A stretch of DNA of 64,000 bases, from assembly GCF_014199295.1 (NCBI RefSeq), contig NZ_JACIJH010000003.1, positions 62,001 through 126,000 on the forward strand. Reading direction: 5' to 3'. Below the pieces are notes generated by a model. It ran no database searches and was not told the DNA's origin. It was given only the letters and a program-made list of their open reading frames with translations. Each line of letters begins with the position of its first letter. Position 1 is the stretch's first letter. Below are positions 1-64,000 of this stretch, piece by piece. Position numbers and translations under genes: made by a program. Source of the DNA: Sphingopyxis panaciterrulae (GTDB lineage Bacteria > Pseudomonadota > Alphaproteobacteria > Sphingomonadales > Sphingomonadaceae).

Positions 1-151
1 ACTCCGTTCCACCGCGCCATGACGCGCTCCCGCCGGTGGTGCAATATCGCTTCGACTTGCCATCGACGAAGCGATGCTTTTCCGGCTATGAGCGTGGCCT
101 CAGCGCAACACCTTCTTCCCGAAAAACGACGCAGAAAGCCTTTCCGTTCCG

Positions 152-988
152 ATGACGACCCGCCGCCCTCCCCGGATCGCGCCCGACCGCCCCGCCCCGC
201 GCGGCCGCCGCGCCGCGCGCGCCGCCCAGCCTCCTCGCAAACCGCCCGCCGAGCCCGAAGCCGACGACGGCCCGCAACGCATCGCCAAGCTGCTCGCGCG
301 CGCCGGCGTCGGCTCGCGCCGCGACGTCGAGCGGATGATCGAGGAGGGGCGCATCGCGCTCCACGGCGAAACCGTCGCCCAGCCCGCGCCGCTGCTCGCC
401 TCGCTCGACGGCCTCACCGTCGACGGAAACCCGGTCGCCAAACCCGTCTCGACCCGTCTCTACCGCTTCCACAAGCCCGCCGGCTGCCTGACCGCCGCCC
501 GCGACCCCAAGGGGCGCAAGACGATCTACGACATGCTGCCGAAGGGCCTGCCGCGCCTGATGCCGGTCGGTCGACTCGACTATAATACCGAAGGGCTGCT
601 GCTCCTCACCAACGACGGCGCGTTCAAGCGCCAGCTCGAACTGCCCGCGAGCGGGGTCGAGCGCACCTATCGCGCGCGCGCCTTCGGCGACATCAGCCAG
701 ACGCAGCTCGAGGATCTGGTCGAGGGCATCACCATCGACGGCATCCGCTACGGCAAGATCGACGCCAACCTCGAACGCCGTACCGGACGCAACCAGTGGA
801 TCGAGCTGACGCTGACGGAAGGCAAGAACCGCGAGGTGCGCCGCGTCCTCGAACATCTCGGCCTCCAGGTCAGCCGCCTGATCCGCACTCGCTACGGCGA
901 GTTCAGCATTGCCGGCCTCGACACGGGGCAGGTCGAGATCGTCCCACGCGACGCCTTGTTCCAGTTCCGCCGCCGGCTCGAAAAATGA
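152..988 (+). CDS. rluB: 23S rRNA pseudouridine synthase, RluB/RsuA family
   Basis: Isomerises a uridine in large-subunit rRNA to pseudouridine during ribosome assembly in the cytoplasm. The 278-residue protein has an Arg/Pro-rich N-terminal extension (about residues 1-40), an S4 RNA-binding domain (about 41-90) and a catalytic domain whose signature GRLDYNTEGLLLL begins at residue 140, with Asp143 as the catalytic aspartate. The length of the basic leader is unusual for the family, but no later ATG precedes the S4 domain. Its stop codon overlaps the rsmD start (ATGA), so two rRNA-modification enzymes are translationally coupled. RluB versus another RsuA-family member is judged from the S4-plus-signature layout and the rsmD linkage only. 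Confidence 0.88.
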   Translation: MTTRRPPRIAPDRPAPRGRRAARAAQPPRKPPAEPEADDGPQRIAKLLARAGVGSRRDVERMIEEGRIALHGETVAQPAPLLASLDGLTVDGNPVAKPVSTRLYRFHKPAGCLTAARDPKGRKTIYDMLPKGLPRLMPVGRLDYNTEGLLLLTNDGAFKRQLELPASGVERTYRARAFGDISQTQLEDLVEGITIDGIRYGKIDANLERRTGRNQWIELTLTEGKNREVRRVLEHLGLQVSRLIRTRYGEFSIAGLDTGQVEIVPRDALFQFRRRLEK

Positions 989-1527
989 GGGTGATTTCTG
1001 GCGAATGGCGCGGCCGCAAGCTGCTCGCGCCGAAAAACGACGCCACCCGTCCCACGGCCGACCGCACGCGCGAAACGCTCTTCTCGATGCTCGCGAGCCG
1101 GCTCGGCCACTTCGAGGGGCTGTATGTCGCCGATCTCTTCGCGGGGTCGGGCGCGCTCGGCATCGAGGCGCTGTCGCGCGGCGCCGCGCACTGCCTGTTC
1201 GGCGAGCAGGATCGCGACGCGCTCGACGCGCTCAGGAAAAATCTCGCCGCGCTCGGCGCCGCGAGCCGCGCCGACGTCCGCGCCGGCTCGGTCCTCGCCC
1301 TCGGCCCCGCGCCGCGCGCCTTCGACCTGCTGCTCCTCGACGCCCCCTATGGCACCGGCGCCGGCAGCGTCGCGCTCGACAAGCTCACCCGCCTCGGCTG
1401 GGTCGGCCCCGAAAGCTGGGTCTCGATCGAAACCGCCGACAGGGAAGCGGTCGCGGTCGCCGGCTTCGAAATCGACGCCGAACGCAAGGTCGGTAAAGCC
1501 CGCCTCACCCTGCTGCATCGCGTCTAG
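985..1527 (+). CDS. rsmD: 16S rRNA (guanine-N2)-methyltransferase RsmD
   Basis: Methylates a guanine (G966 in E. coli numbering) of 16S rRNA using S-adenosylmethionine. The 180-residue product starts MRVISGEWRGRKL, the usual RsmD opening, and carries the SAM-binding motif DLFAGSGALGIEALSRGA. The start is set by the ATGA overlap with the upstream pseudouridine synthase. Most N6/N2 methyltransferases of this class have a D-P-P-Y catalytic motif; here it reads LLDAPYG, with alanine at the second position. The length is normal for the family, so I consider it functional. Confidence 0.92.
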   Translation: MRVISGEWRGRKLLAPKNDATRPTADRTRETLFSMLASRLGHFEGLYVADLFAGSGALGIEALSRGAAHCLFGEQDRDALDALRKNLAALGAASRADVRAGSVLALGPAPRAFDLLLLDAPYGTGAGSVALDKLTRLGWVGPESWVSIETADREAVAVAGFEIDAERKVGKARLTLLHRV

Positions 1528-1554
1528 GGCAAGCACTCTCAATCCGACCCACCA

Positions 1555-1586
1555 CGTTCGTGTCTCGACTTCGCTCGACACGAACG
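1555..1586. repeat. short hairpin repeat downstream of rsmD
   Basis: Two perfect 10-base arms (CGTTCGTGTC and its reverse complement) enclose a 12-base loop, 28 bases after the rsmD stop. The position suits a transcription end or mRNA-stability hairpin, but no T-run follows. Its stem resembles the dispersed palindromes common in sphingomonad intergenic DNA. Confidence 0.6.
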
Positions 1587-1650
1587 GAAGAGATGAACCT
1601 ATCGTTTGCAAATACAAAGCTGGCCGCAGGCAGCCCTTCCTCTCTGCCTT

Positions 1651-1753
1651 CGTCATGCTGAACTCGTTTCAGCATCCATGGCCAGGTCTCTCTTTGCACG
1701 CGGCGCCAAATTCGAGGGCAGGCCATGGACCCTGAAACAAGTTCAGGGTGACG
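1651..1753. repeat. large imperfect inverted repeat in the rsmD-MFS gap
   Basis: A left arm of about 33 bases starting CGTCATGCTGAACTCGTTTC pairs, with a few mismatches, with a right arm ending at 1753; about 37 bases lie between them. The gap between the two convergent genes (1528-1864) holds only this hairpin and the smaller one at 1555; I see no gene in it. The arm core (TGAAC..GTTTCAG) belongs to a repeat type widely dispersed in related genomes (recalled, not searched). Confidence 0.7.
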
Positions 1754-1864
1754 AGTCATAGAAGACGGACCTTGTCCAAAGCAGGTGTTTGCAAACGACA
1801 TAATAGCCACGGAAGAGGAGGTAGTGTCGATGTAACGTCGCACCTCTTCGCCATTTTTGACGGA

Positions 1865-3151
1865 TCAATCGACCCGCGCCCGGACCAGCAACAGCCCAAG
1901 CAGGCTAAGCAGCCCCGCCACCCCCAGATACAGCCCGACGAAGCTCGTCCCGCCCCGGTCGCTCAGCCACTGCGCCGCGATCGGCGCCCCCGCGCCGCCC
2001 AATATGCCGCCGACGTTGAACGCCACCGACGCGCCCGTATAGCGCACCCGAACCGGGAACAGCCCCGGCAGCCACACGCCGAGCGGCCCATAGACCAGCC
2101 CCATCACGAACAGCGACGCCGATAGCCCCAGCCCAACGACGACCCACGATTCCGAGGCCAGCGACGGCCCGAACAGGAAGCCGATGGCCACCGTCGCCGC
2201 GCAGCCCCAGCTCAGCACCCGCTGCGCGCTCGCCGCGTCGCTCCAATAGCCGGCGAAGACGATTCCCGCCGCCATGAACAGGATCGCGCCGAGCTGGATC
2301 AGCAGGAATTCCTCTTTCGGATAGCCGAGCGCGGTCGTCCCGTGCGCGAGCGCGAAGCTGGTCGCGAGATAGAAGATCGCGAAACAGGCGACGACCGCGA
2401 AGGTGCCCGCGAGCAGCGCGCGCGCGTGATCGCGCAGCACCGCGCCCAGCGGCACCCCGACCGGCGGCTCCCTCTCCATTGCCTCGGCAAAGGCGGGCGT
2501 CTCGTGGATCTTCAATCGCACCCACAGCCCCAGCCCGACCAGCACCGCGGAGACCAGGAAGGGAATCCGCCACCCCCACGCCGCGAACTCGGCATCGCTC
2601 AGCCACAGGCCGAGCAGCAGGAACAGCCCGTTCGCCGCGATGAAGCCGACCGGCGCGCCGAGCTGCGGCGCCATGCCGAACCGCCCGCGCCAGCCCGGCG
2701 GGGCATTCTCGACCGCGAGAAGCGCCGCCCCGCCCCACTCGCCTCCCAGCCCGAATCCCTGCCCGAAGCGCAGCGTGCAGAGCAGCAGCGGCGCGATCCA
2801 CCCCGCCATCGCATAGGTCGGCAGAAAGGCGATCAGCAGCGTCGAGGCGCCCATCAGCATCAGCGACGCCACCAGCGTCGACTTGCGCCCGATCCGGTCG
2901 CCGAAATGGCCGAAGACGACAGCACCCACGGGCCGCGCGAAAAAGGCGAGCCCGAAGCTCATGAAGCTCAGCATCAACTGCGCCGATTCGGACTCGGAGG
3001 GAAAGAAGAGCGGCCCGAATACCAGCGCCGCCGCGGTGCCATAGATATAGAAATCATAGAATTCGACCGCGGTGCCGACCAGGCTCGCGACCAGGATGCG
3101 CCGATGCGCGCGATAGGGTGCCAGATCCACGAAACCCCGCCCTTCCGTCAT
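1865..3151 (-). CDS. MFS transporter, metabolite:H+ symporter (MHS) type
   Basis: A 428-residue inner-membrane protein with about twelve hydrophobic segments. The opening LVGTAVEFYDFYIYGTAAA, the loop GHFGDRIGRKSTL between helices 2 and 3, and LRFGQGFGLGGEWGGAAL around helix 4 are hallmarks of the MHS branch (ProP, ShiA, citrate and ketoglutarate permeases). It should import an organic acid or osmolyte with protons; the substrate cannot be told. I chose the ATG at 3151 (MTEGRGFVD) over upstream in-frame codons because these fall in the low-complexity hairpin DNA at 3233-3348. The gene is divergent from the DUF2520 gene. Confidence 0.88.
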   Translation of the reverse strand: MTEGRGFVDLAPYRAHRRILVASLVGTAVEFYDFYIYGTAAALVFGPLFFPSESESAQLMLSFMSFGLAFFARPVGAVVFGHFGDRIGRKSTLVASLMLMGASTLLIAFLPTYAMAGWIAPLLLCTLRFGQGFGLGGEWGGAALLAVENAPPGWRGRFGMAPQLGAPVGFIAANGLFLLLGLWLSDAEFAAWGWRIPFLVSAVLVGLGLWVRLKIHETPAFAEAMEREPPVGVPLGAVLRDHARALLAGTFAVVACFAIFYLATSFALAHGTTALGYPKEEFLLIQLGAILFMAAGIVFAGYWSDAASAQRVLSWGCAATVAIGFLFGPSLASESWVVVGLGLSASLFVMGLVYGPLGVWLPGLFPVRVRYTGASVAFNVGGILGGAGAPIAAQWLSDRGGTSFVGLYLGVAGLLSLLGLLLVRARVD

Positions 3152-3232
3152 GAAAACCGCCGCCGCTTTGACCGGATCGGGCAGGCGGGCGCAAGCGGGA
3201 ATGCGAAAGGCGCTTGAAGGAAACTCCCATCT

Positions 3233-3348
3233 CCCCTCCCGCAAGCGGGAGGGGCAGCGAGAGTTGCGAGCTTGCTCGCTACTCGCAGCGGGGTGGGTTC
3301 TTGCAACGCCGCTGGCCCACCCCCGACCCCTCCCGCAAGCGGGAGGGG
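3233..3348. repeat. pair of identical 22-base hairpins in inverted arrangement
   Basis: The perfect hairpin CCCCTCCCGCAAGCGGGAGG plus GG occurs at 3233-3254 and again at 3327-3348. The outer flanks (ATCT / AGAT) are also complementary, so the whole 116-base block is one larger inverted repeat. It lies between the divergent MFS and DUF2520 genes, overlapping where their promoters should be. Confidence 0.75.
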
Positions 3349-3402
3349 AGATCGACGCCTCCCCCATTGGCTACCCCCCGCAACCGCACTAAACCTCCAC
3401 CC

Positions 3403-4287
3403 ATGACCGCCTATCACCAGATCGGCCTGATCGGCGCGGGCCGCGTCGCACAGGCGTTCGCGCTCGCCCTCGCGCCGCATTCGGCCGCGCCGCCGCTGCT
3501 CTGGGCGCGCTCGTCCGACAAGGCGCAGGCGGTCGCCGCGCGGATCGGCCGCGCCGTCGCCGCGCCGCGGGTCGAGTCGCTGCTCGCCGCGGCCGACCTG
3601 CTCGTCCTCGCCGTGTCCGACGACGCCGTGGCCGCGGTCGCCGCCGATCTCGCCACGGCGCTGCCCGCGGGCCATGCCCCCTTCGCCTTCCACGTCAGCG
3701 GCCGCAGCGGCGCCGCGATTCTCGCGCCCTTGCAGGCCGCGGGCGCAGCGACCGCGGCGATCCACCCCGCGATGACCTTCACCGGCGATCCTCCGGCCGA
3801 GGTCCGCCGCATGGCGCAGGCGCGCTTCGCGATCACCGGCGCGACCGACGCCGCGACGCAGCAGGCGGCGCGGCTCGTCGCGCTGCTCGGCGGCATCGCG
3901 GTCGAGATCGCGGAGGAGCGCCGCGCGCTCTACCACGCCGGCCTCTGCCATGCGTCCAATCATCTCGTCACGCTGATCGCCGGCGCCGCGCACGCGCTCA
4001 CCGACGCCGGCGTCGACGACCCCGCGGCGCTCCTCGCCCCGCTCGTCCGCGCGGCGCTCGAAAACAGCCTCGGCCGTGGCTTCGCCGCCCTCTCCGGCCC
4101 CCTGCTGCGCGGCGACGCCCGGACGATCGGCGAGCATGTCGAGACGCTGGCCGCCAACACCCCCGACCTGCTTCCCGCCTATCGCGCCATGGCGCTCGCG
4201 ACCCTCGACGAACTGGACCGGCTCGCCCCTTCGGACGCGCGCCGGGCGCTGCGTCCCGCACTGGACAGCACCCGCGCTGTTCCCTAA
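3403..4287 (+). CDS. Rossmann-like and DUF2520 domain protein
   Basis: A 294-residue protein starting MTAYHQIGLIGAGRVAQAF, an NAD(P)-binding Rossmann motif (G-x-G-x-x-A) at residues 10-15, followed by an all-helical second half of the DUF2520 type (HASNHLVTLIAGAA, about residues 186-199). It looks like 6-phosphogluconate-dehydrogenase-fold reductases such as ProC or PanE, but DUF2520 proteins have no established substrate that I know. An ATG with no upstream in-frame support beyond repeat DNA sets the start. It is followed 10 bases later by the helicase gene on the same strand, suggesting co-transcription. Confidence 0.8.
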   Translation: MTAYHQIGLIGAGRVAQAFALALAPHSAAPPLLWARSSDKAQAVAARIGRAVAAPRVESLLAAADLLVLAVSDDAVAAVAADLATALPAGHAPFAFHVSGRSGAAILAPLQAAGAATAAIHPAMTFTGDPPAEVRRMAQARFAITGATDAATQQAARLVALLGGIAVEIAEERRALYHAGLCHASNHLVTLIAGAAHALTDAGVDDPAALLAPLVRAALENSLGRGFAALSGPLLRGDARTIGEHVETLAANTPDLLPAYRAMALATLDELDRLAPSDARRALRPALDSTRAVP

Positions 4288-4297
4288 TCGTTCGCGC

Positions 4298-6610
4298 GTG
4301 AACAGCCTCCCCGCCTCGCCGCCCGACATCCCGCCGCCGCACCCGTCGGACCCGCCCTATCTGCAAGGATTGAACGGGCCGCAGCGGCAGGCGGTGCTGA
4401 CGACCGAAGGCCCGGTGCTGATGCTCGCGGGCGCCGGCACCGGCAAGACCGCGGCGCTCACCGCGCGCCTCGCGCACATCATCGCGACGCGGCGCGCCTG
4501 GCCGTCCGAAATCCTCGCCGTGACCTTCACCAACAAGGCGGCGCGCGAGATGCGCGAGCGCATCGGGCGGATGATCGGCGACGCGGTCGAGGGGATGCCG
4601 TGGCTCGGCACCTTTCACAGCATCGCCGCCAAGATGCTGCGCCGCCACGCCGAACTCGTCGGATTGCAGAGCAATTTCACCATCCTCGACACCGACGACC
4701 AGCTCCGCGTCCTCAAGCAGCTCATCCAGGCCGAGGGACTCGACGAGAAACGCTGGCCCGCGCGCCAGCTCGCGGGGCTGATCGACAAATGGAAGAACCG
4801 CGGCCTGACCCCGCCCGACCTCGATGCCGCGGACCGCGAGGCCTATGCCGACGGCAAGGGCCAGCATTTCTACGCCCTCTATCAGGCGCGGCTGAAGACC
4901 TTGAACGCCTGCGACTTTGGCGACCTGCTGCTCCACATGCTGGTGATCCTGAAAACCCACCGCGACGTGCTCGAACAATATCAGCAGCGCTTCAAATACA
5001 TCCTCGTCGACGAATATCAGGACACGAACGCCAGCCAGTATCTCTGGCTCCGCCTGCTGGCGCAGGCCCGCAAGAACATCTGCTGCGTCGGCGACGACGA
5101 TCAGTCGATCTATTCGTGGCGCGGCGCCGAGGTCGCGAACATCCTGCGCTTTGAAAAGGACTTCCCCGGCGCGACGGTGATCCGACTCGAACAGAATTAC
5201 CGCTCGACCCCGCAGATCCTTGCCGCCGCCTCGGCGCTGATCGCCCAGAATTCGGACCGGCTCGGCAAGACATTGTGGACCGAGCTCGACGCGGGCGACA
5301 AGCTGCGCGTCGTCGGCGTGTGGGACGGGCCGGAGGAAGCGCGACACATCGGCGAGGAACTCGAAGACCTTCAGCGCCAGCGTATATCGCTCGACCGCGC
5401 CGCCATCCTCGTCCGCGCACAGTTCCAGACCCGCGAGTTCGAGGATCGCTTCATCGCGATCGGCATGCCGTACCGCATCGTCGGCGGCTTCCGCTTCTAC
5501 GAGCGCGCCGAAATCCGCGATGCCCTCGCCTATCTCCGCCTCGTCCAGTCGCCTGCCGATGACCTCGCCTTCGAACGTATCGTCAACACGCCCAAGCGCG
5601 GGCTCGGCGACAAGGCACTGGCGCGCATCCACCAGTTCGCCCGGATCGAGCGAGCGCCGCTGTTCCACGCCGCATCGCGGATCACCGAAACCGACGAGTT
5701 GACCCCGCAGGCGCGCCGCCAGCTCGCGAACTTCGTCGCCCAGATGCGCGGCTGGCAGAGCAAAGCGAACGAGCTGCCGCATCCCGAGCTGACCCAACTC
5801 ATCCTCGACGAATCGGGCTATACCGCGATGCTTCAGGCCGATCGCAGCGCCGATGCCGCTGGGCGGCTCGAAAACCTGTCCGAACTCGTCCGCGCGATGG
5901 AGGACTATGAATCGCTCGAAGCCTTCCTCGAGCATGTCAGCCTCGTCATGGACCGCGACAACGACGATCAGGCCGAGACCGTCACCATCATGACGATCCA
6001 TGCCGCCAAAGGCCTCGAATTCGATCATGTCTTCCTCGCCGGCTGGGAGGACGGCGTCTTCCCGTCGCAGCGCGCGATGGACGAGGGCGGCACCGCCAGC
6101 CTCGAGGAGGAGCGCCGCCTCGCCTATGTCGCGATCACCCGCGCCCGGCAGCGTGCGAGCATCTATCACGCCGCCAACCGCCGCATCTACGGCCAGTGGA
6201 TGAGCAGCATTCCCAGCCGATTCATCGCCGAAATCCCGCCCGAACATGTCGACAGCGAAAACAGCTTCGGCGGCGGCGCGAGTCTGTGGCGCGCCAATTG
6301 GTCGGCGCAGGGCGACCCCTTCGCCCATGTCGCCGAACGCAGCCCCGCCCGCGCGATGACCCGCGGTCCCGCGTGGCAGCGCGCCGCGGCGAAATCCTCG
6401 ACCATCACCCGCGCCCCGGCCCCCACCGAGGGCGCCCCCGCCGCATCGGTCGGCGCGAAGCCACGCGCCGACCTCGCGATCGGCATGCGCGTCTTCCACG
6501 AGAAATTCGGCTATGGCGCGATCCTCGACATCGACGGCAACAAGTTGGAGGTCGAATTCGAGCAGGCGGGCACCAAGCGCGTCCTCGACAGCTTCGTCCG
6601 GCTGGCCTGA
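4298..6610 (+). CDS. uvrD: UvrD/PcrA-type ATP-dependent DNA helicase
   Basis: A superfamily 1A 3'-5' DNA helicase acting in nucleotide excision and mismatch repair. The 770-residue protein has Walker A AGAGTGKT (about 44-51), motif II VDEYQDTN, motif III GDDDQSIYSWRGA, motif IV LEQNYRS, motif V TIHAAKGLEFDHVF and motif VI LAYVAITRAR. The last ~50 residues (VFHEKFGYGAILDIDG...) are the small C-terminal Tudor-like domain seen in PcrA/UvrD. The start is the GTG at 4298, 10 bases after the previous stop; no in-frame ATG lies before the Walker A motif, so GTG is required. Length matches the family. Confidence 0.95.
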   Translation: MNSLPASPPDIPPPHPSDPPYLQGLNGPQRQAVLTTEGPVLMLAGAGTGKTAALTARLAHIIATRRAWPSEILAVTFTNKAAREMRERIGRMIGDAVEGMPWLGTFHSIAAKMLRRHAELVGLQSNFTILDTDDQLRVLKQLIQAEGLDEKRWPARQLAGLIDKWKNRGLTPPDLDAADREAYADGKGQHFYALYQARLKTLNACDFGDLLLHMLVILKTHRDVLEQYQQRFKYILVDEYQDTNASQYLWLRLLAQARKNICCVGDDDQSIYSWRGAEVANILRFEKDFPGATVIRLEQNYRSTPQILAAASALIAQNSDRLGKTLWTELDAGDKLRVVGVWDGPEEARHIGEELEDLQRQRISLDRAAILVRAQFQTREFEDRFIAIGMPYRIVGGFRFYERAEIRDALAYLRLVQSPADDLAFERIVNTPKRGLGDKALARIHQFARIERAPLFHAASRITETDELTPQARRQLANFVAQMRGWQSKANELPHPELTQLILDESGYTAMLQADRSADAAGRLENLSELVRAMEDYESLEAFLEHVSLVMDRDNDDQAETVTIMTIHAAKGLEFDHVFLAGWEDGVFPSQRAMDEGGTASLEEERRLAYVAITRARQRASIYHAANRRIYGQWMSSIPSRFIAEIPPEHVDSENSFGGGASLWRANWSAQGDPFAHVAERSPARAMTRGPAWQRAAAKSSTITRAPAPTEGAPAASVGAKPRADLAIGMRVFHEKFGYGAILDIDGNKLEVEFEQAGTKRVLDSFVRLA

Positions 6611-6688
6611 AACAGGTGGATCGACGCTGGCTGCCGTTCGTTCCGGCGGATTAGGGCAGCTTGGGTTAAATCGGCATCACCCTTTCTT

Positions 6689-6777
6689 CCGTTCGTGCTG
6701 AGCTTGTCGAAGCACCGTCCTTTTTCTTGCTACGCTTGAAAGAAAGAACAGCCCTTCGACAAGCTCAGGGCGAACGG
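6689..6777. repeat. dispersed hairpin repeat (GCTGAGCTTGTCGAAGC family)
   Basis: Left arm CCGTTCGTGCTGAGCTTGTC and a right arm reading GACAAGCTCAGGGCGAACGG form a long imperfect hairpin with a loop of about 33 bases. The same family recurs at 25604-25684 and 49929-50017, and a relative at 37557-37623. The 6611-6930 gap between uvrD and the DUF4349 gene contains this repeat and no recognisable gene. Confidence 0.8.
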
Positions 6778-6930
6778 GGATGAGTGACGCAGGTTTACGG
6801 CACGCCGCTCTAAATCGGCACCACCCATCCGCGTTCGTCCCCCGCCTTCGCGGAGGCAGGCTATTGTCTACCATATAAGTTATGATATGCCTCACCCGCG
6901 GCCAACGAGTCGCGAGTTGGGAGAGTCTTC

Positions 6931-7815
6931 ATGAAAAACAAGCTCTTGGCGGGCGCGATGGCGCTTGCCCTGATCGGCTGCTCGGAACGGCGCGCCGACG
7001 ATGCGATGTCCGACGAGGCTCCTGCCATGGCCGAAGTCGCCGCCGATGCGGCCGGCGGCCCCGACGTCGCGGTCACCGCCGCACCGGGCGTCGCCTTCCA
7101 CTATGCCTATGCCTTCCGCCTCGACGATGACCGCATCGCTGGGGTTCAGGAAACCCACGCCGCCGCCTGCGAAACGCTCGGCACGGCCCGCTGCCGCATC
7201 ACCGGCATGACCTATCGACTCGTCCGCGAAAATGAGGTCGAGGCACGGCTGGAATTCAAGCTCGACCCCGCCATCGCCCGCAAGTTCGGCCGCGACGCCC
7301 TTGCCAGCGTCGAAAAGGCCGAGGGCGTGCTCGCCGAGGCGCGGATCAGCGGCGAGGACGTTGGAACGCAGATCGACGATTCGCAGCACCGCAGTGCCGA
7401 CATCGGCGCCGAAATCGCCCGTCTCGAGGCCCGGCTCAAGCAGGGCGGCCTCGGCGATCGCGAACGCACCGAATTGCAGCAGCAGCTTGCGGCGCTGCGC
7501 GAACGACTCGACAGCGAGCGCACCCTACGCCGCAGCGGCGAAGCGATGCTCGCCACGACGCCGATGGTCTTTGACTATGTCGGTACCGGCGGCCTGCCGG
7601 GCATCGGCTATGGCAACCCGTTCAGCGACGCCGCCAACATGCTGGCCCGCAGCGGCGGCCTGCTCCTGTCCCTCGTGCTGGTCGTCGGCGCCGCGCTCCT
7701 GCCCTGGGCGCTGCTCCTCGCCTTGCTGGTCCTGCTCTGGCGTACGGGACCGGTGCTGAAGGTGCGAAGCTGGTTCGCGGGCCGCGGCAAAGCGGCACCC
7801 CCACCAGCGGCATGA
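6931..7815 (+). CDS. DUF4349 family lipoprotein
   Basis: A 294-residue envelope protein. It begins MKNKLLAGAMALALIGCSER, a lipoprotein signal with lipobox residues ALIGC (Cys17). The middle contains a predicted coiled coil (about 140-200, IGAEIARLEARLKQGG followed by RERTELQQQLAALRERL), and a C-terminal hydrophobic segment (about 238-272) precedes a basic tail. This order (lipoprotein signal, DUF4349 body, coiled coil, C-terminal membrane helix) fits DUF4349, whose function is unknown to me. The C-terminal helix implies attachment to the inner membrane at both ends. Confidence 0.8.
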   Translation: MKNKLLAGAMALALIGCSERRADDAMSDEAPAMAEVAADAAGGPDVAVTAAPGVAFHYAYAFRLDDDRIAGVQETHAAACETLGTARCRITGMTYRLVRENEVEARLEFKLDPAIARKFGRDALASVEKAEGVLAEARISGEDVGTQIDDSQHRSADIGAEIARLEARLKQGGLGDRERTELQQQLAALRERLDSERTLRRSGEAMLATTPMVFDYVGTGGLPGIGYGNPFSDAANMLARSGGLLLSLVLVVGAALLPWALLLALLVLLWRTGPVLKVRSWFAGRGKAAPPPAA

Positions 7816-7885
7816 CGACGACAGGCCGGGGACGGCGCAATCTGTCCCCGGTCGGCACGGTTCGATAAGGAAGGAGAAAGGGTCG

Positions 7886-7961
7886 TGGTGGAGCCGAGGG
7901 GAATCGAACCCCTGACCTCTGCAGTGCGATTGCAGCGCTCTCCCATCTGAGCTACGGCCCC
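7886..7961 (-). tRNA. tRNA-Ala (anticodon CGC)
   Basis: Read on the minus strand, the 76-base sequence starts GGGGCCGTAGCTCAG and ends with an encoded CCA. The 7-base-pair acceptor stem contains the G3:U70 wobble pair that specifies alanine. The anticodon stem CTGCA/TGCAG encloses the loop ATCGCAC, giving anticodon CGC for GCG codons. The T-arm GGTTCGATTCC is intact. Confidence 0.96.
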
Positions 7962-8056
7962 GCGACCGGCGGCCTCTTAACGAGCCAGCTTGACAGTGGC
8001 AACGGCTTTTCTGACCAAAGAGCCGTCCGCCGAAGAAAAAGTGGGGGTGAGATCAT

Positions 8057-9073
8057 ATGGCGAGGGCCTGGCATCTGCTGAATCGTCCGCAAGGACTCCC
8101 GACGGTGAGCGATTTCGCGCTGCGCGACCTGCCCGACGCTCCGCTCGAACGCGACCAGCTCCGCATCCGCAACCGCTGGCTTTCGGTCGATCCCTATATG
8201 CGCGGCCGGATGAACGACGCGAAAAGCTATACCGCCAGCTTCCAGCTCGATCAGCCGATGACCGGCGGCGCGATCGGCGAGGTGGTCGAAAGCCGGATGG
8301 ATGGCTTCGCGCCCGGCGACCTGATCCTCCACATGGGCGGCTGGCGCGACGGCGGGGTCATCGGCCTCGACATGTCGCCCTTCAAACTGCCCGCCGAAGC
8401 GCTGGCGGCCGGCATGCCGCCGCAGACCTTCCTCCACAATATGGGACTGACCGGCGGCACCGCCTGGATCGGCCTGCTCCGCATCGCCGCCGCGAAACCC
8501 GGCGACACCGTCTTCGTCTCGGCCGCCGCCGGCGCGGTCGGCTCGGCGGTGGTCCAGATCGCCAAGGCGCGCGAGATGACCGTGATCGGCGCAGCGGGCG
8601 GCGCTGAAAAATGCGCCTGGGTCAGGGAATTGGGTGCCGATGCTGCCGTCGATTACAAGGCCAGGCCGGTGCTCGACGGGCTGGCGGCCGCGCTCCATAC
8701 GCTCGGCAAGCCGGGAATCGACGTCTATTTCGACAATGTCGGCGGCGACCATCTCGACGCCGCCTTCGCGACGGCCAATGATTTCGCCCGCTTCGCCATC
8801 TGCGGCATGATCGACGTCTACAATGACGGCCATCCGCAACAGATGAACTATCTGGTCCGCGCCATTCCGGCGCGAATCCGCATGGAAGGCTTCATTTACA
8901 CCGACCAGTTCTTCGACTGCATGGAGGAATTCTACGCCGACATGGCCGGACTGATCGCCAGCGGCGCGGTGACCATGCGCGAAACCGTGCATGACGGGCT
9001 GGAAGCGGCGCCCGACGCCTTCCTCGGCCTCTTCTCGGGCGCCAATATCGGAAAGATGCTCGTCCGGCTCTAA
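8057..9073 (+). CDS. NADP-dependent oxidoreductase, CurA / leukotriene-B4 reductase-like
   Basis: A zinc-independent medium-chain reductase that saturates the double bond of alpha,beta-unsaturated carbonyls with NADPH. The 338-residue sequence shows the LSVDPYMRGRM motif near residue 48, a nucleotide-binding AAAGAVGS motif (about 156-163) and FDNVGGDHLDAA near 230, all typical of the YncB/CurA/PTGR family. The zinc ligands of alcohol dehydrogenases are absent. The real substrate cannot be told. Its 3' end lies 15 bases from the convergent DEAD-box gene. Confidence 0.88.
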   Translation: MARAWHLLNRPQGLPTVSDFALRDLPDAPLERDQLRIRNRWLSVDPYMRGRMNDAKSYTASFQLDQPMTGGAIGEVVESRMDGFAPGDLILHMGGWRDGGVIGLDMSPFKLPAEALAAGMPPQTFLHNMGLTGGTAWIGLLRIAAAKPGDTVFVSAAAGAVGSAVVQIAKAREMTVIGAAGGAEKCAWVRELGADAAVDYKARPVLDGLAAALHTLGKPGIDVYFDNVGGDHLDAAFATANDFARFAICGMIDVYNDGHPQQMNYLVRAIPARIRMEGFIYTDQFFDCMEEFYADMAGLIASGAVTMRETVHDGLEAAPDAFLGLFSGANIGKMLVRL

Positions 9074-9088
9074 GGCCGGGAAAGCCGT

Positions 9089-10426
9089 TTAGCTGCCGAA
9101 ACCGACCGACAGGAAACCGGGCATCGGCCCGTTCCAGCCGTCGTCGGGGCCGTCCTGGTCGTCGCGCGGTTTTGGCGCGGTCTTGCGACCCTCGTCGCGC
9201 GCGGGTTTCGCCTTCGCCTCGTCGCGTTTCGGCGCGCGCTTGCGCTCGTCCTTCCGCTTGCCGCGCGGCGCCCGCTCTTCCTCGGCCGGCGCGGCCCCGC
9301 CGCCCTCCGGCTCGCTGCGGCCGAGCACCTCGATCTTCGATCCGGTCAGCTTCTGGATATTGTCGATCGCCTCGTCGTCCGACGGCGTGGCCAGCGTGAA
9401 CGCCCGTCCCTTCGCCCCGGCGCGGCCGGTGCGGCCGATACGGTGGACATAATCGTCGGGGTGCCACGGCGCATCGAAGTTGAAGACGTGGCTGACGCCC
9501 TTGATGTCGAGCCCGCGCGCCGCAACGTCGGAGGCGACGAGAATGTTGATGTCGCCCGTCTTGAACCGGTCGAGTTCGGCGATGCGGCTCGACTGGTCCA
9601 TGTCGCCATGAATCTCGCCGGCGCGATAGCGATGACGCTGCAGCGACTTGGCGAGTTCGCGCACCGTCGTCTTGCGGTTGCAGAAGATGATCGCGGTTGC
9701 GATCCGCTCGTCCTCGATCAGCCGGCGCAGCGTCTCGCGCTTGCCGCGCTCGCTGGTCTTGACCAGGAACTGGGCGATATTCTCATTGGTGCTCGCCGGA
9801 CGCGCGACCTCGATCGTCTTCGGATTCGAAAGGAACTTGTCGGCCAGCTTCTTGATCGGCGGCGGCATTGTCGCCGAGAAAAGCAGGGTCTGCCGATTCG
9901 CGGGCAGCTTGGTGCAGATATTTTCGATGTCGGGGATGAAGCCCATGTCGAGCATCCGGTCGGCCTCGTCGATGACGAGCAGATTGCAGCCGGTCAGCAA
10001 TATCTTGCCGCGCTCGAACAGGTCCATCAACCGGCCCGGCGTCGCGATCAGCACGTCGACGCCGCGTTCCAGCGCCTTGACCTGGTCGCCCATCTGGACG
10101 CCGCCGATCAGCAGCGCCATCGAAAGCTTGTGATATTTGCCGTATTTCTCGAAATTCTCGGCCACCTGCGCCGCGAGTTCGCGCGTCGGCTCGAGGATCA
10201 GCGAGCGCGGCATCAGCGCGCGGGCGCGGCCATGGGCGAGGATGTCGATCATCGGCAGCACGAAGGACGCGGTCTTGCCCGTCCCCGTCTGGGCGATGCC
10301 GATCATGTCGCGCATCATCAGCACCGACGGGATCGCACCCGCCTGAATCGGCGTCGGTTCGTCGTAGCCCGCTTCGGAAACGGCGCGCAAAAGTTCGTCG
10401 GAAAGGCCGAGGTCGGCAAATTTCAT
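9089..10426 (-). CDS. DEAD-box ATP-dependent RNA helicase
   Basis: Unwinds RNA duplexes in ribosome assembly or RNA turnover. All family motifs are present in the 445-residue product: Q motif (F.DLGLS...PTPIQ, near the N-terminus), Walker A AQTGTGKT, PTRELA, DEAD in VIDEADRML, SAT, and HRIGRTGRAG. A highly basic tail (about 390-430, Lys/Arg-rich with Asp) follows, probably for nonspecific RNA contact. The layout is closest to RhlE-type helicases. I start at ATG 10426 (MKFADLGL), where family homology begins; an upstream in-frame start at 10468 would add 14 residues. Confidence 0.92.
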   Translation of the reverse strand: MKFADLGLSDELLRAVSEAGYDEPTPIQAGAIPSVLMMRDMIGIAQTGTGKTASFVLPMIDILAHGRARALMPRSLILEPTRELAAQVAENFEKYGKYHKLSMALLIGGVQMGDQVKALERGVDVLIATPGRLMDLFERGKILLTGCNLLVIDEADRMLDMGFIPDIENICTKLPANRQTLLFSATMPPPIKKLADKFLSNPKTIEVARPASTNENIAQFLVKTSERGKRETLRRLIEDERIATAIIFCNRKTTVRELAKSLQRHRYRAGEIHGDMDQSSRIAELDRFKTGDINILVASDVAARGLDIKGVSHVFNFDAPWHPDDYVHRIGRTGRAGAKGRAFTLATPSDDEAIDNIQKLTGSKIEVLGRSEPEGGGAAPAEEERAPRGKRKDERKRAPKRDEAKAKPARDEGRKTAPKPRDDQDGPDDGWNGPMPGFLSVGFGS

Positions 10427-10554
10427 AGGATCAACTTGTCCGGAGTTGGTGTCGCAACGGCACCCCACGCAGGCCGTCGCTGTCGCGGCCCTTGGGGAAA
10501 GGGCGCGTAAAAGTCAAGGAAAAGGGATGAATTTTCGCGCCCGCCGTCTTCGCG

Positions 10555-11145
10555 TCAGTCGTCGTCGCGCGGTACGGGAACCAGCAAGCGGAACTTGTCG
10601 ACCTCGCAGCGCGCGCCCGATCGCGCGTGGATTTCGTCGCGATCCTCGCAAAGCCGGCCGTCCTTGTTCCCCTTCATATAGAAGCCGGCATAGAAATCGA
10701 GCGCCCGGCAACCGCGGTTGAGCTGGGCGCGCAGCCGCTGGTTCTGGCGGGTGATCAGGTCGATGCTGTCGCGCTGGACCGCCTGCATCCCCCGGATATC
10801 GCGCATCGCGACGCATTTGGGCGCCTTCTTCTCCTTCCACTCGACCGGCATGTCGCGCAGGCGCGTCCGCGGTTCGGGGGCGGCAGAGAAATTGGTCAGC
10901 GGCGACCGCCGCGCCGGCACCCGGATGATGAGCTGCTGCTCGATCACGACCTGAAAATAGGGCGCCGGAGGGGGCGGCACCGCCGGCGACAGGGCGACGG
11001 CGACGGGCGGCGGCGGCGCGATCGACGCATCGCTGTCCGCGACCGGCGCCGCGGCCGCCAGAATCAGGATGGCGGAACTCAGCACCTGCGCGGGGTAGCG
11101 CCTTTCGCGCCGATCCAGTCGAAATCCCTCACCCTTGGCTCCCAC
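10555..11145 (-). CDS. hypothetical exported protein
   Basis: A protein of up to 196 residues with no family I recognise. It has a hydrophobic export segment (VLSSAILILAAAAPVA), a Pro/Ala-rich linker (about residues 43-65), and a C-terminal half with four cysteines and several charged clusters (EWKEKKAPKC, MKGNKDGRLCEDRDE), which could form disulfides in the periplasm. The longest start is a GTG at 11145; a second GTG at 11085 would begin exactly at the signal peptide and is equally plausible. It lies upstream of the helicase gene on the same strand. Confidence 0.6.
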   Translation of the reverse strand: MGAKGEGFRLDRRERRYPAQVLSSAILILAAAAPVADSDASIAPPPPVAVALSPAVPPPPAPYFQVVIEQQLIIRVPARRSPLTNFSAAPEPRTRLRDMPVEWKEKKAPKCVAMRDIRGMQAVQRDSIDLITRQNQRLRAQLNRGCRALDFYAGFYMKGNKDGRLCEDRDEIHARSGARCEVDKFRLLVPVPRDDD

Positions 11146-11273
11146 ACCCGATGCCCGCTGGACGAATAGATGCTATTCGTTCATCGCCCCCTTAACATGC
11201 GCGCTTGAACAAGAAATGAATTGCCTCCTCTCGCCGCTGTCAAGCCGCGACGACCCGATTGGAACAGATCGCC

Positions 11274-12698
11274 ATGCCCCGCCCGCCCTCTCCCCAGCTT
11301 CTCGACCGCTTGCAGGCGCTGCTCGGTGACAAGGGCTTCAGCGACGACGCGGATGCGATGGCACCCTGGCTAACCGACTGGCGCGGCAAATATCACGGCC
11401 GCGCCGCCGCGATGCTGTCGCCTGCGACGACCGGGGAGGTCGCCGCCGTCGTTCGCCTCTGCGCTCAGGAGGATGCCGCACTTGTCCCGCAAGGCGGCAA
11501 CAGCGGCATGGTCGGCGGCGCGACCCCGGACAGCAGCGGAACGCAGCTCCTTCTCAGCCTGCGGCGCATGAACCGGCTGCGCGCGATCGACGAGCAGGCG
11601 CAGCTCGCGGTCGTCGAAGCGGGCATGATCCTCGAAAATTTCCATCACGCGGTACTGGACCACGGTCTGCGCTTTCCGCTGACCCTCGGCGGCAAGGGCT
11701 CTGCCACCATCGGCGGCCTCGTCTCGACCAACGCCGGCGGAACCCAGGTACTGCGCCACGGCACGATGCGCGCGCTCGTCGCCGGGGTCGAGGCCGTGCT
11801 GCCCGACGGCTCGGTCTTCGATGGCCTCGCGCCGCTCAAGAAGGACAACCGCGGTTACGATCTCAAGCAATTGCTGTGCGGCGCGGAGGGAACGCTCGGC
11901 ATCGTGACCGCCGCCTGCTTGCGGCTCGTCCCCGCCGCCGCCGCGCGCGCGACCGCATGGATCGGCCTCGCGTCGCCGGACGTGGCGCTGCAACTCCTGC
12001 GCCGCCTCGACGCGGCGCTCGGCCCTTCGCTCGAAGGGTTCGAGCTTATCCCCCATCGCTGCCTCGACGCCGTGCTCCGCCATATCCCGCAGACCCGCGC
12101 GCCGCTCGACCCGCCGCATCCCTGGTACGCGCTCGTCGAACTCGCGGGCGAAGCGGACGACGATCTCGACGCGCGTCTCGAAACCGAACTGGCCGCAGCG
12201 TTCGAATCCGCGCTGATCGGCGACGTGGTCCTGGCCAAGAACGAGGCGGAGAGCGATGCCTTCTGGCGCCTGCGCGATTCGATTTCGGAGGCGGAGCGCG
12301 CCGACGGCCCGGCGCTCCAGCACGATGTCAGCGTCCCGGTGGACCTGATGCCGCGCTTCATTGCCGAAAATCCGGGCCGCCTCGCCGCCGCCTTCCCCGG
12401 CATCCGCGCGCTGTCCTTCGGCCATCTCGGCGACGGCAACGTCCATCACCATGTCCAGCCGCCCGAGGGCGTGGACGGTGCGGCGTGGCTGGCCGCGCAT
12501 GGCGAGGATGCCAGCCGCCTCGTCTACCGCCATGTCCTTGAACTCGGGGGATCGATCTCGGCCGAACACGGCATCGGACAGTTGAAACGCGACCTGCTCG
12601 CCGAGCTCGACAGCCCCGCTCGCCTGGCGGCGCTGCGCGGGGTGAAGGCAGGCCTCGATCCCGCCGGCCTGTTCAATCCGGGCAAGCTGATCGGCTGA
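11274..12698 (+). CDS. FAD-linked D-2-hydroxyacid dehydrogenase (D-2-HGDH / GlcD family)
   Basis: Oxidises a D-2-hydroxyacid such as D-lactate or D-2-hydroxyglutarate, passing electrons to FAD. The 474-residue protein has the FAD-binding PCMH domain with PQGGNSGMVGGATP (near residue 75) and GGLVSTNAGGTQVLR (near 145), a cap domain, then the metal-binding HLGDGNVHHH motif and the terminal SAEHGIGQLKR and FNPGKLI motifs. I use ATG 11274 rather than the upstream TTG at 11259. A GC-rich 14-base hairpin begins directly after the stop codon. The exact substrate is not determinable. Confidence 0.88.
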   Translation: MPRPPSPQLLDRLQALLGDKGFSDDADAMAPWLTDWRGKYHGRAAAMLSPATTGEVAAVVRLCAQEDAALVPQGGNSGMVGGATPDSSGTQLLLSLRRMNRLRAIDEQAQLAVVEAGMILENFHHAVLDHGLRFPLTLGGKGSATIGGLVSTNAGGTQVLRHGTMRALVAGVEAVLPDGSVFDGLAPLKKDNRGYDLKQLLCGAEGTLGIVTAACLRLVPAAAARATAWIGLASPDVALQLLRRLDAALGPSLEGFELIPHRCLDAVLRHIPQTRAPLDPPHPWYALVELAGEADDDLDARLETELAAAFESALIGDVVLAKNEAESDAFWRLRDSISEAERADGPALQHDVSVPVDLMPRFIAENPGRLAAAFPGIRALSFGHLGDGNVHHHVQPPEGVDGAAWLAAHGEDASRLVYRHVLELGGSISAEHGIGQLKRDLLAELDSPARLAALRGVKAGLDPAGLFNPGKLIG

Positions 12699-12712
12699 CC
12701 GCGCGAGCGCGG
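12699..12712. terminator. GC-rich hairpin abutting the dehydrogenase stop codon
   Basis: CCGCGC-GA-GCGCGG begins at the base after the TGA stop. The stem is perfect but the loop is only two bases and the following sequence (AAAGCCGCGG) has no T-run, so a weak or rho-assisted terminator is possible at best. Confidence 0.3.
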
Positions 12713-12785
12713 AAAGCCGCGGAAAAGCGCATCGCCCCCTTGCGCCGTCGCGCGCAGCCCAATAAGGCGCGGCATTCGCTTTTTC

Positions 12786-12804
12786 GGACCCGGCTGGCGG
12801 GTCC
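12786..12804. promoter_or_regulatory. 5'-leader hairpin before sapC
   Basis: A perfect 7-base-pair stem (GGACCCG / CGGGTCC) with a GCTGG loop ends 18 bases upstream of the sapC start codon, just before the likely ribosome binding site CGGAG. It could be a leader element affecting sapC translation or mRNA stability; the effect is inferred only. Confidence 0.35.
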
Positions 12805-12822
12805 CCGTTTCGGAGTTCGATC

Positions 12823-13605
12823 ATGGCCACCGCGCCCGCCAACCCCAATCTGCCGCTCTTCTATCAGGACCTCGCGCCGCTCTCGAGCGTCGATCACGCC
12901 GACTTCCGCGTCCGCATGATGGACAACGCCAATTTCCTCGTCGGCCAGCACGCCGTGCCGCTGACCACCGACGAGTTCACGCAGGCGTGCCGCTTCTATC
13001 CGATCGTCTTTTCGGCCGGCGACAACCCGGTACCGCTCGCGCTCATGGGGCTTAACGAGGGTATCAACACCTTCGTCGACGACGAGGGCAAGCTGCTCAA
13101 CCCGGTCTATGTTCCCGCCTATATCCGCCGCTATCCGTTCCTGCTCGCGCGCCTGCGCCCGGATTCGGACGAACTGTCGCTCTGCTTCGATCCCACCTCG
13201 GGCGCCATCGGCAAGTTCGACGAGGGCGACCTCTTGTTCGAAGACGGCAAGCCGTCGGAGGCGACCAACGGCATCCTCGAATTCTGCAAGAATTTCGAGG
13301 AAGCGGGTCAGCGCACCGGCATGTTCGTCGAGGAGCTGAAAAAGGCCGACCTGCTGATGGACGGCGAGGTCAGCATCACCCCCGGCGACGGCGGTCAGCA
13401 GCCCTATATCTACCGCGGCTTCCAGATGGTCGACGAGACCAAGCTGCGCGATCTGCGCGGCGACGTGCTGCGCAAGATGATGCAGAGCGGGATGCTCGGC
13501 CTGATCTTCGCGCACCTCTTCTCGCTGCAACTGATGCGCGAAGTGTTTGCCGAACAGGTAAAAAGTGGCAAGATGCAGCTCGTGACGGAGGCTCCGACCG
13601 TCTGA
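12823..13605 (+). CDS. SapC family protein
   Basis: A 260-residue soluble protein matching the SapC family as I recall it from Caulobacter/sphingomonad genomes (opening with LPLFYQDLAPLSS, then RFYPIVFSAG, YVPAYIRRYPFLLA and a C-terminal LRKMMQSGMLGLIFAHLFSL). The family is named for linkage to surface-array genes in Campylobacter, but its molecular job is not established. There is no signal peptide. It is followed after 10 bases by a cytochrome b561 gene on the same strand. The ATG has a good GGAG-type ribosome site. Confidence 0.85.
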   Translation: MATAPANPNLPLFYQDLAPLSSVDHADFRVRMMDNANFLVGQHAVPLTTDEFTQACRFYPIVFSAGDNPVPLALMGLNEGINTFVDDEGKLLNPVYVPAYIRRYPFLLARLRPDSDELSLCFDPTSGAIGKFDEGDLLFEDGKPSEATNGILEFCKNFEEAGQRTGMFVEELKKADLLMDGEVSITPGDGGQQPYIYRGFQMVDETKLRDLRGDVLRKMMQSGMLGLIFAHLFSLQLMREVFAEQVKSGKMQLVTEAPTV

Positions 13606-13615
13606 GGGGAGAGAT

Positions 13616-14179
13616 ATGGCCACTGACGCAATCGCATTGGGCGCGGGAACGACCGCCAGTCCGCGCTATACGAAGGTGGCCATATGGCTCCATTGGCTGA
13701 TCGGCCTGGCGGTCATCGCCAACATCTGTCTCGCCATGCTGACCGAAGGATTGCCACGCCCCACGCATATGGCGGCAATGGGCGTCCACAAGGCGCTTGG
13801 CGTCACCATATTGGTGCTGACGATCGTGCGGATCGTCTGGCGCCTCGGCCACAAGGTCCCGCCACTTCCCGATGCCGTGCCCGCGTGGCAACGACCGCTC
13901 AGCAAGATCGTGCACTTCCTCTTCTATGCGCTGCTGATCCTGCTGCCGCTGTCGGGGTGGCTGTGGATGTCGGCGGCCGATCGTCCGATCGACTATTTCG
14001 GCCTGTTCGATCTCCCGTCGCTCGTCGGCCCCGACAAGGCGCTCGCCGATACAATGCACGACAGGCACGAACTGATGGGGCTGACCATGCTCGCACTGGT
14101 CGTCGTCCACATTCTTGCGGCGCTCAAACACCAGTTCGTCGACCGCAGTGGCGTGAACGCGCGAATGAATCCCTTTTGA
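13616..14179 (+). CDS. cytochrome b561 family protein
   Basis: A 187-residue inner-membrane dihaem b-type cytochrome, likely moving electrons between quinol and another carrier. Four hydrophobic segments are visible: about 22-42, 58-76, 98-118 and 153-170. Histidines placed for haem ligation include HWLIGLAV (segment 1), GVHKALGV (segment 2), HDRHELMG and VVHILAALKH (segment 4). The ATG has a strong GGGGAGAG ribosome site. It follows sapC by 10 bases. Confidence 0.88.
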   Translation: MATDAIALGAGTTASPRYTKVAIWLHWLIGLAVIANICLAMLTEGLPRPTHMAAMGVHKALGVTILVLTIVRIVWRLGHKVPPLPDAVPAWQRPLSKIVHFLFYALLILLPLSGWLWMSAADRPIDYFGLFDLPSLVGPDKALADTMHDRHELMGLTMLALVVVHILAALKHQFVDRSGVNARMNPF

Positions 14180-14197
14180 ACCGGGCCGCGTCGTCCG

Positions 14198-14404
14198 TCA
14201 GAAATCGATCGCGAGTCCCTTATACTCCCAGTCGCCATAGCGCACGGGATTGCGCCCGCCGGGCTGCGCCTCATCGGCCTCCTCGCGCATCGGCTCCGGC
14301 TTCGGGATCGGCGTGGCGGTCCAGTCCGCCGGCGCGCGAACATGCGTCGGGCGCCGGGTCGCGCGCGGCGTGCCGCCGATGCTGCTGTCATTCTGGTCGG
14401 TCAT
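14198..14404 (-). CDS. DUF1674 protein, succinate dehydrogenase assembly factor 4-like
   Basis: A 68-residue protein whose C-terminus GGRNPVRYGDWEYKGLAIDF is the diagnostic DUF1674 / SDHAF4 motif. In mitochondria the homologue binds flavinylated SdhA and helps assemble succinate dehydrogenase; a similar role here is from family knowledge. The first ~35 residues are Pro/Arg-rich and disordered. It starts at ATG 14404, within 90 bases of the divergent rsmB start. Confidence 0.85.
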   Translation of the reverse strand: MTDQNDSSIGGTPRATRRPTHVRAPADWTATPIPKPEPMREEADEAQPGGRNPVRYGDWEYKGLAIDF

Positions 14405-14487
14405 ATGCTGGCGCCCGAAAAAGGAATAATCGGTGACTCGAATAGACGCTTTTGCGCCCCGCGCCAACCGCTGGGAGCGGATGCCCC

Positions 14488-15777
14488 GTGGCTGACCGAC
14501 GGCGCCAGCAGGGTCCGCAGGCCGACCCGCCCGGCACCGCGCCGCGCCGCGCCGCGCTGCGCCTGCTCGATGCCGTGCTGCGCCGCGGCGAGCCGCTCGA
14601 CATCGCCGCTCATGCCGCGACGCAGGGGCTGGCGCCCGCCGACCGCGCCTTCGCGATCGCCATCGTGTCGGAAGCGATGCGCTGGATGGTCGATATCGAC
14701 GCGCTGATCGACGGGGCAACCAGCGAGATCCTGCCCGAGGATGTGAAGGCGCGCGCCGTGCTGCGGCTCGCGCTCGCGCAACTGCTCGTGCTGAAAAGCC
14801 CGGGCCACGCCGTCGTCGCGACCGCGCTGCCGCTCGTCGCCGGCGGGCCGCGAAGACTGGTCCACGCTCTCCTGTCGCGCGCTCAGAAGGAAGACTGGAC
14901 CCTGCCCGCGACGGCGCGCCTTCCCGCACCCGCCGCCGAACGCTGGGCCGCGCAATGGGGCACGGCGATGGTCGATGCCGCCGCCGCGGCGTGGAGCACG
15001 CCGCCGCCGATCGACCTCAGCTTCGCCGCGGAGCCGGCAGCCGCGGAATGGAACGAGGCTCGCGTGATGGCGCCCCGGCATCGCCGCCTGCCGCGCGGCC
15101 GCGCGGTCGCCGACATGCCGGGCTTTCGGGACGGCGGCTGGTGGGTGCAGGATCTCGCCGCCAGCCTGGCGGCGCGCCTTCTGGGCGACGGCAAGGGCCG
15201 CCGCATTCTCGACCTCTGCGCCGCGCCGGGGGGCAAGACGATGCAACTCGCCGCGACGGGCTGGGATGTGATCGCCGTCGATGCGAGCGCCAGGCGCCTT
15301 GCGCGCCTGCGCGACAATCTCGCGCGCACCGGCTTCGCCGCCGACGTCGTGCAGGGAGACATCCGTCGCTGGCAGCCCGACGCGCCCGCCGACGCGGTCC
15401 TGCTGGACGCGCCCTGCTCGGCGACCGGCATCTTCCGCCGCCATCCCGACGTGCTGCACCGCATCGAGGCGCGGCAGATCGCCGACATGGCCGAATTGCA
15501 GGCCGAATTGCTTGCCCGTGCCGCGGCATGGGTGAAGCCCGGCGGTACGCTCGTCTACGCGACCTGCTCACTCGAGCGCGCCGAGGGCGAGGAGCAGATC
15601 CCCGCCTTCCTCGCCGCTCACAAGGGCTGGTCGGTCGACCCCGCCCGCGCCGACGAACTGCCGCCCGGCATCGCGCCCGACGCAAGCGGTTTCGTCCGCC
15701 CCCTCCCCGGCATGCTGGCCGAAGCGGGCGGGCTCGACGGCTTCTTCATCGCCCGATTGCGCGCGCCGGCCGCCTGA
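14488..15777 (+). CDS. rsmB: 16S rRNA (cytosine-C5)-methyltransferase RsmB
   Basis: Methylates a cytosine (C967 in E. coli) of 16S rRNA. The 429-residue protein has an N-terminal NusB-like helical domain (about 25-130) and a C-terminal Nol1/Nop2/Fmu methyltransferase domain with the SAM motif LDLCAAPGGKTMQLA, the catalytic LLDAPCSATG motif with its cysteine, and YATCSLERAEGE carrying the second cysteine. The GTG at 14488 is preceded by GGGAGCGG, a good ribosome site, and I prefer it to a TTG twelve codons upstream. It is convergent with the DUF885 gene. Confidence 0.92.
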   Translation: MADRRRQQGPQADPPGTAPRRAALRLLDAVLRRGEPLDIAAHAATQGLAPADRAFAIAIVSEAMRWMVDIDALIDGATSEILPEDVKARAVLRLALAQLLVLKSPGHAVVATALPLVAGGPRRLVHALLSRAQKEDWTLPATARLPAPAAERWAAQWGTAMVDAAAAAWSTPPPIDLSFAAEPAAAEWNEARVMAPRHRRLPRGRAVADMPGFRDGGWWVQDLAASLAARLLGDGKGRRILDLCAAPGGKTMQLAATGWDVIAVDASARRLARLRDNLARTGFAADVVQGDIRRWQPDAPADAVLLDAPCSATGIFRRHPDVLHRIEARQIADMAELQAELLARAAAWVKPGGTLVYATCSLERAEGEEQIPAFLAAHKGWSVDPARADELPPGIAPDASGFVRPLPGMLAEAGGLDGFFIARLRAPAA

Positions 15778-15788
15778 ATCCCTCTTCT

Positions 15789-17510
15789 TCAGAAGACCGC
15801 GTGCGGCGCGTCCTCCTTCATCATCGCCTGGCGCACCATCGGGATCGGGGGGCCGCCATAGGACAGGAATTCGTCGTGGAAGGCCTTCCACTTCGTCCGG
15901 TCGCCCCCGGTCCAGTCGTCGCGCAGCTTGCGGATCATCAGCTTGCCCAGCGTATAGTTGAGATAGAGCGGATCATAGGTACCGCGCGCCGCCTGCTGCC
16001 GGGCATTGCCCTCGTCCTGCCAGCATTGGTCCTTGAACATCTTTTCGCTCTCGGCGACGGTCATGCCCTTGGTGTGCAGGCCGATCGCGGACAGAAAGCG
16101 GCAATTGCGCAGCAGCGCGTTCGATAGCTGGCCGATATGCGTTTCGGGATCGCCGTTGCCCAGCCCCGCATCCCACATCATTTCCTCGACATAATGCGCC
16201 CAGCCCTCGGCAAAGGCATAGCCGACGAACAGCTTGCCGAAAATGCTATCCGCGCGGTTCGAGTGGAGGAAATTCAGGAAATGCCCGGGCCACACCTCAT
16301 GCACCGAGGTGAACAGCAAGTCCTTCTTGCCCGGCACGAACGCATCCTGCGTCGCCTTGTCCCAGCTCGGGTCGGGCGGCGAGATGTAATAGACCGAAGG
16401 CAGGCCCTTCTCATAGGGCCCGGGAATGTCGATATAGGCGCTGTTCTGCCGGTTATAGGGGGGAGATTCCTCGACCTGTGCCTGTTCGGTGCCGGGAATC
16501 GACACCAGATCCTTCTCAACCAGGAAGGCGCGCAGTTCGGGAAGCTGGCGCCGCGCCTCGGCGACGGGGCCGTCGGCCGGCTTGTCGGCGTTCATCTTCT
16601 TCATGCAGTCGGCGATGGTCGCCCCCGCGGCATAGGTCGCGCAGGCGGCCTTGAGCGCGTCCTGATTGCGCTTGAGGTCGGCCTCGCCGATGCGCTCCAG
16701 TTCGTCGAGCGGCGTGTCGACGCCTTCGTTGGTCAGCAGCATCTTCGAAAATTTATCGGCGCCAAGGGCATAGCCGCCGGTGGTGCCGGGCTGCGAGCCG
16801 ACATAGGTCGCCAGATCCTTCATCGCCGCAGCAGCCTCGCCCGCGACCTCGTCGAACCGCTTCTGCAGCGCCTCGTCCTTGACCTCGGCGAAGGCGGCCT
16901 TGGCATCGCCGGTATAATAGTCCGCGAAACCGCCGAAACCGGCGGTACCGAATTTCACATAGGTCGCCGGCAGCGGCAGCTTGAGGTTGGCCTTGATCTG
17001 CGCGGCGACCGCCGGGATCTTTTCGGCATAGGCGATGAAGGCCTTCATCCGCGTCGCGGGGTCGGCATAGGGCCGCGCGATATAGACGTTGGGGTCGAGC
17101 GCGCCGACATAGAAAGCGGGGTTCTTCTCCGCGAAATCGGTATCGCGCAGGAAGAAGAGCTGCCCTTGGGCGACATGGACCAGATAGTCGCGCTCGAACC
17201 GCTCGCGGTCGGTCATGGCGCCGTCGAAGGCTTTGGCGTCGGCGATCGTCTTCTCCAGGAATGCTGCCTGCTTTTCGATCCCCTCGGGCGACCAGTCGGG
17301 AAGCTGGCCATCGAATTCATGCTTGCCCTGATAGACGGCAAAGGTGGGATTGAGCGGAAAATAGCCGTCGAGGAAATCGTCGCGGAATTCGCTCCACGTT
17401 TCGGCGCCCGGCGCGCTTGCCGATTTGTTGCCGCTGGCATTGCACGCCGTCAGCACCAGCAAGGCGCTCGCCAGCGCGGCCCCGCCGAAGCGGGCGAATT
17501 TGCCTGTCAT
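15789..17510 (-). CDS. DUF885 family lipoprotein (putative metallopeptidase)
   Basis: A 573-residue envelope protein. It starts with a lipoprotein signal (LLVLTACNAS, lipobox Cys23) and then the DUF885 body. The segment TSVHEVWPGHFLNFLH contains HEVWPGH, matching the HExxxGH zinc motif of this family, and FAEGWAHYVEEMMW provides the downstream glutamate. Members are believed to be zinc peptidases, but none I know has a defined substrate. Start ATG 17510 gives a canonical signal peptide. It is divergent from the MFS gene at 17639. Confidence 0.87.
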   Translation of the reverse strand: MTGKFARFGGAALASALLVLTACNASGNKSASAPGAETWSEFRDDFLDGYFPLNPTFAVYQGKHEFDGQLPDWSPEGIEKQAAFLEKTIADAKAFDGAMTDRERFERDYLVHVAQGQLFFLRDTDFAEKNPAFYVGALDPNVYIARPYADPATRMKAFIAYAEKIPAVAAQIKANLKLPLPATYVKFGTAGFGGFADYYTGDAKAAFAEVKDEALQKRFDEVAGEAAAAMKDLATYVGSQPGTTGGYALGADKFSKMLLTNEGVDTPLDELERIGEADLKRNQDALKAACATYAAGATIADCMKKMNADKPADGPVAEARRQLPELRAFLVEKDLVSIPGTEQAQVEESPPYNRQNSAYIDIPGPYEKGLPSVYYISPPDPSWDKATQDAFVPGKKDLLFTSVHEVWPGHFLNFLHSNRADSIFGKLFVGYAFAEGWAHYVEEMMWDAGLGNGDPETHIGQLSNALLRNCRFLSAIGLHTKGMTVAESEKMFKDQCWQDEGNARQQAARGTYDPLYLNYTLGKLMIRKLRDDWTGGDRTKWKAFHDEFLSYGGPPIPMVRQAMMKEDAPHAVF

Positions 17511-17638
17511 CCCATTCTCTCCCTCTGTTCGATGGCCGGGTTCTGCCATCCCGCCCGCCCCGCCGCATCCGATAATCGACGAACGGCAGGCCATTCGCCT
17601 CTGGTGCGGCGCAAAAAAGCCGTTAAGGCGAAGCCGCG

Positions 17639-18943
17639 ATGGCGACCATTCCCCCTCCCCCTTCCGTCGACCCCGTGCTGCCGCCCGACACTCCGTCCAG
17701 CGCGCCTTCCCCGCTCGCTTTCACCGACTATCGCTATTATTGGGTCGCGCGCTTCACCGCGGTGATGGCGACGATCGCGATGGTCGTGGTGATCGGCTAT
17801 CAGCTCTACGACACGGCGCGCAGCGACTATGGCATGACGATTCGCGAGGCGTCGTTCCAGCTCGGGCTGCTCGGCCTCGTCCAGTTCGTGCCGCTCGCGG
17901 TGCTGACGCCGATCGCCGGCTGGGCGGCCGACCGCTTCGAGCGGCGGAGCGTCGCGATCTTCTCCAACCTCATCGACATCAGCATCGCCGCGATGCTCGG
18001 CTGGTTCACCTGGATCGGCGGGCTGACGCTGCCGCTGCTGTTCGGCCTCGCGGCGCTGCACGGCGTCGCACGCGTCTTCTCCGGCCCGGCGATGAGCGCG
18101 ATCGCGCCCAATATCGTGCCGCCCGCCGTGCTGCCGCGCGCGATCGCGATGAGCAGCATCGCCTGGCAGTCGGCGTCGGTGATCGGTCCCGCTGCCGGCG
18201 GGCTGATCTATGCCGCGCACCCGACCTCGGTCTATGTTTTCGCGGTCGCCTCGCTCGCGGTATCGGCCTTCACCCTCAGCCGCGTCCGCCCGGTCCAGCC
18301 GCCACCGCCCGAGGTCCGGCGACACCCGCTGCGCGAGATGATCGACGGGCTGCATTTCGTCTGGACCGAGCGCTTCCTGCTCGGCACCATCACCCTCGAC
18401 CTGTTCGCGGTGCTGCTCGCGGGCGCGACGGCGATGCTGCCCGTCTATGCGCGCGATATCCTGCACGTCGGGTCAGAGGGGCTCGGCTTCCTGCGCGCCG
18501 CCCCGGCGGTCGGCGCGGCGCTCGTCGCGCTCGGCCTCGCCATCCGTCCGATCGAGCGCAACGTCGGGGTCAAGATGCTGTGGGCGGTGGCGGTCTTCGG
18601 CGCCGTCACCGTCGGCTTCGGCCTTTCGAACAGCTTCGCCCTGTCGCTCGCGCTGCTCGTCGTGATGGGCGCGGCGGACATGTTCTCGGTCTTCGTGCGC
18701 GGGACGCTGATCCAGCTCAACACGCCCGACCATATGCGCGGCCGCGTCAGCGCGGCGTCGGGTCTGGCCGTGTCGGCCTCGAACGAGCTCGGCGAGATGC
18801 GCGCCGGCGCCATGGCGGCCGTGCTCGGCCCGATCGGCGCGGTGGTGATCGGCGGCGCGGCGGCGGTCGGCGTGACCGCGCTCTGGTCGTGGCTGTTTCC
18901 CGAACTGCGCCGCGCACGAACCTTCGAGCCGCAATTCCAATAG
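17639..18943 (+). CDS. MFS transporter, EntS-type exporter family
   Basis: A 434-residue inner-membrane protein with about ten to twelve hydrophobic helices; the N-terminus (ALAFTDYRYYWVARF-like region at 23-40) and the motif GWAADRFERRSVAIFSN (about 98-114) fit the MFS_3 exporters related to the enterobactin exporter EntS. The repeated GRVSAASGL segment near residue 370 is also typical. Substrate is unknown; no siderophore biosynthesis genes adjoin it, so an iron role is not supported by context. The ATG is preceded by AAGGCG. It stands alone between divergent and co-directional neighbours. Confidence 0.82.
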   Translation: MATIPPPPSVDPVLPPDTPSSAPSPLAFTDYRYYWVARFTAVMATIAMVVVIGYQLYDTARSDYGMTIREASFQLGLLGLVQFVPLAVLTPIAGWAADRFERRSVAIFSNLIDISIAAMLGWFTWIGGLTLPLLFGLAALHGVARVFSGPAMSAIAPNIVPPAVLPRAIAMSSIAWQSASVIGPAAGGLIYAAHPTSVYVFAVASLAVSAFTLSRVRPVQPPPPEVRRHPLREMIDGLHFVWTERFLLGTITLDLFAVLLAGATAMLPVYARDILHVGSEGLGFLRAAPAVGAALVALGLAIRPIERNVGVKMLWAVAVFGAVTVGFGLSNSFALSLALLVVMGAADMFSVFVRGTLIQLNTPDHMRGRVSAASGLAVSASNELGEMRAGAMAAVLGPIGAVVIGGAAAVGVTALWSWLFPELRRARTFEPQFQ

Positions 18944-18987
18944 GCCATCGGCTCGCCGCGCGTTCGCTTCCGTTCGCCTGAATTCTA

Positions 18988-19015
18988 TTGTCAATTTTTT
19001 TAGTTGAATTATATC
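18988..19015 (+). promoter_or_regulatory. candidate sigma-70-type promoter upstream of hydrolase-cysK
   Basis: An AT-rich island in GC-rich DNA contains TTGTCA, a 16-base spacer with a run of seven T, and TATATC. This is a reasonable -35/-10 pair placed about 50 bases upstream of the hydrolase start. No transcript evidence is available. Confidence 0.45.
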
Positions 19016-19067
19016 TCCCCTACCCGTCACCGCGGTTTCCTCTTCATTCCGATATGGAGCGACCGCC

Positions 19068-19753
19068 ATGCATGCTTCCAGCATCCATCATAAAATCCTG
19101 ACGATTCCGGGCCTTCACAACAGCGGCCCGACCCATTGGCAAAGCCTGTGGGAACGGAAATTCCCCGACAGCGAGCGAGTCGATCTCGGCGCGTGGGACG
19201 ATCCCGACCAAGGCGAATGGGTCGCGCGCATCGCCGACGCGATCGACGCCGAAAGCGCACCGGTGCTGGTCGCCGCGCACAGCCTCGGCTGCCATGCCTT
19301 CGCGCACTGGTTCGCGCAGGCGGGCGGCATTGCGCGGGCGAGGATCGCGGGCGCGCTGCTCGTCGCGCCGCCCGATCTGGCGCGGCTTCCCGAACGCGGG
19401 CGGCTGAAGAGCTTCACCGCCGCACCGATGCTGATGCCGCGCCAGACCTTCATCGCCGTGGCGAGCGAGAATGATCCCTACGCCGCCACCGCCCACGTCT
19501 GGCGCCTGTCGCGCCAGTGGGGCGCGCGCTTCGTCAATGCCGGACCCTTCGGCCATATCAATGCGGACTCCGCGCTCGGCGACTGGCCTTATGGACAGTA
19601 TCTGCTCGCCTCGTTACAACCCGCGCCGCCCCCGGCGCTCGCGAACGAACGGCTCTGGGCGCGATCGGGCGACTGGCCGCACCGGTTTGCGCGGCGCGAT
19701 CCCCGGTTCGGCTATCAAGCCCGGTCCGACTATCAAGAAGGTGTACAGCGACG

Positions 19754-19757
<4 letters not shown>
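19068..19757 (+). CDS. RBBP9/YdeN family alpha/beta hydrolase
   Basis: A 229-residue serine hydrolase of the RBBP9/YdeN type: [19 protein letters not shown] at residues 11-29 is the family opening, [13 protein letters not shown] holds the nucleophile Ser71 in H-S-L-G, and GHINADS near residue 163 supplies the catalytic histidine. Substrate unknown. The stop overlaps the cysK start (ATGA), so translation is coupled to cysteine synthase. Such coupling suggests shared expression rather than a known shared pathway. Confidence 0.87.
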
Positions 19758-20674
<917 letters not shown>

Positions 20675-20682
20675 TTCCCGCC

Positions 20683-21837
20683 ATGCGTCCGGACGAGGCG
20701 CCAGCGACGTTGCCCCTGTGGCGCGAAGGATCGGGTTGGCTGTTCGCGCTGCTGGCATTGGCAGCGATCGCCGGCGTGCTCTACGCAAGCGCGCCCGGTA
20801 GCGGCGGCAAGGATGCGCGGAGCCGGCAGCATCCGGTCGCGCCGCCGGCAGAGGTGGTTCCCGAGGTCGCGCCGATGGAGCTGGCGCCGGTCACGGTCGA
20901 GGATGCGCGGACCGCCAATGCGCGCGTCCCGCTGATCGCCAAGGATTTCAAGCCGGCCCGTCCCTTCGTCTATCCGGGCGACCCCGGCAATCGCGCCCGC
21001 GCCCGCGACTGCATGGCGGCGGCGATGCTTTACGAAGCGGGCGACGACAGCAAAGGCCAGCTTGCGGTCGGGCAGGTCGTCATCAACCGCGTCCGCCATC
21101 CCGCTTTCCCGAAGAGCATCTGCGAGGTGGTCTTTCAGGGGTCGGACCGCGCGACCGGCTGCCAGTTCACCTTCACCTGCGACGGCGCGCTCGCGCGCCG
21201 CTATTCGGACGCAGCGTGGAAGCGGGCGCAGGACAATGCCGGCATGATGCTCGCCGGCCTCGTCGATCCGGCGGTGGGCCTCGCCACCCATTATCATACC
21301 GACTGGGTGCGCCCTTATTGGAGCGACAGCCTCGAAAAGATCGCGATCGTCGACACCCATCTCTTCTTCCGCTGGCCAGGCTATTGGGGCACGCCCGGCG
21401 CCTTCCGCGGCGCGGTGCTCGGCCGCGACCCGGTCGAAGCGCCGCTGGCGGCGATCTCGCTCGCCCACGCCGGCGGCCCGCCGATCGAACTGGCCGGCGT
21501 CGACACCGATGCCGGGGTCGGCGAGCCGCGCATCGTCTCCGGCCAGAGCGACGCGAGCGACGCGCCGCGCGACAGCATCTATATCCAGCTCGACCGCCGG
21601 GCGCCGCCCGAAAGCTTCGTCACCCTCGCCCTGCGGCTGTGCGGGGAACGCGAATATTGCAAGCTGATGGGCTGGACCAACCCGGTGCTGAAGCCCGAGG
21701 GCGACGCAATGAGCGCGACCCAGCGCGCGGCGATGACCTTTTCCTATCTGCGCGACGACAAGGCCGGATTCGAAAAGGCGCTGTGGAACTGCGCCGAATA
21801 TCAGCGCGACGACACGCGCCAGTGCATGAAGCGGTAA
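20683..21837 (+). CDS. SleB-type cell wall hydrolase
   Basis: A 384-residue peptidoglycan hydrolase. A transmembrane anchor (GWLFALLALAAIAGVLYASA, about 18-37) is followed by a Pro/Val-rich linker and the Hydrolase_2 (SleB) domain: AMLYEAGDDSKGQLAVGQVV with the catalytic glutamate, then NRVRHPAFPKSICEVVFQGS. The C-terminal third (about 250-384) is an extension of unknown fold containing four cysteines. It starts 8 bases after cysK at ATG 20683 and is probably co-transcribed. Family members are lytic transglycosylases or amidases; which one is not clear here. Confidence 0.85.
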   Translation: MRPDEAPATLPLWREGSGWLFALLALAAIAGVLYASAPGSGGKDARSRQHPVAPPAEVVPEVAPMELAPVTVEDARTANARVPLIAKDFKPARPFVYPGDPGNRARARDCMAAAMLYEAGDDSKGQLAVGQVVINRVRHPAFPKSICEVVFQGSDRATGCQFTFTCDGALARRYSDAAWKRAQDNAGMMLAGLVDPAVGLATHYHTDWVRPYWSDSLEKIAIVDTHLFFRWPGYWGTPGAFRGAVLGRDPVEAPLAAISLAHAGGPPIELAGVDTDAGVGEPRIVSGQSDASDAPRDSIYIQLDRRAPPESFVTLALRLCGEREYCKLMGWTNPVLKPEGDAMSATQRAAMTFSYLRDDKAGFEKALWNCAEYQRDDTRQCMKR

Positions 21838-21882
21838 AAGCGAGCGACCGTTTCGGAGCGGTAAGCGGCCATCCCCCACCTT

Positions 21883-21961
21883 TGTCATTCCCGCGAAAGC
21901 GGGAACCCAGAGTGGGGTCAGCCGACGCACGCTCTGGGTTCCCGCTTCCGCGGGAATGACA
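21883..21961. repeat. palindromic repeat module, element A (copy 1)
   Basis: Arms TGTCATTCCCGCGAAAGCGG and its complement enclose a loop containing TGGGGTCAGCCGACGCACGC. The reverse complement is nearly identical, including the loop, to the element at 58224-58301. It is the first of three consecutive hairpins in the 21838-22269 gap between sleB and the convergent dehydrogenase; no gene is visible in that gap. Confidence 0.85.
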
Positions 21962-22012
21962 AGTTATGAAATGCCGATCGTCGTCAACCGGCCGCGTCCT
22001 GACATTCGCCAT

Positions 22013-22096
22013 GCCGGACTTGATCCGGGATCCCGCTTTTTCAAGGCATCGACTGGTTTCGCCATCCAGCGGGACCCCGGATCAAGTCCGGGGTGA
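22013..22096. repeat. palindromic repeat module, element B (copy 1)
   Basis: Arms GCCGGACTTGATCCGGGATC and CCCCGGATCAAGTCCGG flank a loop with AAGGCATCGACTGGTTTCGC. Its reverse complement matches 58067-58158 at nearly every base. It follows element A after 51 bases, and the same A-B pair recurs inverted near 58 kb. Confidence 0.85.
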
Positions 22097-22135
22097 CGAT
22101 GAAAGAAGAATGGCGTTTCTATCGGAAATCCTCTC

Positions 22136-22225
22136 GTGATCCCCGGCGAAAGCCGGGGTCCAGGGCGTCGGAGAGCCGGCGCTATGCAGTCGCACTCCGG
22201 ACCCCGGCCTTCGGCCGGGGATCAC
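22136..22225. repeat. third hairpin repeat (GTGATCCCCGGC family)
   Basis: GTGATCCCCGGCGAAAGCCG on the left and GGCCTTCGGCCGGGGATCAC on the right form a perfect 14-base outer stem, each arm itself containing a small GGCNNNAGCC hairpin. The element ends about 45 bases before the stop of the dehydrogenase on the other strand and could end transcription from either side. Confidence 0.8.
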
Positions 22226-22269
22226 ATGGCATATGTCCGCAACCGATCGCTCCCGACGGCCCCCTCCGC

Positions 22270-23400
22270 CTATGGCCGGATCAGATATTTCTCTCCCGTC
22301 CGCTTGGCATTGTAGTTCGCGATCGTTTCAAGCGACAGCGCGTCGGTCAGCGAGATTTCGTGGCTGTAATGGCTCTTGAAGGTCGTCGTCAGCTCATCGA
22401 CGACGCGCTGGCGCATCCGCCCCACGACCTCCGGCCCCGCCTTCTGCATGAAAGGCGTCAGCAGGAAGCCCGACAGCGACCAGGAAAAACCGAAGCTGCG
22501 GTTCAGCACCGTCGGCCCCACGTCGAGCGCGCCATAGATATAGACCTGCTTGAACGAGTCCGAGCCATAGCGGCTGTAGGTCGTCATCCGCTGGACCGCC
22601 GCCGCCTCCATGCAGGCGAGAATCTGGCTCGCCAGCTTGCCGCCGCCGATCGCGTCGAAGCCGATCGTCGCGCCGGTCTCGACGATCGCGGCGGTCAGCC
22701 GGTCGAGGAAATCGGCGTCGCTGCTGTTGACGACATGCGCGGCGCCCAGCCCCTTCAATATTTCCACCTGCGCTTCGCTGCGCACGATGTTGACGAGCGG
22801 GATGCCATCCTTGGCGCAGATCTTCACCAGCATCTGCCCAAGGTTCGACGCCGCCGCGGTATGGACGATGGCGCTATGCCCCTCCATCCGCATCGTCTCG
22901 GTGAAGGCGAGGCTGGTCAGCGGGTTGACGAAACAGGATGCCCCGTCCTTCGGGTCGGTGCCGCCCGGCAGTTCCATGCACATCTGTGCCGGCAGACAGC
23001 GATACTCGGCATACATCTCGCCGCCGATCAGCGCGACCGTCTTGCCGAGCAGCGCCTGCGCCTCGGGCGACGACCCCGCCTTCACCACCTCGCCGCACGC
23101 TTCGTTGCCGATCGCCAGCGCCTCGCCGACGCGGCCCGCCATCGCGCGCATGCCCGGCGCGGGAATGTCGGCGGTGACCACCGGCAGCCCGTCGCGCGTC
23201 GCGGCGCGCGCGCTCGTCATGTCGGCCGCCCCGAACAGCAGACCCAGGTCCGAAGGGTTGATCGGGGTCGCCAATATCCGGACCAGCACCTCGTGCGGCG
23301 CGGGGTCGGGCATGGGTCGGCGTTCGAACGACACTTCCAGCTCGCCCTCGGGCTTGGCGAGGGTCAGCATGGTCAAATTGGTGTCAGGCAGGTCGGTCAT
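22270..23400 (-). CDS. zinc-binding dehydrogenase / quinone reductase-like (MDR family)
   Basis: A 376-residue medium-chain dehydrogenase. It has the GroES-like N-terminal domain (ATPINPSDLGLLFGA near residue 46, with the insertion of a long loop) and a Rossmann domain with HTAAASNLGQMLVKIC (about 175-190) and FDAIGGGKLASQ. Classical catalytic zinc ligands are not evident, so an NADPH:enone/quinone reductase such as the 2-haloacrylate-reductase group is possible. Start ATG 23400 is chosen because family homology begins just after it; earlier in-frame codons run into repeat-rich DNA. Confidence 0.82.
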   Translation of the reverse strand: MTDLPDTNLTMLTLAKPEGELEVSFERRPMPDPAPHEVLVRILATPINPSDLGLLFGAADMTSARAATRDGLPVVTADIPAPGMRAMAGRVGEALAIGNEACGEVVKAGSSPEAQALLGKTVALIGGEMYAEYRCLPAQMCMELPGGTDPKDGASCFVNPLTSLAFTETMRMEGHSAIVHTAAASNLGQMLVKICAKDGIPLVNIVRSEAQVEILKGLGAAHVVNSSDADFLDRLTAAIVETGATIGFDAIGGGKLASQILACMEAAAVQRMTTYSRYGSDSFKQVYIYGALDVGPTVLNRSFGFSWSLSGFLLTPFMQKAGPEVVGRMRQRVVDELTTTFKSHYSHEISLTDALSLETIANYNAKRTGEKYLIRP

Positions 23401-23474
23401 CGCGCATCTCCCGTTATTCGGTTTCTCGATGCAACGGACTAGGCGAGCCACGGCGGTGTGGCAATGGGGGGGCG

Positions 23475-23565
23475 GTCATTGCGAGCGGAGCGAAGCAATC
23501 TCCAGCAGTCGTCCTGCCTTGTCGATGGCTGGAGATTGCTTCGTCGCACCGCTGCTCGCAATGAC
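23475..23565. repeat. hairpin repeat (GTCATTGCGAGCG family)
   Basis: Arms GTCATTGCGAGCGGAGCGAA and a right arm ending GCTCGCAATGAC, with inner arms GCAATCTCCAGC and GCTGGAGATTGC, form a long imperfect hairpin. It fills the gap between the dehydrogenase promoter and the cysNC stop. The arm core ATTGCGAGC..GAAGCAAT is a repeat type I recognise from many proteobacterial intergenic regions. Confidence 0.8.
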
Positions 23566-23679
23566 GAAGGGGGAATTACGGGCTGTCGCGGAGATAATCG
23601 CCGAACGAGTTTAGGGTGACATGGGGGACGGGAAGGACGCGGATCCCCGTCTCCGCCCGAATGACGAACGCAAGCCTCT

Positions 23680-25581
23680 CTACCCCAACAGCCGGTCGAT
23701 GATCGCATCGGCGGCCTGTTCGGGCGTCATCGCGGTGGTGTCGATGCGGATTTCGGGGTTCTCGGGCGCCTCATAGGGGCTGTCGATGCCGGTGAAATTC
23801 TTGAGCTGCCCGGCGCGCGCCTTCTTGTAGAGCCCCTTGACGTCGCGCTTCTCGGCTTCCTCGAGCGGGGTGTCGATGAAGATTTCCAGGAACTCGCCCT
23901 CGGGCAGCATCGCGCGCACCATCTCGCGCTCGGCCCTGAACGGCGAGATGAAGGCGGTGATGACGATCAGGCCGGCATCGCTCATCAGCTTTGCCACCTC
24001 GCCGACGCGGCGGATGTTCTCGATCCGGTCGGCCTCGGTGAAGCCCAGATCGCGGTTGAGCCCGTGGCGGACATTGTCGCCGTCGAGCAGGAAGCTGTGG
24101 CGGTTCATCCGGTGCAGCTTCTTCTCGACCAGATTGGCGATCGTCGACTTGCCCGACCCTGAAAGCCCGGTGAACCACAGCAGCGCGGGCCGCTGGTTCT
24201 TCATGTCCGCCCGCATGTCGCGGTCGATGTCGGTCGCCTGCCAATGGACATTCTGCGCGCGGCGCAGGCTGAAGTGCAGCATCCCCGCCGCAACGGTCGC
24301 GTTGGTCAGCTTGTCGATCAGGATGAAGCCGCCGAGCGCGCGGTTGTCGGCATAGGCCTCGAACACGATCGGCTTGTCGGTCGAAACCTCGACCACGCCG
24401 ATGCCGTTCAGGTCCAGCGTCTTGGTCGCCAGATGGTCGAGCGTGTTGACGTTGATCTCATATTTGGGCGCCTGCACCGTCGCCGACACCGACTGGGTGC
24501 CCAGCTTCAGCCAATAGGCGCGGCCCGGAATCATCGCCTCGTCGGCCATCCAGACGAGCGTCGCCTCGAACTGGTCGGCAACTTCGGGCGGCGCGTCGGC
24601 GGCAGCGATGACATCGCCGCGCGAACAGTCGATCTCGTCGGTCAGCGTCAGCGTCACCGACTGGCCGGCGGCGGCCTCGTCCAGATCGCCGTCCAGCGTC
24701 ACGATCCGCCCGACCCGGGTCGTCTTGCCGCTCGGCAGGACGCGCACCGCGTCGCCGGGCCGGACGCGCCCGCCCGCGATCAGCCCGGAAAATCCCCTGA
24801 AATCAAGGTTTGGCCGGTTAACCCATTGAACCGGCATACGAAATTCTTTTTCGACCTCACGTTGCGCGGCAACTTCGACACCTTCCAGATGCTCGATCAG
24901 CGCCGGCCCCTTGTACCAGGGCGTGTTGGCCGACGCCGCGGCGATATTGTCGCCCTTGAACCCCGAAATCGGGATCGCGGTGAAATTCGTGATGCCGATC
25001 TCGCTCGCAAAGGCGCGGTAAGCAAGGGTAATGCGGTCGAAAACGCCCTTGTCGTACCCGACGAGGTCCATCTTGTTCACCGCGAGCACGATATGCCTGA
25101 TACCGAGCAGATGCGCGAGGAAGCTGTGGCGGCGCGTCTGGGTCAGCACGCCCTTGCGCGCATCGATCAGGATCACCGCAAGATCGGCGGTCGACGCGCC
25201 GGTCACCATGTTGCGCGTGTACTGTTCGTGCCCCGGCGTGTCGGCGACGATGAACTTGCGCTTCTCGGTCGTGAAGAAGCGATAGGCGACGTCGATCGTG
25301 ATCCCCTGCTCGCGCTCGGCGGCAAGGCCGTCGACGAGCAGCGCAAAGTCGATCTCCTGCCCCTGCGTCCCGACGCGCCTGCTGTCGGCCTCGAGCGCCG
25401 CAAGCTGATCCTCGAAGATCATTTTGCTGTCATAGAGCAGCCGCCCGATCAGCGTCGACTTGCCGTCGTCGACCGAGCCGCAGGTGATGAACCGCAGCAG
25501 CGATTTCTGCTCGTGCCGCGCGAGATAGGCCTCGATATCCTCGGCGATCAACGCGTCGGTGACATAAACAGGGTCGGTCAT
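23680..25581 (-). CDS. cysNC: bifunctional sulfate adenylyltransferase subunit 1 / adenylylsulfate kinase
   Basis: Fused CysN GTPase and CysC kinase of sulfate assimilation: with CysD it makes adenylyl sulfate, which the C-terminal domain phosphorylates to PAPS. The 633-residue protein has the GTPase P-loop [23 protein letters not shown] and NKMDLVGYD in the first half, two beta-barrel domains, and the kinase P-loop GLSGSGKST at about 472-480 followed by [17 protein letters not shown]. The fusion is typical of alphaproteobacteria. It lies downstream of cysD with a 127-base spacer holding a hairpin repeat. Confidence 0.95.
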
Positions 25582-25603
25582 TGGCTAGTTCCGCACACAA
25601 ATG

Positions 25604-25684
25604 CCGTTCGGGCTGAGCTTATCGAAGCCCTGTTCTTTTCTTCTGAAAGAAAGAGCGGCCCTTCGACAAGCTCAGGGCGAACGG
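25604..25684. repeat. intra-operon hairpin between cysD and cysNC
   Basis: CCGTTCGGGCTGAGCTTATC pairs with GACAAGCTCAGGGCGAACGG around a loop of roughly 40 bases. The family is the same as at 6689 and 49929. Because cysD and cysNC must be co-expressed, the hairpin sits in the middle of the message. Confidence 0.85.
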
Positions 25685-25708
25685 AAAAAGGAAGGCAGCG
25701 CAGGGCCA

Positions 25709-26626
25709 TCAGAAATACCCCTCCTGCTTCTTCTTCTCCATCGACGCGTCGCCGCCGTCCTTGTCGATCGCCCGGCCCTGCCGCTCCGACGTCGTGGTCA
25801 GCAGCATCTCCTGGATCACTTCGGGCAGCGTCGCCGCCTCGCTCTCCACCGCACCGGTAAGCGGGTAGCAGCCCAGCGTGCGGAAGCGGATCGAGCGCTC
25901 CACCGGCACCTCGCCGGGGCGCAGCGGGAAGCGGTCGTCGTCGACCATCAGCAGCAGCCCGTCGCGCTCCACCGTCGGACGCGGCGCCGCGAAATAGAGC
26001 GGCACGATGGGGATCTGCTCGCGTGCGATATATTGCCAGATGTCGAGTTCGGTCCAGTTACTGATCGGGAAGACGCGGATGCTCTCGCCCTTGGCTTTCC
26101 GGGCGTTGTAGAGGTTCCACAGCTCGGGCCGCTGCTGCTTGGGATCCCAGCCGTGGCTTGCGGTGCGGAAGGAGAAGATGCGCTCCTTCGCCCGGCTCTT
26201 CTCCTCGTCGCGCCGCGCGCCGCCGAAGGCGACATCGAAGCCGTGGAGGTCGAGCGCCTGCTTCAGTCCCTCGGTCTTCCACATGTCGGTGTGCAAGGGG
26301 CCATGGTCGAATGGGTTGATGCCCCGCGCCTTCGCCTCGGGGTTCTGATAGACGATCAGGTCCATCCCGCTCTCCGCGGCCATCCGGTCGCGCAGTTCGT
26401 ACATCGCCCGGAACTTCCATGTCGTGTCGACATGCAGCAGCGGAAAGGGCGGCGGCGACGGATAAAAGGCCTTGCGCGCCAGATGCAGCATCACCGCGCT
26501 GTCCTTGCCCACCGAATAGAGCATCACCGGATGCGCCGCATCCGCCATCACCTCACGCATGATGTGGATGCTCTCGGCCTCCAGCCGGTCCAGATGAGTC
26601 AATTCCGCCGAAGCAGGGAACGGCAC
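25709..26626 (-). CDS. cysD: sulfate adenylyltransferase subunit 2
   Basis: Catalytic ATP-sulfurylase subunit, an ATP pyrophosphatase-fold enzyme that adenylates sulfate with CysN. The 305-residue product has the PP-loop [14 protein letters not shown] (S-x-G-K-D-S at 38-43), [13 protein letters not shown], and the C-terminal [15 protein letters not shown] typical of CysD. The start is a GTG at 26626 (V-P-F-P-A-S), preceded at proper spacing by AGAAAGGA; no ATG fits. The LysR gene lies upstream on the same strand. Confidence 0.95.
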
Positions 26627-26798
26627 GTTTTGGTCCTTTCTGTCCACGACACCGCCGCTATAGCCGCTTGCGCGGCGGGCAGAATTCCCAAATGGGAACC
26701 CGGCAGCCCTCGACGGTCCCGACCGTATCGCCTTGCAATGCCATGCCGGGCGACGCAAACACTATGGCCTTTCCCCCGGCCAAGACAGGCTTGCAGCG

Positions 26799-27704
26799 TC
26801 ACGCGGCCCGTTCGACCCTTGCGTGGTGCCAGTCGCGCGCGAGCGCCTCGATCGCCGGTAGCCGCGCGGCCAGACGATCCACGATATCGGGAAGCGCCAT
26901 CCAGTCGGGCGCGAGCAGCAATCCCAGTTCGCGCCGGAAATCATATCCGGCAATACGGAGCGGCACCGTCCCCTCGATAGCCAGCGACAGCGGGGCGGTG
27001 GTGATACCGATCCCCGCCGCCACCATGCGGAGGCAGCGGTCGTCGCTGTCGCTGCGCAGCGAAAAGCGCGGCCGGACCCGATGGCGCGTGAAGAAGCGGC
27101 TCGTCGCGTCGAGCCATTCGCACGAGCGGCGTGCGATCATCGTTTCGGGGGCCAGTTCCTCGGGCGTGACCTCGCCGCGCCCGGCCAGAGCATGACTGTC
27201 GGACACCAGCATCACCAGCGGCTCTTCGTAAAGCGCCATCGCCGACTGCGCCCCGCCCTCTCCCGCCCGGAGCGGGACGAGCGCCGCCTGGATGCGTCCG
27301 CCGGCGAGCGCCGCGCGCAGTTCGGCATCGCTGCCCTCGACGATCTCGATCGAAAAGCTCCGGGCGAATTCGGCCACGAGCCGCTGCAGGAACTCCCCCG
27401 GCGCGGACCGGATCACACCGATCCGCAACAGGGGCACCATCGTTTCCGTCTGGCGCCCGAAGCCGTCGGCGGCGCGGAAACCGCGTTCCAGATCGCGCGC
27501 GATGAGGAGAAAGCGGCCGCCCGCCTCGGTCAGCCGGATCTGGCGTCGGCTGCGGATGAAGAGCGGCGCCCCGACCTGCCGCTCGAGCTCGGCCACGCCG
27601 ATCGACAGCGCGGGCTGGGTCACGCGGATATGCTGGGCCGCCTGGGTGAAGCTGCCGGCGTCGACGACGGCGAGGAACTGGCGGATGTGCGATCGCTTTA
27701 TCAT
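26799..27704 (-). CDS. LysR family transcriptional regulator
   Basis: A 301-residue LTTR: winged helix at the N-terminus (FLAVVDAGSFTQAAQHI, about residues 10-26, and VTQPALSIGVAELERQVG, about 28-45) and a substrate-binding domain from about residue 90. The effector is unknown. It is divergent from isovaleryl-CoA dehydrogenase (start-to-start 101 bases) and upstream of cysD on the same strand (172 bases). LysR regulators usually control the divergent gene, which argues for the leucine-type cluster; the sulfate genes are the alternative. Confidence 0.9.
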   Translation of the reverse strand: MIKRSHIRQFLAVVDAGSFTQAAQHIRVTQPALSIGVAELERQVGAPLFIRSRRQIRLTEAGGRFLLIARDLERGFRAADGFGRQTETMVPLLRIGVIRSAPGEFLQRLVAEFARSFSIEIVEGSDAELRAALAGGRIQAALVPLRAGEGGAQSAMALYEEPLVMLVSDSHALAGRGEVTPEELAPETMIARRSCEWLDATSRFFTRHRVRPRFSLRSDSDDRCLRMVAAGIGITTAPLSLAIEGTVPLRIAGYDFRRELGLLLAPDWMALPDIVDRLAARLPAIEALARDWHHARVERAA

Positions 27705-27717
27705 AAATTTTTCTTAT
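27703..27717. promoter_or_regulatory. candidate LysR-type operator (ATAA-N7-TTAT)
   Basis: ATAAATTTTTCTTAT is an inverted repeat of T-N11-A style within an AT-rich patch, overlapping the LysR start codon in the LysR/ivd divergent promoter region. LTTRs bind such motifs, but a four-base half-site is weak evidence. Confidence 0.3.
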
Positions 27718-27805
27718 GTCTTGTCGCATGGGATTTCAATTTTCATATGGTTCGACTTTCGGGCATGAGTGCGGCATCCTTGCCGCCTCGACCGAAAGGC
27801 TGACC

Positions 27806-28975
27806 ATGCGCGCCACCCCCGATTTCGATTTCGCGCTCGGCGAAACCGCCGATATGATCCGCGAGACCACCGCTCGCTTCGCCGACGAAAAGATCGCTCC
27901 GCTCGCCGACCGCGCCGACCGCGAGGACTGGTTTCCGCGCGATGAATTGTGGACGGCAATGGGCGAACTCGGCCTCCACGGCATCACGGTCGAGGAGCAA
28001 TGGGGCGGACTCGGGCTCGGCTATCTGGAACATGTCATCGCGGTCGAGGAAGTGTCGCGAGCTTCGGGCGCGATCGGCCTCAGCTATGGTGCGCACTCGA
28101 ACCTGTGCGTCAACCAGATCCGCCGCTGGGGCAATGAAGAGCAGAAGGCGAAATATCTCCCGAAACTGATCAGCGGCGAGCATGTCGGCAGCCTCGCCAT
28201 GTCCGAAGCCGGCGCGGGCAGCGACGTCGTGTCGATGAAGCTGAAGGCCGAGAAGGTACAGGGCGGCTACGTCCTCAACGGCACGAAATTCTGGATCACC
28301 AACGCGAGCCATGCCGACACGCTGGTCGTCTATGCCAAGACCAGCCCCGAAGCGGGATCGCGCGGCATCACCGCCTTCCTGATCGAGAAGGACATGCCGG
28401 GTTTCGCCATCGGGCAAAAGATCGACAAGGTGGGGATGCGCGGCTCACCCACCGCCGAGCTCGTGTTCACCGACTGCGAAGTCGGCGAGGAACAGATCAT
28501 GGGTCCGGAGAATGGCGGCGTCGGCGTGCTGATGTCGGGGCTCGATTATGAGCGCGTCGTCCTCGCGGGGCTTCAACTCGGCATCATGCAGGCCTGCCTC
28601 GATACCGTCATTCCCTATGTCCGCGAGCGCAAGCAGTTCGGCAAGCCGATCGGCTCGTTCCAACTCATGCAGGCGAAGGTCGCCGACATGTATGTCGCGC
28701 TGCAGTCGGCGCGATCCTATGTCTATAATGTCGCCAAGGCTTGCGACGCGGGGCGGACGACGCGCTTCGACGCCGCGGGCGCGATCCTGCTCGCAAGCGA
28801 GAGCGCGGTGAAGGTCGCGGGCGAGGCGATCCAGGCGCTCGGTGGCGCGGGTTACACGAAGGACTGGCCGGTCGAGCGTTACTGGCGCGACGCCAAGCTG
28901 CTCGACATCGGCGCGGGGACGAACGAGATCCGCCGGATGCTGATCGGGCGCGAGTTGATCGGCGCCGGCGCGTGA
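27806..28975 (+). CDS. ivd: isovaleryl-CoA dehydrogenase
   Basis: FAD enzyme oxidising isovaleryl-CoA to 3-methylcrotonyl-CoA, the third step of leucine breakdown. The 389-residue sequence has the acyl-CoA dehydrogenase motifs [11 protein letters not shown] and [11 protein letters not shown]. Two marks point to the isovaleryl type: a glutamate in [11 protein letters not shown], where this subfamily keeps its catalytic base, and [11 protein letters not shown] in place of the usual Tyr-Glu-Gly base near the C-terminus. Methylcrotonyl-CoA carboxylase nearby supports the call. ATG 27806 is preceded by GAAAGG; the stop overlaps the next gene (GTGA). Confidence 0.9.
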
Positions 28976-29322
28976 TCTGGCTCTGGCTGTCGGCCGGAGC
29001 GATGACGACCGCCGCCTTCGTGCATTCGGTCCTCGGGACGCGGCGACTGATCGTGCCGTTGCTGCAGATGCGCGAGGGCGTGCTGGGCGACGCCTTGGTT
29101 CGCAGCATCCTGCGTTTCGCCTGGCATGCGACGTCCGTGCTGATGCTGGTCTCGGCCGCCGCGGTTGCCTGGCCGGGAACGCCGAAGCCGCTGATCGCCG
29201 TGATCGGCGGCGCCTGGCTCGCAACCGGCCTGTTCAACGCGGCCTATACGCGGGGGCGCCACATCGCCTGGCCGGTGCTGAGCGCGGCGGGCCTGTTCGC
29301 GCTGATCGGGGCCGGCTCATGA
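28972..29322 (+). CDS. small hypothetical membrane protein
   Basis: A 116-residue protein starting with a GTG that overlaps the ivd stop codon (GTGA). It shows about four hydrophobic stretches ([62 protein letters not shown]), so it is an integral membrane protein. No family recognised. Stop-start overlaps at both ends mean it is translated with ivd and the next small gene. Confidence 0.72.
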
Positions 29323-29606
29323 GTGACACGCTGCTCGACGCGCTGCAATATTATGGCGCCGGCGCCGCGACGCTGGCGGCGCTGCTCGTCTCGCTGAACC
29401 TCGGGCGGCGCTGGACCGGCTGGGCGTTCGTGATCTTCGTCACCAGCAGCATCGCGCTGATCGCATGGGGCTTCCTCCAGTCCGACAGCGAAGGCATCGG
29501 ATGGCAGAATATCGCGCTGCTGATCATCAACTGCGTCGGCGTCTATCGCTACCTGATCCTGAAGGAAAAGCCGCCGGCGGCGCCCGGCGACGGCGGGACG
29601 GACTGA
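29319..29606 (+). CDS. small hypothetical membrane protein
   Basis: A 95-residue protein with three hydrophobic segments (about 12-25, 33-50 and 64-79) and a charged, Pro/Gly-rich C-terminus. Its ATG overlaps the previous stop (ATGA). No family recognised. With its neighbour it forms a coupled pair of small membrane proteins after ivd; they might act together, but nothing shows how. It ends 23 bases from the convergent M13 peptidase gene. Confidence 0.7.
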   Translation: MSDTLLDALQYYGAGAATLAALLVSLNLGRRWTGWAFVIFVTSSIALIAWGFLQSDSEGIGWQNIALLIINCVGVYRYLILKEKPPAAPGDGGTD

Positions 29607-29628
29607 CCGCCCCGCCATGCTCCGTGGA

Positions 29629-31716
29629 TCAACCCCAGACGCGAACGCGCTTTTCGGGTGGCAGGTAGAGCGCGTCGCCTTCCTTGACGTCGAACGCCTT
29701 GTACCACGCATCGAGGTTACGCACCGTCAGCGCCCGGTACATGCCCGGCGCGTGGCCGTCGGTCGCAACCTGCTGGCGCAGCGCCGCGTCGCGCGTCTTC
29801 GTCGCCCAGGTCTGGGCATAAGCAATGAAGAAACGCTGGTCGCCCGTGAAGCCGTCGATTACCGGCGCCTCCTTGCCGCCCAGCGACGCGCGATAGGCGT
29901 CATAGGCCGCCTGAAGCCCTGCGACGTCGGCGATATTCTCCCCCAGCGTCAGCTTGCCGTTCACCGCGAGGTCCGGGAAAGGCTTATACTGGTCAAACTG
30001 GTCGGCAAGCGCCGTCCCCGCTTCCTCGAACTTCTTGAGATCCGCCGCAGTCCACCAGTTGCGCAGCGCACCGGTCGAATCGAACGCCGCGCCGTTATTG
30101 TCGAAGCTGTGGCTGATCTCGTGACCGATGACCGCCCCGATCGCGCCGTAATTATAGGCGGGATCGGCCTGAGGATTGAAGAAGGGCGGCTGCAGGATCG
30201 CAGCCGGGAAGTTAAGCGCATTCTGCACCGGCAGATTGACCGCGTTGACGGTCTGCGGCGTCATCCACCACTCGGCACGGTCCATCGGCTTGCCGATCTT
30301 GGCAAGCTGGTGCGCATATTCGGCCTTCTGCCCCGCGATCTCGTTCGCATAGGCGCTGTTGGCGGCGACGCTGTAGCTCCCATAGTCGCGCCACGTCTCC
30401 GGATAGCCGACGCCGACGACGATGGTCTCGACCTTCTTCAGCGCTTCCTTCTTGGTTTCGGGCGCCATCCAGTCGATCGTGTTGACGCGCTTGGCAAAGG
30501 CCGCCTTGATCCCGTCGACCATGTCGCTGACCTCGGCCTTGGCCGAGGCGGGGAAATATTTCTCGGCATAGGCGCGGCCCACCGCGTCGCCGAGATAGGT
30601 GTCGAGCGCCGCGAGCGCCCGCTTGTCACGGCTGCGCTGCTGCGGCGTGCCCGCAAGCCGCGTGCCATAGAAAGCGAAATGGGCGTTGTCGATCGCGCTC
30701 GGCAGCACGTCGGCATGGCTGTTGATCTGGTGGAAGGTCAGCCAGTCCTTCCAGGTGTCGAGCGGCTGCGACGCGACGAGCGCCGACAGGCCGGTGATCG
30801 CGCCCGGATGATAGGCCGCGACCTTCGACGCGCCGTCGAGCTGCGCCGCCGCGAAGAAGGCCGGCCAGTCGATGCCCGGCGCCTTCTTCGCAAAGTCGTC
30901 CCTGGCCCAGACCGTCGCGGATTTGGTGAAATCCTCGCTCTCTTCGCGCGTCGCGTGCGCCTTGGCGATCTTCATTTCGAGGTCATAGACGCGCGCCGCC
31001 TTCGCATCGGCATCGGCGATGCCCGCAGCGGTCAGCAGCTTGGCGATATAGGCCTTATAATCGTCGCGGATGCCCGCCATCTTCGGGTCGGACGACAGAT
31101 AATATTCGCGCTCGGGCAGACCGAGGCCGCCTTGCAGCATATAGGGCAGCACCTCGCCCGGCGTCGCCAGACCCTGCGTCACGAAGATGCCGAAAAGATT
31201 TTCGGTGCGATAGTCGGTCGCATTGAGCGGATCGACGTCGGCGCGGACCTGCTCGCCCAGCACCTTCGACAGCGCGGTCTTGTCGGCGATCGCATCGAAG
31301 CGCGCAAGGTCCGCCTGCACCGGTTTCATGCCCGCTGCGTCGATCGCCTTCGTGTCGATATAGGCCTTGTAGAAATTGGCGATGCGGGCCTGGTCGCTGC
31401 CCTTGTCGACCGGCCCCTTGACGATCGAATCGATCAGTTCGCGGTTGCGTTTCTCGGTTTCGAGGAAGGCCGTGTAGAAAGCGCCGGTCGACGCACGATC
31501 GGCCGGGATTTCCGTCGTCTTCTGCCAGTTTCCGTTCGCATAGGCATAGAAGTCGTTGCCCGGCTTCACGCCCGTGTCCATCGCGGCCTTGTTGATGCCG
31601 AGCTCGGTGCCGAGAGTATAGGTGGCCGACGACTTGTCCTTGCCGCTCGAGCAGGCGATGGGCCCGGCCAGCGCGGTGGCGGCGGACAGGAGGACGATGA
31701 GAGCGGCTTTTTTCAT
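29629..31716 (-). CDS. M13 family zinc metallopeptidase (neprilysin-like), secreted
   Basis: A 695-residue extracytoplasmic endopeptidase. A signal peptide with lipobox-like end (LSAATALAGPIACSS) is followed by the M13 N domain from GVKPGNDFYAYANGNW, and the catalytic C-terminal domain with IGHEISHSFDNNG (HExxH), LGENIADVAG (third zinc ligand Glu and Asp) and the terminal CxxW-free YLPPEKRVRVWG ending. The substrate is unknown; M13 enzymes cleave short peptides. ATG 31716 has a GAGG ribosome site. It is divergent from mccB. Confidence 0.92.
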   Translation of the reverse strand: MKKAALIVLLSAATALAGPIACSSGKDKSSATYTLGTELGINKAAMDTGVKPGNDFYAYANGNWQKTTEIPADRASTGAFYTAFLETEKRNRELIDSIVKGPVDKGSDQARIANFYKAYIDTKAIDAAGMKPVQADLARFDAIADKTALSKVLGEQVRADVDPLNATDYRTENLFGIFVTQGLATPGEVLPYMLQGGLGLPEREYYLSSDPKMAGIRDDYKAYIAKLLTAAGIADADAKAARVYDLEMKIAKAHATREESEDFTKSATVWARDDFAKKAPGIDWPAFFAAAQLDGASKVAAYHPGAITGLSALVASQPLDTWKDWLTFHQINSHADVLPSAIDNAHFAFYGTRLAGTPQQRSRDKRALAALDTYLGDAVGRAYAEKYFPASAKAEVSDMVDGIKAAFAKRVNTIDWMAPETKKEALKKVETIVVGVGYPETWRDYGSYSVAANSAYANEIAGQKAEYAHQLAKIGKPMDRAEWWMTPQTVNAVNLPVQNALNFPAAILQPPFFNPQADPAYNYGAIGAVIGHEISHSFDNNGAAFDSTGALRNWWTAADLKKFEEAGTALADQFDQYKPFPDLAVNGKLTLGENIADVAGLQAAYDAYRASLGGKEAPVIDGFTGDQRFFIAYAQTWATKTRDAALRQQVATDGHAPGMYRALTVRNLDAWYKAFDVKEGDALYLPPEKRVRVWG

Positions 31717-31860
31717 GGGCAGGAACCTCAATGTCTGGAATTGTGCGATGGGGAATAGGCCTGTGACGATCCGGTTTCAATGCCAACCATTTTCGGCCTG
31801 CGACGCTTTTCAATCGACAGGCGGCCGTCTAACCCGCAGCCAACAACAGGAGAGACGTCA

Positions 31861-33459
31861 GTGAGCGCACCGGTCCTGCAAACCATGATCCAGCCGGAAA
31901 GCGAGGGCTTTCACGCCAATGCCGCGCACAACCGGGCGCTGAGGGACGAGTTGTACGCGCGGGTCGCCGAAGCCGCGCTCGGCGGTAACGCGAAGTCGCG
32001 CGAGCGACACACCAGCCGTGGCAAGCTGCTCCCACGCGAGCGGGTCGAGCGGCTGCTCGACCCCGGTTCACCCTTTCTCGAGATCGGTCAGCTTGCTGCC
32101 TGCGATATGTATGAGGGTGCGGTTCCGGGCGCCGGGATGATCGCCGGAATCGGCCGCGTGTCGGGCCGGCAGGCGATGATCGTCTGCAACGACGCGACGG
32201 TGAAGGGCGGCACCTATTATCCGATGACGGTGAAGAAGCATCTTCGCGCGCAGGAGATCGCCGAGGCGAACCGCCTGCCCTGCATCTACCTCGTCGACAG
32301 CGGCGGCGCGAACCTGCCGCATCAGGCCGAGGTATTTCCCGACCGCGACCATTTCGGGCGCATCTTCTTCAATCAGGCCAACATGTCGGCGAAGCGCATC
32401 CCGCAGATCGCGTGCGTGATGGGAAGCTGCACCGCGGGCGGTGCCTATGTTCCCGCGATGAGCGACGAGACGGTGATCGTCCGTAATCAGGGTACGATCT
32501 TCCTCGCCGGCCCGCCGCTGGTGAAGGCGGCGACGGGCGAGGAGATCAGCGCCGAGGATCTCGGCGGCGGCGACCTGCATGCCAGGAAATCGGGCGTCGT
32601 CGACCATCTTGCCGAGAATGACGAACATGCCCTGACGATCGTCCGCGACATCGTTTCGACCTTCGGCGTCGAAAACGGGTTCGAGGTGGCAATGAAGGAC
32701 CCGCGCCCGCCCAAATATAATGCCGAAGATCTCTACGGCATCATCCCGCAGGACGTGCGCGCGCCCTATGACGTGCACGAAGTCATCGCGCGGATCGTCG
32801 ACGGCAGCGAGTTCCACGAGTTCAAGGCGGCCTATGGCGCGACGCTTGTCTGCGGCTTCGCGCATATCTGGGGCATCCCGGTCGCGATCCTCGCGAACAA
32901 TGGCGTGTTGTTCAGCGAAAGCGCGGTCAAGGGCGCGCATTTCATCGAACTGGCGCAGCAGCGGCGCATCCCCCTGCTCTTCCTCCAGAATATCAGCGGC
33001 TTCATGGTCGGCGGCAAATATGAGGCCGAGGGGATCGCCAAGCATGGCGCGAAGCTGGTGACCGCGGTCGCCACGGCAACGGTGCCGAAGATCACCGTGC
33101 TGATCGGCGGCAGCTTCGGCGCGGGCAATTACGGCATGTGCGGACGCGCTTACTCCCCGCGCTTCCTCTTCACCTGGCCCAATGCGCGGATCAGCGTGAT
33201 GGGCGGCGAGCAGGCGGCGTCGGTGCTGGCAACCGTCCACCGCGACGCCGACACATGGACGCCGGAGGAGGCCGAAGCGTTCAAGGCGCCGATCCGCCAG
33301 GCCTATGAGGATGAAGGCAACCCCTATCACGCCACCGCGCGCCTGTGGGACGACGGGATCATCGCCCCCGCGCAGACGCGCGACGTGCTGGGGCTGGCCT
33401 TCGCCGCGACGCTGAACGCTCCGGTCGAGGATCGCGGCTTCGGCGTGTTCAGGATGTGA
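31861..33459 (+). CDS. mccB: methylcrotonyl-CoA carboxylase carboxyltransferase (beta) subunit
   Basis: Transfers CO2 from carboxybiotin to 3-methylcrotonyl-CoA in leucine breakdown. The 532-residue protein has the carboxyltransferase N- and C-terminal crotonase-like halves ([20 protein letters not shown] and [17 protein letters not shown]), which are the usual MCC-beta signatures, and [18 protein letters not shown]. The GTG at 31861 has a strong AGGAGAG site. The partner mccA lies downstream, separated only by an NTF2-like gene. Confidence 0.93.
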
Positions 33460-33470
33460 AGGGACGGACG

Positions 33471-33947
33471 ATGTATCTCAAAACGATTTTTGCACTCGCG
33501 CTATGCGCTGCCACGCCCGCCTTCGCGCAGCATGAGAAGCACGGCGCCGATGCTGAAGCGCAGGCCGTGCTCGATACCGTTGATCGCATGTTCGACGCTC
33601 TTGCCGCCAAGGACCCCTCGGCGATGGCAGCCGTCACGATCGCCGACGGGCGTGCGACGGCTGCGACCATCGGCGCCGACGGCAAGGAAAAGCTGCACTT
33701 CAGCACCTGGAGCGAATTCGCCGGCCGCCTGCCCGGTATCCCGGGCGCCCCGGTCGAAAAGCTGGTCGATCCCCACGTCCATGTCGAGGGGCCGATCGCG
33801 ATGATATGGTCGCCCTATGTCTTCATGCTCGACGGAAAATTGTCGCACTGCGGCGTCAATCACGTCGACCTGGTGAAGCAGAACGGGGCTTGGCGCGTCC
33901 TCAATATCACCTGGACGCAGCGCAAAACGGGATGTCCGGGGCAATGA
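33471..33947 (+). CDS. exported NTF2-like protein
   Basis: A 158-residue protein with a clear signal peptide (MYLKTIFALALCAATPAFA, cleavage before QHEK) and an NTF2/SnoaL-like cone fold (VLDTVDRMFDALAAKDPSAM opening, NHVDLVKQNGAWRVLNITWT at the end). It is a periplasmic protein of unknown function lodged between the two carboxylase subunits; its stop overlaps the mccA start (ATGA). Such placement is often seen without known reason. Not an enzyme of leucine breakdown as far as family knowledge goes. Confidence 0.82.
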   Translation: MYLKTIFALALCAATPAFAQHEKHGADAEAQAVLDTVDRMFDALAAKDPSAMAAVTIADGRATAATIGADGKEKLHFSTWSEFAGRLPGIPGAPVEKLVDPHVHVEGPIAMIWSPYVFMLDGKLSHCGVNHVDLVKQNGAWRVLNITWTQRKTGCPGQ

Positions 33948-35782
33948 TCCAATCCCTCCTCATCGCCAATCGCGGCGAGATCGCCTGCCGTATCATCCGC
34001 ACCGCGCGCGAGATGGGCATAAGGACCGTTGCGGTCTATTCGGATGCTGACGCCAAGGCGCTGCATGTGCGTGAGGCCGACGAGGTCGTGCACATCGGGC
34101 CGTCGCCGGCGCGCGAATCCTATCTGGTTGGTGAGAAGATCATCGCTGCGGCGAAGGCGAGCCGCGCCGCGGCAATCCATCCCGGATACGGTTTCCTGTC
34201 GGAGAATGCGGAGTTCGCGCAGGCCGTGATCGATGCCGGGCTGGTGTGGGTCGGACCGAAACCTGCGTCGATCACCGCGATGGGATTGAAAGACGCCGCC
34301 AAGACGCTGATGGCCGAGGCGGGCGTCCCTGTGACGCCGGGCTATATGGGCGCAAATCAGGACGCGACCTTCCTCGCCGAACAAGCGGCCGAGATCGGCT
34401 ATCCGGTGCTGATCAAGGCCGTCGCGGGCGGTGGCGGCAAGGGGATGCGCAAGGTCGATGCGGCGGCCGACTTCGCCGACGCGCTCGCCTCGTGCCAGCG
34501 CGAGGCGACGGCGTCGTTCGGCAACGACCATGTGCTGATCGAGAAATATATCCTGACCCCGCGCCATATCGAGGTACAGGTATTCGGCGACACCCATGGC
34601 AATGTCGTCCACCTGTTCGAGCGCGACTGTTCGCTGCAGCGCCGCCACCAGAAGGTGATCGAGGAAGCCCCCGCTCCCGGCATGAACGAGGTGACCCGCG
34701 CCGAACTGTGCGCCGCCGCGGTGCGCGCCGCGAAGGCGGTCGATTATGTCGGCGCGGGGACGATCGAGTTCATCGCCGATGCGTCCGAAGGCCTGCGCGC
34801 CGACCGCATCTGGTTCATGGAAATGAACACGCGGCTACAGGTCGAGCATCCGGTGACGGAAGAGATCACCGGCGTCGATCTGGTCGAATGGCAGCTTCGC
34901 GTCGCGAGCGGCGAGCCGCTGCCGCTGGCGCAGGACGAGCTGGCGATCGATGGGTGGGCGATGGAGGCGCGCCTTTATGCGGAAGATCCAGCGAAGGGCT
35001 TCCTGCCCTCGACCGGCGCGCTGGAGCTGTTCCAGCTTCCCGAGGATTTCGGCCGCGTCGATACCGGCGTTCATGAAGGCACCGAAGTATCGCCTTTCTA
35101 TGACCCGATGATCGCCAAACTCATCGCGCATGGCGAGACCCGCGACGAAGCGCGCGAAACGCTGTCAGAGATGCTGGAGGATAGCGCGGTCTGGCCGGTG
35201 AAAACCAATTCGGCCTTCCTGATCCGCGCGCTCGATCACCCTGATTTCGTCGCGGGTAAGGTCGATACCGGACTGATCGGCCGCGATGGCGACGCGATGA
35301 CGGCCGAGCCCGAGCCGTCGCCGCAAGCGCTGACCAACGCGGCGATGGCGATGGTGCCGCGCTCGCTCCAAGCAGGCTTCCGGCTCAATGCGCCCGATGT
35401 CCGCACCACTCCCTTTCTGCTCGACGGCAAGCGCGTCGATGTCGCACTCCACGGTCCCGGAACCGACGAACCGGCATCCGCCATGCTCGTCGCCGAGAGC
35501 GGCTCGGTCTGGCAATTGTCGCCGTGGCGCGCCGTAGGCGCCGCCGGAAGTGTCGCAGGCGACGGCGCGATTCTGTCGCCGATGCCCGGCAAGATCATCG
35601 CGGTGGACGTATCCGCCGGTGATGCGGTGACCAAGGGGCAGAGGCTGCTGACGCTCGAGGCGATGAAGATGGAGCATACGCTCACCGCGCCCTTCGACGG
35701 AATCGTCGCCGAACTCAACGCATCGCCCGGCGAGCAGGTGCAGGTCGAGGCGCTGCTGGCGCGGATCGAGGCGGCGGAATGA
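33944..35782 (+). CDS. mccA: methylcrotonyl-CoA carboxylase biotin-containing (alpha) subunit
   Basis: Biotin carboxylase plus biotin carrier subunit of the leucine-degradation carboxylase. The 612-residue protein has the biotin carboxylase domain ([17 protein letters not shown] at the start, ATP-grasp loop [26 protein letters not shown]) and a C-terminal biotinyl domain with EAMKMEH, biotinylated Lys575. I choose ATG 33944, which overlaps the upstream stop (ATGA), over an ATG four codons earlier. The next gene overlaps its stop. Confidence 0.94.
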
Positions 35783-36237
35783 GCGAACTCATCCTGCGCG
35801 ATGCGACGCGGGCGGACCTGTCCGCCATCCTCGCGATGCTTGCCGAGGAGACCATCCCGCCAGACCGCAAGGCAGACCCCGGCGACCCGCGCTATCTGGC
35901 GGCGTTCGATGCGATCGAGGCCGATCCCAACCAGCGCCTGATCGCCGCCGAACTGGACGGCCGCGTCGTCGGCACGATGCAACTCGGCTTTCTGCCGGGC
36001 CTATCCTTCGTCGGAAGCTGGCGCGGACTGATCGAAGCGGTGCGTATCGTCGGCGACCTGCGCGGCCAGCGGCTCGGCGAGCGGATGATCCTGTGGGCGG
36101 TCGACCAGTGCCGCGCGCGCGATTGCAAGCTGGTCCAGCTCACTTCGTCGGCGAGCCGCACCGACGCGCACCGCTTTTACGCCCGGCTCGGCTTCGTCCA
36201 GAGCCATGTCGGCATGAAACTGCATCTGAGGGACTGA
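35779..36237 (+). CDS. GNAT family N-acetyltransferase
   Basis: A 152-residue acetyl-CoA dependent acetyltransferase: strand [14 protein letters not shown], the acetyl-CoA loop in [13 protein letters not shown] (Q/R-x-x-G-x-A/G type), and a C-terminal [14 protein letters not shown]. The acceptor is unknown. It overlaps mccA (ATGA) and is followed two bases after its stop by the MaoC gene, so it is part of the same transcription unit. Confidence 0.87.
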
Positions 36238-36239
36238 CC

Positions 36240-36692
36240 ATGGCAGGCAAATTTTTCGACGAATGGCAGATCGGCGACAGCATCGCCCACGACATCCGGC
36301 GCACGGTGACCGAAACCGACAATCTGCTGTTCACCACCATGACGCACAATCCACAGCCGCTGCACCTCGACATCGAGGCGGCGAAGGCGTCGGAGTTCGG
36401 GCAGATTCTCGTCAACGGCACCTTCACCTTCAGCCTGATGGTCGGGCTGTCGGTCGGCGACACGACGCTCGGCACGCTGGTCGCCAACCTCGGTTACGAC
36501 AAGCTGGTGATGCCGAAACCTGTGTTCCTGGGCGATACGCTGCGTGCAACCAGCGAGATCATTGGTCTGAAGGAATCGCGGTCACGGCCGAATGCGGGTA
36601 TCGTGACGTTCCTGCACCGCTGCATCAACCAGCGCGAAGAGATCGTCTGCCAATGCGAACGATCGGCGCTGATAAAGAAGAAAGACGCCTGA
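36240..36692 (+). CDS. MaoC-like enoyl-CoA hydratase
   Basis: A 150-residue single-hotdog protein with the R-hydratase signature [21 protein letters not shown], containing catalytic Asp and His (N-P-x-P-x-H, about residues 37-44) and [16 protein letters not shown]. It should add water to a 2-enoyl-CoA. Its job in this cluster is probably to hydrate a methylated unsaturated dicarboxyl-CoA such as methylglutaconyl- or mesaconyl/itaconyl-CoA; which is inferred from context. The stop overlaps the CitE-like gene start (TGATG). Confidence 0.88.
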
Positions 36693-37543
36693 TGCGCCTC
36701 CGTTCCCTGCTCTTCGTCCCCGGCGACCGCCCCGAACGTTTTGCCAAGGCGGCAACGTCGGGCGCCGATGCGATCATCCTCGACCTCGAGGATTCGGTGC
36801 CGCCCGCGAACAAGGAGGCGGCGCGCGCCGCCGTCGCCGACTATCTGGCGGGACCGCGCGAAGTGGTGACGCTGGTGCGCGTCAACCCGCTCGATGGCCA
36901 TATGACCGCCGCCGACGTCGCCGCGGTCGTCGGCGCGCGGCCCGACGCGATCATGCTGCCGAAGGCGGAGGGCGCGCCGAGCATCGCGCAACTCGACACC
37001 ATCCTGCGCAGCGAAGCGAAGGACGGCGCTTCGCTGCCCGCCATCCTGCCGATTGCGACCGAAACGCCGGCGGCGATCTTCACCCTCGGCAGCTATCGCG
37101 AAGCGAAGGACCGCCTCGTCGGCCTGACCTGGGGCGCCGAGGACCTGCCCGCGGCGATCGGCGCCGCGGCGAGCCGCGAAGCCGACGGGCGCTATACCGA
37201 GCCCTATCAGGTCGCGCGCAGCCTGACGCTGTTCGCCGCCCACGCCGCGGGCGTCGCAGCAATCGACACGGTGTTTCCGGCGATCAAGGACGAAGCGGGG
37301 CTAGCGGCCTATGCAACCCGCGCGCGGCGCGACGGTTTCACCGGCATGATGGCGATCCACCCGTCGCAGGTCGCGCCGATCAACGCCGCCTTCACCCCCT
37401 CGCCCGACGAGGTCGCGCGCGCGCAGGCGACCGTCGACGCCTTCGCCGCCAACCCCGGCGCCGGGGTGCTGCAGATCGACGGCAAGATGGTCGACGCGCC
37501 GCACCTGAAGCAGGCGCGGCATATCCTGTCGCTGGCGGACTGA
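36692..37543 (+). CDS. CitE-like CoA ester lyase (HpcH/HpaI aldolase family)
   Basis: A 283-residue TIM-barrel lyase of the CitE/Mcl family with the opening RSLLFVPGDRPERFAKA, acidic metal site DAIILDLEDSVPPANKEAAR, and AIHPSQVAPIN near the end. Members cleave citramalyl-, malyl- or methylmalyl-CoA to an acyl-CoA and a 2-oxoacid. Next to a MaoC hydratase, the pair resembles the itaconyl-CoA hydratase / citramalyl-CoA lyase route; it could also replace HMG-CoA lyase here, but that is conjecture. Its start overlaps the preceding stop. Confidence 0.85.
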   Translation: MRLRSLLFVPGDRPERFAKAATSGADAIILDLEDSVPPANKEAARAAVADYLAGPREVVTLVRVNPLDGHMTAADVAAVVGARPDAIMLPKAEGAPSIAQLDTILRSEAKDGASLPAILPIATETPAAIFTLGSYREAKDRLVGLTWGAEDLPAAIGAAASREADGRYTEPYQVARSLTLFAAHAAGVAAIDTVFPAIKDEAGLAAYATRARRDGFTGMMAIHPSQVAPINAAFTPSPDEVARAQATVDAFAANPGAGVLQIDGKMVDAPHLKQARHILSLAD

Positions 37544-37556
37544 GGTTCGATCAATA

Positions 37557-37623
37557 CCGTAGCCCTGAGCCTGTCGAAGGGCGCTTGTCAGAGAAGCACC
37601 CTTCGACAGGCTCAGGGCTACGG
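37557..37623. repeat. perfect-ended hairpin between convergent lyase and phospholipase genes
   Basis: CCGTAGCCCTGAGCCTGTCG pairs with CGACAGGCTCAGGGCTACGG with full complementarity over 20 bases plus AAGGG/CCCTT, around a short loop with TTGTC. It sits between two converging stop codons and is a plausible bidirectional terminator-like element. Related to the repeat at 6689. Confidence 0.75.
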
Positions 37624-37630
37624 TTTGTTG

Positions 37631-39127
37631 CTACCCATGTCGCCGAAACGGGCGCCGACGCGCCATCCAGGCTCTGCCGCGGTGCCAGCTTTTCTTCAGC
37701 CCGCGTTCGGCGATGCCCTCGAACATCGCATCGGGGCTGGTCGGGTCGAGCAGTTCGTTCGAGGCGATGAATTCGTCGAACGGCCCCGGTGCGACGAGGT
37801 CGAGCAGTTCCAGCGAGCGGCCATCGCCGCGCAGCGCTTCGATCGTTTCGATCAGCGAACCGCTGCGGTCGAACAGCCGCGCAACGCCCCCCGGCTCCAC
37901 CCCCAGATGCTCGGCGATCAGCGATTCGCGCAGGCGCCGGATCGTCGGTTCGACGCCGCGGTTCGCCGACAGGGCGGCGTCGATGGTGACATCGCATTCG
38001 CTGTCGAGCCCCATCGAGCGATTGTTCAGATTCGCCGATCCGACTCGGATCAATCGGTCGTCGACGATCGCGGTCTTGGCGTGGACATAGATGGGATCGC
38101 CCTGTTCGGTGTGCGGCACATAGATGCGCAGCCGGTCGCCGTGCCGGGATTTCGCGATGGCGCGGACGAGTTCGACGCGCGCGGCATCCATCGCCATCTG
38201 CTCGAGCCAGCCGTCGGCGGTCTTGGGCATGACCATCACGAATTCGGGCGGATCGTCCTCGTCCAGCCGTTCGGCGATGGCGGCGGCGATCTTGCCGCAG
38301 GTGAAATATTGATTCTCGAAATAGATAAAGCGCCGGGCGCCCGCGATGAGGTCGAGATAGAGGCGCTCGATCTCGCGGATTTCGGGGAAGCCGTCATATT
38401 CGGCGCGGGTGCGCGAGATCGCCACCTCGACGTCTCGGAAATCGGGGTCGAGGTCGTCGGGCCAGCTTTCCCCGACGCCGCTCAGGTCGCGCAGCGGCCT
38501 GTTCGTCGCGCGCTGCCAGCGTTCGTTGCCCAGGTCGGCGAGCGCCTCGCCGACGGGCCCTGCGAGGATCATCGTCGAATCGTGCCACGGCATATAGGGT
38601 TTGCCGCTGGGGGTGCAGCGGCGCGGATCGCCGTCCTTGTGCCCACGCGTATCCCAACGCTGCGCGCCGACGTCGATGCCCCCGCACACCGCGAGATGGT
38701 CGTCGAACACCGCGACCTTCTGATGATGGCTGCACCCGACGGGATGTGCGCTGTCGAGCCGGAAGCTGATCGAGCGCGTTACCTTCCAGCGCAGCAGCAT
38801 CGCGACGATGCGCGGCATGACGAGTTGCTTCAATCCGCCGAAATTCCAGCGCAAGATGTCGATGTCGCGGTCGGGACAATTCTTCGCGAGCCGCAGCATG
38901 TAATGGCCGAGCGCCTCGCCGCGACCGTCCTCATCCGGGGTCAGCGCGATGCGCGGGTCGAAATCCCAGCCGATCAGCAGGATGCGTTCCTTCGCGCCCT
39001 CCATCAGCCGGGCGAGCAGCGCATAATAATCGGCGGCGTCGACGATCATCCGCGCCTTGCTCGCGCGTTCGATCCGCCAGCAATTGCGTCCCGTCTCGAC
39101 GATGGGGGTAAGGTCGGCCTCGCTCAT
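37631..39127 (-). CDS. phospholipase D family protein
   Basis: A 498-residue enzyme with two HKD motifs: HHQKVAVFDDHLAVCGGID (about 140) and HAKTAIVDDRLIRVGSAN (about 340). The two halves and the phosphatidyl-type layout resemble phospholipase D or cardiolipin synthase; no transmembrane anchor is visible, which argues for phospholipase D. Substrate unknown. ATG 39127 is preferred over a longer start ten codons earlier. The gene follows the acyl-CoA dehydrogenase on the same strand by 46 bases. Confidence 0.87.
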   Translation of the reverse strand: MSEADLTPIVETGRNCWRIERASKARMIVDAADYYALLARLMEGAKERILLIGWDFDPRIALTPDEDGRGEALGHYMLRLAKNCPDRDIDILRWNFGGLKQLVMPRIVAMLLRWKVTRSISFRLDSAHPVGCSHHQKVAVFDDHLAVCGGIDVGAQRWDTRGHKDGDPRRCTPSGKPYMPWHDSTMILAGPVGEALADLGNERWQRATNRPLRDLSGVGESWPDDLDPDFRDVEVAISRTRAEYDGFPEIREIERLYLDLIAGARRFIYFENQYFTCGKIAAAIAERLDEDDPPEFVMVMPKTADGWLEQMAMDAARVELVRAIAKSRHGDRLRIYVPHTEQGDPIYVHAKTAIVDDRLIRVGSANLNNRSMGLDSECDVTIDAALSANRGVEPTIRRLRESLIAEHLGVEPGGVARLFDRSGSLIETIEALRGDGRSLELLDLVAPGPFDEFIASNELLDPTSPDAMFEGIAERGLKKSWHRGRAWMARRRPFRRHG

Positions 39128-39173
39128 CGCCGACGCCACGCATGGCGACGACAATAGTTGCGTGGCCAGACCA

Positions 39174-40973
39174 TCAGGCGGCGAAGAATTGTTCGGGGGT
39201 CAGCGCCATCATAGCCTCGCTGCCCGCCTCGATCTTGCGGCGGAGCGCGCCCGCGTCGGGCATGAAGCGCTCGGCGAAGTGGCGCGCGGTGACGCGCTTG
39301 GCTTCGAGGAAGGCCTTGTCGCCGCGCCCTTCGTTCAACGCCTTTTGCGCCGCCTCTGCCATGCGCAGCCACATCAGGCCCAGTGCGACGATGCCCATGA
39401 TGTGCATGTAATGATGCGCGCCCGCGCCGACATTGTTCGGATCGGTCATGCCGTTCTGCATGAACCACATCGTTGCGGCCTTGAGTTCGCCGTTCGCCTT
39501 TTCGAGCCGGCTCGCGAAATCGGCGAGTTCGCCGTCCTTCGCTGCGGCGCATTCGGCGTCGACGACCGCGAAGAAAGCCTGCACCGCGCGGCCGCCGTTC
39601 TGCGCGAGCTTGCGCCCGACGAGATCCATCGCCTGAACCCCGTTGGCGCCTTCATAGATCATGGTGATGCGGGCATCGCGGACATATTGGCTCATGCCCT
39701 GTTCCTCGATGTAGCCGTGGCCGCCGAACACCTGCTGCGCGTTGGTCGCGACCTCATAGCCCTTGTCGGTGCCATAGCCCTTGATGACGGGGGTGAGCAG
39801 GCTGACGAGATCATCGGCCTGCTGCCGTTCCTCCTCGCTCTCCGCCATGTGCGACAGGTCGACCTGCAAGGCGCCCCACAGGCACAGTGCGCGCAGTCCC
39901 TCCACCACGGCCTTTCCGTCCATCAGCATGCGACGCACGTCGGGGTGGACAAACAACGGATCGGCCTTTTCCTGCGGGTCGGCGGGGCCGGTCAGCGCGC
40001 GGCCCTGGCGGCGGTCCTGTGCATATTGGACCGCATTCTGCCAGGCGATGTCGGCCTGCCCCAGCCCCTGAATGCCGACGCCGAGGCGCGCGGCGTTCAT
40101 CATCACGAACATCGCGGCGAGTCCCTTGTTCTCCTCGCCGACCAGCCAGCCCTTCGCGCCGTCGTAATTCATCACGCAGGTCGCATTGGCGTGGATGCCC
40201 ATCTTGTGCTCGATCGAGCCGCAGGAAAGGCTGTTGCGCTCGCCGAGCGAGCCGTCTTCGTTCACGAGGAACTTGGGCACGATGAACAGCGAGATGCCCT
40301 TGACGCTATCGGGCGCGTCGGGGGTCTTCGCGAGCACCAGGTGGACGATATTGTCGGTCAGGTCATGCTCGCCCGACGAGATGAAGATCTTGGTGCCGGT
40401 GACCGCATGGCTGCCGTCGCCGTTCGGCACCGCGCGGGTACGGATCAGGCCGAGGTCGGTGCCGCAATGCGGCTCGGTCAGGTTCATCGTGCCGCCCCAT
40501 TCGCCCGACACCATTCTGGGGACATAGGTGGCCTTCTGCTCGTCCGATCCCTTTACCAGGATCGCGGCGACCGCCGCCTGCGTCAGGCCGGGGTACATGG
40601 CGAAGGCCTGGTTGGCGGCCATACGATATTCCTCGACCGGAAAGCCGACGACGTGCGGCAGCGCTTGCCCGCCGAATTCCTCGGGTTGGGTCAGCAGCGT
40701 CCAGCCCGCCTCGCAATAGGCCTTATAGGCCTCCTTGAAGCCGTCGGGCGTCGTCACGCTACCGTCGTCCTGCCGGGTGCAGCCCTGCTGATCCCCCGAA
40801 TAGTTGAGCGGGAACAGCACTTCCTCGCAGAATTTTCCGGCCTCGCTCAGCACCGCCTCGACCAGATCGGGGGTCGCGTTGGCGAAGCCGGGGAGGTTGG
40901 CGTAACGCTCGATCCCCAGCATTTCGTTGAGTAGGAACAGCGTGTCTTTGACGGGCGCGTGATAGACGAGCAT
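39174..40973 (-). CDS. acyl-CoA dehydrogenase with C-terminal extension (DmdC/FadE-like)
   Basis: A 599-residue FAD-dependent dehydrogenase that introduces a trans-2 double bond into acyl-CoA. Length and motifs such as [36 protein letters not shown] segment and [20 protein letters not shown], followed by a C-terminal domain, place it in the long FadE/DmdC (methylmercaptopropionyl-CoA dehydrogenase) group. The acyl substrate is not determinable. It lies directly downstream of the MerR regulator gene on the same strand and is probably in its operon. Confidence 0.9.
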
Positions 40974-41040
40974 GCAAAATCTTTCCGATAAAATCAGAGG
41001 GAAGCAGCGAATTGTCTTGCCCGGGGAGGGTGTTTCCGGG

Positions 41041-41472
41041 TCAGCCGGCCTTTTCCTTGGCGTCGGCCTTTTTCACCGTATCGATGAAGCGCGTCAATTC
41101 CTCGACCGCGCTGTCGATGTCATCGCGCTGGCGACGCAGCAGCGCGATACGCTCCTGGCATTTCTCGATCGTGACCAGGCGTTGCAGCTTGCGGCCGTCG
41201 CCGACGTCGTAAAGGTCGATCATCTCACGGATGTCGGCGAGGCTGAAGCCGGTGCGCTTGGCGCGCAATATCCAGGCGAGCCGTGCCCGGTCACGCTTCG
41301 AATAGATGCGCGACAGACCCTTGCGCGACGGGCTGATCAGCCCCTCGTCCTCATAGAAGCGCAGCGCGCGCGCGGTGACGCCGAACTCGGTCGACAAATC
41401 GGTAATACTATATTGCTCGCGCCCAAGATGATCGGGCGTGTCGATATGGGCGTGGCCGTATTCGTCTGACAT
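41041..41472 (-). CDS. MerR family transcriptional regulator (LiuR-like)
   Basis: A 143-residue MerR protein: winged helix-turn-helix ([20 protein letters not shown], about residues 21-40, and [18 protein letters not shown]), then a coiled dimerisation helix ending about residue 134. There are no metal-binding cysteines, so it is an organic-effector type. Regulators of this kind (LiuR) control branched-chain and fatty acyl-CoA degradation genes in proteobacteria, matching the downstream acyl-CoA dehydrogenase. A perfect palindrome lies about 20 bases upstream of the start. Confidence 0.88.
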
Positions 41473-41493
41473 GAATGACAGGATTAGTTTCCG

Positions 41494-41509
41494 TTGACGT
41501 GAACGTCAA
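41494..41509. promoter_or_regulatory. candidate LiuR/MerR operator (perfect palindrome)
   Basis: TTGACGTGAACGTCAA consists of perfect 7-base arms TTGACGT / ACGTCAA around GA, located 22 bases upstream of the MerR start codon. MerR regulators bind such spaced inverted repeats between -35 and -10. No second copy was spotted upstream of ivd or mccB, so control of those genes is not supported. Confidence 0.6.
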
Positions 41510-41537
41510 GGCTCGCCCTTGGGCGAAACCGGCGGGA

Positions 41538-42074
41538 TCAGCCACCGCACGGCCGGACCATATTGCCCGCTTCGTCGCGCATCCGCAAGCTCTTCGCGTC
41601 CGCCGCCGACCAACTCGCGCGCGGCAGTCGCAAACCCGCCAACGAAACGCGGCCGGCGCAAAGGCTGTCGCACTGCGTCGGCAGCATGCCGGGCAGGCGC
41701 AGTTCATCCTCTTCCTCATGCAGAAGTACGCTGCAATCCTGCACGCCCGCAAAGGTGAAGCGCCAGCCGTCGCCCTCGCGTGCGATGCGCCCTTCGGCCC
41801 GGCACGACAGCGCGCTGCCGAACGCCGCGGCCAGCGCGAAACGCCATTGTCCGGCGCCGTCGGGGACGACGCACATCGCGTCGCGGCCGAGTTCGTGCCG
41901 GCGCTCGAACACACCGGTCGGGTCGCTCGCCTCGGCCTGCACGACCCCGCGCTGACGCGCCGCGACCTCAAGCGGGTTGCGCGCGTCGATCGGGCTGTCG
42001 GCCGCTTGGGATGCAGGCCGGTTGCAGCCGGTGAGCAGCAGGCCGACCGCGAGAAGGGCGCTAATTCTGCGCAT
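41538..42074 (-). CDS. hypothetical lipoprotein
   Basis: A 178-residue protein with a lipoprotein signal ([20 protein letters not shown], lipobox Cys17) and a soluble part with five further cysteines. No family recognised. Its first 14 bases overlap the end of hisI on the same strand, so translation is coupled. A role in histidine synthesis is not implied. Ends 28 bases before the palindrome upstream of the MerR gene. Confidence 0.7.
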
Positions 42075-42441
42075 CGTCGTCCAGAAAGGTCAGCGCTCCG
42101 TCGGCGTCGACCCGGCGATAGAAGCAGGACCGACGCCCCGTGTGGCACGCTGGGCCAGCGGGCCGCACCAGCAGCAGCAGCGCATCCTGATCGCAATCGA
42201 CGCGCATCTCGACCAGCGCCAGCCCGTTCCCCGAGGTCTCGCCCTTGCGCCACAGCGCGGCGCGCGAGCGCGACCAGAAATGCGCCTGTCCCGTTTCCTG
42301 CGTCAGCCGGATCGCCACGTCATTCATGTGCGCGACCATCAGCAGTGCGCGCGTGTCGGCATCGACGACGATGGCGGTGACGAGCCCGGCGACGTCGAAG
42401 CGCGGGGCGAAGCGGTCGGTGGTGTCGCGCGGCTGGTCCAT
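42061..42441 (-). CDS. hisI: phosphoribosyl-AMP cyclohydrolase
   Basis: Third step of histidine biosynthesis: opens the adenine ring of phosphoribosyl-AMP. The 126-residue HisI-only protein (not fused to HisE) has the zinc/magnesium motifs [12 protein letters not shown] and [12 protein letters not shown]. It is separated from other his genes, none of which is in the window. It is divergent from purF at about 130 bases; the 3' end overlaps the lipoprotein gene start. Confidence 0.93.
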
Positions 42442-42572
42442 GGCGCCGCTTTAGGGCAGCGAAACCGGACGTGCAAAGGGGCTGCCGGAAATAGAGTCCA
42501 AACAAGGGGGCGACATTTCCCTCCAGCGCTCCTATATGCGCGCCAGTTGCCGCTCCAACACCCCGGATCATC

Positions 42573-44030
42573 ATGCTGACGACCCATCCTTTCGACAACG
42601 ACAAGCTCCGCGAGGAGTGCGGCGTCTTCGGCATCCATGGCGCCGACAGCGCCGCTGCGGTGGTCGCGCTCGGCCTCCACGCACTGCAGCATCGCGGACA
42701 GGAAGCCGCGGGCATCACCGGCTTCGACGGCAAGGAATTCCATACCCACCGCGCGATGGGCCATGTCGCGGGCAATTTCGACCGCGACGACATCATGCGT
42801 CAGCTCGCGGGCGCCTCGGCGATCGGCCATGTCCGCTATTCGACGACCGGCGAGACCGCACTGCGCAACGTCCAGCCGCTGTTCGCCGACCTCGCCACCG
42901 GCGGCTTCGCGGTCGCGCACAACGGCAACATCTCGAATGCGATGGCGCTTCGCAAGCTGCTCGTCCGCCGCGGCTCGATCTTTCAGTCGACCAGCGATAC
43001 AGAGGTCATCATCCACCTCGTCGCGACGTCCAATTATCGCACCCTGCTCGACCGCTTCATCGACGCGCTGAAGCAGGTCGAGGGCGCCTATTCGCTGATC
43101 GTCCTGACCGCCGAAGGCATGATCGGCTGCCGCGATCCGCTCGGTATCCGCCCGCTCGTCATCGGCAAGCTCAATGACGGCTATATTTTCGCGTCGGAAA
43201 CGGTCGCCCTCGATGTCGTCGGCGCCGAATTCGTCCGTTCGGTCCAACCGGGCGAACTCGTCATTGTCCGCGACGGCGAATTGACCTCGCACCATCCGTT
43301 CGCCGAACGGCCGGCACGCCCGTGCATCTTCGAATATGTCTATTTCTCACGCCCCGATTCGATCGTCGACGGCACCAGCGTCTATTCGGTGCGCAAGGCA
43401 ATCGGCGCCGAACTGGCGCGCGAAAACCCGGTCGAGGCCGATCTCGTCATCCCCGTACCCGATTCGGGAACCCCGGCGGCGATCGGCTATGCTCAGGAAT
43501 CGGGCATTCCCTTCGAACTCGGCATCATCCGCTCGCACTATGTCGGGCGCACCTTCATCCAGCCCGGCGACAAGGTCCGTCACCTCGGCGTCAAGCTCAA
43601 GCACAATGCCAACAAGGCGCTGATCCACGGCAAACGCGTCGTACTGATCGACGATTCGATCGTCCGCGGCACCACCAGCCTGAAGATCGTGCAGATGATG
43701 CGCGATGCTGGCGCGACCGAAGTGCATATGCGCATCGCCAGCCCGCCAACGCAGCATAGCTGCTTCTATGGCGTCGACACGCCCGAACGCGCCAAACTGC
43801 TCGCGGCGCAGATGACCATCGGCCAGATGGCGAATTTCATCAATGCCGACAGCCTGACTTTCCTGACCATCGACGGCCTCTACCGCGCGCTCGGCGAAGC
43901 GAAGCGCAACGACGATGTTCCGCAATATTGCGACGCCTGCTTCACGGGCGCCTATCCGACCACGCTGACCGATTTCGACGAGCATGCGCTGGAGGATCAA
44001 TTTTCGCTGCTGGCCGAACGGGTTGTCTGA
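42573..44030 (+). CDS. purF: amidophosphoribosyltransferase
   Basis: First committed step of purine synthesis: makes phosphoribosylamine from PRPP and glutamine. The 485-residue protein has a 15-residue propeptide and catalytic Cys16 (EECGVFGIHGAD), the glutaminase motif LQHRGQEAAG, and the PRPP motif VLIDDSIVRGTTS. The C-terminal DACF plus YCDACFTG cysteine pair indicates the [4Fe-4S] Bacillus-type PurF, whose cluster controls maturation. ATG 42573 is 131 bases from the divergent hisI start. The SDR gene follows after 4 bases. Confidence 0.96.
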   Translation: MLTTHPFDNDKLREECGVFGIHGADSAAAVVALGLHALQHRGQEAAGITGFDGKEFHTHRAMGHVAGNFDRDDIMRQLAGASAIGHVRYSTTGETALRNVQPLFADLATGGFAVAHNGNISNAMALRKLLVRRGSIFQSTSDTEVIIHLVATSNYRTLLDRFIDALKQVEGAYSLIVLTAEGMIGCRDPLGIRPLVIGKLNDGYIFASETVALDVVGAEFVRSVQPGELVIVRDGELTSHHPFAERPARPCIFEYVYFSRPDSIVDGTSVYSVRKAIGAELARENPVEADLVIPVPDSGTPAAIGYAQESGIPFELGIIRSHYVGRTFIQPGDKVRHLGVKLKHNANKALIHGKRVVLIDDSIVRGTTSLKIVQMMRDAGATEVHMRIASPPTQHSCFYGVDTPERAKLLAAQMTIGQMANFINADSLTFLTIDGLYRALGEAKRNDDVPQYCDACFTGAYPTTLTDFDEHALEDQFSLLAERVV

Positions 44031-44034
44031 CAAT

Positions 44035-44763
44035 ATGAGCAAATTGAGTGAGGAACTGGCGGGCCAGGTGGCGCTCGTCACCGGGGCGAGCCGCGGCATC
44101 GGCGAGGCGATCGCCTATTCGCTGGCGGCGCGCGGCGCGCATGTCGTGGTCACCGCGCGCACGGCGGGCGGACTAGAGGACCTGGAGGATCGCATCCACG
44201 GCATCGGCGGCAGCGCGACGATCGCGCCGCTCGACCTGACCGACGGCGACAGCATCGCCCGGTTGGCGAGCGCGATGGCCGAACGCTGGCAGCATCTCGA
44301 CATGCTGGTGCTCAACGCCGCGATGCTGGGCACGCTAACCCCGGTCGCGGCGATCGACGGCAAGGAATTCAACCGGCTGCTGACGCTGAACCTGATCGCG
44401 CAGCAGGCGCTGATCGCCAATTTCGACCCGCTGCTGCGCCGCGCCGCGAACGGCCGCCTGCTCGCGTTGTCGACGGGCGTCGCGCGGACCCCCCGCGCCT
44501 ATTGGGGCGCCTATGCGGCGTCGAAGGCGGCGCTCGAGGTGCTGGTGACGAGTTATGGCGCCGAAATGCGCAATATCTCCAATGTTCGCATCGCGATCCT
44601 CGATCCCGGCGGCACCCGCACCCAGATGCGCGCGCGCGCCTATCCCGGCGAGGACCCGCAGAGCATCAAGGAGCCGGCGGCGGTCGGCGAATTCGTCGCC
44701 AACCTGATGGTCGAGGGATTCGACAGCACCGATTTCCACGCGCTGCCCAAGGTGATGGGCTGA
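44035..44763 (+). CDS. SDR family oxidoreductase
   Basis: A 242-residue short-chain dehydrogenase: Rossmann motif VTGASRGIGEAI (T-G-x-x-x-G-x-G, about residues 16-27), NAAMLG, the catalytic serine in LLALSTGVA, and YAASKAALE with the catalytic Tyr-x-x-x-Lys shifted to Y..SK. Substrate unknown. It starts four bases after the purF stop (ATG 44035) and is likely co-transcribed. Similarity to YciK-type reductases is suggestive. Confidence 0.87.
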   Translation: MSKLSEELAGQVALVTGASRGIGEAIAYSLAARGAHVVVTARTAGGLEDLEDRIHGIGGSATIAPLDLTDGDSIARLASAMAERWQHLDMLVLNAAMLGTLTPVAAIDGKEFNRLLTLNLIAQQALIANFDPLLRRAANGRLLALSTGVARTPRAYWGAYAASKAALEVLVTSYGAEMRNISNVRIAILDPGGTRTQMRARAYPGEDPQSIKEPAAVGEFVANLMVEGFDSTDFHALPKVMG

Positions 44764-44845
44764 GGCCCGTTCTGGGGCTTAACGCGATCTTTGCTTTCCT
44801 GGCGTAGAAGGGCGACCGGTTTCGCATTCTGCAAAAGGCATCGGC

Positions 44846-45244
44846 ATGGCCAGCACATTTCTCCGCTCCCTCGTCGCGACCGCGATCGGCATCCTCGTCG
44901 CATTCGCGCTGATCCTGCTCGCGCAATATGCGGGCGGCGAACTGGCGCCCGAGGCCTATGATCCCGCAACCGGTGAAATTTTGATCCCTGTCGGGGCGAC
45001 CGTCGCGCTGATCGTCGGCTGGCTGGTCGGCACCTTCGCCGGCGGCTGGCTCGCAATGCGCACCTCGACACGGCCGGGACCGGGATGGATCGTCGCAGGC
45101 GCGGTGATCGGCGCCGGCCTCTATCGCGCCGCGACGCTCGCCGATAGCTGGTGGATGATGGTACTCGGCGTCGTCGCTCCACTAGTCGCCGCCTGGACGG
45201 CCCAGCGAGCCACCGGGCTGGCTGCGGTCGAGGCCACGGCCTGA
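44846..45244 (+). CDS. hypothetical membrane protein
   Basis: A 132-residue protein with four hydrophobic helices (about 8-28, 46-68, 81-97 and 103-120). No family recognised. It stands 82 bases after the SDR gene with its own ATG, and its 3' end lies 78 bases from the convergent serine-hydrolase gene. Confidence 0.65.
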   Translation: MASTFLRSLVATAIGILVAFALILLAQYAGGELAPEAYDPATGEILIPVGATVALIVGWLVGTFAGGWLAMRTSTRPGPGWIVAGAVIGAGLYRAATLADSWWMMVLGVVAPLVAAWTAQRATGLAAVEATA

Positions 45245-45322
45245 CAACGCACAGGCCGCGTTCAGCAAAATTCGTTTGTGCTTCGACAACCCCGGATCAG
45301 GTCGGGCCGAACGGATTGGAAT

Positions 45323-46519
45323 TCAGTCCGCCGCCTCCCGGTCCACCGCCGCCTGCACCGCCTTGTAAAAGGTTTCGCGCGCGGTCCCGACACCTTCAGG
45401 GTCGGTCGCGGTCGGCCAGTTGCCGTTCGATGCGATCACCAGTTTGCGCGTGGGGTCGACGAAGATGCCCTGGCCGAAGATGCCCTGTGCGGCGAAGCTG
45501 CCGTCATCGTTGGTCCACCATTGATAGCCGTAGCCCCGGTCCGGCAGGTCGATGTCGGCCTGCTTCGTCGTCGCCGCGGCGAGCCAGTCGTCGGGCAGCA
45601 CCTTCTCGCCGCCCGCGACGCCGCCGCCGAGGATGAACTGGCCGAAGCGCGCATAGTCGCGTAGCCGCGCCGACATGCAGCAGCCGCTGATCTCGTGTCC
45701 CGTCGGTCCGAGCATCCACACACCGTCGGCTTCCATGCCAAAGGGCTTCCAGACTTTTTCGGACAGATAGGCCGACAGCGTCTTGCCGGTCGCGCTCGAT
45801 ACCAGCACGCCGATCAGATTGGTCTCGCCGGTCTTGTACACCCATTTCGATCCCGCGGGCGCTTCGCGCGGCAAGCGCTTCATATAGCTGACGGTTATGT
45901 CCTCGCCGGGCACCGGCGCCTGCAGGTTGAACTGCGCGACGTCGGACTTGGGATCGGTATAATCCTCGTTCCATTTGACGCCCGAGGTCATGGTGAGCAG
46001 TTGCCGCACGCTGACATCGTCATAGGCCGACCCTTTCAGGCCGGGGATATAGGCCGACACCTTGTCGTCGAGACTCTTGATATAGCCATCCTTCACCGCG
46101 GCGCCGACGAGGGTCGAGGTGAAGCTCTTCGCGACCGAAAAGCTGGTCCAGCGTCCTTCAGGGCCATAGCCGAGCTTATATTTCTCCAGCCGGATCTTGC
46201 CGTCCTGGATGATGATGAGCCCGGCGTTGCGCTGCGCGGCCATATAGGCATCGACATCGAGGTCGAGGGCGATCGGCTTGCCTTCGGTTAGCGGATAGGC
46301 GGTGCCGCCTGCCTCGATCGTGTGGACGACCACCTTCGGAACCGTCTCCATCGTCCGGAAAGCGGCGTCGCGTTGGTCCTGGCTCCAAAACAGCACGTTC
46401 AAATCCTCCGGCAAGGGGGTGGTCATTTGCGTCGATGTTAGGGCGGTCTGGGCCGCGGCGGGGCCGATGCCGCCCATCGCCGCGCACAGCAGCGTCGCCG
46501 CCGCCAGATAGTGTCGCAT
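45323..46519 (-). CDS. serine hydrolase, beta-lactamase family (class C-like)
   Basis: A 398-residue exported beta-lactamase/transpeptidase-fold enzyme. A signal peptide (AAATLLCAAMGGIGPAAAQ) precedes the catalytic domain with SFSVAKSFTSTLVG, containing S-V-A-K as the Ser-x-x-Lys catalytic pair, a YKTGETNLIGVL motif carrying the catalytic tyrosine region, and HEISGCCMSARLRDYARFG near residue 285. Such proteins are often esterases or peptidases rather than true beta-lactamases; resistance should not be assumed. ATG 46519 has GGAGGAAC upstream. Confidence 0.85.
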   Translation of the reverse strand: MRHYLAAATLLCAAMGGIGPAAAQTALTSTQMTTPLPEDLNVLFWSQDQRDAAFRTMETVPKVVVHTIEAGGTAYPLTEGKPIALDLDVDAYMAAQRNAGLIIIQDGKIRLEKYKLGYGPEGRWTSFSVAKSFTSTLVGAAVKDGYIKSLDDKVSAYIPGLKGSAYDDVSVRQLLTMTSGVKWNEDYTDPKSDVAQFNLQAPVPGEDITVSYMKRLPREAPAGSKWVYKTGETNLIGVLVSSATGKTLSAYLSEKVWKPFGMEADGVWMLGPTGHEISGCCMSARLRDYARFGQFILGGGVAGGEKVLPDDWLAAATTKQADIDLPDRGYGYQWWTNDDGSFAAQGIFGQGIFVDPTRKLVIASNGNWPTATDPEGVGTARETFYKAVQAAVDREAAD

Positions 46520-46538
46520 AGTTCCTCCCCCTTTTCTT

Positions 46539-47819
46539 TCAGACCGTCTTTTCAAGCGTGACCTGCGCGACGTCGATCCCGCCGCCGCGAAAGCCGCCTT
46601 CGCAATATTGCAGATAATAGCGCCAGAGCCGCACGAAACGTTCGTCGAATCCCGCGGGCAATTTGCCTGCCTCGACGACCGTGTCGAACCGCTCGCGCCA
46701 CTGGCGCAGCGTTTCGGCATAGTCGCCGCCGAAGCGGCGCACGTCGCGCCAGGCGAGTCCGCGCTCCTCGGCGAGCGTGCGAAAGCGGCTTTCCGAGAGC
46801 AGGCAGCCGCCGGGGAAGATATAGGCCTGGATGAAATCGCTGCCCGCCGCATAGGCATCGAACAGCGCGTCGTCGATCAGAATATACTGGATCGCGGCGC
46901 GGCCGCCGGGGCGCAGCAGGCGTGCGATCGCGTCGAGATAGGCCGGCCAATAGGCCTGGCCCACCGCCTCGACCATCTCGACGCTGGCGATCGCGTCATA
47001 GGGGCCCTCGGCATCGCGATAGTCGCAAAGCGCGATCCGCGACCGGCCGCCCAGGTCGACCGCCGCCACACGCGCAGCCGCCACCTCGGCCTGCGCGGGT
47101 GACAGGGTGATGCCGGTATAGAGGACGTCGTGCCGTTCGATCGCGCGTTCGGCCAGCGCGCCCCAGCCGCAACCGATCTCGAGCAGCCGGCCGCCCGAGC
47201 GCAGGTCGAGCCGGTCGAGGATCGCATCAACCTTCGCTTCCTGCGCGTCTTCGAGCGTCAGGTCGGGGTGGACAAAAAGCGCGCTTGAATAATTCATCCC
47301 CGCATCGAGCCACAAATGGTAGAAATCATTGCCCAAATCATAATGGGCAAGGATGTTGCGCTTCGCTCCGCTGCGGCTGTTGCGGTTGAAGGCATGGACC
47401 GCTCCGTTCACCCAGCGCCACGGGCCCCGCGCGCGAGCGACGCGGCCGAGCGACCGGCCGTTGCGCATGAACAGGTCGAACAGCGGCACCGGGTCGGGCG
47501 ACGACCATTCGCGCTTCTCCCACGCGCGATACCAGCCGACCGAGCCCGACAGTGCCAGCCGCACCAGCGCCGCCCAGTGATGAAGATGCACGATGGCAAC
47601 CGGCCCCTTGCCGCGCCCGCCGAGAATACGAATGCCGCCGTCGGGCAGATGCCCCTCGATCGTCCCGAGCGCGAGGCCGGCGTCGATTCGGTCGAGCATG
47701 CGGTGGAAGACCCCCGCGGGCGCGCGCGCCAGCAGCCACGCCAGTCCGCCGCCCGAGCGATATGCCCGGTCCGCGCGCAGCAGTTCGTTGCCGCGCCGGG
47801 GACTGACATGCGTGTTCAT
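46539..47819 (-). CDS. cfa: cyclopropane-fatty-acyl-phospholipid synthase
   Basis: Adds a methylene bridge from S-adenosylmethionine to unsaturated fatty acyl chains in membrane phospholipids. The 426-residue protein has the NILAHYDLGNDFYHLWLD lead-in, SAM motif LLEIGCGWGALAERA, and the downstream VEMVEAVGQAYWPAYLDAI with catalytic-site residues. ATG 47819 has an AGGAAGAGG ribosome site and is preferred over a longer start at 47858. The YdjM-like gene follows upstream on the same strand. Confidence 0.92.
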   Translation of the reverse strand: MNTHVSPRRGNELLRADRAYRSGGGLAWLLARAPAGVFHRMLDRIDAGLALGTIEGHLPDGGIRILGGRGKGPVAIVHLHHWAALVRLALSGSVGWYRAWEKREWSSPDPVPLFDLFMRNGRSLGRVARARGPWRWVNGAVHAFNRNSRSGAKRNILAHYDLGNDFYHLWLDAGMNYSSALFVHPDLTLEDAQEAKVDAILDRLDLRSGGRLLEIGCGWGALAERAIERHDVLYTGITLSPAQAEVAAARVAAVDLGGRSRIALCDYRDAEGPYDAIASVEMVEAVGQAYWPAYLDAIARLLRPGGRAAIQYILIDDALFDAYAAGSDFIQAYIFPGGCLLSESRFRTLAEERGLAWRDVRRFGGDYAETLRQWRERFDTVVEAGKLPAGFDERFVRLWRYYLQYCEGGFRGGGIDVAQVTLEKTV

Positions 47820-47879
47820 AGCCTCTTCCTGCCGCAAATATCGCGGCGTGACAATCACCTGTCGCGCGGCGTCGTGGCG

Positions 47880-48836
47880 TCACATCTCGTCGAGCGCGGT
47901 GCTGGGGCGCGGCGCGGTCACCCGCACCATGAAGCGGTCGCGGGCGAGCGGCTGCATGTAACGCTGGTCGTGGAGGACAAAGGCGTCGCCGTCGCGCGTC
48001 GCCACCGGCATCCGCGCCCAGAACAGGAAGGCACGCGCAGCGGGATTCGTGCTTGCCCACAGGCGAAGCCGCAGGTCGCCCATGCCGGTGGGCACGCCGG
48101 GTTCGACCGTGCCGCCCGCGCCGAGCACGTAGGTGCCGCTGCCGTACCGGCCACTGGTGCGCCAGAAGACATCGCGCTTCCAGAAAGCGAGCGGCGGCGG
48201 GCTGGCGACGACGAGCGCATCGCCCTGCCCCTGTCGGCGCAGCAGATCGGCGACCTGCGCCTCGGCGCGCCCGGTGATCAGGCCATTGGCGAGGATATAG
48301 GCGCAAACCGCGGCGAAGCCGGTCCACGCCGGCCGGGTCCATCGGGCCATCCCGGCGCGCTCGCGGCGCAGCGACAGCCAGACCGACAGGCCGAGCGCGA
48401 TCCAGATCCACGGGTCGATTATGAACAGCATATCGCCGTAGAACCAGCGAGAGCTGAACGGTTCGAGCAGACGGATGCCGTAATTGTTGAGCCAGTCGAA
48501 CGCCGGATGGCTGAGGCAACCCAGATAGGCGAGCGCGAGCAGCCAGCCCTTGTGGATCGGCAAGCGATCCGCTGGCCGCTTGCCGCGCCGCACCTGCCAG
48601 CGGTCGAACGCCAGCATCGCTGCCCACAGCAGCAACGGCAGCACCAGCAATGCGACCGGTCCATGGGTGATCCCGCGCCGCATCGCGAGCGATTCGATGC
48701 CATAGACGGCGCAGCCCGCGTCGATATCAGGCAGATTGGCCGCCAGGATCAGCGTCGGCATGGCCAATCCGGTCCGGCGCTTGAGCCCCATCTGCCCCAG
48801 CGCCGCACCGGCCAGGCTGTGCGTCAGATTATCCAT
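47880..48836 (-). CDS. YdjM-like integral membrane metal-dependent hydrolase (DUF457-type)
   Basis: A 318-residue protein. MDNLTHSLAGAALGQMGL opens with the D-x-x-T-H-x-x-x-G signature of this group; NLPDID (about 34-39) and a second His/Asp cluster (GITHGP about 55, CLSHPAFDWLNNYG about 106) complete the putative metal site, with several transmembrane helices. The C-terminal 110 residues are soluble. Function in YdjM-type proteins is not known; a membrane hydrolase role is a guess from the name of the family. Confidence 0.82.
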   Translation of the reverse strand: MDNLTHSLAGAALGQMGLKRRTGLAMPTLILAANLPDIDAGCAVYGIESLAMRRGITHGPVALLVLPLLLWAAMLAFDRWQVRRGKRPADRLPIHKGWLLALAYLGCLSHPAFDWLNNYGIRLLEPFSSRWFYGDMLFIIDPWIWIALGLSVWLSLRRERAGMARWTRPAWTGFAAVCAYILANGLITGRAEAQVADLLRRQGQGDALVVASPPPLAFWKRDVFWRTSGRYGSGTYVLGAGGTVEPGVPTGMGDLRLRLWASTNPAARAFLFWARMPVATRDGDAFVLHDQRYMQPLARDRFMVRVTAPRPSTALDEM

Positions 48837-48876
48837 CGCCGCCTATCGTGCCGATCACCCAGCCGCCGCAACAAGC

Positions 48877-49911
<1,035 letters not shown>

Positions 49912-49928
49912 GTCAAAATCCCCAAAAC

Positions 49929-50017
49929 CCGTTCGGGCTGAGCTTGTCGAAGCCCCGTTCTTTCTTCTCGATCGCCGAAAGAGAATAACAGCTCTTCGAC
50001 AAGCTCAGGACGAACGG
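49929..50017. repeat. intra-operon hairpin between korA and korB
   Basis: CCGTTCGGGCTGAGCTTGTC pairs with GACAAGCTCAGGACGAACGG; arms of about 28 bases with few mismatches. Same family as 6689 and 25604. It occupies nearly all of the 123-base korA/korB spacer. Confidence 0.85.
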
Positions 50018-50034
50018 AGAAAGAAGAAGCTGGT

Positions 50035-51897
50035 TCACGCCAACGCCTCCTCGATGGCGGCTTCGATTTCGGCGATACGGAAGGGCTGACCCGACACCTT
50101 GTTGAGCGGCCGCGCATCGACCAGATACTGGTCGCGGAGCACCGTCTTCAACTGCCCCGTGTTCATCTCGGGCACGATGACCTTGTCATAGCTTTTGAGC
50201 AGCTCGCCCAGATTGCCGGGCAGCGGCCAGATGTGGCGGATGTGGATATGGCTGACGTCCACGCCCTCGGCGCGCTTGCGGCGCACCGCCTGATGGATCG
50301 GGCCGAAGGTCGAGCCCCAGCCGACCACCGCGAGCCTGCCGCCCTCGGCGCCGAGTTCGACGATCTGGTCGGGAATGCGGATGCCGTCGATCTTGGCCTT
50401 GCGCAGGTCGGTCATCGCCTGATGGTTCGCCGGCTGATAGTTGAGGTGGCCGGTATCGACCTCCTTCTCGATCCCGCCGATGCGGTGGAGCAGGCTGGGC
50501 GTGCCGGGCTTGACCCACGGACGCGCGAGCTTTTCGTCGCGGCCATAGGGCTTGAAGCCTCCTTCGGGCACCTCGGTCAGGAATTCGACCGGGAAGGGTT
50601 CGTAGCCGGCGAGATCGGGAACGCGCCACGGCTCGGCGGCGTTGGCAATATAGCCGTCGGTCAGCAGCATGACCGGCGTCATGTACTGCGTCGCGATGCG
50701 GCACGCCTCGATCGCGCAGTCGAACGCATCGCCCGGCGAGCGCGCGGCGATGACCGGCATCGGCGCGTCGCCGTTGCGGCCATAGACCGCCTGATAGAGG
50801 TCCGACTGCTCGGTCTTGGTCGGCAGGCCCGTCGAGGGGCCGCCGCGCTGCGAATTGACGATGACCAGCGGCAGCTCGGTCATGATCGCGAGGCCCATCG
50901 CCTCGCCCTTCAGCGCGATGCCCGGCCCCGACGAGCTGGTCACGCCGAGCGAGCCGCCATAGCTTGCGCCGATCGCGGCGCAGATCGCAGCGATCTCGTC
51001 CTCGGCCTGAAAGGTCGTGACGTCATATTCCTTGAGTCGTGACAGATGGTGGAGGATCGCCGACGCGGGCGTGATCGGATAGCCGCCGAAGAACATCGGC
51101 AGGTGGGCGAGTTGCGCGCCCGCGACCAGCCCGAGCGCGATCGCCTCTGCCCCGGTCAGCGTACGATAGAGCCCCGGCGCGACCGGCGCGGGGTCCACAT
51201 GATGCTGCTTGAGCGGGCCCGACAGCTCGGCGGTCTCGCCGAAGGCATGACCGGCGTTCAGCGCCGCGATATTTGCGTCGGCGAGTTCGGGCGCCTTGGC
51301 GAACTTCGCCTTCAGCCAGTCGATCAGCGGCTGGCGGTCGCGGTCGAACATCCATAGCGCCAGTCCCAGCGTCCACATATTCTTGCAACGCAGCGCTTCC
51401 TTGTTGCCGAGGCCGAAGGGCTTCACCGCGTCCATGGTCGCCTGGCTGATGTTCAGCTTGAGGAGCTGCCATTTCGCGAGGCTGCCGTCCTCGAGCGGGT
51501 TCGATTCATATTTCGCCTTGGCGAGGTTGCGGTCGTTGAACTCGCCCTCGTCGGCGATGATGAGGCCGCCGGGCTTCAGCGGCGGTACATTGGTCTTGAG
51601 CGCCGCCGGGTTCATCGCCACGAGCACGTCGGGCGCGTCGCCCGCGGTGTTGATCTCGCTCGACCCGAAATTGATCTGAAAGGCGGAGACCCCGAACAGC
51701 GTTCCCTGCGGCGCGCGGATCTCTGCCGGGAAATCGGGGAAAGTCGCAAGATCGTTGCCCGCGAGCGCCGTCGACAGGGTGAACTGACCGCCCGTCAACT
51801 GCATCCCGTCGCCGGAGTCGCCGGCAAATCGTACCACCACCGTGTCGGAAAGAGGGGACGGCCGTTCGTCGGTCCGGTCCGCTACCGCTGTCGCCAT
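50035..51897 (-). CDS. korA: 2-oxoacid:ferredoxin oxidoreductase alpha subunit (gamma-alpha fusion)
   Basis: A 620-residue subunit combining the gamma domain at the N-terminus (VVRFAGDSGDGMQLTGGQFT and later PPLKPGGLIIADEG) with the alpha domain (GGYPITPASAILHHLSRL; QAEDEIAAICAAIGASYGG). This fusion is the usual KorA arrangement of many aerobes, where the enzyme supplements the 2-oxoglutarate dehydrogenase complex. ATG 51897 (MATAVAD) is used, as homology begins soon after; an earlier in-frame start adds 42 residues without support. Confidence 0.92.
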   Translation of the reverse strand: MATAVADRTDERPSPLSDTVVVRFAGDSGDGMQLTGGQFTLSTALAGNDLATFPDFPAEIRAPQGTLFGVSAFQINFGSSEINTAGDAPDVLVAMNPAALKTNVPPLKPGGLIIADEGEFNDRNLAKAKYESNPLEDGSLAKWQLLKLNISQATMDAVKPFGLGNKEALRCKNMWTLGLALWMFDRDRQPLIDWLKAKFAKAPELADANIAALNAGHAFGETAELSGPLKQHHVDPAPVAPGLYRTLTGAEAIALGLVAGAQLAHLPMFFGGYPITPASAILHHLSRLKEYDVTTFQAEDEIAAICAAIGASYGGSLGVTSSSGPGIALKGEAMGLAIMTELPLVIVNSQRGGPSTGLPTKTEQSDLYQAVYGRNGDAPMPVIAARSPGDAFDCAIEACRIATQYMTPVMLLTDGYIANAAEPWRVPDLAGYEPFPVEFLTEVPEGGFKPYGRDEKLARPWVKPGTPSLLHRIGGIEKEVDTGHLNYQPANHQAMTDLRKAKIDGIRIPDQIVELGAEGGRLAVVGWGSTFGPIHQAVRRKRAEGVDVSHIHIRHIWPLPGNLGELLKSYDKVIVPEMNTGQLKTVLRDQYLVDARPLNKVSGQPFRIAEIEAAIEEALA

Positions 51898-52095
51898 TAT
51901 CTGTTCTGCCTTACATATCCTGCGAACTTGCGACATGGGACTAGGCCCCTCGAAGGCAAGCCGCAATTCAGAAAAAATTGTGCGGCGCAAAGCGGAAGCC
52001 CCCGACCCGTTTCGATTCGCCATTGATTATGAAGCGACGATGCCGAATAGCTGGCCCGCGAAAACAGATGCGAAAGCAGCGGAGGGATTTCCAGC

Positions 52096-53082
52096 ATGAC
52101 CGACGGCACGACCCCCTATGTCCGCCCCGACGTGGCGGCCTTTCTCGCCTTCCTCAACGCGCAGGACGGGCCGAAGATGGAGGACCTGCCGCCCGCCGCA
52201 GCGCGCGAGATGATGCGCACGATGGGACAGCTTGCCGACGTGCCGCGCGGCGACATCGCGCAGGTCGAGGACCGGACGATCCCCGGCCCCGCCGGCGATA
52301 TCCCGATCCGCCTCTATGACAGCCATCCGGGGCGCCAGACGGGACCGGTGATGGTCTTCTTTCACGGCGGCGGCTGGGTGATCGGCGATCTCGACACGCA
52401 CGATCCTTATTGCGCCGAGGCGGCGCGCCAGCTCGACATGCCGGTGGTCGCGGTCGACTATCGCCTCGCGCCCGAACACCCCTTCCCCGCCGCGCCCGAG
52501 GATTGCGAAGCGGCGACGCGCTGGGTCGCCGACAACCTCCCCTGCACCGGCCTGGTCCTTTCGGGCGACAGCGCGGGCGGCAATCTGGCCATCGCCACCG
52601 CGCTGACGCTGCGCGACAGGCCGGCGTCGAAGCCGGTGATCGCGATCCACCCCATCTATCCGGCGGTGACCACCCATCACGACTGGCAAAGCTATCGCGA
52701 TTTCAAGGAAGGGCATCTGCTGACCGAGGGCGGGATGAAATGGTTCGGCGACCAATATGCCGCCGACCCCGCGGATTACCGCGCATCGCCGATCGACTTC
52801 CCCGCCGCGGGCCTGCCGCCGACCCTGCTCGTCACCGCCGGCCTCGACCCGCTGCGCGACCAGGGCCGTGCCTATGCCGCCAAGCTGATCGAGGCGGGGG
52901 TGCCGACGATCTTTCGCGAGGCGCAAGGGAATATCCACGGCTATATCTGCTTGGCGCAGGGCATTCCGAGCGCCGCAAACGATATCAAGGGCAACCTCGC
53001 CATGCTCAAGGCGATGCTGGAGGAACTGCGCGCCACGGAGTTGCGAAACGAGGGGCTGCGGATCGAAGAAGTGCAGACATGA
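52096..53082 (+). CDS. alpha/beta hydrolase, hormone-sensitive lipase family
   Basis: A 328-residue esterase: oxyanion-hole motif HGGGWVIGDLDTHD (about 90-103), nucleophile elbow GDSAGGNLA (Ser about 158), and a later acidic and histidine pair (DPLRDQG and IHGYI). This is the HSL-type carboxylesterase arrangement. Substrate unknown. The stop overlaps rppH (ATGA), giving a coupled pair of unrelated enzymes. Confidence 0.9.
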   Translation: MTDGTTPYVRPDVAAFLAFLNAQDGPKMEDLPPAAAREMMRTMGQLADVPRGDIAQVEDRTIPGPAGDIPIRLYDSHPGRQTGPVMVFFHGGGWVIGDLDTHDPYCAEAARQLDMPVVAVDYRLAPEHPFPAAPEDCEAATRWVADNLPCTGLVLSGDSAGGNLAIATALTLRDRPASKPVIAIHPIYPAVTTHHDWQSYRDFKEGHLLTEGGMKWFGDQYAADPADYRASPIDFPAAGLPPTLLVTAGLDPLRDQGRAYAAKLIEAGVPTIFREAQGNIHGYICLAQGIPSAANDIKGNLAMLKAMLEELRATELRNEGLRIEEVQT

Positions 53083-53555
53083 CCGATTTTGCAAGCCTGC
53101 CCTACCGCCCCTGCGCGGGGGTGATGCTGGCCAATCGCGACGGGCGCATCTTCGTCGGCCAGCGACTCGATACAACGAGCGAGGCGTGGCAGATGCCGCA
53201 GGGCGGAATCGACCCCGGCGAGGATGCCGAAACCGCGGCGTTCCGCGAGCTGGGCGAGGAAACCGGCATCCACGGCGGCCTCGTCGACATCATCGCGCGC
53301 AGCCGCGAGGAATATTTTTATGACTTGCCCGACCATCTGGTCGGCAAGATGTGGGGTGGCCAATATCGCGGCCAGCGCCAGCGCTGGTTCCTGATGCGTT
53401 TCATGGGCGAGGACAGCGACGTCGACATCCATACGAAGCACCAGGAATTTCGCGCCTGGCGCTGGGCCGAACTCGACGAGCTCGAAAAGCTCATCGTTCC
53501 TTTCAAGCGCGCGCTCTATCGCGGGCTGGTCGAGGAATTCGGCTCGCTCGTCTGA
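53079..53555 (+). CDS. rppH: RNA pyrophosphohydrolase (RppH)
   Basis: Nudix enzyme that removes pyrophosphate from the 5' end of mRNA and so starts decay. The 158-residue protein opens YRPCAGVMLANRDGRIFVGQR and has a full Nudix box (GGIDPGEDAETAAF then RELGEETGI), followed by the WGGQYRGQRQRWFLMRF segment typical of RppH. Start overlaps the esterase stop. Its last 40 bases overlap the 3' end of the convergent UDG gene. Confidence 0.92.
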   Translation: MTDFASLPYRPCAGVMLANRDGRIFVGQRLDTTSEAWQMPQGGIDPGEDAETAAFRELGEETGIHGGLVDIIARSREEYFYDLPDHLVGKMWGGQYRGQRQRWFLMRFMGEDSDVDIHTKHQEFRAWRWAELDELEKLIVPFKRALYRGLVEEFGSLV

Positions 53556-54205
53556 TCCTTCAGCGACAGCGCGGTTCGGAACACATCGCCGAACATCGCG
53601 TCGGTCAGTCGCCCGGTATTCGTGTTGTAGCGCGAGCAATGATAGCTATCGACGAGATGGCGCCCGTCGGGCAGCACATGGACGGCCCCATGCGCGAAGG
53701 GATGAACCGCGAGGCGCGCGCCTGCCGCTCGCAGCGCCGCATCATGCGCGATCCGCCCGAGAGCAATGATAACCCGGACGGACGGCAGCGCCGCGAGCTG
53801 CGCTTCGAAGAAGGGCCGGCACGCCCTGATCTCCGCCGGCGTCGGCTTGTTCTGGGGCGGCAGGCATTTGACGCTGTTGACGATGATTGCCCCCTTTAGT
53901 TGCAACCCATCGTCGATCCGGCTGTCGTAGCGATCGTTGCTGAGCCCGAAACGTGCGAGCATCGCAAACAGCAGGTCGCCGGCATAATCGCCCGTGAACG
54001 GCCGGCCGGTGCGGTTCGCCCCATGCTTGCCCGGCGCGAGTCCGGCGAAAGCGAGCCAGGCATCGGGATCGCCGAACGCATGGACGGGGGCGTTCCACCA
54101 GTCGGGATGCTCAGCGCGGCACGCGGCGCGCAAGGCGACGAGTCGCGGGCAACGCGGGCAGTCGCGTGGCGGCTCGGTGCCGGGCAGCGGGCTGGCAATC
54201 TCCAT
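53516..54205 (-). CDS. uracil-DNA glycosylase, family 5 (UDGb-like)
   Basis: Removes uracil from DNA. The 229-residue protein has an N-terminal CPRCPRLVAL motif and further cysteines (VKCLPP, RACRPF) typical of the iron-sulfur glycosylases. The active-site motif GLAPGKHGANRTGRPFTGDY lacks the catalytic Asp/Asn of family 1, which fits family 5, and the second motif is YHCSRYNTNTGRLT near the C-terminus. ATG 54205 is used; it lies within 24 bases of the divergent folK start. Its 3' end overlaps rppH by 40 bases. Confidence 0.88.
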   Translation of the reverse strand: MEIASPLPGTEPPRDCPRCPRLVALRAACRAEHPDWWNAPVHAFGDPDAWLAFAGLAPGKHGANRTGRPFTGDYAGDLLFAMLARFGLSNDRYDSRIDDGLQLKGAIIVNSVKCLPPQNKPTPAEIRACRPFFEAQLAALPSVRVIIALGRIAHDAALRAAGARLAVHPFAHGAVHVLPDGRHLVDSYHCSRYNTNTGRLTDAMFGDVFRTALSLKDQTSEPNSSTSPR

Positions 54206-54228
54206 GGCGCGGCGATAGACGCAACGCG

Positions 54229-54795
54229 ATGACCGGCGCAACGCCCCTCCCCCTCTATGCCATCGGTCTCGGCTCCAACCGGCGCCATGGCCGTTTCGGC
54301 GATCCGCGGCGCGTGTTGCTGGCAGCCCTCGCAGCGCTCGAGAGCGAGGGTATCGAGCCGGTCGATGCGAGTCCGATCATATCGAGCGCTCCGCTCGGCC
54401 CGTCGCGGCGGCGCTATGCTAATGCCGTCGCGCTCGTGGTCTCGCCGCTCGATCCGCCGGCGATGCTGGCGCGCCTGAAGGCGATCGAAGCGGCGTTCGG
54501 CCGCCGCATCGGCCAACGCTGGGGCGCGCGGACGCTCGACCTCGATATCCTGCTTTGGTCGGGCGGCGCATGGAGCGACGACCGCCTGACCATCCCGCAT
54601 CCCGCCATGGCCGAGCGGCCGTTCGTCCTCGGCCCGCTGACCCGCATCGCCCCCGGCTGGCGCCACCCGCTCGCTGCGCGCAGCATCCGTCAACTCGCCA
54701 CGACACTGGCGCGGGCCAAGCCGGTTGACCGCGCGCCACTGGCGCACGAGGGCGGCCGCCCGCTTTCGCACGGTCGCCCCACGGCAACGCGATAG
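54229..54795 (+). CDS. folK: 2-amino-4-hydroxy-6-hydroxymethyldihydropteridine pyrophosphokinase
   Basis: Transfers pyrophosphate to the pterin in folate synthesis. The 188-residue protein opens YAIGLGSNRRHG (the GSN motif), and has RWGARTLDLDILL, the HPPK signature with the catalytic aspartates, then IPHPAMAERPFVLGPL. The C-terminal 35 residues are an unusual Arg/Ala-rich tail. ATG 54229 is preferred over an upstream start within the UDG gene. Confidence 0.9.
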   Translation: MTGATPLPLYAIGLGSNRRHGRFGDPRRVLLAALAALESEGIEPVDASPIISSAPLGPSRRRYANAVALVVSPLDPPAMLARLKAIEAAFGRRIGQRWGARTLDLDILLWSGGAWSDDRLTIPHPAMAERPFVLGPLTRIAPGWRHPLAARSIRQLATTLARAKPVDRAPLAHEGGRPLSHGRPTATR

Positions 54796-54875
54796 GCTTG
54801 CGCCCAGTTAGCAGAGCGTGGACTTTTAGGTTTCCAAACCGACCGCGGAACAATCCGTGATCCTGGGATAAAACC

Positions 54876-54894
54876 ATGCTTTATTACAAAGCAT
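54876..54894. terminator. AT-rich hairpin between convergent folK and adhesin genes
   Basis: ATGCTTT-ATTAC-AAAGCAT is a perfect 7-base stem with a 5-base loop, 80 bases after folK and 32 bases beyond the adhesin stop. It is AT-rich for this genome and has no T-run, so termination is a weak suggestion. Confidence 0.3.
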
Positions 54895-54926
54895 TATGGA
54901 TCGTGTCTGACATACGCCATCGCGCC

Positions 54927-57599
54927 CTAGAACTCCCCGGCCACGCCAACGCGGACGGCGTTGTTGCCGTGTCCAGCGTATGCGAAGCCCGCGGTGAGGG
55001 CGAAGGGATTGTCGGTATCGAGCCGGTGGGAGATCGCGCCGCCGATCGCCTGCGCCTCGCGAAAGGTCGAGCCGTTCAATGCATAGCTGGTTCGTCCCGG
55101 CGCCGACGGCATCGGGGCGTAGCCCATCGCCATCGCCGCGGCGGTGCCGGCGCGGGCGTCGCGCCGGACGCGGTCGAGATCGAAGCGGATTCCCGCGATG
55201 TCGCCCGGTCCGAAATCGGCCAGTGCGAGATTGCCAGCCGCGTCCGACGTCACGTAGCTCACCGGACCGGATTGCGCCGCCCGGCTCTCTGCGGAGCCGA
55301 TCCCGGCCAGCGTGTAGGTCGAGGCCACCGAGCCCAGCGCTACCTGGCCCGGGCGGCTGGCCACTGCATTCTCACCGATCGCGACCGCACCGCCGGCCGT
55401 CGCGCGAGCATTGCTGCCGAGCGCGATGGCGGACTGCCCCTCTGCCACGCTGTCGGCGCCGATCGCCACGGCGGCGAGACCCGTCGCGCTGTTGTCCGCG
55501 CCGATCGCGACGGCGCCGCGCCCGATTGCGTGATTGGGATCGCCGATCGCCACCGCGCCGTCGCCCGAGGCGACATTGCCAAGCCCGATTGCGACCGCCG
55601 CACCGTCGGTCGCTTGTGCGCCGGTACCGATGGCGACTGCATCGTCACCGCCGGCGTTTGCCCCCGAGCCCATCGCAATCGCGTTGGCGCCGGTCGCGGT
55701 CGGTCGGTCGCCGCTGCCGTTGATAGCCAGATACTCGGTGCGTTTCAGCGCTTCACCGGCGACCAGCTTGGCGGCGTCGGCATTGGCCGAAGCGCTTTCG
55801 GCGATCGAGCGAGCGAGGTCGGCATTGGTCTGCGCCGTCACCGCGACCTGCTGCGCCGCGTCGGCGCGCGTAGCCGCATCGTCGGCAGCGGTCTGCGCAT
55901 TGGCGGCATTGGCAAGCGCGAGATCCGCCGTTTGCCTCGTCACCGCGCCGCTTGCGATCGCCTGGTTCGCAAGGTCGCGCGCTTCGTCCGCGCGCGTCTG
56001 CGCGGTGGCGGCTTCGGTGCGGGCAAGCGCCGCTTCGCTCGCGGCATTGTCCGCGGTCACCTGCGCGGTCGCCGCATTGGCGAGCGCCGTGTTGGCGGTT
56101 CCTTGCGCGGTGGCCGCGTTAGTCAGCGCCGTATCCGCGGTGCTCTGAGCCGTGGCGGCATTGGCGAGCGCCGTGTCGGCTGTCGTCTGGGCAGTGGCGG
56201 CCTTGCTCAATGCGGTATCCGCCGTGCCTTGCGCTGTTGCCGCGTCGGCCAGGGCGGTTTCGGCCGTCGTCTGTGCCGTGGTCGCGGTCGCTTGTGCCGC
56301 CGTGGCGCCGGCAAGCGCGCTGTCCGCCGTATTCTGCGCGGTCGCGACGGCCTGGTTGGTGTCGTAAAGCTGCCCGCCCGTCACTGCATCGGTCGAGCCC
56401 GCTACGATGGCGCCATCGGCGACGTTGACGATGCTCCGCTCGGCGCCGGCTGCACCGACCGAGACCGTGTCCGCCTGATCCGCGATCGAGCCCTGCCCCA
56501 GCGCGACCGCGCCGTCACCCGTGGCGCTGGCACCCTGCCCAAAGGCGGAGGCGCCGACCGCGTGTGCCATGGCGCTCTCGCCCACGGCGGTCGCATCGGT
56601 CTGGCCGGCAGCGGTCCCACCAGCCTGCGCGTTGGCGCCGATCGCCGTCGAGCGGTCATTGAAATAGGAATCGCCGGTCCAGGTACTGCCAGCTTGGGCG
56701 AAATAGCCGATCGCGGTACTCGAATCGCCCACAGTAAGGCTCCGGAAACCGTTCGCGGTGCTGTTATCGCTATAGATAAAGCTGCCTTGGCCAGTGGCGG
56801 TGCCGTTCTCGCCAGAGACAACGGCGTGTTGGCCGATCGCCGTGCTGTTGTCGTCATCGACAACGGCGAACTGTCCGACCGCGGTGCTGTTCGAGCCATA
56901 GGCGCGGCTGTCCTGGCCGACCGCGGTGCTGCTCGCGCCCTCGGCAAGGCTTATGGAACCTATCGCGGTACCCCGACCGCCGGTCGCGCTCGCCCCCTGA
57001 CCCAAGGCGGTGGCCTGGAGGGCGTTTGCCACGGCGCTCGTACCCACGGCGGTCGCGCCGGTCTGCCCTGCGGCGCCCGCGCCCGCCTGCGCATTGGCGC
57101 CCAGCGCGGTCGTGTCGGCATTGGCAAAGGCGCCGCCCGGAAACATGCTGCCGGCGCTGGCGGCGAACCCGACTGCGGTGCTGTTCATCCCCGACGCGAA
57201 GCCGTTCTTGCCTGTCACCGTGCTGGCCTCGCCGCTAGCTTCGCTCCCATTTCCGATCGCTGTAGCGTTGTCGGCGGCGTAGGCGCTGGCGCCGATGGCG
57301 GTGCTATAGTCGCCGATGGCTTCGCTCCCGTGGCCGGTGGCGGTGCTACCGGTTCCGCTGGCGGTGCTCGACGCGCCGGTGGCAGCGCTGAACAGGCCGC
57401 TCGCGGTGCTGTCTACACCCGTTGCGACACTGCCGACTCCGCTGGCGGTGGCGTTCACACCGCATTCGGTGGAATCCTCGCCAGCGCCTTCGTTGCACTC
57501 CGACGTCGGGTCGGCGTGGGCGGTCGTGGGCAGCACCAGCGCAGCGACGATCGCGAGGGGGGTGACAGCGGCAAGTAGCTTTACGCGTATGGGGCGCAT
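54927..57599 (-). CDS. trimeric autotransporter adhesin (YadA family)
   Basis: A type Vc adhesin of about 890 residues on the cell surface. Order: signal peptide (residues 1-28, ending LVLPTTAHA), a head with many Hep_Hag/YadA 14-residue repeats of A-x-G-x-x-S/A-x-A-x-G type (about 35-410), a coiled-coil stalk containing six perfect-register 14-residue repeats TAQxTADTALANAA (441-524) and further heptads, a second head block of AVAIGxxA repeats (about 600-770), and the C-terminal membrane anchor (about last 75 residues, ending VGVAGEF with the terminal Phe). Start ATG 57599 gives a normal signal peptide; GTG 57626 is an alternative. Confidence 0.9.
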   Translation of the reverse strand: MRPIRVKLLAAVTPLAIVAALVLPTTAHADPTSECNEGAGEDSTECGVNATASGVGSVATGVDSTASGLFSAATGASSTASGTGSTATGHGSEAIGDYSTAIGASAYAADNATAIGNGSEASGEASTVTGKNGFASGMNSTAVGFAASAGSMFPGGAFANADTTALGANAQAGAGAAGQTGATAVGTSAVANALQATALGQGASATGGRGTAIGSISLAEGASSTAVGQDSRAYGSNSTAVGQFAVVDDDNSTAIGQHAVVSGENGTATGQGSFIYSDNSTANGFRSLTVGDSSTAIGYFAQAGSTWTGDSYFNDRSTAIGANAQAGGTAAGQTDATAVGESAMAHAVGASAFGQGASATGDGAVALGQGSIADQADTVSVGAAGAERSIVNVADGAIVAGSTDAVTGGQLYDTNQAVATAQNTADSALAGATAAQATATTAQTTAETALADAATAQGTADTALSKAATAQTTADTALANAATAQSTADTALTNAATAQGTANTALANAATAQVTADNAASEAALARTEAATAQTRADEARDLANQAIASGAVTRQTADLALANAANAQTAADDAATRADAAQQVAVTAQTNADLARSIAESASANADAAKLVAGEALKRTEYLAINGSGDRPTATGANAIAMGSGANAGGDDAVAIGTGAQATDGAAVAIGLGNVASGDGAVAIGDPNHAIGRGAVAIGADNSATGLAAVAIGADSVAEGQSAIALGSNARATAGGAVAIGENAVASRPGQVALGSVASTYTLAGIGSAESRAAQSGPVSYVTSDAAGNLALADFGPGDIAGIRFDLDRVRRDARAGTAAAMAMGYAPMPSAPGRTSYALNGSTFREAQAIGGAISHRLDTDNPFALTAGFAYAGHGNNAVRVGVAGEF
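56028..56279 (-). repeat. six 42-bp tandem repeats encoding the adhesin stalk
   Basis: Each unit encodes 14 residues (two heptads) of the pattern TAQxTADTALxNAA; the six units run from 56279 down to 56028 on the adhesin strand. Copy number can change by recombination without shifting the frame, changing stalk length. Confidence 0.85.
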
Positions 57600-58066
57600 G
57601 ATGTGATTTTCCCGGTTCGTGGCCACATGCCGCCATCTGGCGGAGGGGGCCGAAGGCCCCGCGCAGATGCTGCGGATTGTAGCTCTTGAGTAGCCTGCGC
57701 TCGGTCATGTCGCTCGACCAGACTAGGGGCGCGAGGGCCGGCAATTCCACCGATCAATTCCATTGAATTCTGACCAATTCTGCCGACATCGAATGTCGGC
57801 CTATGGAGCCAATCAATCTCAAGATATTGAGTTAAAATGAAAAATATAGGACTTGGGCTCATGGGCGCGCGAATGCCATGCTTGCTCGAAAGACAATCCT
57901 GATCCGCACACCGGCGACGGCATATCTTCAGGCCCGGCGCTCACAGGCGAGAACATCCAAGAGTGCCCCCCTTAGGCGGCGTGGACAAATTCGTTTGACC
58001 GAGATTCGCTATAACTTGTTAGAAAACGGCCCGTCCGGACACGACCGAAAGCGGTTAGTCGTCGAT

Positions 58067-58158
58067 CGTCACCCCAGACTTGATCCGGGGTCCCGCTGGA
58101 TGCCGAAACCAGTCGATACCTTGAAAAAGCGGGAACCCGGATCAAGTCCGGGGTGACG
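58067..58158. repeat. palindromic repeat module, element B (copy 2, inverted)
   Basis: CGTCACCCCAGACTTGATCC on the left and a right arm ending CCGGGGTGACG; loop AACCAGTCGATACCTTGAAA. The reverse complement of the element at 22013-22096 matches this sequence almost throughout, including the loop. Confidence 0.85.
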
Positions 58159-58223
58159 AAGATCGGGAAACGACCGCTTATGCGACGATCGGCGTTATAA
58201 TGGCGATCGGCGCTTTATAACCT

Positions 58224-58301
58224 TGTCATTCCCGCGAAGGCGGGAATCCAGAGCGTGCGTCGGCTGACCCCCCACCGGATTCCCGCCTTTGCGGGAATGA
58301 C
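58224..58301. repeat. palindromic repeat module, element A (copy 2, inverted)
   Basis: TGTCATTCCCGCGAAGGCGG with right arm ending GCGGGAATGAC and loop AGCGTGCGTCGGCTGACCCC. The loop is the reverse complement of that at 21883-21961. Confidence 0.85.
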
Positions 58302-58420
58302 GAAGCTGGGGTATGCCCGCTCCCACCCCGTTCCCGCCATTTCGTCGCCTCTAACCCGTTCTTTCCAAGCAGACATTCGCCTGGCATGGAATTTGTCCAC
58401 GCCGCCTAGATCCCTGGTAT

Positions 58421-60238
58421 TTACGGCGCCGTTTGCTTGCCTATGGTGACGCCCGTCATGGTGCCCGCTGCAGAATCCTTGATATTGAAAACTGCTGCAT
58501 ATTCCTGAGCCGCATTGCCGTAGAAGCGCCCGGCCAGGCTTCCCGGACCCGAGTTCCAAGCTCCCGTGAATGCAGCCGAGTAGGCATCGATCACTCCCGA
58601 GAAGTCATACCGGCCAAGAGCCGTCGAGACGCCGTCTGCGGTGATCCGCGTGGGAAACAGGCTGGCCGCCAATGCCCCCGTTCCGAAATTTGCCGTCAGG
58701 TCGGATCGTCCGACCAGTGCGGCGACGAGCTTCGAACCGTCGTCGATGTCTCCGAAAAGACGGCCTGCATAGGTCGCGCTACCACTCCGTGGCAATTGGT
58801 CGGGCGGCGTGAAATTGCCGAAGCCGATATATTCGACGCTTTCGCCAAGGGTTTTGCCGTCAAAGTCGGTGCGTGTCGCCAGAACACGCATGAAGCTCGC
58901 ATAGGTCAGCTGGATATTGTCAGTTTCGCCATCGAACAGGCCGATCGAATATTGCACCTTTCCGTCGACGAACGGCTGCGCCACGCCATAGGCTCGAAAA
59001 TCCTCCGAATCCTTCGCTGCAACGCGATTGGCAGGACCGAAGGAGAACTGGAATCCCGCAGCCGACCGACTGGACACCGTATATGTTTGCGTATCGGCGT
59101 CGTAGATGATCGTTTCCGCCAGGGGTGGATCGATCCTCCCTTCAGCGGGCAGGTTGATCGCCGCCCAAACGGTCCGGAAACGGGTCGTCCCCTCCAGATC
59201 GGCAAGCGTATCGTCCGGGGCGGTTTCCGGCAGGCCATAGCCCGCAAAGGCAAGGCTGTAGTATAGCGGGCCCGAGCTGCCATAGAGCGTCCCGCCAATA
59301 TCCTCGGCGGAAGGGCCGAAAAAAGACCCGGTCAAATTGCCCGTATAAGTGTCGGACGCCCCCGCCTTTGCAGTGAAGGTGCCGGTAAAGCGATTTTCAC
59401 CGGCGACGATCGCGCCGCTGGCTTGGACTTCCCCTTCGCTTTCGACGCCCGGAATCCCGGCACCGAAGAAATTGAACGATGCCGTCTTGCCGGCGATTTC
59501 AAGCTGCCCCGTTCCGAAATCCACGAGGGCCGTCCCGTCCCCGACCATATCGAGCAGGCTGTCGGTGGCGCTGGAGGAGCGGGTGCCGCTGAACGTCAGG
59601 TCATAGGCAGCACTCCCCATCTTGGGCACGGCGGACGCCTCGCTCGGAAAGCCGAAGACCAGATCGAGCGTGCGATAATGGTCAATGCCGGTCGGTATAT
59701 CCGTTTGTCTTATGAGAAGTTGGCCGAGCGCAACATAATCGGGAGCGGTCGTCCAGTCGGATCGCATACCCCAATCGAGATCGAGTTGCGTGATCTTGTC
59801 ACCCTCGATCTTTTCATAGCGAAGCAGGTTTGAGGCCGCGATTTTCACGTCGGCCGGATTGAACACGAACTCCTCGGATCCCGTGCCGAGCGTAAAGCTA
59901 TCCGTGCCGGCATCATAGACCAGGCTCGCTTCGGCCACCGGACCACCGGATGCGGACTGCGCACGGCCGACATCATAATCGACCGCAGCGAGATTTGCGG
60001 TCGCGGCGAATGTCGTACTGACCGCAGGTTTCCCGACGATCTTCGTCGCTGGCGGCGTAGGAGTGGGAGTGGGAGTAGGCGTAGGCGTAGGCGCTGGTGT
60101 GGGCGTAGGTGTCGGTGCAGGCGTGGGCGGCGCGGGCGTCGAATTGACACCCCCGCCCCCACCGCAACCGGCGAGCATCAGACTGAGCGCCGCCAACGAA
60201 ACCATCGCCGTCAGTCTCTTGGAAGGTGCAAAACGCAT
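58421..60238 (-). CDS. TbpB-like surface lipoprotein, likely Slam client
   Basis: A 605-residue lipoprotein. The signal peptide ends in lipobox LAGC (Cys25), followed by five Gly and a (Pro-Thr)n tether (about 35-64), then two transferrin-binding-protein-like lobes. Each lobe carries GSAxY, a later FGTG, and ends in an x-FYG/FFG-x-x-A-E/Q motif: GSFFGPSAEDIGGTL at 304-318 and GRFYGNAAQEYAAVF near 570-585. This bilobed plan is like TbpB and Slam-dependent surface lipoproteins; the ligand is unknown. ATG 60238 has GGGGGA upstream. It begins 14 bases after the upstream Slam-like gene stop. Confidence 0.82.
   Translation of the reverse strand: MRFAPSKRLTAMVSLAALSLMLAGCGGGGGVNSTPAPPTPAPTPTPTPAPTPTPTPTPTPTPPATKIVGKPAVSTTFAATANLAAVDYDVGRAQSASGGPVAEASLVYDAGTDSFTLGTGSEEFVFNPADVKIAASNLLRYEKIEGDKITQLDLDWGMRSDWTTAPDYVALGQLLIRQTDIPTGIDHYRTLDLVFGFPSEASAVPKMGSAAYDLTFSGTRSSSATDSLLDMVGDGTALVDFGTGQLEIAGKTASFNFFGAGIPGVESEGEVQASGAIVAGENRFTGTFTAKAGASDTYTGNLTGSFFGPSAEDIGGTLYGSSGPLYYSLAFAGYGLPETAPDDTLADLEGTTRFRTVWAAINLPAEGRIDPPLAETIIYDADTQTYTVSSRSAAGFQFSFGPANRVAAKDSEDFRAYGVAQPFVDGKVQYSIGLFDGETDNIQLTYASFMRVLATRTDFDGKTLGESVEYIGFGNFTPPDQLPRSGSATYAGRLFGDIDDGSKLVAALVGRSDLTANFGTGALAASLFPTRITADGVSTALGRYDFSGVIDAYSAAFTGAWNSGPGSLAGRFYGNAAQEYAAVFNIKDSAAGTMTGVTIGKQTAP
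60056..60130 (-). repeat. hexanucleotide-type repeat encoding the Pro-Thr tether
   Basis: Near-perfect reiterations of a six-base unit (GTGGGA / GTAGGC variants on the plus strand) encode alternating Pro-Thr/Pro-Ala residues of the lipoprotein tether. Slippage by whole units would lengthen or shorten the tether without a frameshift. Confidence 0.75.
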
Positions 60239-60252
60239 GGGTAATTCCCCCG

Positions 60253-61614
60253 TCAAAACGCCGACGTGACGCCAAATTCAGCGGCAACGCGGCGATAATC
60301 ATAGATCTCGATCGAGGAGCGGTTGCGCTCCCATTTCAGGCGGACCAGCGGCGCGAGACGACCGAGCCTCAGGGCCCGGAGCGTCATCGCGAGGCTTGCG
60401 TCATAGCGATCCTCGACCCGGCGTTTCGGATAGAGGAACAGGCGCTCGTCAGCTTCGAGATGGCTGTACCCCAAAGTTCCGACCAACGTAGCGCGCCCAA
60501 ACTCGCGAAACAGATAGAAGGAGGTTCCCCCGCTCGCCAGCGAATAGCCGGGATCGCGCGCGGCCTCCCGGAATCCGTAGAGTTGCACCCCGCCGCCCGT
60601 TCGGGCGCTGAATGCCCGGTCAAAGCTTGCAGAGAGGGTGAAATCGTCGGCGGTCTGAAGGACATTGCGCAGGTTGGTCTGGTGCGCGATACCGCCTTCG
60701 ATCCTCATCTGGCTTCGCTTGCCGGTCAGGCGTTGCCAGCTCACGCTGCCGCCGACCGCCCTGCTATAGGGATCGCGCCCATACCAGCGCCACGATGGCC
60801 CGAATGAAAAGGTCAGTTGACTGCGGCCCCAGGCATATTGCGGGCCGGCCTGAACGCCGATCGTGACGTCGTTGAAACCGGCGTCGCGATAGAGGACCGC
60901 GCTAGCAGACGCGCGAAGCAGGAGGTCTGCGCCGGGCTCGACGCCGATGCGGACATAGCCCTGCCCCTGAAGGTCGAGACCGACGCCCGATTTCGCCCGC
61001 GCTTCCTCGTCGAGGACGAAGTCGCCGATCACCGTGCCCAGCGTGTCGGAGCGAGTAGCGCGGTTGATGTTGCTGTCGGGCGCGAGCGCCACCTTGATCG
61101 AGCCGCCCACAGGCTTTCGGGCATCGAGGGCGCGCGAATAAAAACGCACGATCTGCTCGACCTCCGGCGGCAGGCCCGCGGCCTCGGCAGCGCGCAACTC
61201 CTTGCGCGCTGCGGCGAGATTGCCAAGCATGGCCTGCATGCGCGCCAGTTCCAGCCGCACCCGTGCGACATCCGGCTTGTCGTCGAGGATGCGACGGAAC
61301 TCGATCGCCGCATCCGAATAGCGCTCGAGATCGTCGGCCAGCATCATTCCGAGGCGGAATCGCGCCTCGGTACGCAGTTCGATATCGAGGTCCTTGGTGA
61401 GCGCCCGATAGGCCGATTCCGCCGTTATGAAGTCGCGGCGCGACCGTGCCTCGTCGGCCAATTCGAAAAGTTGCGCAGCTGAAAGTTTCACGCTGGCGGG
61501 TGATACGGGAGGACTCTCAACGAAGACGCCCGGGTCCGTCGTTTCCTGTGCTTTGCCGACAGTAGAAAAGCTCGCCGCGACCAACGTCGCTACGAATATT
61601 CGAATTCGAATCAT
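60253..61614 (-). CDS. Slam-type outer-membrane surface-lipoprotein assembly modifier
   Basis: A 453-residue outer-membrane protein. A signal peptide (MIRIRIFVATLVAASFSTVG, cut near KA/QE) is followed by TPR-like helical repeats (about 46-148) and then a beta-rich region (about 170-453) starting IKVALAPDSNINRAT, the opening typical of the DUF560 barrel of Slam proteins, and ending in a terminal Phe. Known Slams (Neisseria) carry TPR plus a barrel and translocate lipoproteins such as TbpB to the surface. Immediate downstream TbpB-like lipoprotein strongly supports this. ATG 61614 has GGGGGGTGG upstream. DUF560 assignment is by eye, not by HMM. Confidence 0.82.
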   Translation of the reverse strand: MIRIRIFVATLVAASFSTVGKAQETTDPGVFVESPPVSPASVKLSAAQLFELADEARSRRDFITAESAYRALTKDLDIELRTEARFRLGMMLADDLERYSDAAIEFRRILDDKPDVARVRLELARMQAMLGNLAAARKELRAAEAAGLPPEVEQIVRFYSRALDARKPVGGSIKVALAPDSNINRATRSDTLGTVIGDFVLDEEARAKSGVGLDLQGQGYVRIGVEPGADLLLRASASAVLYRDAGFNDVTIGVQAGPQYAWGRSQLTFSFGPSWRWYGRDPYSRAVGGSVSWQRLTGKRSQMRIEGGIAHQTNLRNVLQTADDFTLSASFDRAFSARTGGGVQLYGFREAARDPGYSLASGGTSFYLFREFGRATLVGTLGYSHLEADERLFLYPKRRVEDRYDASLAMTLRALRLGRLAPLVRLKWERNRSSIEIYDYRRVAAEFGVTSAF

Positions 61615-62302
61615 CCACCCCCCACTTGGAGGTCATTCTTATCCAGCGAAAAGAAGAGCTGTCCAGAAAATCAGGGTGTTATACGGGCTTGTGTATGAGA
61701 AAATTTGTTCGGAGAGGGACCGTCCATTTCCCGTTCGGTTCCGATACACGCCATTGGATTTCACGAAAATGTGGGGTCGCTTGCGTCAGCAGCTTACAGG
61801 GCGGAAAATTATCTTATATAATCAAATAAATAAACCATACGGCTTCGAAGAGTGACGGCTATCCCCGACCGCTTCCCGATCTTCAGCAGCGATCGAGGGT
61901 TGGAGCATCGGAAACGCACGGGCGCATCTCGATACCGCGAACGACAACCTACGTGAGGTAATTTGCACGGGCCCCCCTTCTCCCATCGTCGTCCTGTGCT
62001 TATCCACCAAGCGAGCCTTGGTTTCGAATAGCGGCGGCCGGACAGCCGGCCGGCGTGCAACCTCATTCAACCATCGCTGTATGCAGCGCGCAGCCTATAG
62101 CCCGGCAAAGATGCGCGCGTGTCAAATCATGGGCTAAGGTCTCGTTTGAAGAGCCTGATTGCAGCCTGGTCCATCGGCCGAAAAGGTATGCGATCTTTTT
62201 TGGGAAAGGCCGTTGCAATGCCCAGAACGGCGTGATAGTTGGCCCCTCGCTTCGCAGCCAAGAGGGCTTCTTCCCGCTGCCGGCGGTGCCAAAAATGGCA
62301 AC
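61615..62302. other. gene-free gap upstream of slam with AT-rich patch
   Basis: No convincing gene on either strand. The patch at about 61800-61850 (AATTATCTTATATAATCAAA) is clearly lower in GC than its surroundings and includes ATTAT-CTTAT-ATAAT, a small inverted repeat. It could contain the slam promoter or an operator, but I found no match to a Fur box as good as that at 62593. Small open frames inside (82-85 codons) have no recognisable content. Confidence 0.4.
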
Positions 62303-62378
62303 GGGCCCTTAGCTCAGTCGGTAGAGCAACTGACTTTTAATCAGTAGGTCGCTGGTTCGAACCCAGCAGGGCTCACCA
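62303..62378 (+). tRNA. tRNA-Lys (anticodon UUU)
   Basis: The 76-base sequence GGGCCCTTAGCTCAGTCGGT... forms the cloverleaf with acceptor stem GGGCCCT/AGGGCTC, anticodon loop CTTTTAA (anticodon TTT, codons AAA/AAG), T-arm GGTTCGAACC, and encoded CCA. It divides the slam region from the TonB receptor. tRNA-Lys genes are known integration sites, but I see no integrase or duplicated 3' end. Confidence 0.95.
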
Positions 62379-62592
62379 TTATTATTCAATGGGTTATACT
62401 TAAAGCCCGCCCCCCTCCTCGAACTGGCGACCAAGTCGTTCGCCACCGTCTGCCCCCGCTGATCCTGGTTGGCATGGCGTCATTCTGCCCGGCATCGCCC
62501 CGGCCAGTTCAAAAACATCGTGCGGTCGGCGCACGGGTAGATACGGCGCGGGGCCCGCAACGCCGGATGCAGAAATTTCACAATAAACGTTG

Positions 62593-62615
62593 CTAATGAG
62601 ATTGACTCGCATTAG
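62593..62615. promoter_or_regulatory. Fur-box-like operator of the TonB receptor
   Basis: CTAATGAGA-TTGAC-TCGCATTAG is a 23-base inverted repeat of 9-base arms with one mismatch, 41 bases upstream of the receptor ATG. The inner AATGAGA...TCTCATT form is close to the classical Fur half-site AATGATA / TATCATT layout. This suggests iron control of the receptor. Confidence 0.65.
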
Positions 62616-62655
62616 TCGGCCATTCGACGAGCAATCGAGCCGAAGGGGGCCTTTC

Positions 62656-64000
62656 ATGACAGCCGCGCGTTTCACCCTGCTGATCTGCACCGCACTTGCA
62701 AGCGCGCCGGGACTCGCTGACGAGACCGCATCGACGGAAGAGCAGTCGCAGGACCAGATCGTCGTCACCGGCTATGCGGGAACCAAGACAGATACCGCGC
62801 TGACCGAGCTTCCGCAGCCGATCAAGGTCATCACCGCCGAGCAATATGAGGCGCAGGGCGCGATCAACATCAGCGACATGGTGAAATATGCCGCAGGGGT
62901 CCTCGCCAATCCCTATGGCCGCGACACTCGCGTCGACGGCTTCAACGTGCGCGGCCTCGACGCGCTGCAGTTCCGCGACGGCATGCGCGACATCTTCTCC
63001 TATTATGCCAGCATCACGTCGGACCCCTACAACTTCTCCCGCGTCGAGATCGTGCGCGGCCCCGCATCGGTGCTGTTCGGCCAGGGCTCGATCGGCGGTA
63101 TCGTCAACCTCGTCAGCAAGACGCCCGACTTCACCACGCGCGGCGAAATCAACCTCGTCTACGGCAGCTATGACCGCAAGGAGGTGCTGGGCGACGTCAA
63201 CCTCGCGCTCGCCGACAATCTCGCGGTCCGGTTCGTCGGTCGCGCGCGCGATGCCGACACCTTTGTCGACCATGTGCCCGACGACCGCGTGATGTTCGCA
63301 CCCTCGATCCGCTGGCAACCGACGCCCGACACCGACGTCGTTCTGACCGGCCTCTATCAGGAGGACGACACCGGTTCGACCTCGCAATTCCTGCCGATAG
63401 TCGGCACCTTCAGGCCCAACCCGATCGCCGGCGAGCAGCTCGATCGCTACACTTTCGTCGGCAAGGCCGGCTGGGACCGCTATGCCGGCCGTTCGCTGCA
63501 AGGCGGCGGGTCGATCACCCACCGCTTCTCGGACGCCGTCAAGCTCAGCCTGAAGGCGCGCTATATCGACAGCGACCTCGAATATAACACCCATTATGCC
63601 GACAGCTACACGAACCCGCAGGATCCCTTCTCGGTCTACGGAACCGACGGCCGCACGATCGCCCTGATCGCGGACGCCAGCGATGCGCGGATGAACGTCT
63701 TTTCGACCGATAATAATGTCGAGTTCAACTTCGGCACCGGTGCCGATATCGAGCACAAGCTCCTCGTCGGCATCGACTATAGCTGGAACAAGGTGCAAAA
63801 ACGCAGTGCCGGCGGCTTCGAGCTCGTCGACCTCTACGACATCGATTATGACGCGCTGACGACCTACGACCCCGCCGATCCCTTCATCTCGGAAAGCCAG
63901 AAGCAGCTCGGCATCTATGTCCAGGACCAGATCCGCTTCTACGACCGCATCTCGGTCGTGCTCGGCGCTCGCCGCGACCGCGTCACCGGCTCGTCGGGCC
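62656..64000 (+). CDS. TonB-dependent siderophore receptor (partial, runs off window)
   Basis: At least 448 codons from ATG 62656; the 3' end is beyond the window. It has a signal peptide (FTLLICTALASAPGLA/D, residues 6-22), a TonB box DQIVVTG (34-40), a plug domain with NVRGLDALQFRDG and the siderophore-type segment SRVEIVRGPASVLFGQGSIG then GIVNLVSK, then barrel strands to the window end. The ferric ligand cannot be told. A Fur-box-like palindrome lies 41 bases upstream. Confidence 0.9.
   Translation, partial: MTAARFTLLICTALASAPGLADETASTEEQSQDQIVVTGYAGTKTDTALTELPQPIKVITAEQYEAQGAINISDMVKYAAGVLANPYGRDTRVDGFNVRGLDALQFRDGMRDIFSYYASITSDPYNFSRVEIVRGPASVLFGQGSIGGIVNLVSKTPDFTTRGEINLVYGSYDRKEVLGDVNLALADNLAVRFVGRARDADTFVDHVPDDRVMFAPSIRWQPTPDTDVVLTGLYQEDDTGSTSQFLPIVGTFRPNPIAGEQLDRYTFVGKAGWDRYAGRSLQGGGSITHRFSDAVKLSLKARYIDSDLEYNTHYADSYTNPQDPFSVYGTDGRTIALIADASDARMNVFSTDNNVEFNFGTGADIEHKLLVGIDYSWNKVQKRSAGGFELVDLYDIDYDALTTYDPADPFISESQKQLGIYVQDQIRFYDRISVVLGARRDRVTGSSG

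Follow-up and report, generated by a model that had tools for sequence, protein, structure and literature searches.

TbpB-like surface lipoproteins have been studied as host-iron receptors and as vaccine antigens of animal pathogens. Two adjacent genes of the sphingomonad Sphingopyxis panaciterrulae resemble such a lipoprotein and the Slam translocator that would carry it to the cell surface. Do they constitute a display system, and is that system committed to the uptake of a particular nutrient? The DNA analysed, which we call the window, is a stretch of 64,000 nucleotides, and all positions refer to it. The pair comprises the following features.

58421..60238, minus strand: predicted Slam cargo lipoprotein with poly-Gly, a Pro-Thr stalk and two handle-barrel lobes (PF01298, NF041636, model, structural match to TbpB)
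60044..60166, minus strand: poly-Gly and Pro-Thr stalk of the lipoprotein, residues 25 (the lipobox Cys) to 65 (sequence; stalks of relatives)
60253..61614, minus strand: Slam, or T11SS, outer-membrane protein (DUF560, SlipAM; PF04575, AlphaFold2 model)

The Slam ORF runs on the minus strand from an ATG at 61614 to a stop that ends at 60253, giving 453 aa that contain the motif APDSNINRAT. The SlipAM profile PF04575 matched this protein over its curated cut-off (E = 2.2e-10, 41 bits against 22), while the TPR_Slam profile PF24575 gave E = 3.7e-5 and 24.5 bits, the curated cut-off being 35.2. At E 0.001, SlipAM was found in 37 of 37 aligned Slams and TPR_Slam in 36 of the 37. The AlphaFold2 model, calculated with alignments (mean pLDDT 80.2, pTM 0.58), has seven predicted helices at residues 46 to 165 followed by 14 strands, and a signal peptide was seen by eye ahead of these domains. 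The top Foldseek matches of the model were BcsC and OmpG; a PDB sequence search with the Slam gave no match of note. Profile and model agree with the preliminary description of this locus in making 60253-61614 a predicted Slam-type translocator, with a TPR domain and a 14-strand outer-membrane barrel.

The lipoprotein ORF, also on the minus strand, extends from an ATG at 60238 to a stop that ends at 58421 and encodes 605 aa. The lipobox LAGC, read directly from the sequence, occupies residues 22-25, and is followed by GGGGGVNSTP and then the Pro-Thr run. TbpB_B_D (PF01298) matched in two stretches (E = 1.4e-12, 48.7 bits against a cut-off of 26), with a barrel of this family at the C-terminus, and the slam_lipo model NF041636 gave E = 6.8e-17 and 62.2 bits, its curated cut-off being 80. 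Weak matches to fHbp and NHBA were returned by a PDB sequence search (best 0.0015). Residues 66-605 were modelled by AlphaFold2 with alignments (mean pLDDT 85.7, pTM 0.79), and the top structural match of the model is TbpB. The motif G-x-F-F/Y-G occurs in both lobes, as GSFFG and GRFYG, and is part of the consensus of the 31 cargoes that were aligned, all of which matched TbpB_B_D at E 0.001. The gene at 58421-60238 is thus modelled as a lipoprotein with two TbpB-type handle-barrel lobes. The bilobed, TbpB-like lipoprotein that had been proposed is borne out, as are the motif in each lobe, the 14-base spacing, the poly-Gly/Pro-Thr tether and APDSNINRAT, all of which were read on the minus strand where they had been placed.

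The two genes lie on the same strand, separated by only those 14 bases (60239-60252). Is this arrangement peculiar to the window? The survey of Sphingomonadales neighbourhoods that had been suggested as a check found a cargo match in 71 of 80 named Slam loci, adjacent and on the same strand in 68 of these; the gene caller and profiles used for the loci were home-made, and ORF starts are approximate. Such Slam-cargo pairs are therefore widespread in the order. TbpB_B_D stretches were read one by one in four full proteins, giving two in the window cargo, one in that of locus L163, and two each in those of L154 and L172, which are yet of three-lobe length. Elsewhere the number of lobes is suggested by the length of the cargo, a third lobe by length alone. 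The length of the stalk also differs between the cargoes of relatives.

An alternative is that the lipoprotein faces the periplasm, or reaches the surface by some other route signalled by poly-Gly, the Slam exporting something else. A similar poly-Gly/Pro-Thr start is indeed carried by two unrelated lipoproteins of the genome, an S41 peptidase and an HbpS-like protein (two of the four matches fetched), so that the stalk is not specific to Slam and we rejected it as a Slam mark. However, the TbpB-type C-terminal barrel is the predicted Slam-targeting domain according to PMC12282271, and the adjacency of Slam and cargo in 68 of the 80 loci also speaks for export by the Slam. We regard the alternative as improbable.

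The preliminary description had held such systems to be little described in sphingomonads. This does not stand. Sphingomonadaceae homologues of Slam are already in print, and T11SS subcluster 1C, which the window Slam resembles in being a DUF560 protein from a sphingomonad, consists of environmental Sphingomonadaceae (PMC8406197). PMC12282271 describes 'Sphingomonas surface proteins', which have Pro-Thr repeats and several TbpB barrels and are cargo of T11SS cluster 1. Like them, the window cargo comes from a sphingomonad, carries Pro-Thr repeats close to its N-terminus and multiple TbpB_B_D lobes, and has a T11SS gene beside it; set against the published description, it shows no difference. 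The Psychrobacter surface proteins of the same source also combine a repeat stalk with several TbpB barrels, but their repeats are Pro-Thr-Asp. Pairs of this kind are thus already published for Sphingomonadaceae.

The resemblance to Neisseria Slam1 and TbpB extends to the translocator family, the two handle-barrel lobes, the lipid anchor and the top structural match to TbpB, although identity in structural alignments is about 13-19%. Superposed over their full length, the window cargo and TbpB agree only at rmsd 16 to 18, which means that the orientation of the lobes either differs from that in TbpB or is uncertain.

What is new here is the context of the pair: it lies in an insertion at tRNA-Lys beside an adhesin gene, its Slam groups with Novosphingobium, and its class is patchy within the genus, occurring in 7 of 60 genomes. 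The features concerned are these.

54229..54795, plus strand: folK-like gene, left border of the insertion (ORF, matches in relatives, junction)
54794..62302, no strand: 7.5-kb insertion with the adhesin gene and the pair, between folK and tRNA-Lys (folK-tRNA spacing in relatives)
54927..57626, minus strand: trimeric autotransporter adhesin with YadA head repeats and a weak YadA anchor, within the insertion (PF05658, PF03895)
62303..62378, plus strand: tRNA-Lys (ttt), right border of the insertion (ARAGORN)

The gene at 54229..54795, which we take to be a folK-like gene, is matched in 56 of 60 same-genus genomes, its own included. From a motif in the end of folK to the tRNA there are 61-64 bases in all 19 of the other same-genus genomes fetched, and 7572 here; the last two bases of the folK stop fall inside the insertion. 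The adhesin matched PF05658 in 16 stretches (E = 3.4e-28) and PF03895 with 20.1 bits, below the cut-off of 22.7. Elsewhere in the genome there is a copy, 81% identical, of its C-terminal 260 residues, and so the adhesin may have arrived separately. The flanks fetched for the two closest relatives hold no tRNA gene, and one was seen at 2 of 20 loci scanned, so we rejected a tRNA as the rule for insertion.

The window Slam clusters with those of Novosphingobium, away from four other Slams of its own genus. Of the 13.4 kb fetched around the pair in a 92% relative, window positions 58418-61622 alone align, together with a 149-base match elsewhere. The pair occupies different chromosomal sites in close relatives. 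Could it then be a decaying or non-functional remnant of an insertion? The patchy distribution would fit, and one of the seven same-genus genomes has an internal stop. In the window, however, both frames are open, and comparison with two relatives gave dN/dS values of 0.14 and 0.16 for the Slam and 0.19 and 0.24 for the lipoprotein lobes, indicating coding constraint. A remnant is very improbable indeed.

TbpB hands a captured nutrient to the TonB-dependent receptor TbpA. Does the present lipoprotein likewise act as an uptake accessory, passing a captured siderophore, haem or cobalamin to the divergent receptor, with its PepSY protein, that follows the insertion?

62590..64000, plus strand: TonB-dependent siderophore-type receptor, outside the insertion and extending past the window end (PF00593, PF07715, TIGR01783)

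All three profiles were over cut-off on this receptor (L094:6594-8714), whose ORF begins just 975 bases from the Slam start. The same divergent layout, with the receptor next to the Slam, recurs in locus L144 of Novosphingobium resinovorum (Slam 73%), but its receptor and that of the window share only 25% identity. In an uncontrolled count, the profile detected a receptor within 6 kb at 25 of the 80 named loci, L144 among them, and the gene clusters over the same distance include one receptor cluster in 20 loci, FecCD permeases in 11 and binding proteins in 9. A set of receptor, binding protein, FecCD permease and ABC ATPase stands near the pair in six of the 80 loci (L169, L170, L175, L180, L181 and L195). 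In the one scanned, L170 of Novosphingobium taihuense, the receptor and permease scored best on B12 models, under curated cut-offs, the ATPase best on a haem model, and the binding protein weakly on BtuF.

These observations would favour an uptake accessory. Against this, the window receptor is not part of the insertion but stands on the other side of the tRNA, and it scored 22.2 bits on the TbpA-type model TIGR01776 (cut-off 468.8; the adjacent receptor only was scored). In contrast to the situation for Neisseria TbpB, the adjacent receptor is not TbpA-like. The genome carries about 77 TonB receptors, so that one near the pair is unremarkable, and in the two closest relatives the profile detected none within 6 kb of the pair. 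Receptors lay near such genes in 12 of 46 regions compared with 7 of 40 displaced controls (P = 0.44); the 46 comprised 41 with the pair, four with cargo and no Slam (L096, L097, L118 and L120) and one with Slam and no cargo (L119). For the true pairs the figure was 12 of 41 (P = 0.30), no significant enrichment in this small sample. Because the loci themselves supplied the receptor profile, weak receptors may have escaped detection in regions and controls alike. The B12-type set co-occurs with peptidase genes and with uvrA, the latter at 23 loci, and because it partly travels with these we read it as old shared gene order and not as proof of a shared task; a B12 linkage is possible for those genera. 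The absence of a nearby receptor in the two closest relatives and the lack of significant enrichment led us to reject a link to the divergent receptor. We consider an uptake accessory unlikely, and the iron- or host-related ligand of the preliminary description finds no support in these results.

How might the pair operate? It is highly probable that the two genes form a self-contained type 11 secretion (Slam) pair that displays the lipoprotein. By analogy with Neisseria, from work on which the whole pathway is taken, the lipoprotein would be exported by Sec, lipidated at Cys25 and held unfolded by a Skp-like chaperone; the genome has one OmpH/Skp-family match. It would then go through the Slam barrel, the Slam recognising its C-terminal barrel lobe, and would fold outside, anchored by its lipid on the poly-Gly/Pro-Thr stalk.

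There is nearly an even chance, in our judgement, that the two genes are a mobile display cassette that is exchanged by Novosphingobium and Sphingopyxis and carries no uptake genes. On this reading the cassette would have arrived here together with the gene for the trimeric autotransporter adhesin, the two forming a 7.5-kb island for surface adhesion placed exactly at the 5′ end of tRNA-Lys; in the class as a whole, cargoes would differ in how many lobes they have (one, two, perhaps three) and in the length of the stalk, the translocator being conserved. More tentatively still, the function may be attachment or ligand capture that does not depend on a dedicated uptake partner, and not iron piracy of the transferrin type.

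Being small and clean, the pair lends itself to direct testing in laboratory E. coli. If the sphingomonad pairs are a large family that moves between genera without a fixed uptake partner, this would point to a general display machine, of which host-iron piracy is one specialised application.

The Slam gene and the lipoprotein gene lie exactly at the coordinates assigned to them in the preliminary description. The lipoprotein is the predicted cargo. The features are as follows, in window positions:

54794-62302: insertion of 7.5 kb between folK and the 5′ end of tRNA-Lys (exact borders, alignment by eye)
54927-57626, minus strand: trimeric autotransporter adhesin gene, inside the insertion
58070-58301: two repeats separating the adhesin and lipoprotein genes, the first a REP-like inverted pair (TTCCCGCGAAGGCGGGAATCC)
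58421-60238, minus strand: predicted Slam cargo lipoprotein, the downstream gene of the pair, with TbpB_B_D in two stretches
60253-61614, minus strand: Slam (SlipAM), the upstream gene of the pair, with a Pfam match over the cut-off
62590 to past the window end: siderophore-type TonB receptor on the far side of the pair, with a PepSY protein gene next

The three long genes of the insertion were scanned against Pfam. The Slam protein matched SlipAM at 2.2e-10, above the cut-off, which bears out its assignment as a Slam-type translocator, and the Slam TPR family at 3.7e-5, below the cut-off of that family. An AlphaFold2 model calculated from an alignment with 36 relatives (mean pLDDT 80.2, pTM 0.58) has seven helices in residues 46 to 165 followed by 14 strands, so that the fold proposed earlier, TPR plus a 14-strand barrel, is also the predicted one. 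The closest structural matches to the model were the TPR-plus-barrel protein BcsC and OmpG, which itself has 14 strands.

The lipoprotein gene starts 14 bases after the Slam stop codon, and encodes in order an LAGC lipobox, five glycines, VNST, a Pro-Thr stalk and two lobes. TbpB_B_D was found in two stretches (1.4e-12), as expected for the TbpB-like two-lobed protein that had been described; the match to the NCBI Slam-dependent lipoprotein model (6.8e-17) scored 62.2, below the cut-off of 80. Two unrelated lipoproteins of this genome (L261 and L262), one an S41 peptidase and the other HbpS-like, also start with a poly-Gly and Pro-Thr stalk.

The pair is real, and the first reading was correct in outline. 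Its kind is already published, and the suggestion that such systems are little described in sphingomonads does not stand. One paper describes a DUF560 subcluster 'largely from environmentally isolated Sphingomonadaceae' (Grossman and co-workers, PMC8406197). Another (2025, PMC12282271) describes 'Sphingomonas surface proteins', which carry proline-threonine repeats at the N-terminus and several TbpB domains, arranged as two to three handle-barrel pairs; 18 are lipoproteins and 12 soluble, and they are placed among the categories without a characterised representative. The window's pair agrees with that description. The top results of a literature search, covering part of the literature, included no paper on the function of a sphingomonad pair of this type.

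At E 0.001, 70 of 296 genomes of the order had a SlipAM match and 49 a TbpB_B_D match. A TbpB_B_D match lay within 6 kb of 44 of the 82 SlipAM matches (38 genomes). The cargo came first in 32 of these arrangements, four with more than one TbpB_B_D match nearby, and Slam came first in 12, 11 of them with more than one (Fisher P = 1.9e-6, kinship ignored). A scan of named genomes with Slam-class patterns retained the best 80 of 120 relatives. By our own ORF and profile search the cargo was directly downstream in 42 of these loci, directly upstream in 26 and at another place in the locus in three, while nine, some cut by contig ends, had none. Two or three consecutive cargo ORFs stand beside one Slam in L163, L170, L183, L184 and L198. 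All 31 aligned cargoes contain TbpB_B_D, and all 37 aligned Slams SlipAM. The lengths of adjacent cargo ORFs group near 300-390, 570-690 and 840-1030 residues, with a few outside, which would suit proteins of one, two or three lobes. The family scan found one TbpB_B_D stretch in the L163 cargo (340 aa) and two in the window's protein; L154 and L172, the two long proteins covered by the scan, had two apiece rather than three, and the third lobe is therefore read from length.

The genome also encodes a second, distant TPR-plus-barrel protein (L296:8208-9500, 26% identical to the Slam), in which SlipAM had no match. The 1949-residue ORF directly downstream (L296:2395-8241) had no Pfam match at E 0.01. 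These two genes are possibly a secretion pair of another kind.

The closest copy of the pair is in a Sphingopyxis metagenome bin (Slam 92%, lipoprotein lobes 90% identical), followed by Sphingopyxis sp. LC81 (Slam 81%). Excluding these two, identity to the window is 21-39% for cargo lobes and 41-74% for Slam, over overlapping but not identical sets of loci. Judged from these sequences, divergence is faster in the cargo lobes than in Slam. Compared with the two relatives, Slam has dN/dS values of 0.14 and 0.16, and the lipoprotein lobes of 0.19 and 0.24; the value for the handle exceeds that for its barrel in all four lobe-by-relative comparisons, on short stretches.

The distribution of the pair suggests mobility. 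A quick tree was built from 79 Slams of the class and three outgroup rows; it places the window in a 13-row group (SH-aLRT 99) with its two Sphingopyxis kin, nine Novosphingobium and one 'Sphingomonas sp. IC081'; an inner group of eight (98) holds the three Sphingopyxis and five of the Novosphingobium. Four further Sphingopyxis or same-genus rows are placed elsewhere. Counting the window's own, seven of the 60 genomes in the genus have a copy of the class that is at least 47% identical; one of these copies is interrupted by a stop. Within the 13.4 kb fetched from the 92% relative, a 3277-base block aligns with window 58418-61622, the two genes alone, with one further 149-base match elsewhere. 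With the 81% relative, two aligned pieces cover 58411-61670, and a 1105-base match lies at 33956-35017. The pair thus looks stand-alone and mobile, and transfer is likely.

In the window the pair is sited between folK and tRNA-Lys. The distance from the folK-end motif to the tRNA is 7572 bases here, but 61 to 64 in every one of the 19 other same-genus genomes fetched, from a total of 55 in which folK had a match. Four of the 19 carry a Slam of the class elsewhere (L282, L285, L291 and L293). By eye, the window tracks its relatives for 63 bases to their tRNA start and then diverges, and similarity is back at the first base of tRNA-Lys; the insertion was placed accordingly, and the folK stop codon takes in its first two bases. 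Besides the pair and the adhesin gene it contains spacers that are richer in A+T (G+C 0.55-0.57; whole window 0.66). An 81% copy of the adhesin's C-terminal 260 residues is encoded at another place in the genome (G000:C3:233733-234509); across the genus, 24 of 60 genomes, this one among them, have an adhesin match. The first REP-like repeat has 20 exact genome copies, 16 as facing pairs. Right of tRNA-Lys (beyond 62378) the window's genome had no detectable similarity to any of the 19 (L277-L295), so a rearrangement between the same two points may have occurred instead of an insertion. In the window and these genomes that side is a variable spot.

Does the lipoprotein serve nutrient uptake? 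The siderophore-type receptor and PepSY protein on the far side of the pair would fit such an accessory role, as would a receptor within 6 kb in 25 of the 80 named loci (a raw, control-free count from the best 80 of 120 relatives) and a divergent receptor beside the Slam of Novosphingobium resinovorum (L144), 25% identical to the window's. However, the genome has about 77 TonB receptors (80 matches, three being second pieces), and in neither of the two closest relatives was one found within 6 kb of the pair. The survey of neighbourhoods did not favour the host or iron ligand originally proposed: the receptor profile was positive in 12 of 46 regions against seven of 40 displaced along the same genomes (P = 0.44), and in 12 of 41 true-pair regions (P = 0.30 against displaced controls). 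Six of the 80 loci with receptor, binding protein, permease and ATPase all in view keep the uptake role alive; in the one set scanned, receptor and permease best matched B12 models, below cut-off. We read these sets as old gene order, because uvrA is present in 23 of the 80 loci and peptidase genes recur. Overall an accessory role in uptake seems somewhat less likely than attachment or ligand capture.

In Neisseria, according to PMC9090332, Slam1 alone takes TbpB across a membrane in vitro and Skp keeps TbpB unfolded; in the authors' model Slam recognises a C-terminal signal. By analogy this route is most likely for the window's pair: the lipoprotein would be held unfolded by an Skp-like chaperone, and then moved by Slam via its C-terminal signal. 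The genome has one OmpH/Skp-family match.

The new parts are the insertion and the likely transfer. Because the pair appears stand-alone and mobile, with fast-diverging lobes and an adjoining adhesin gene, we lean tentatively towards a role in attachment or ligand capture that would have no fixed uptake partner.
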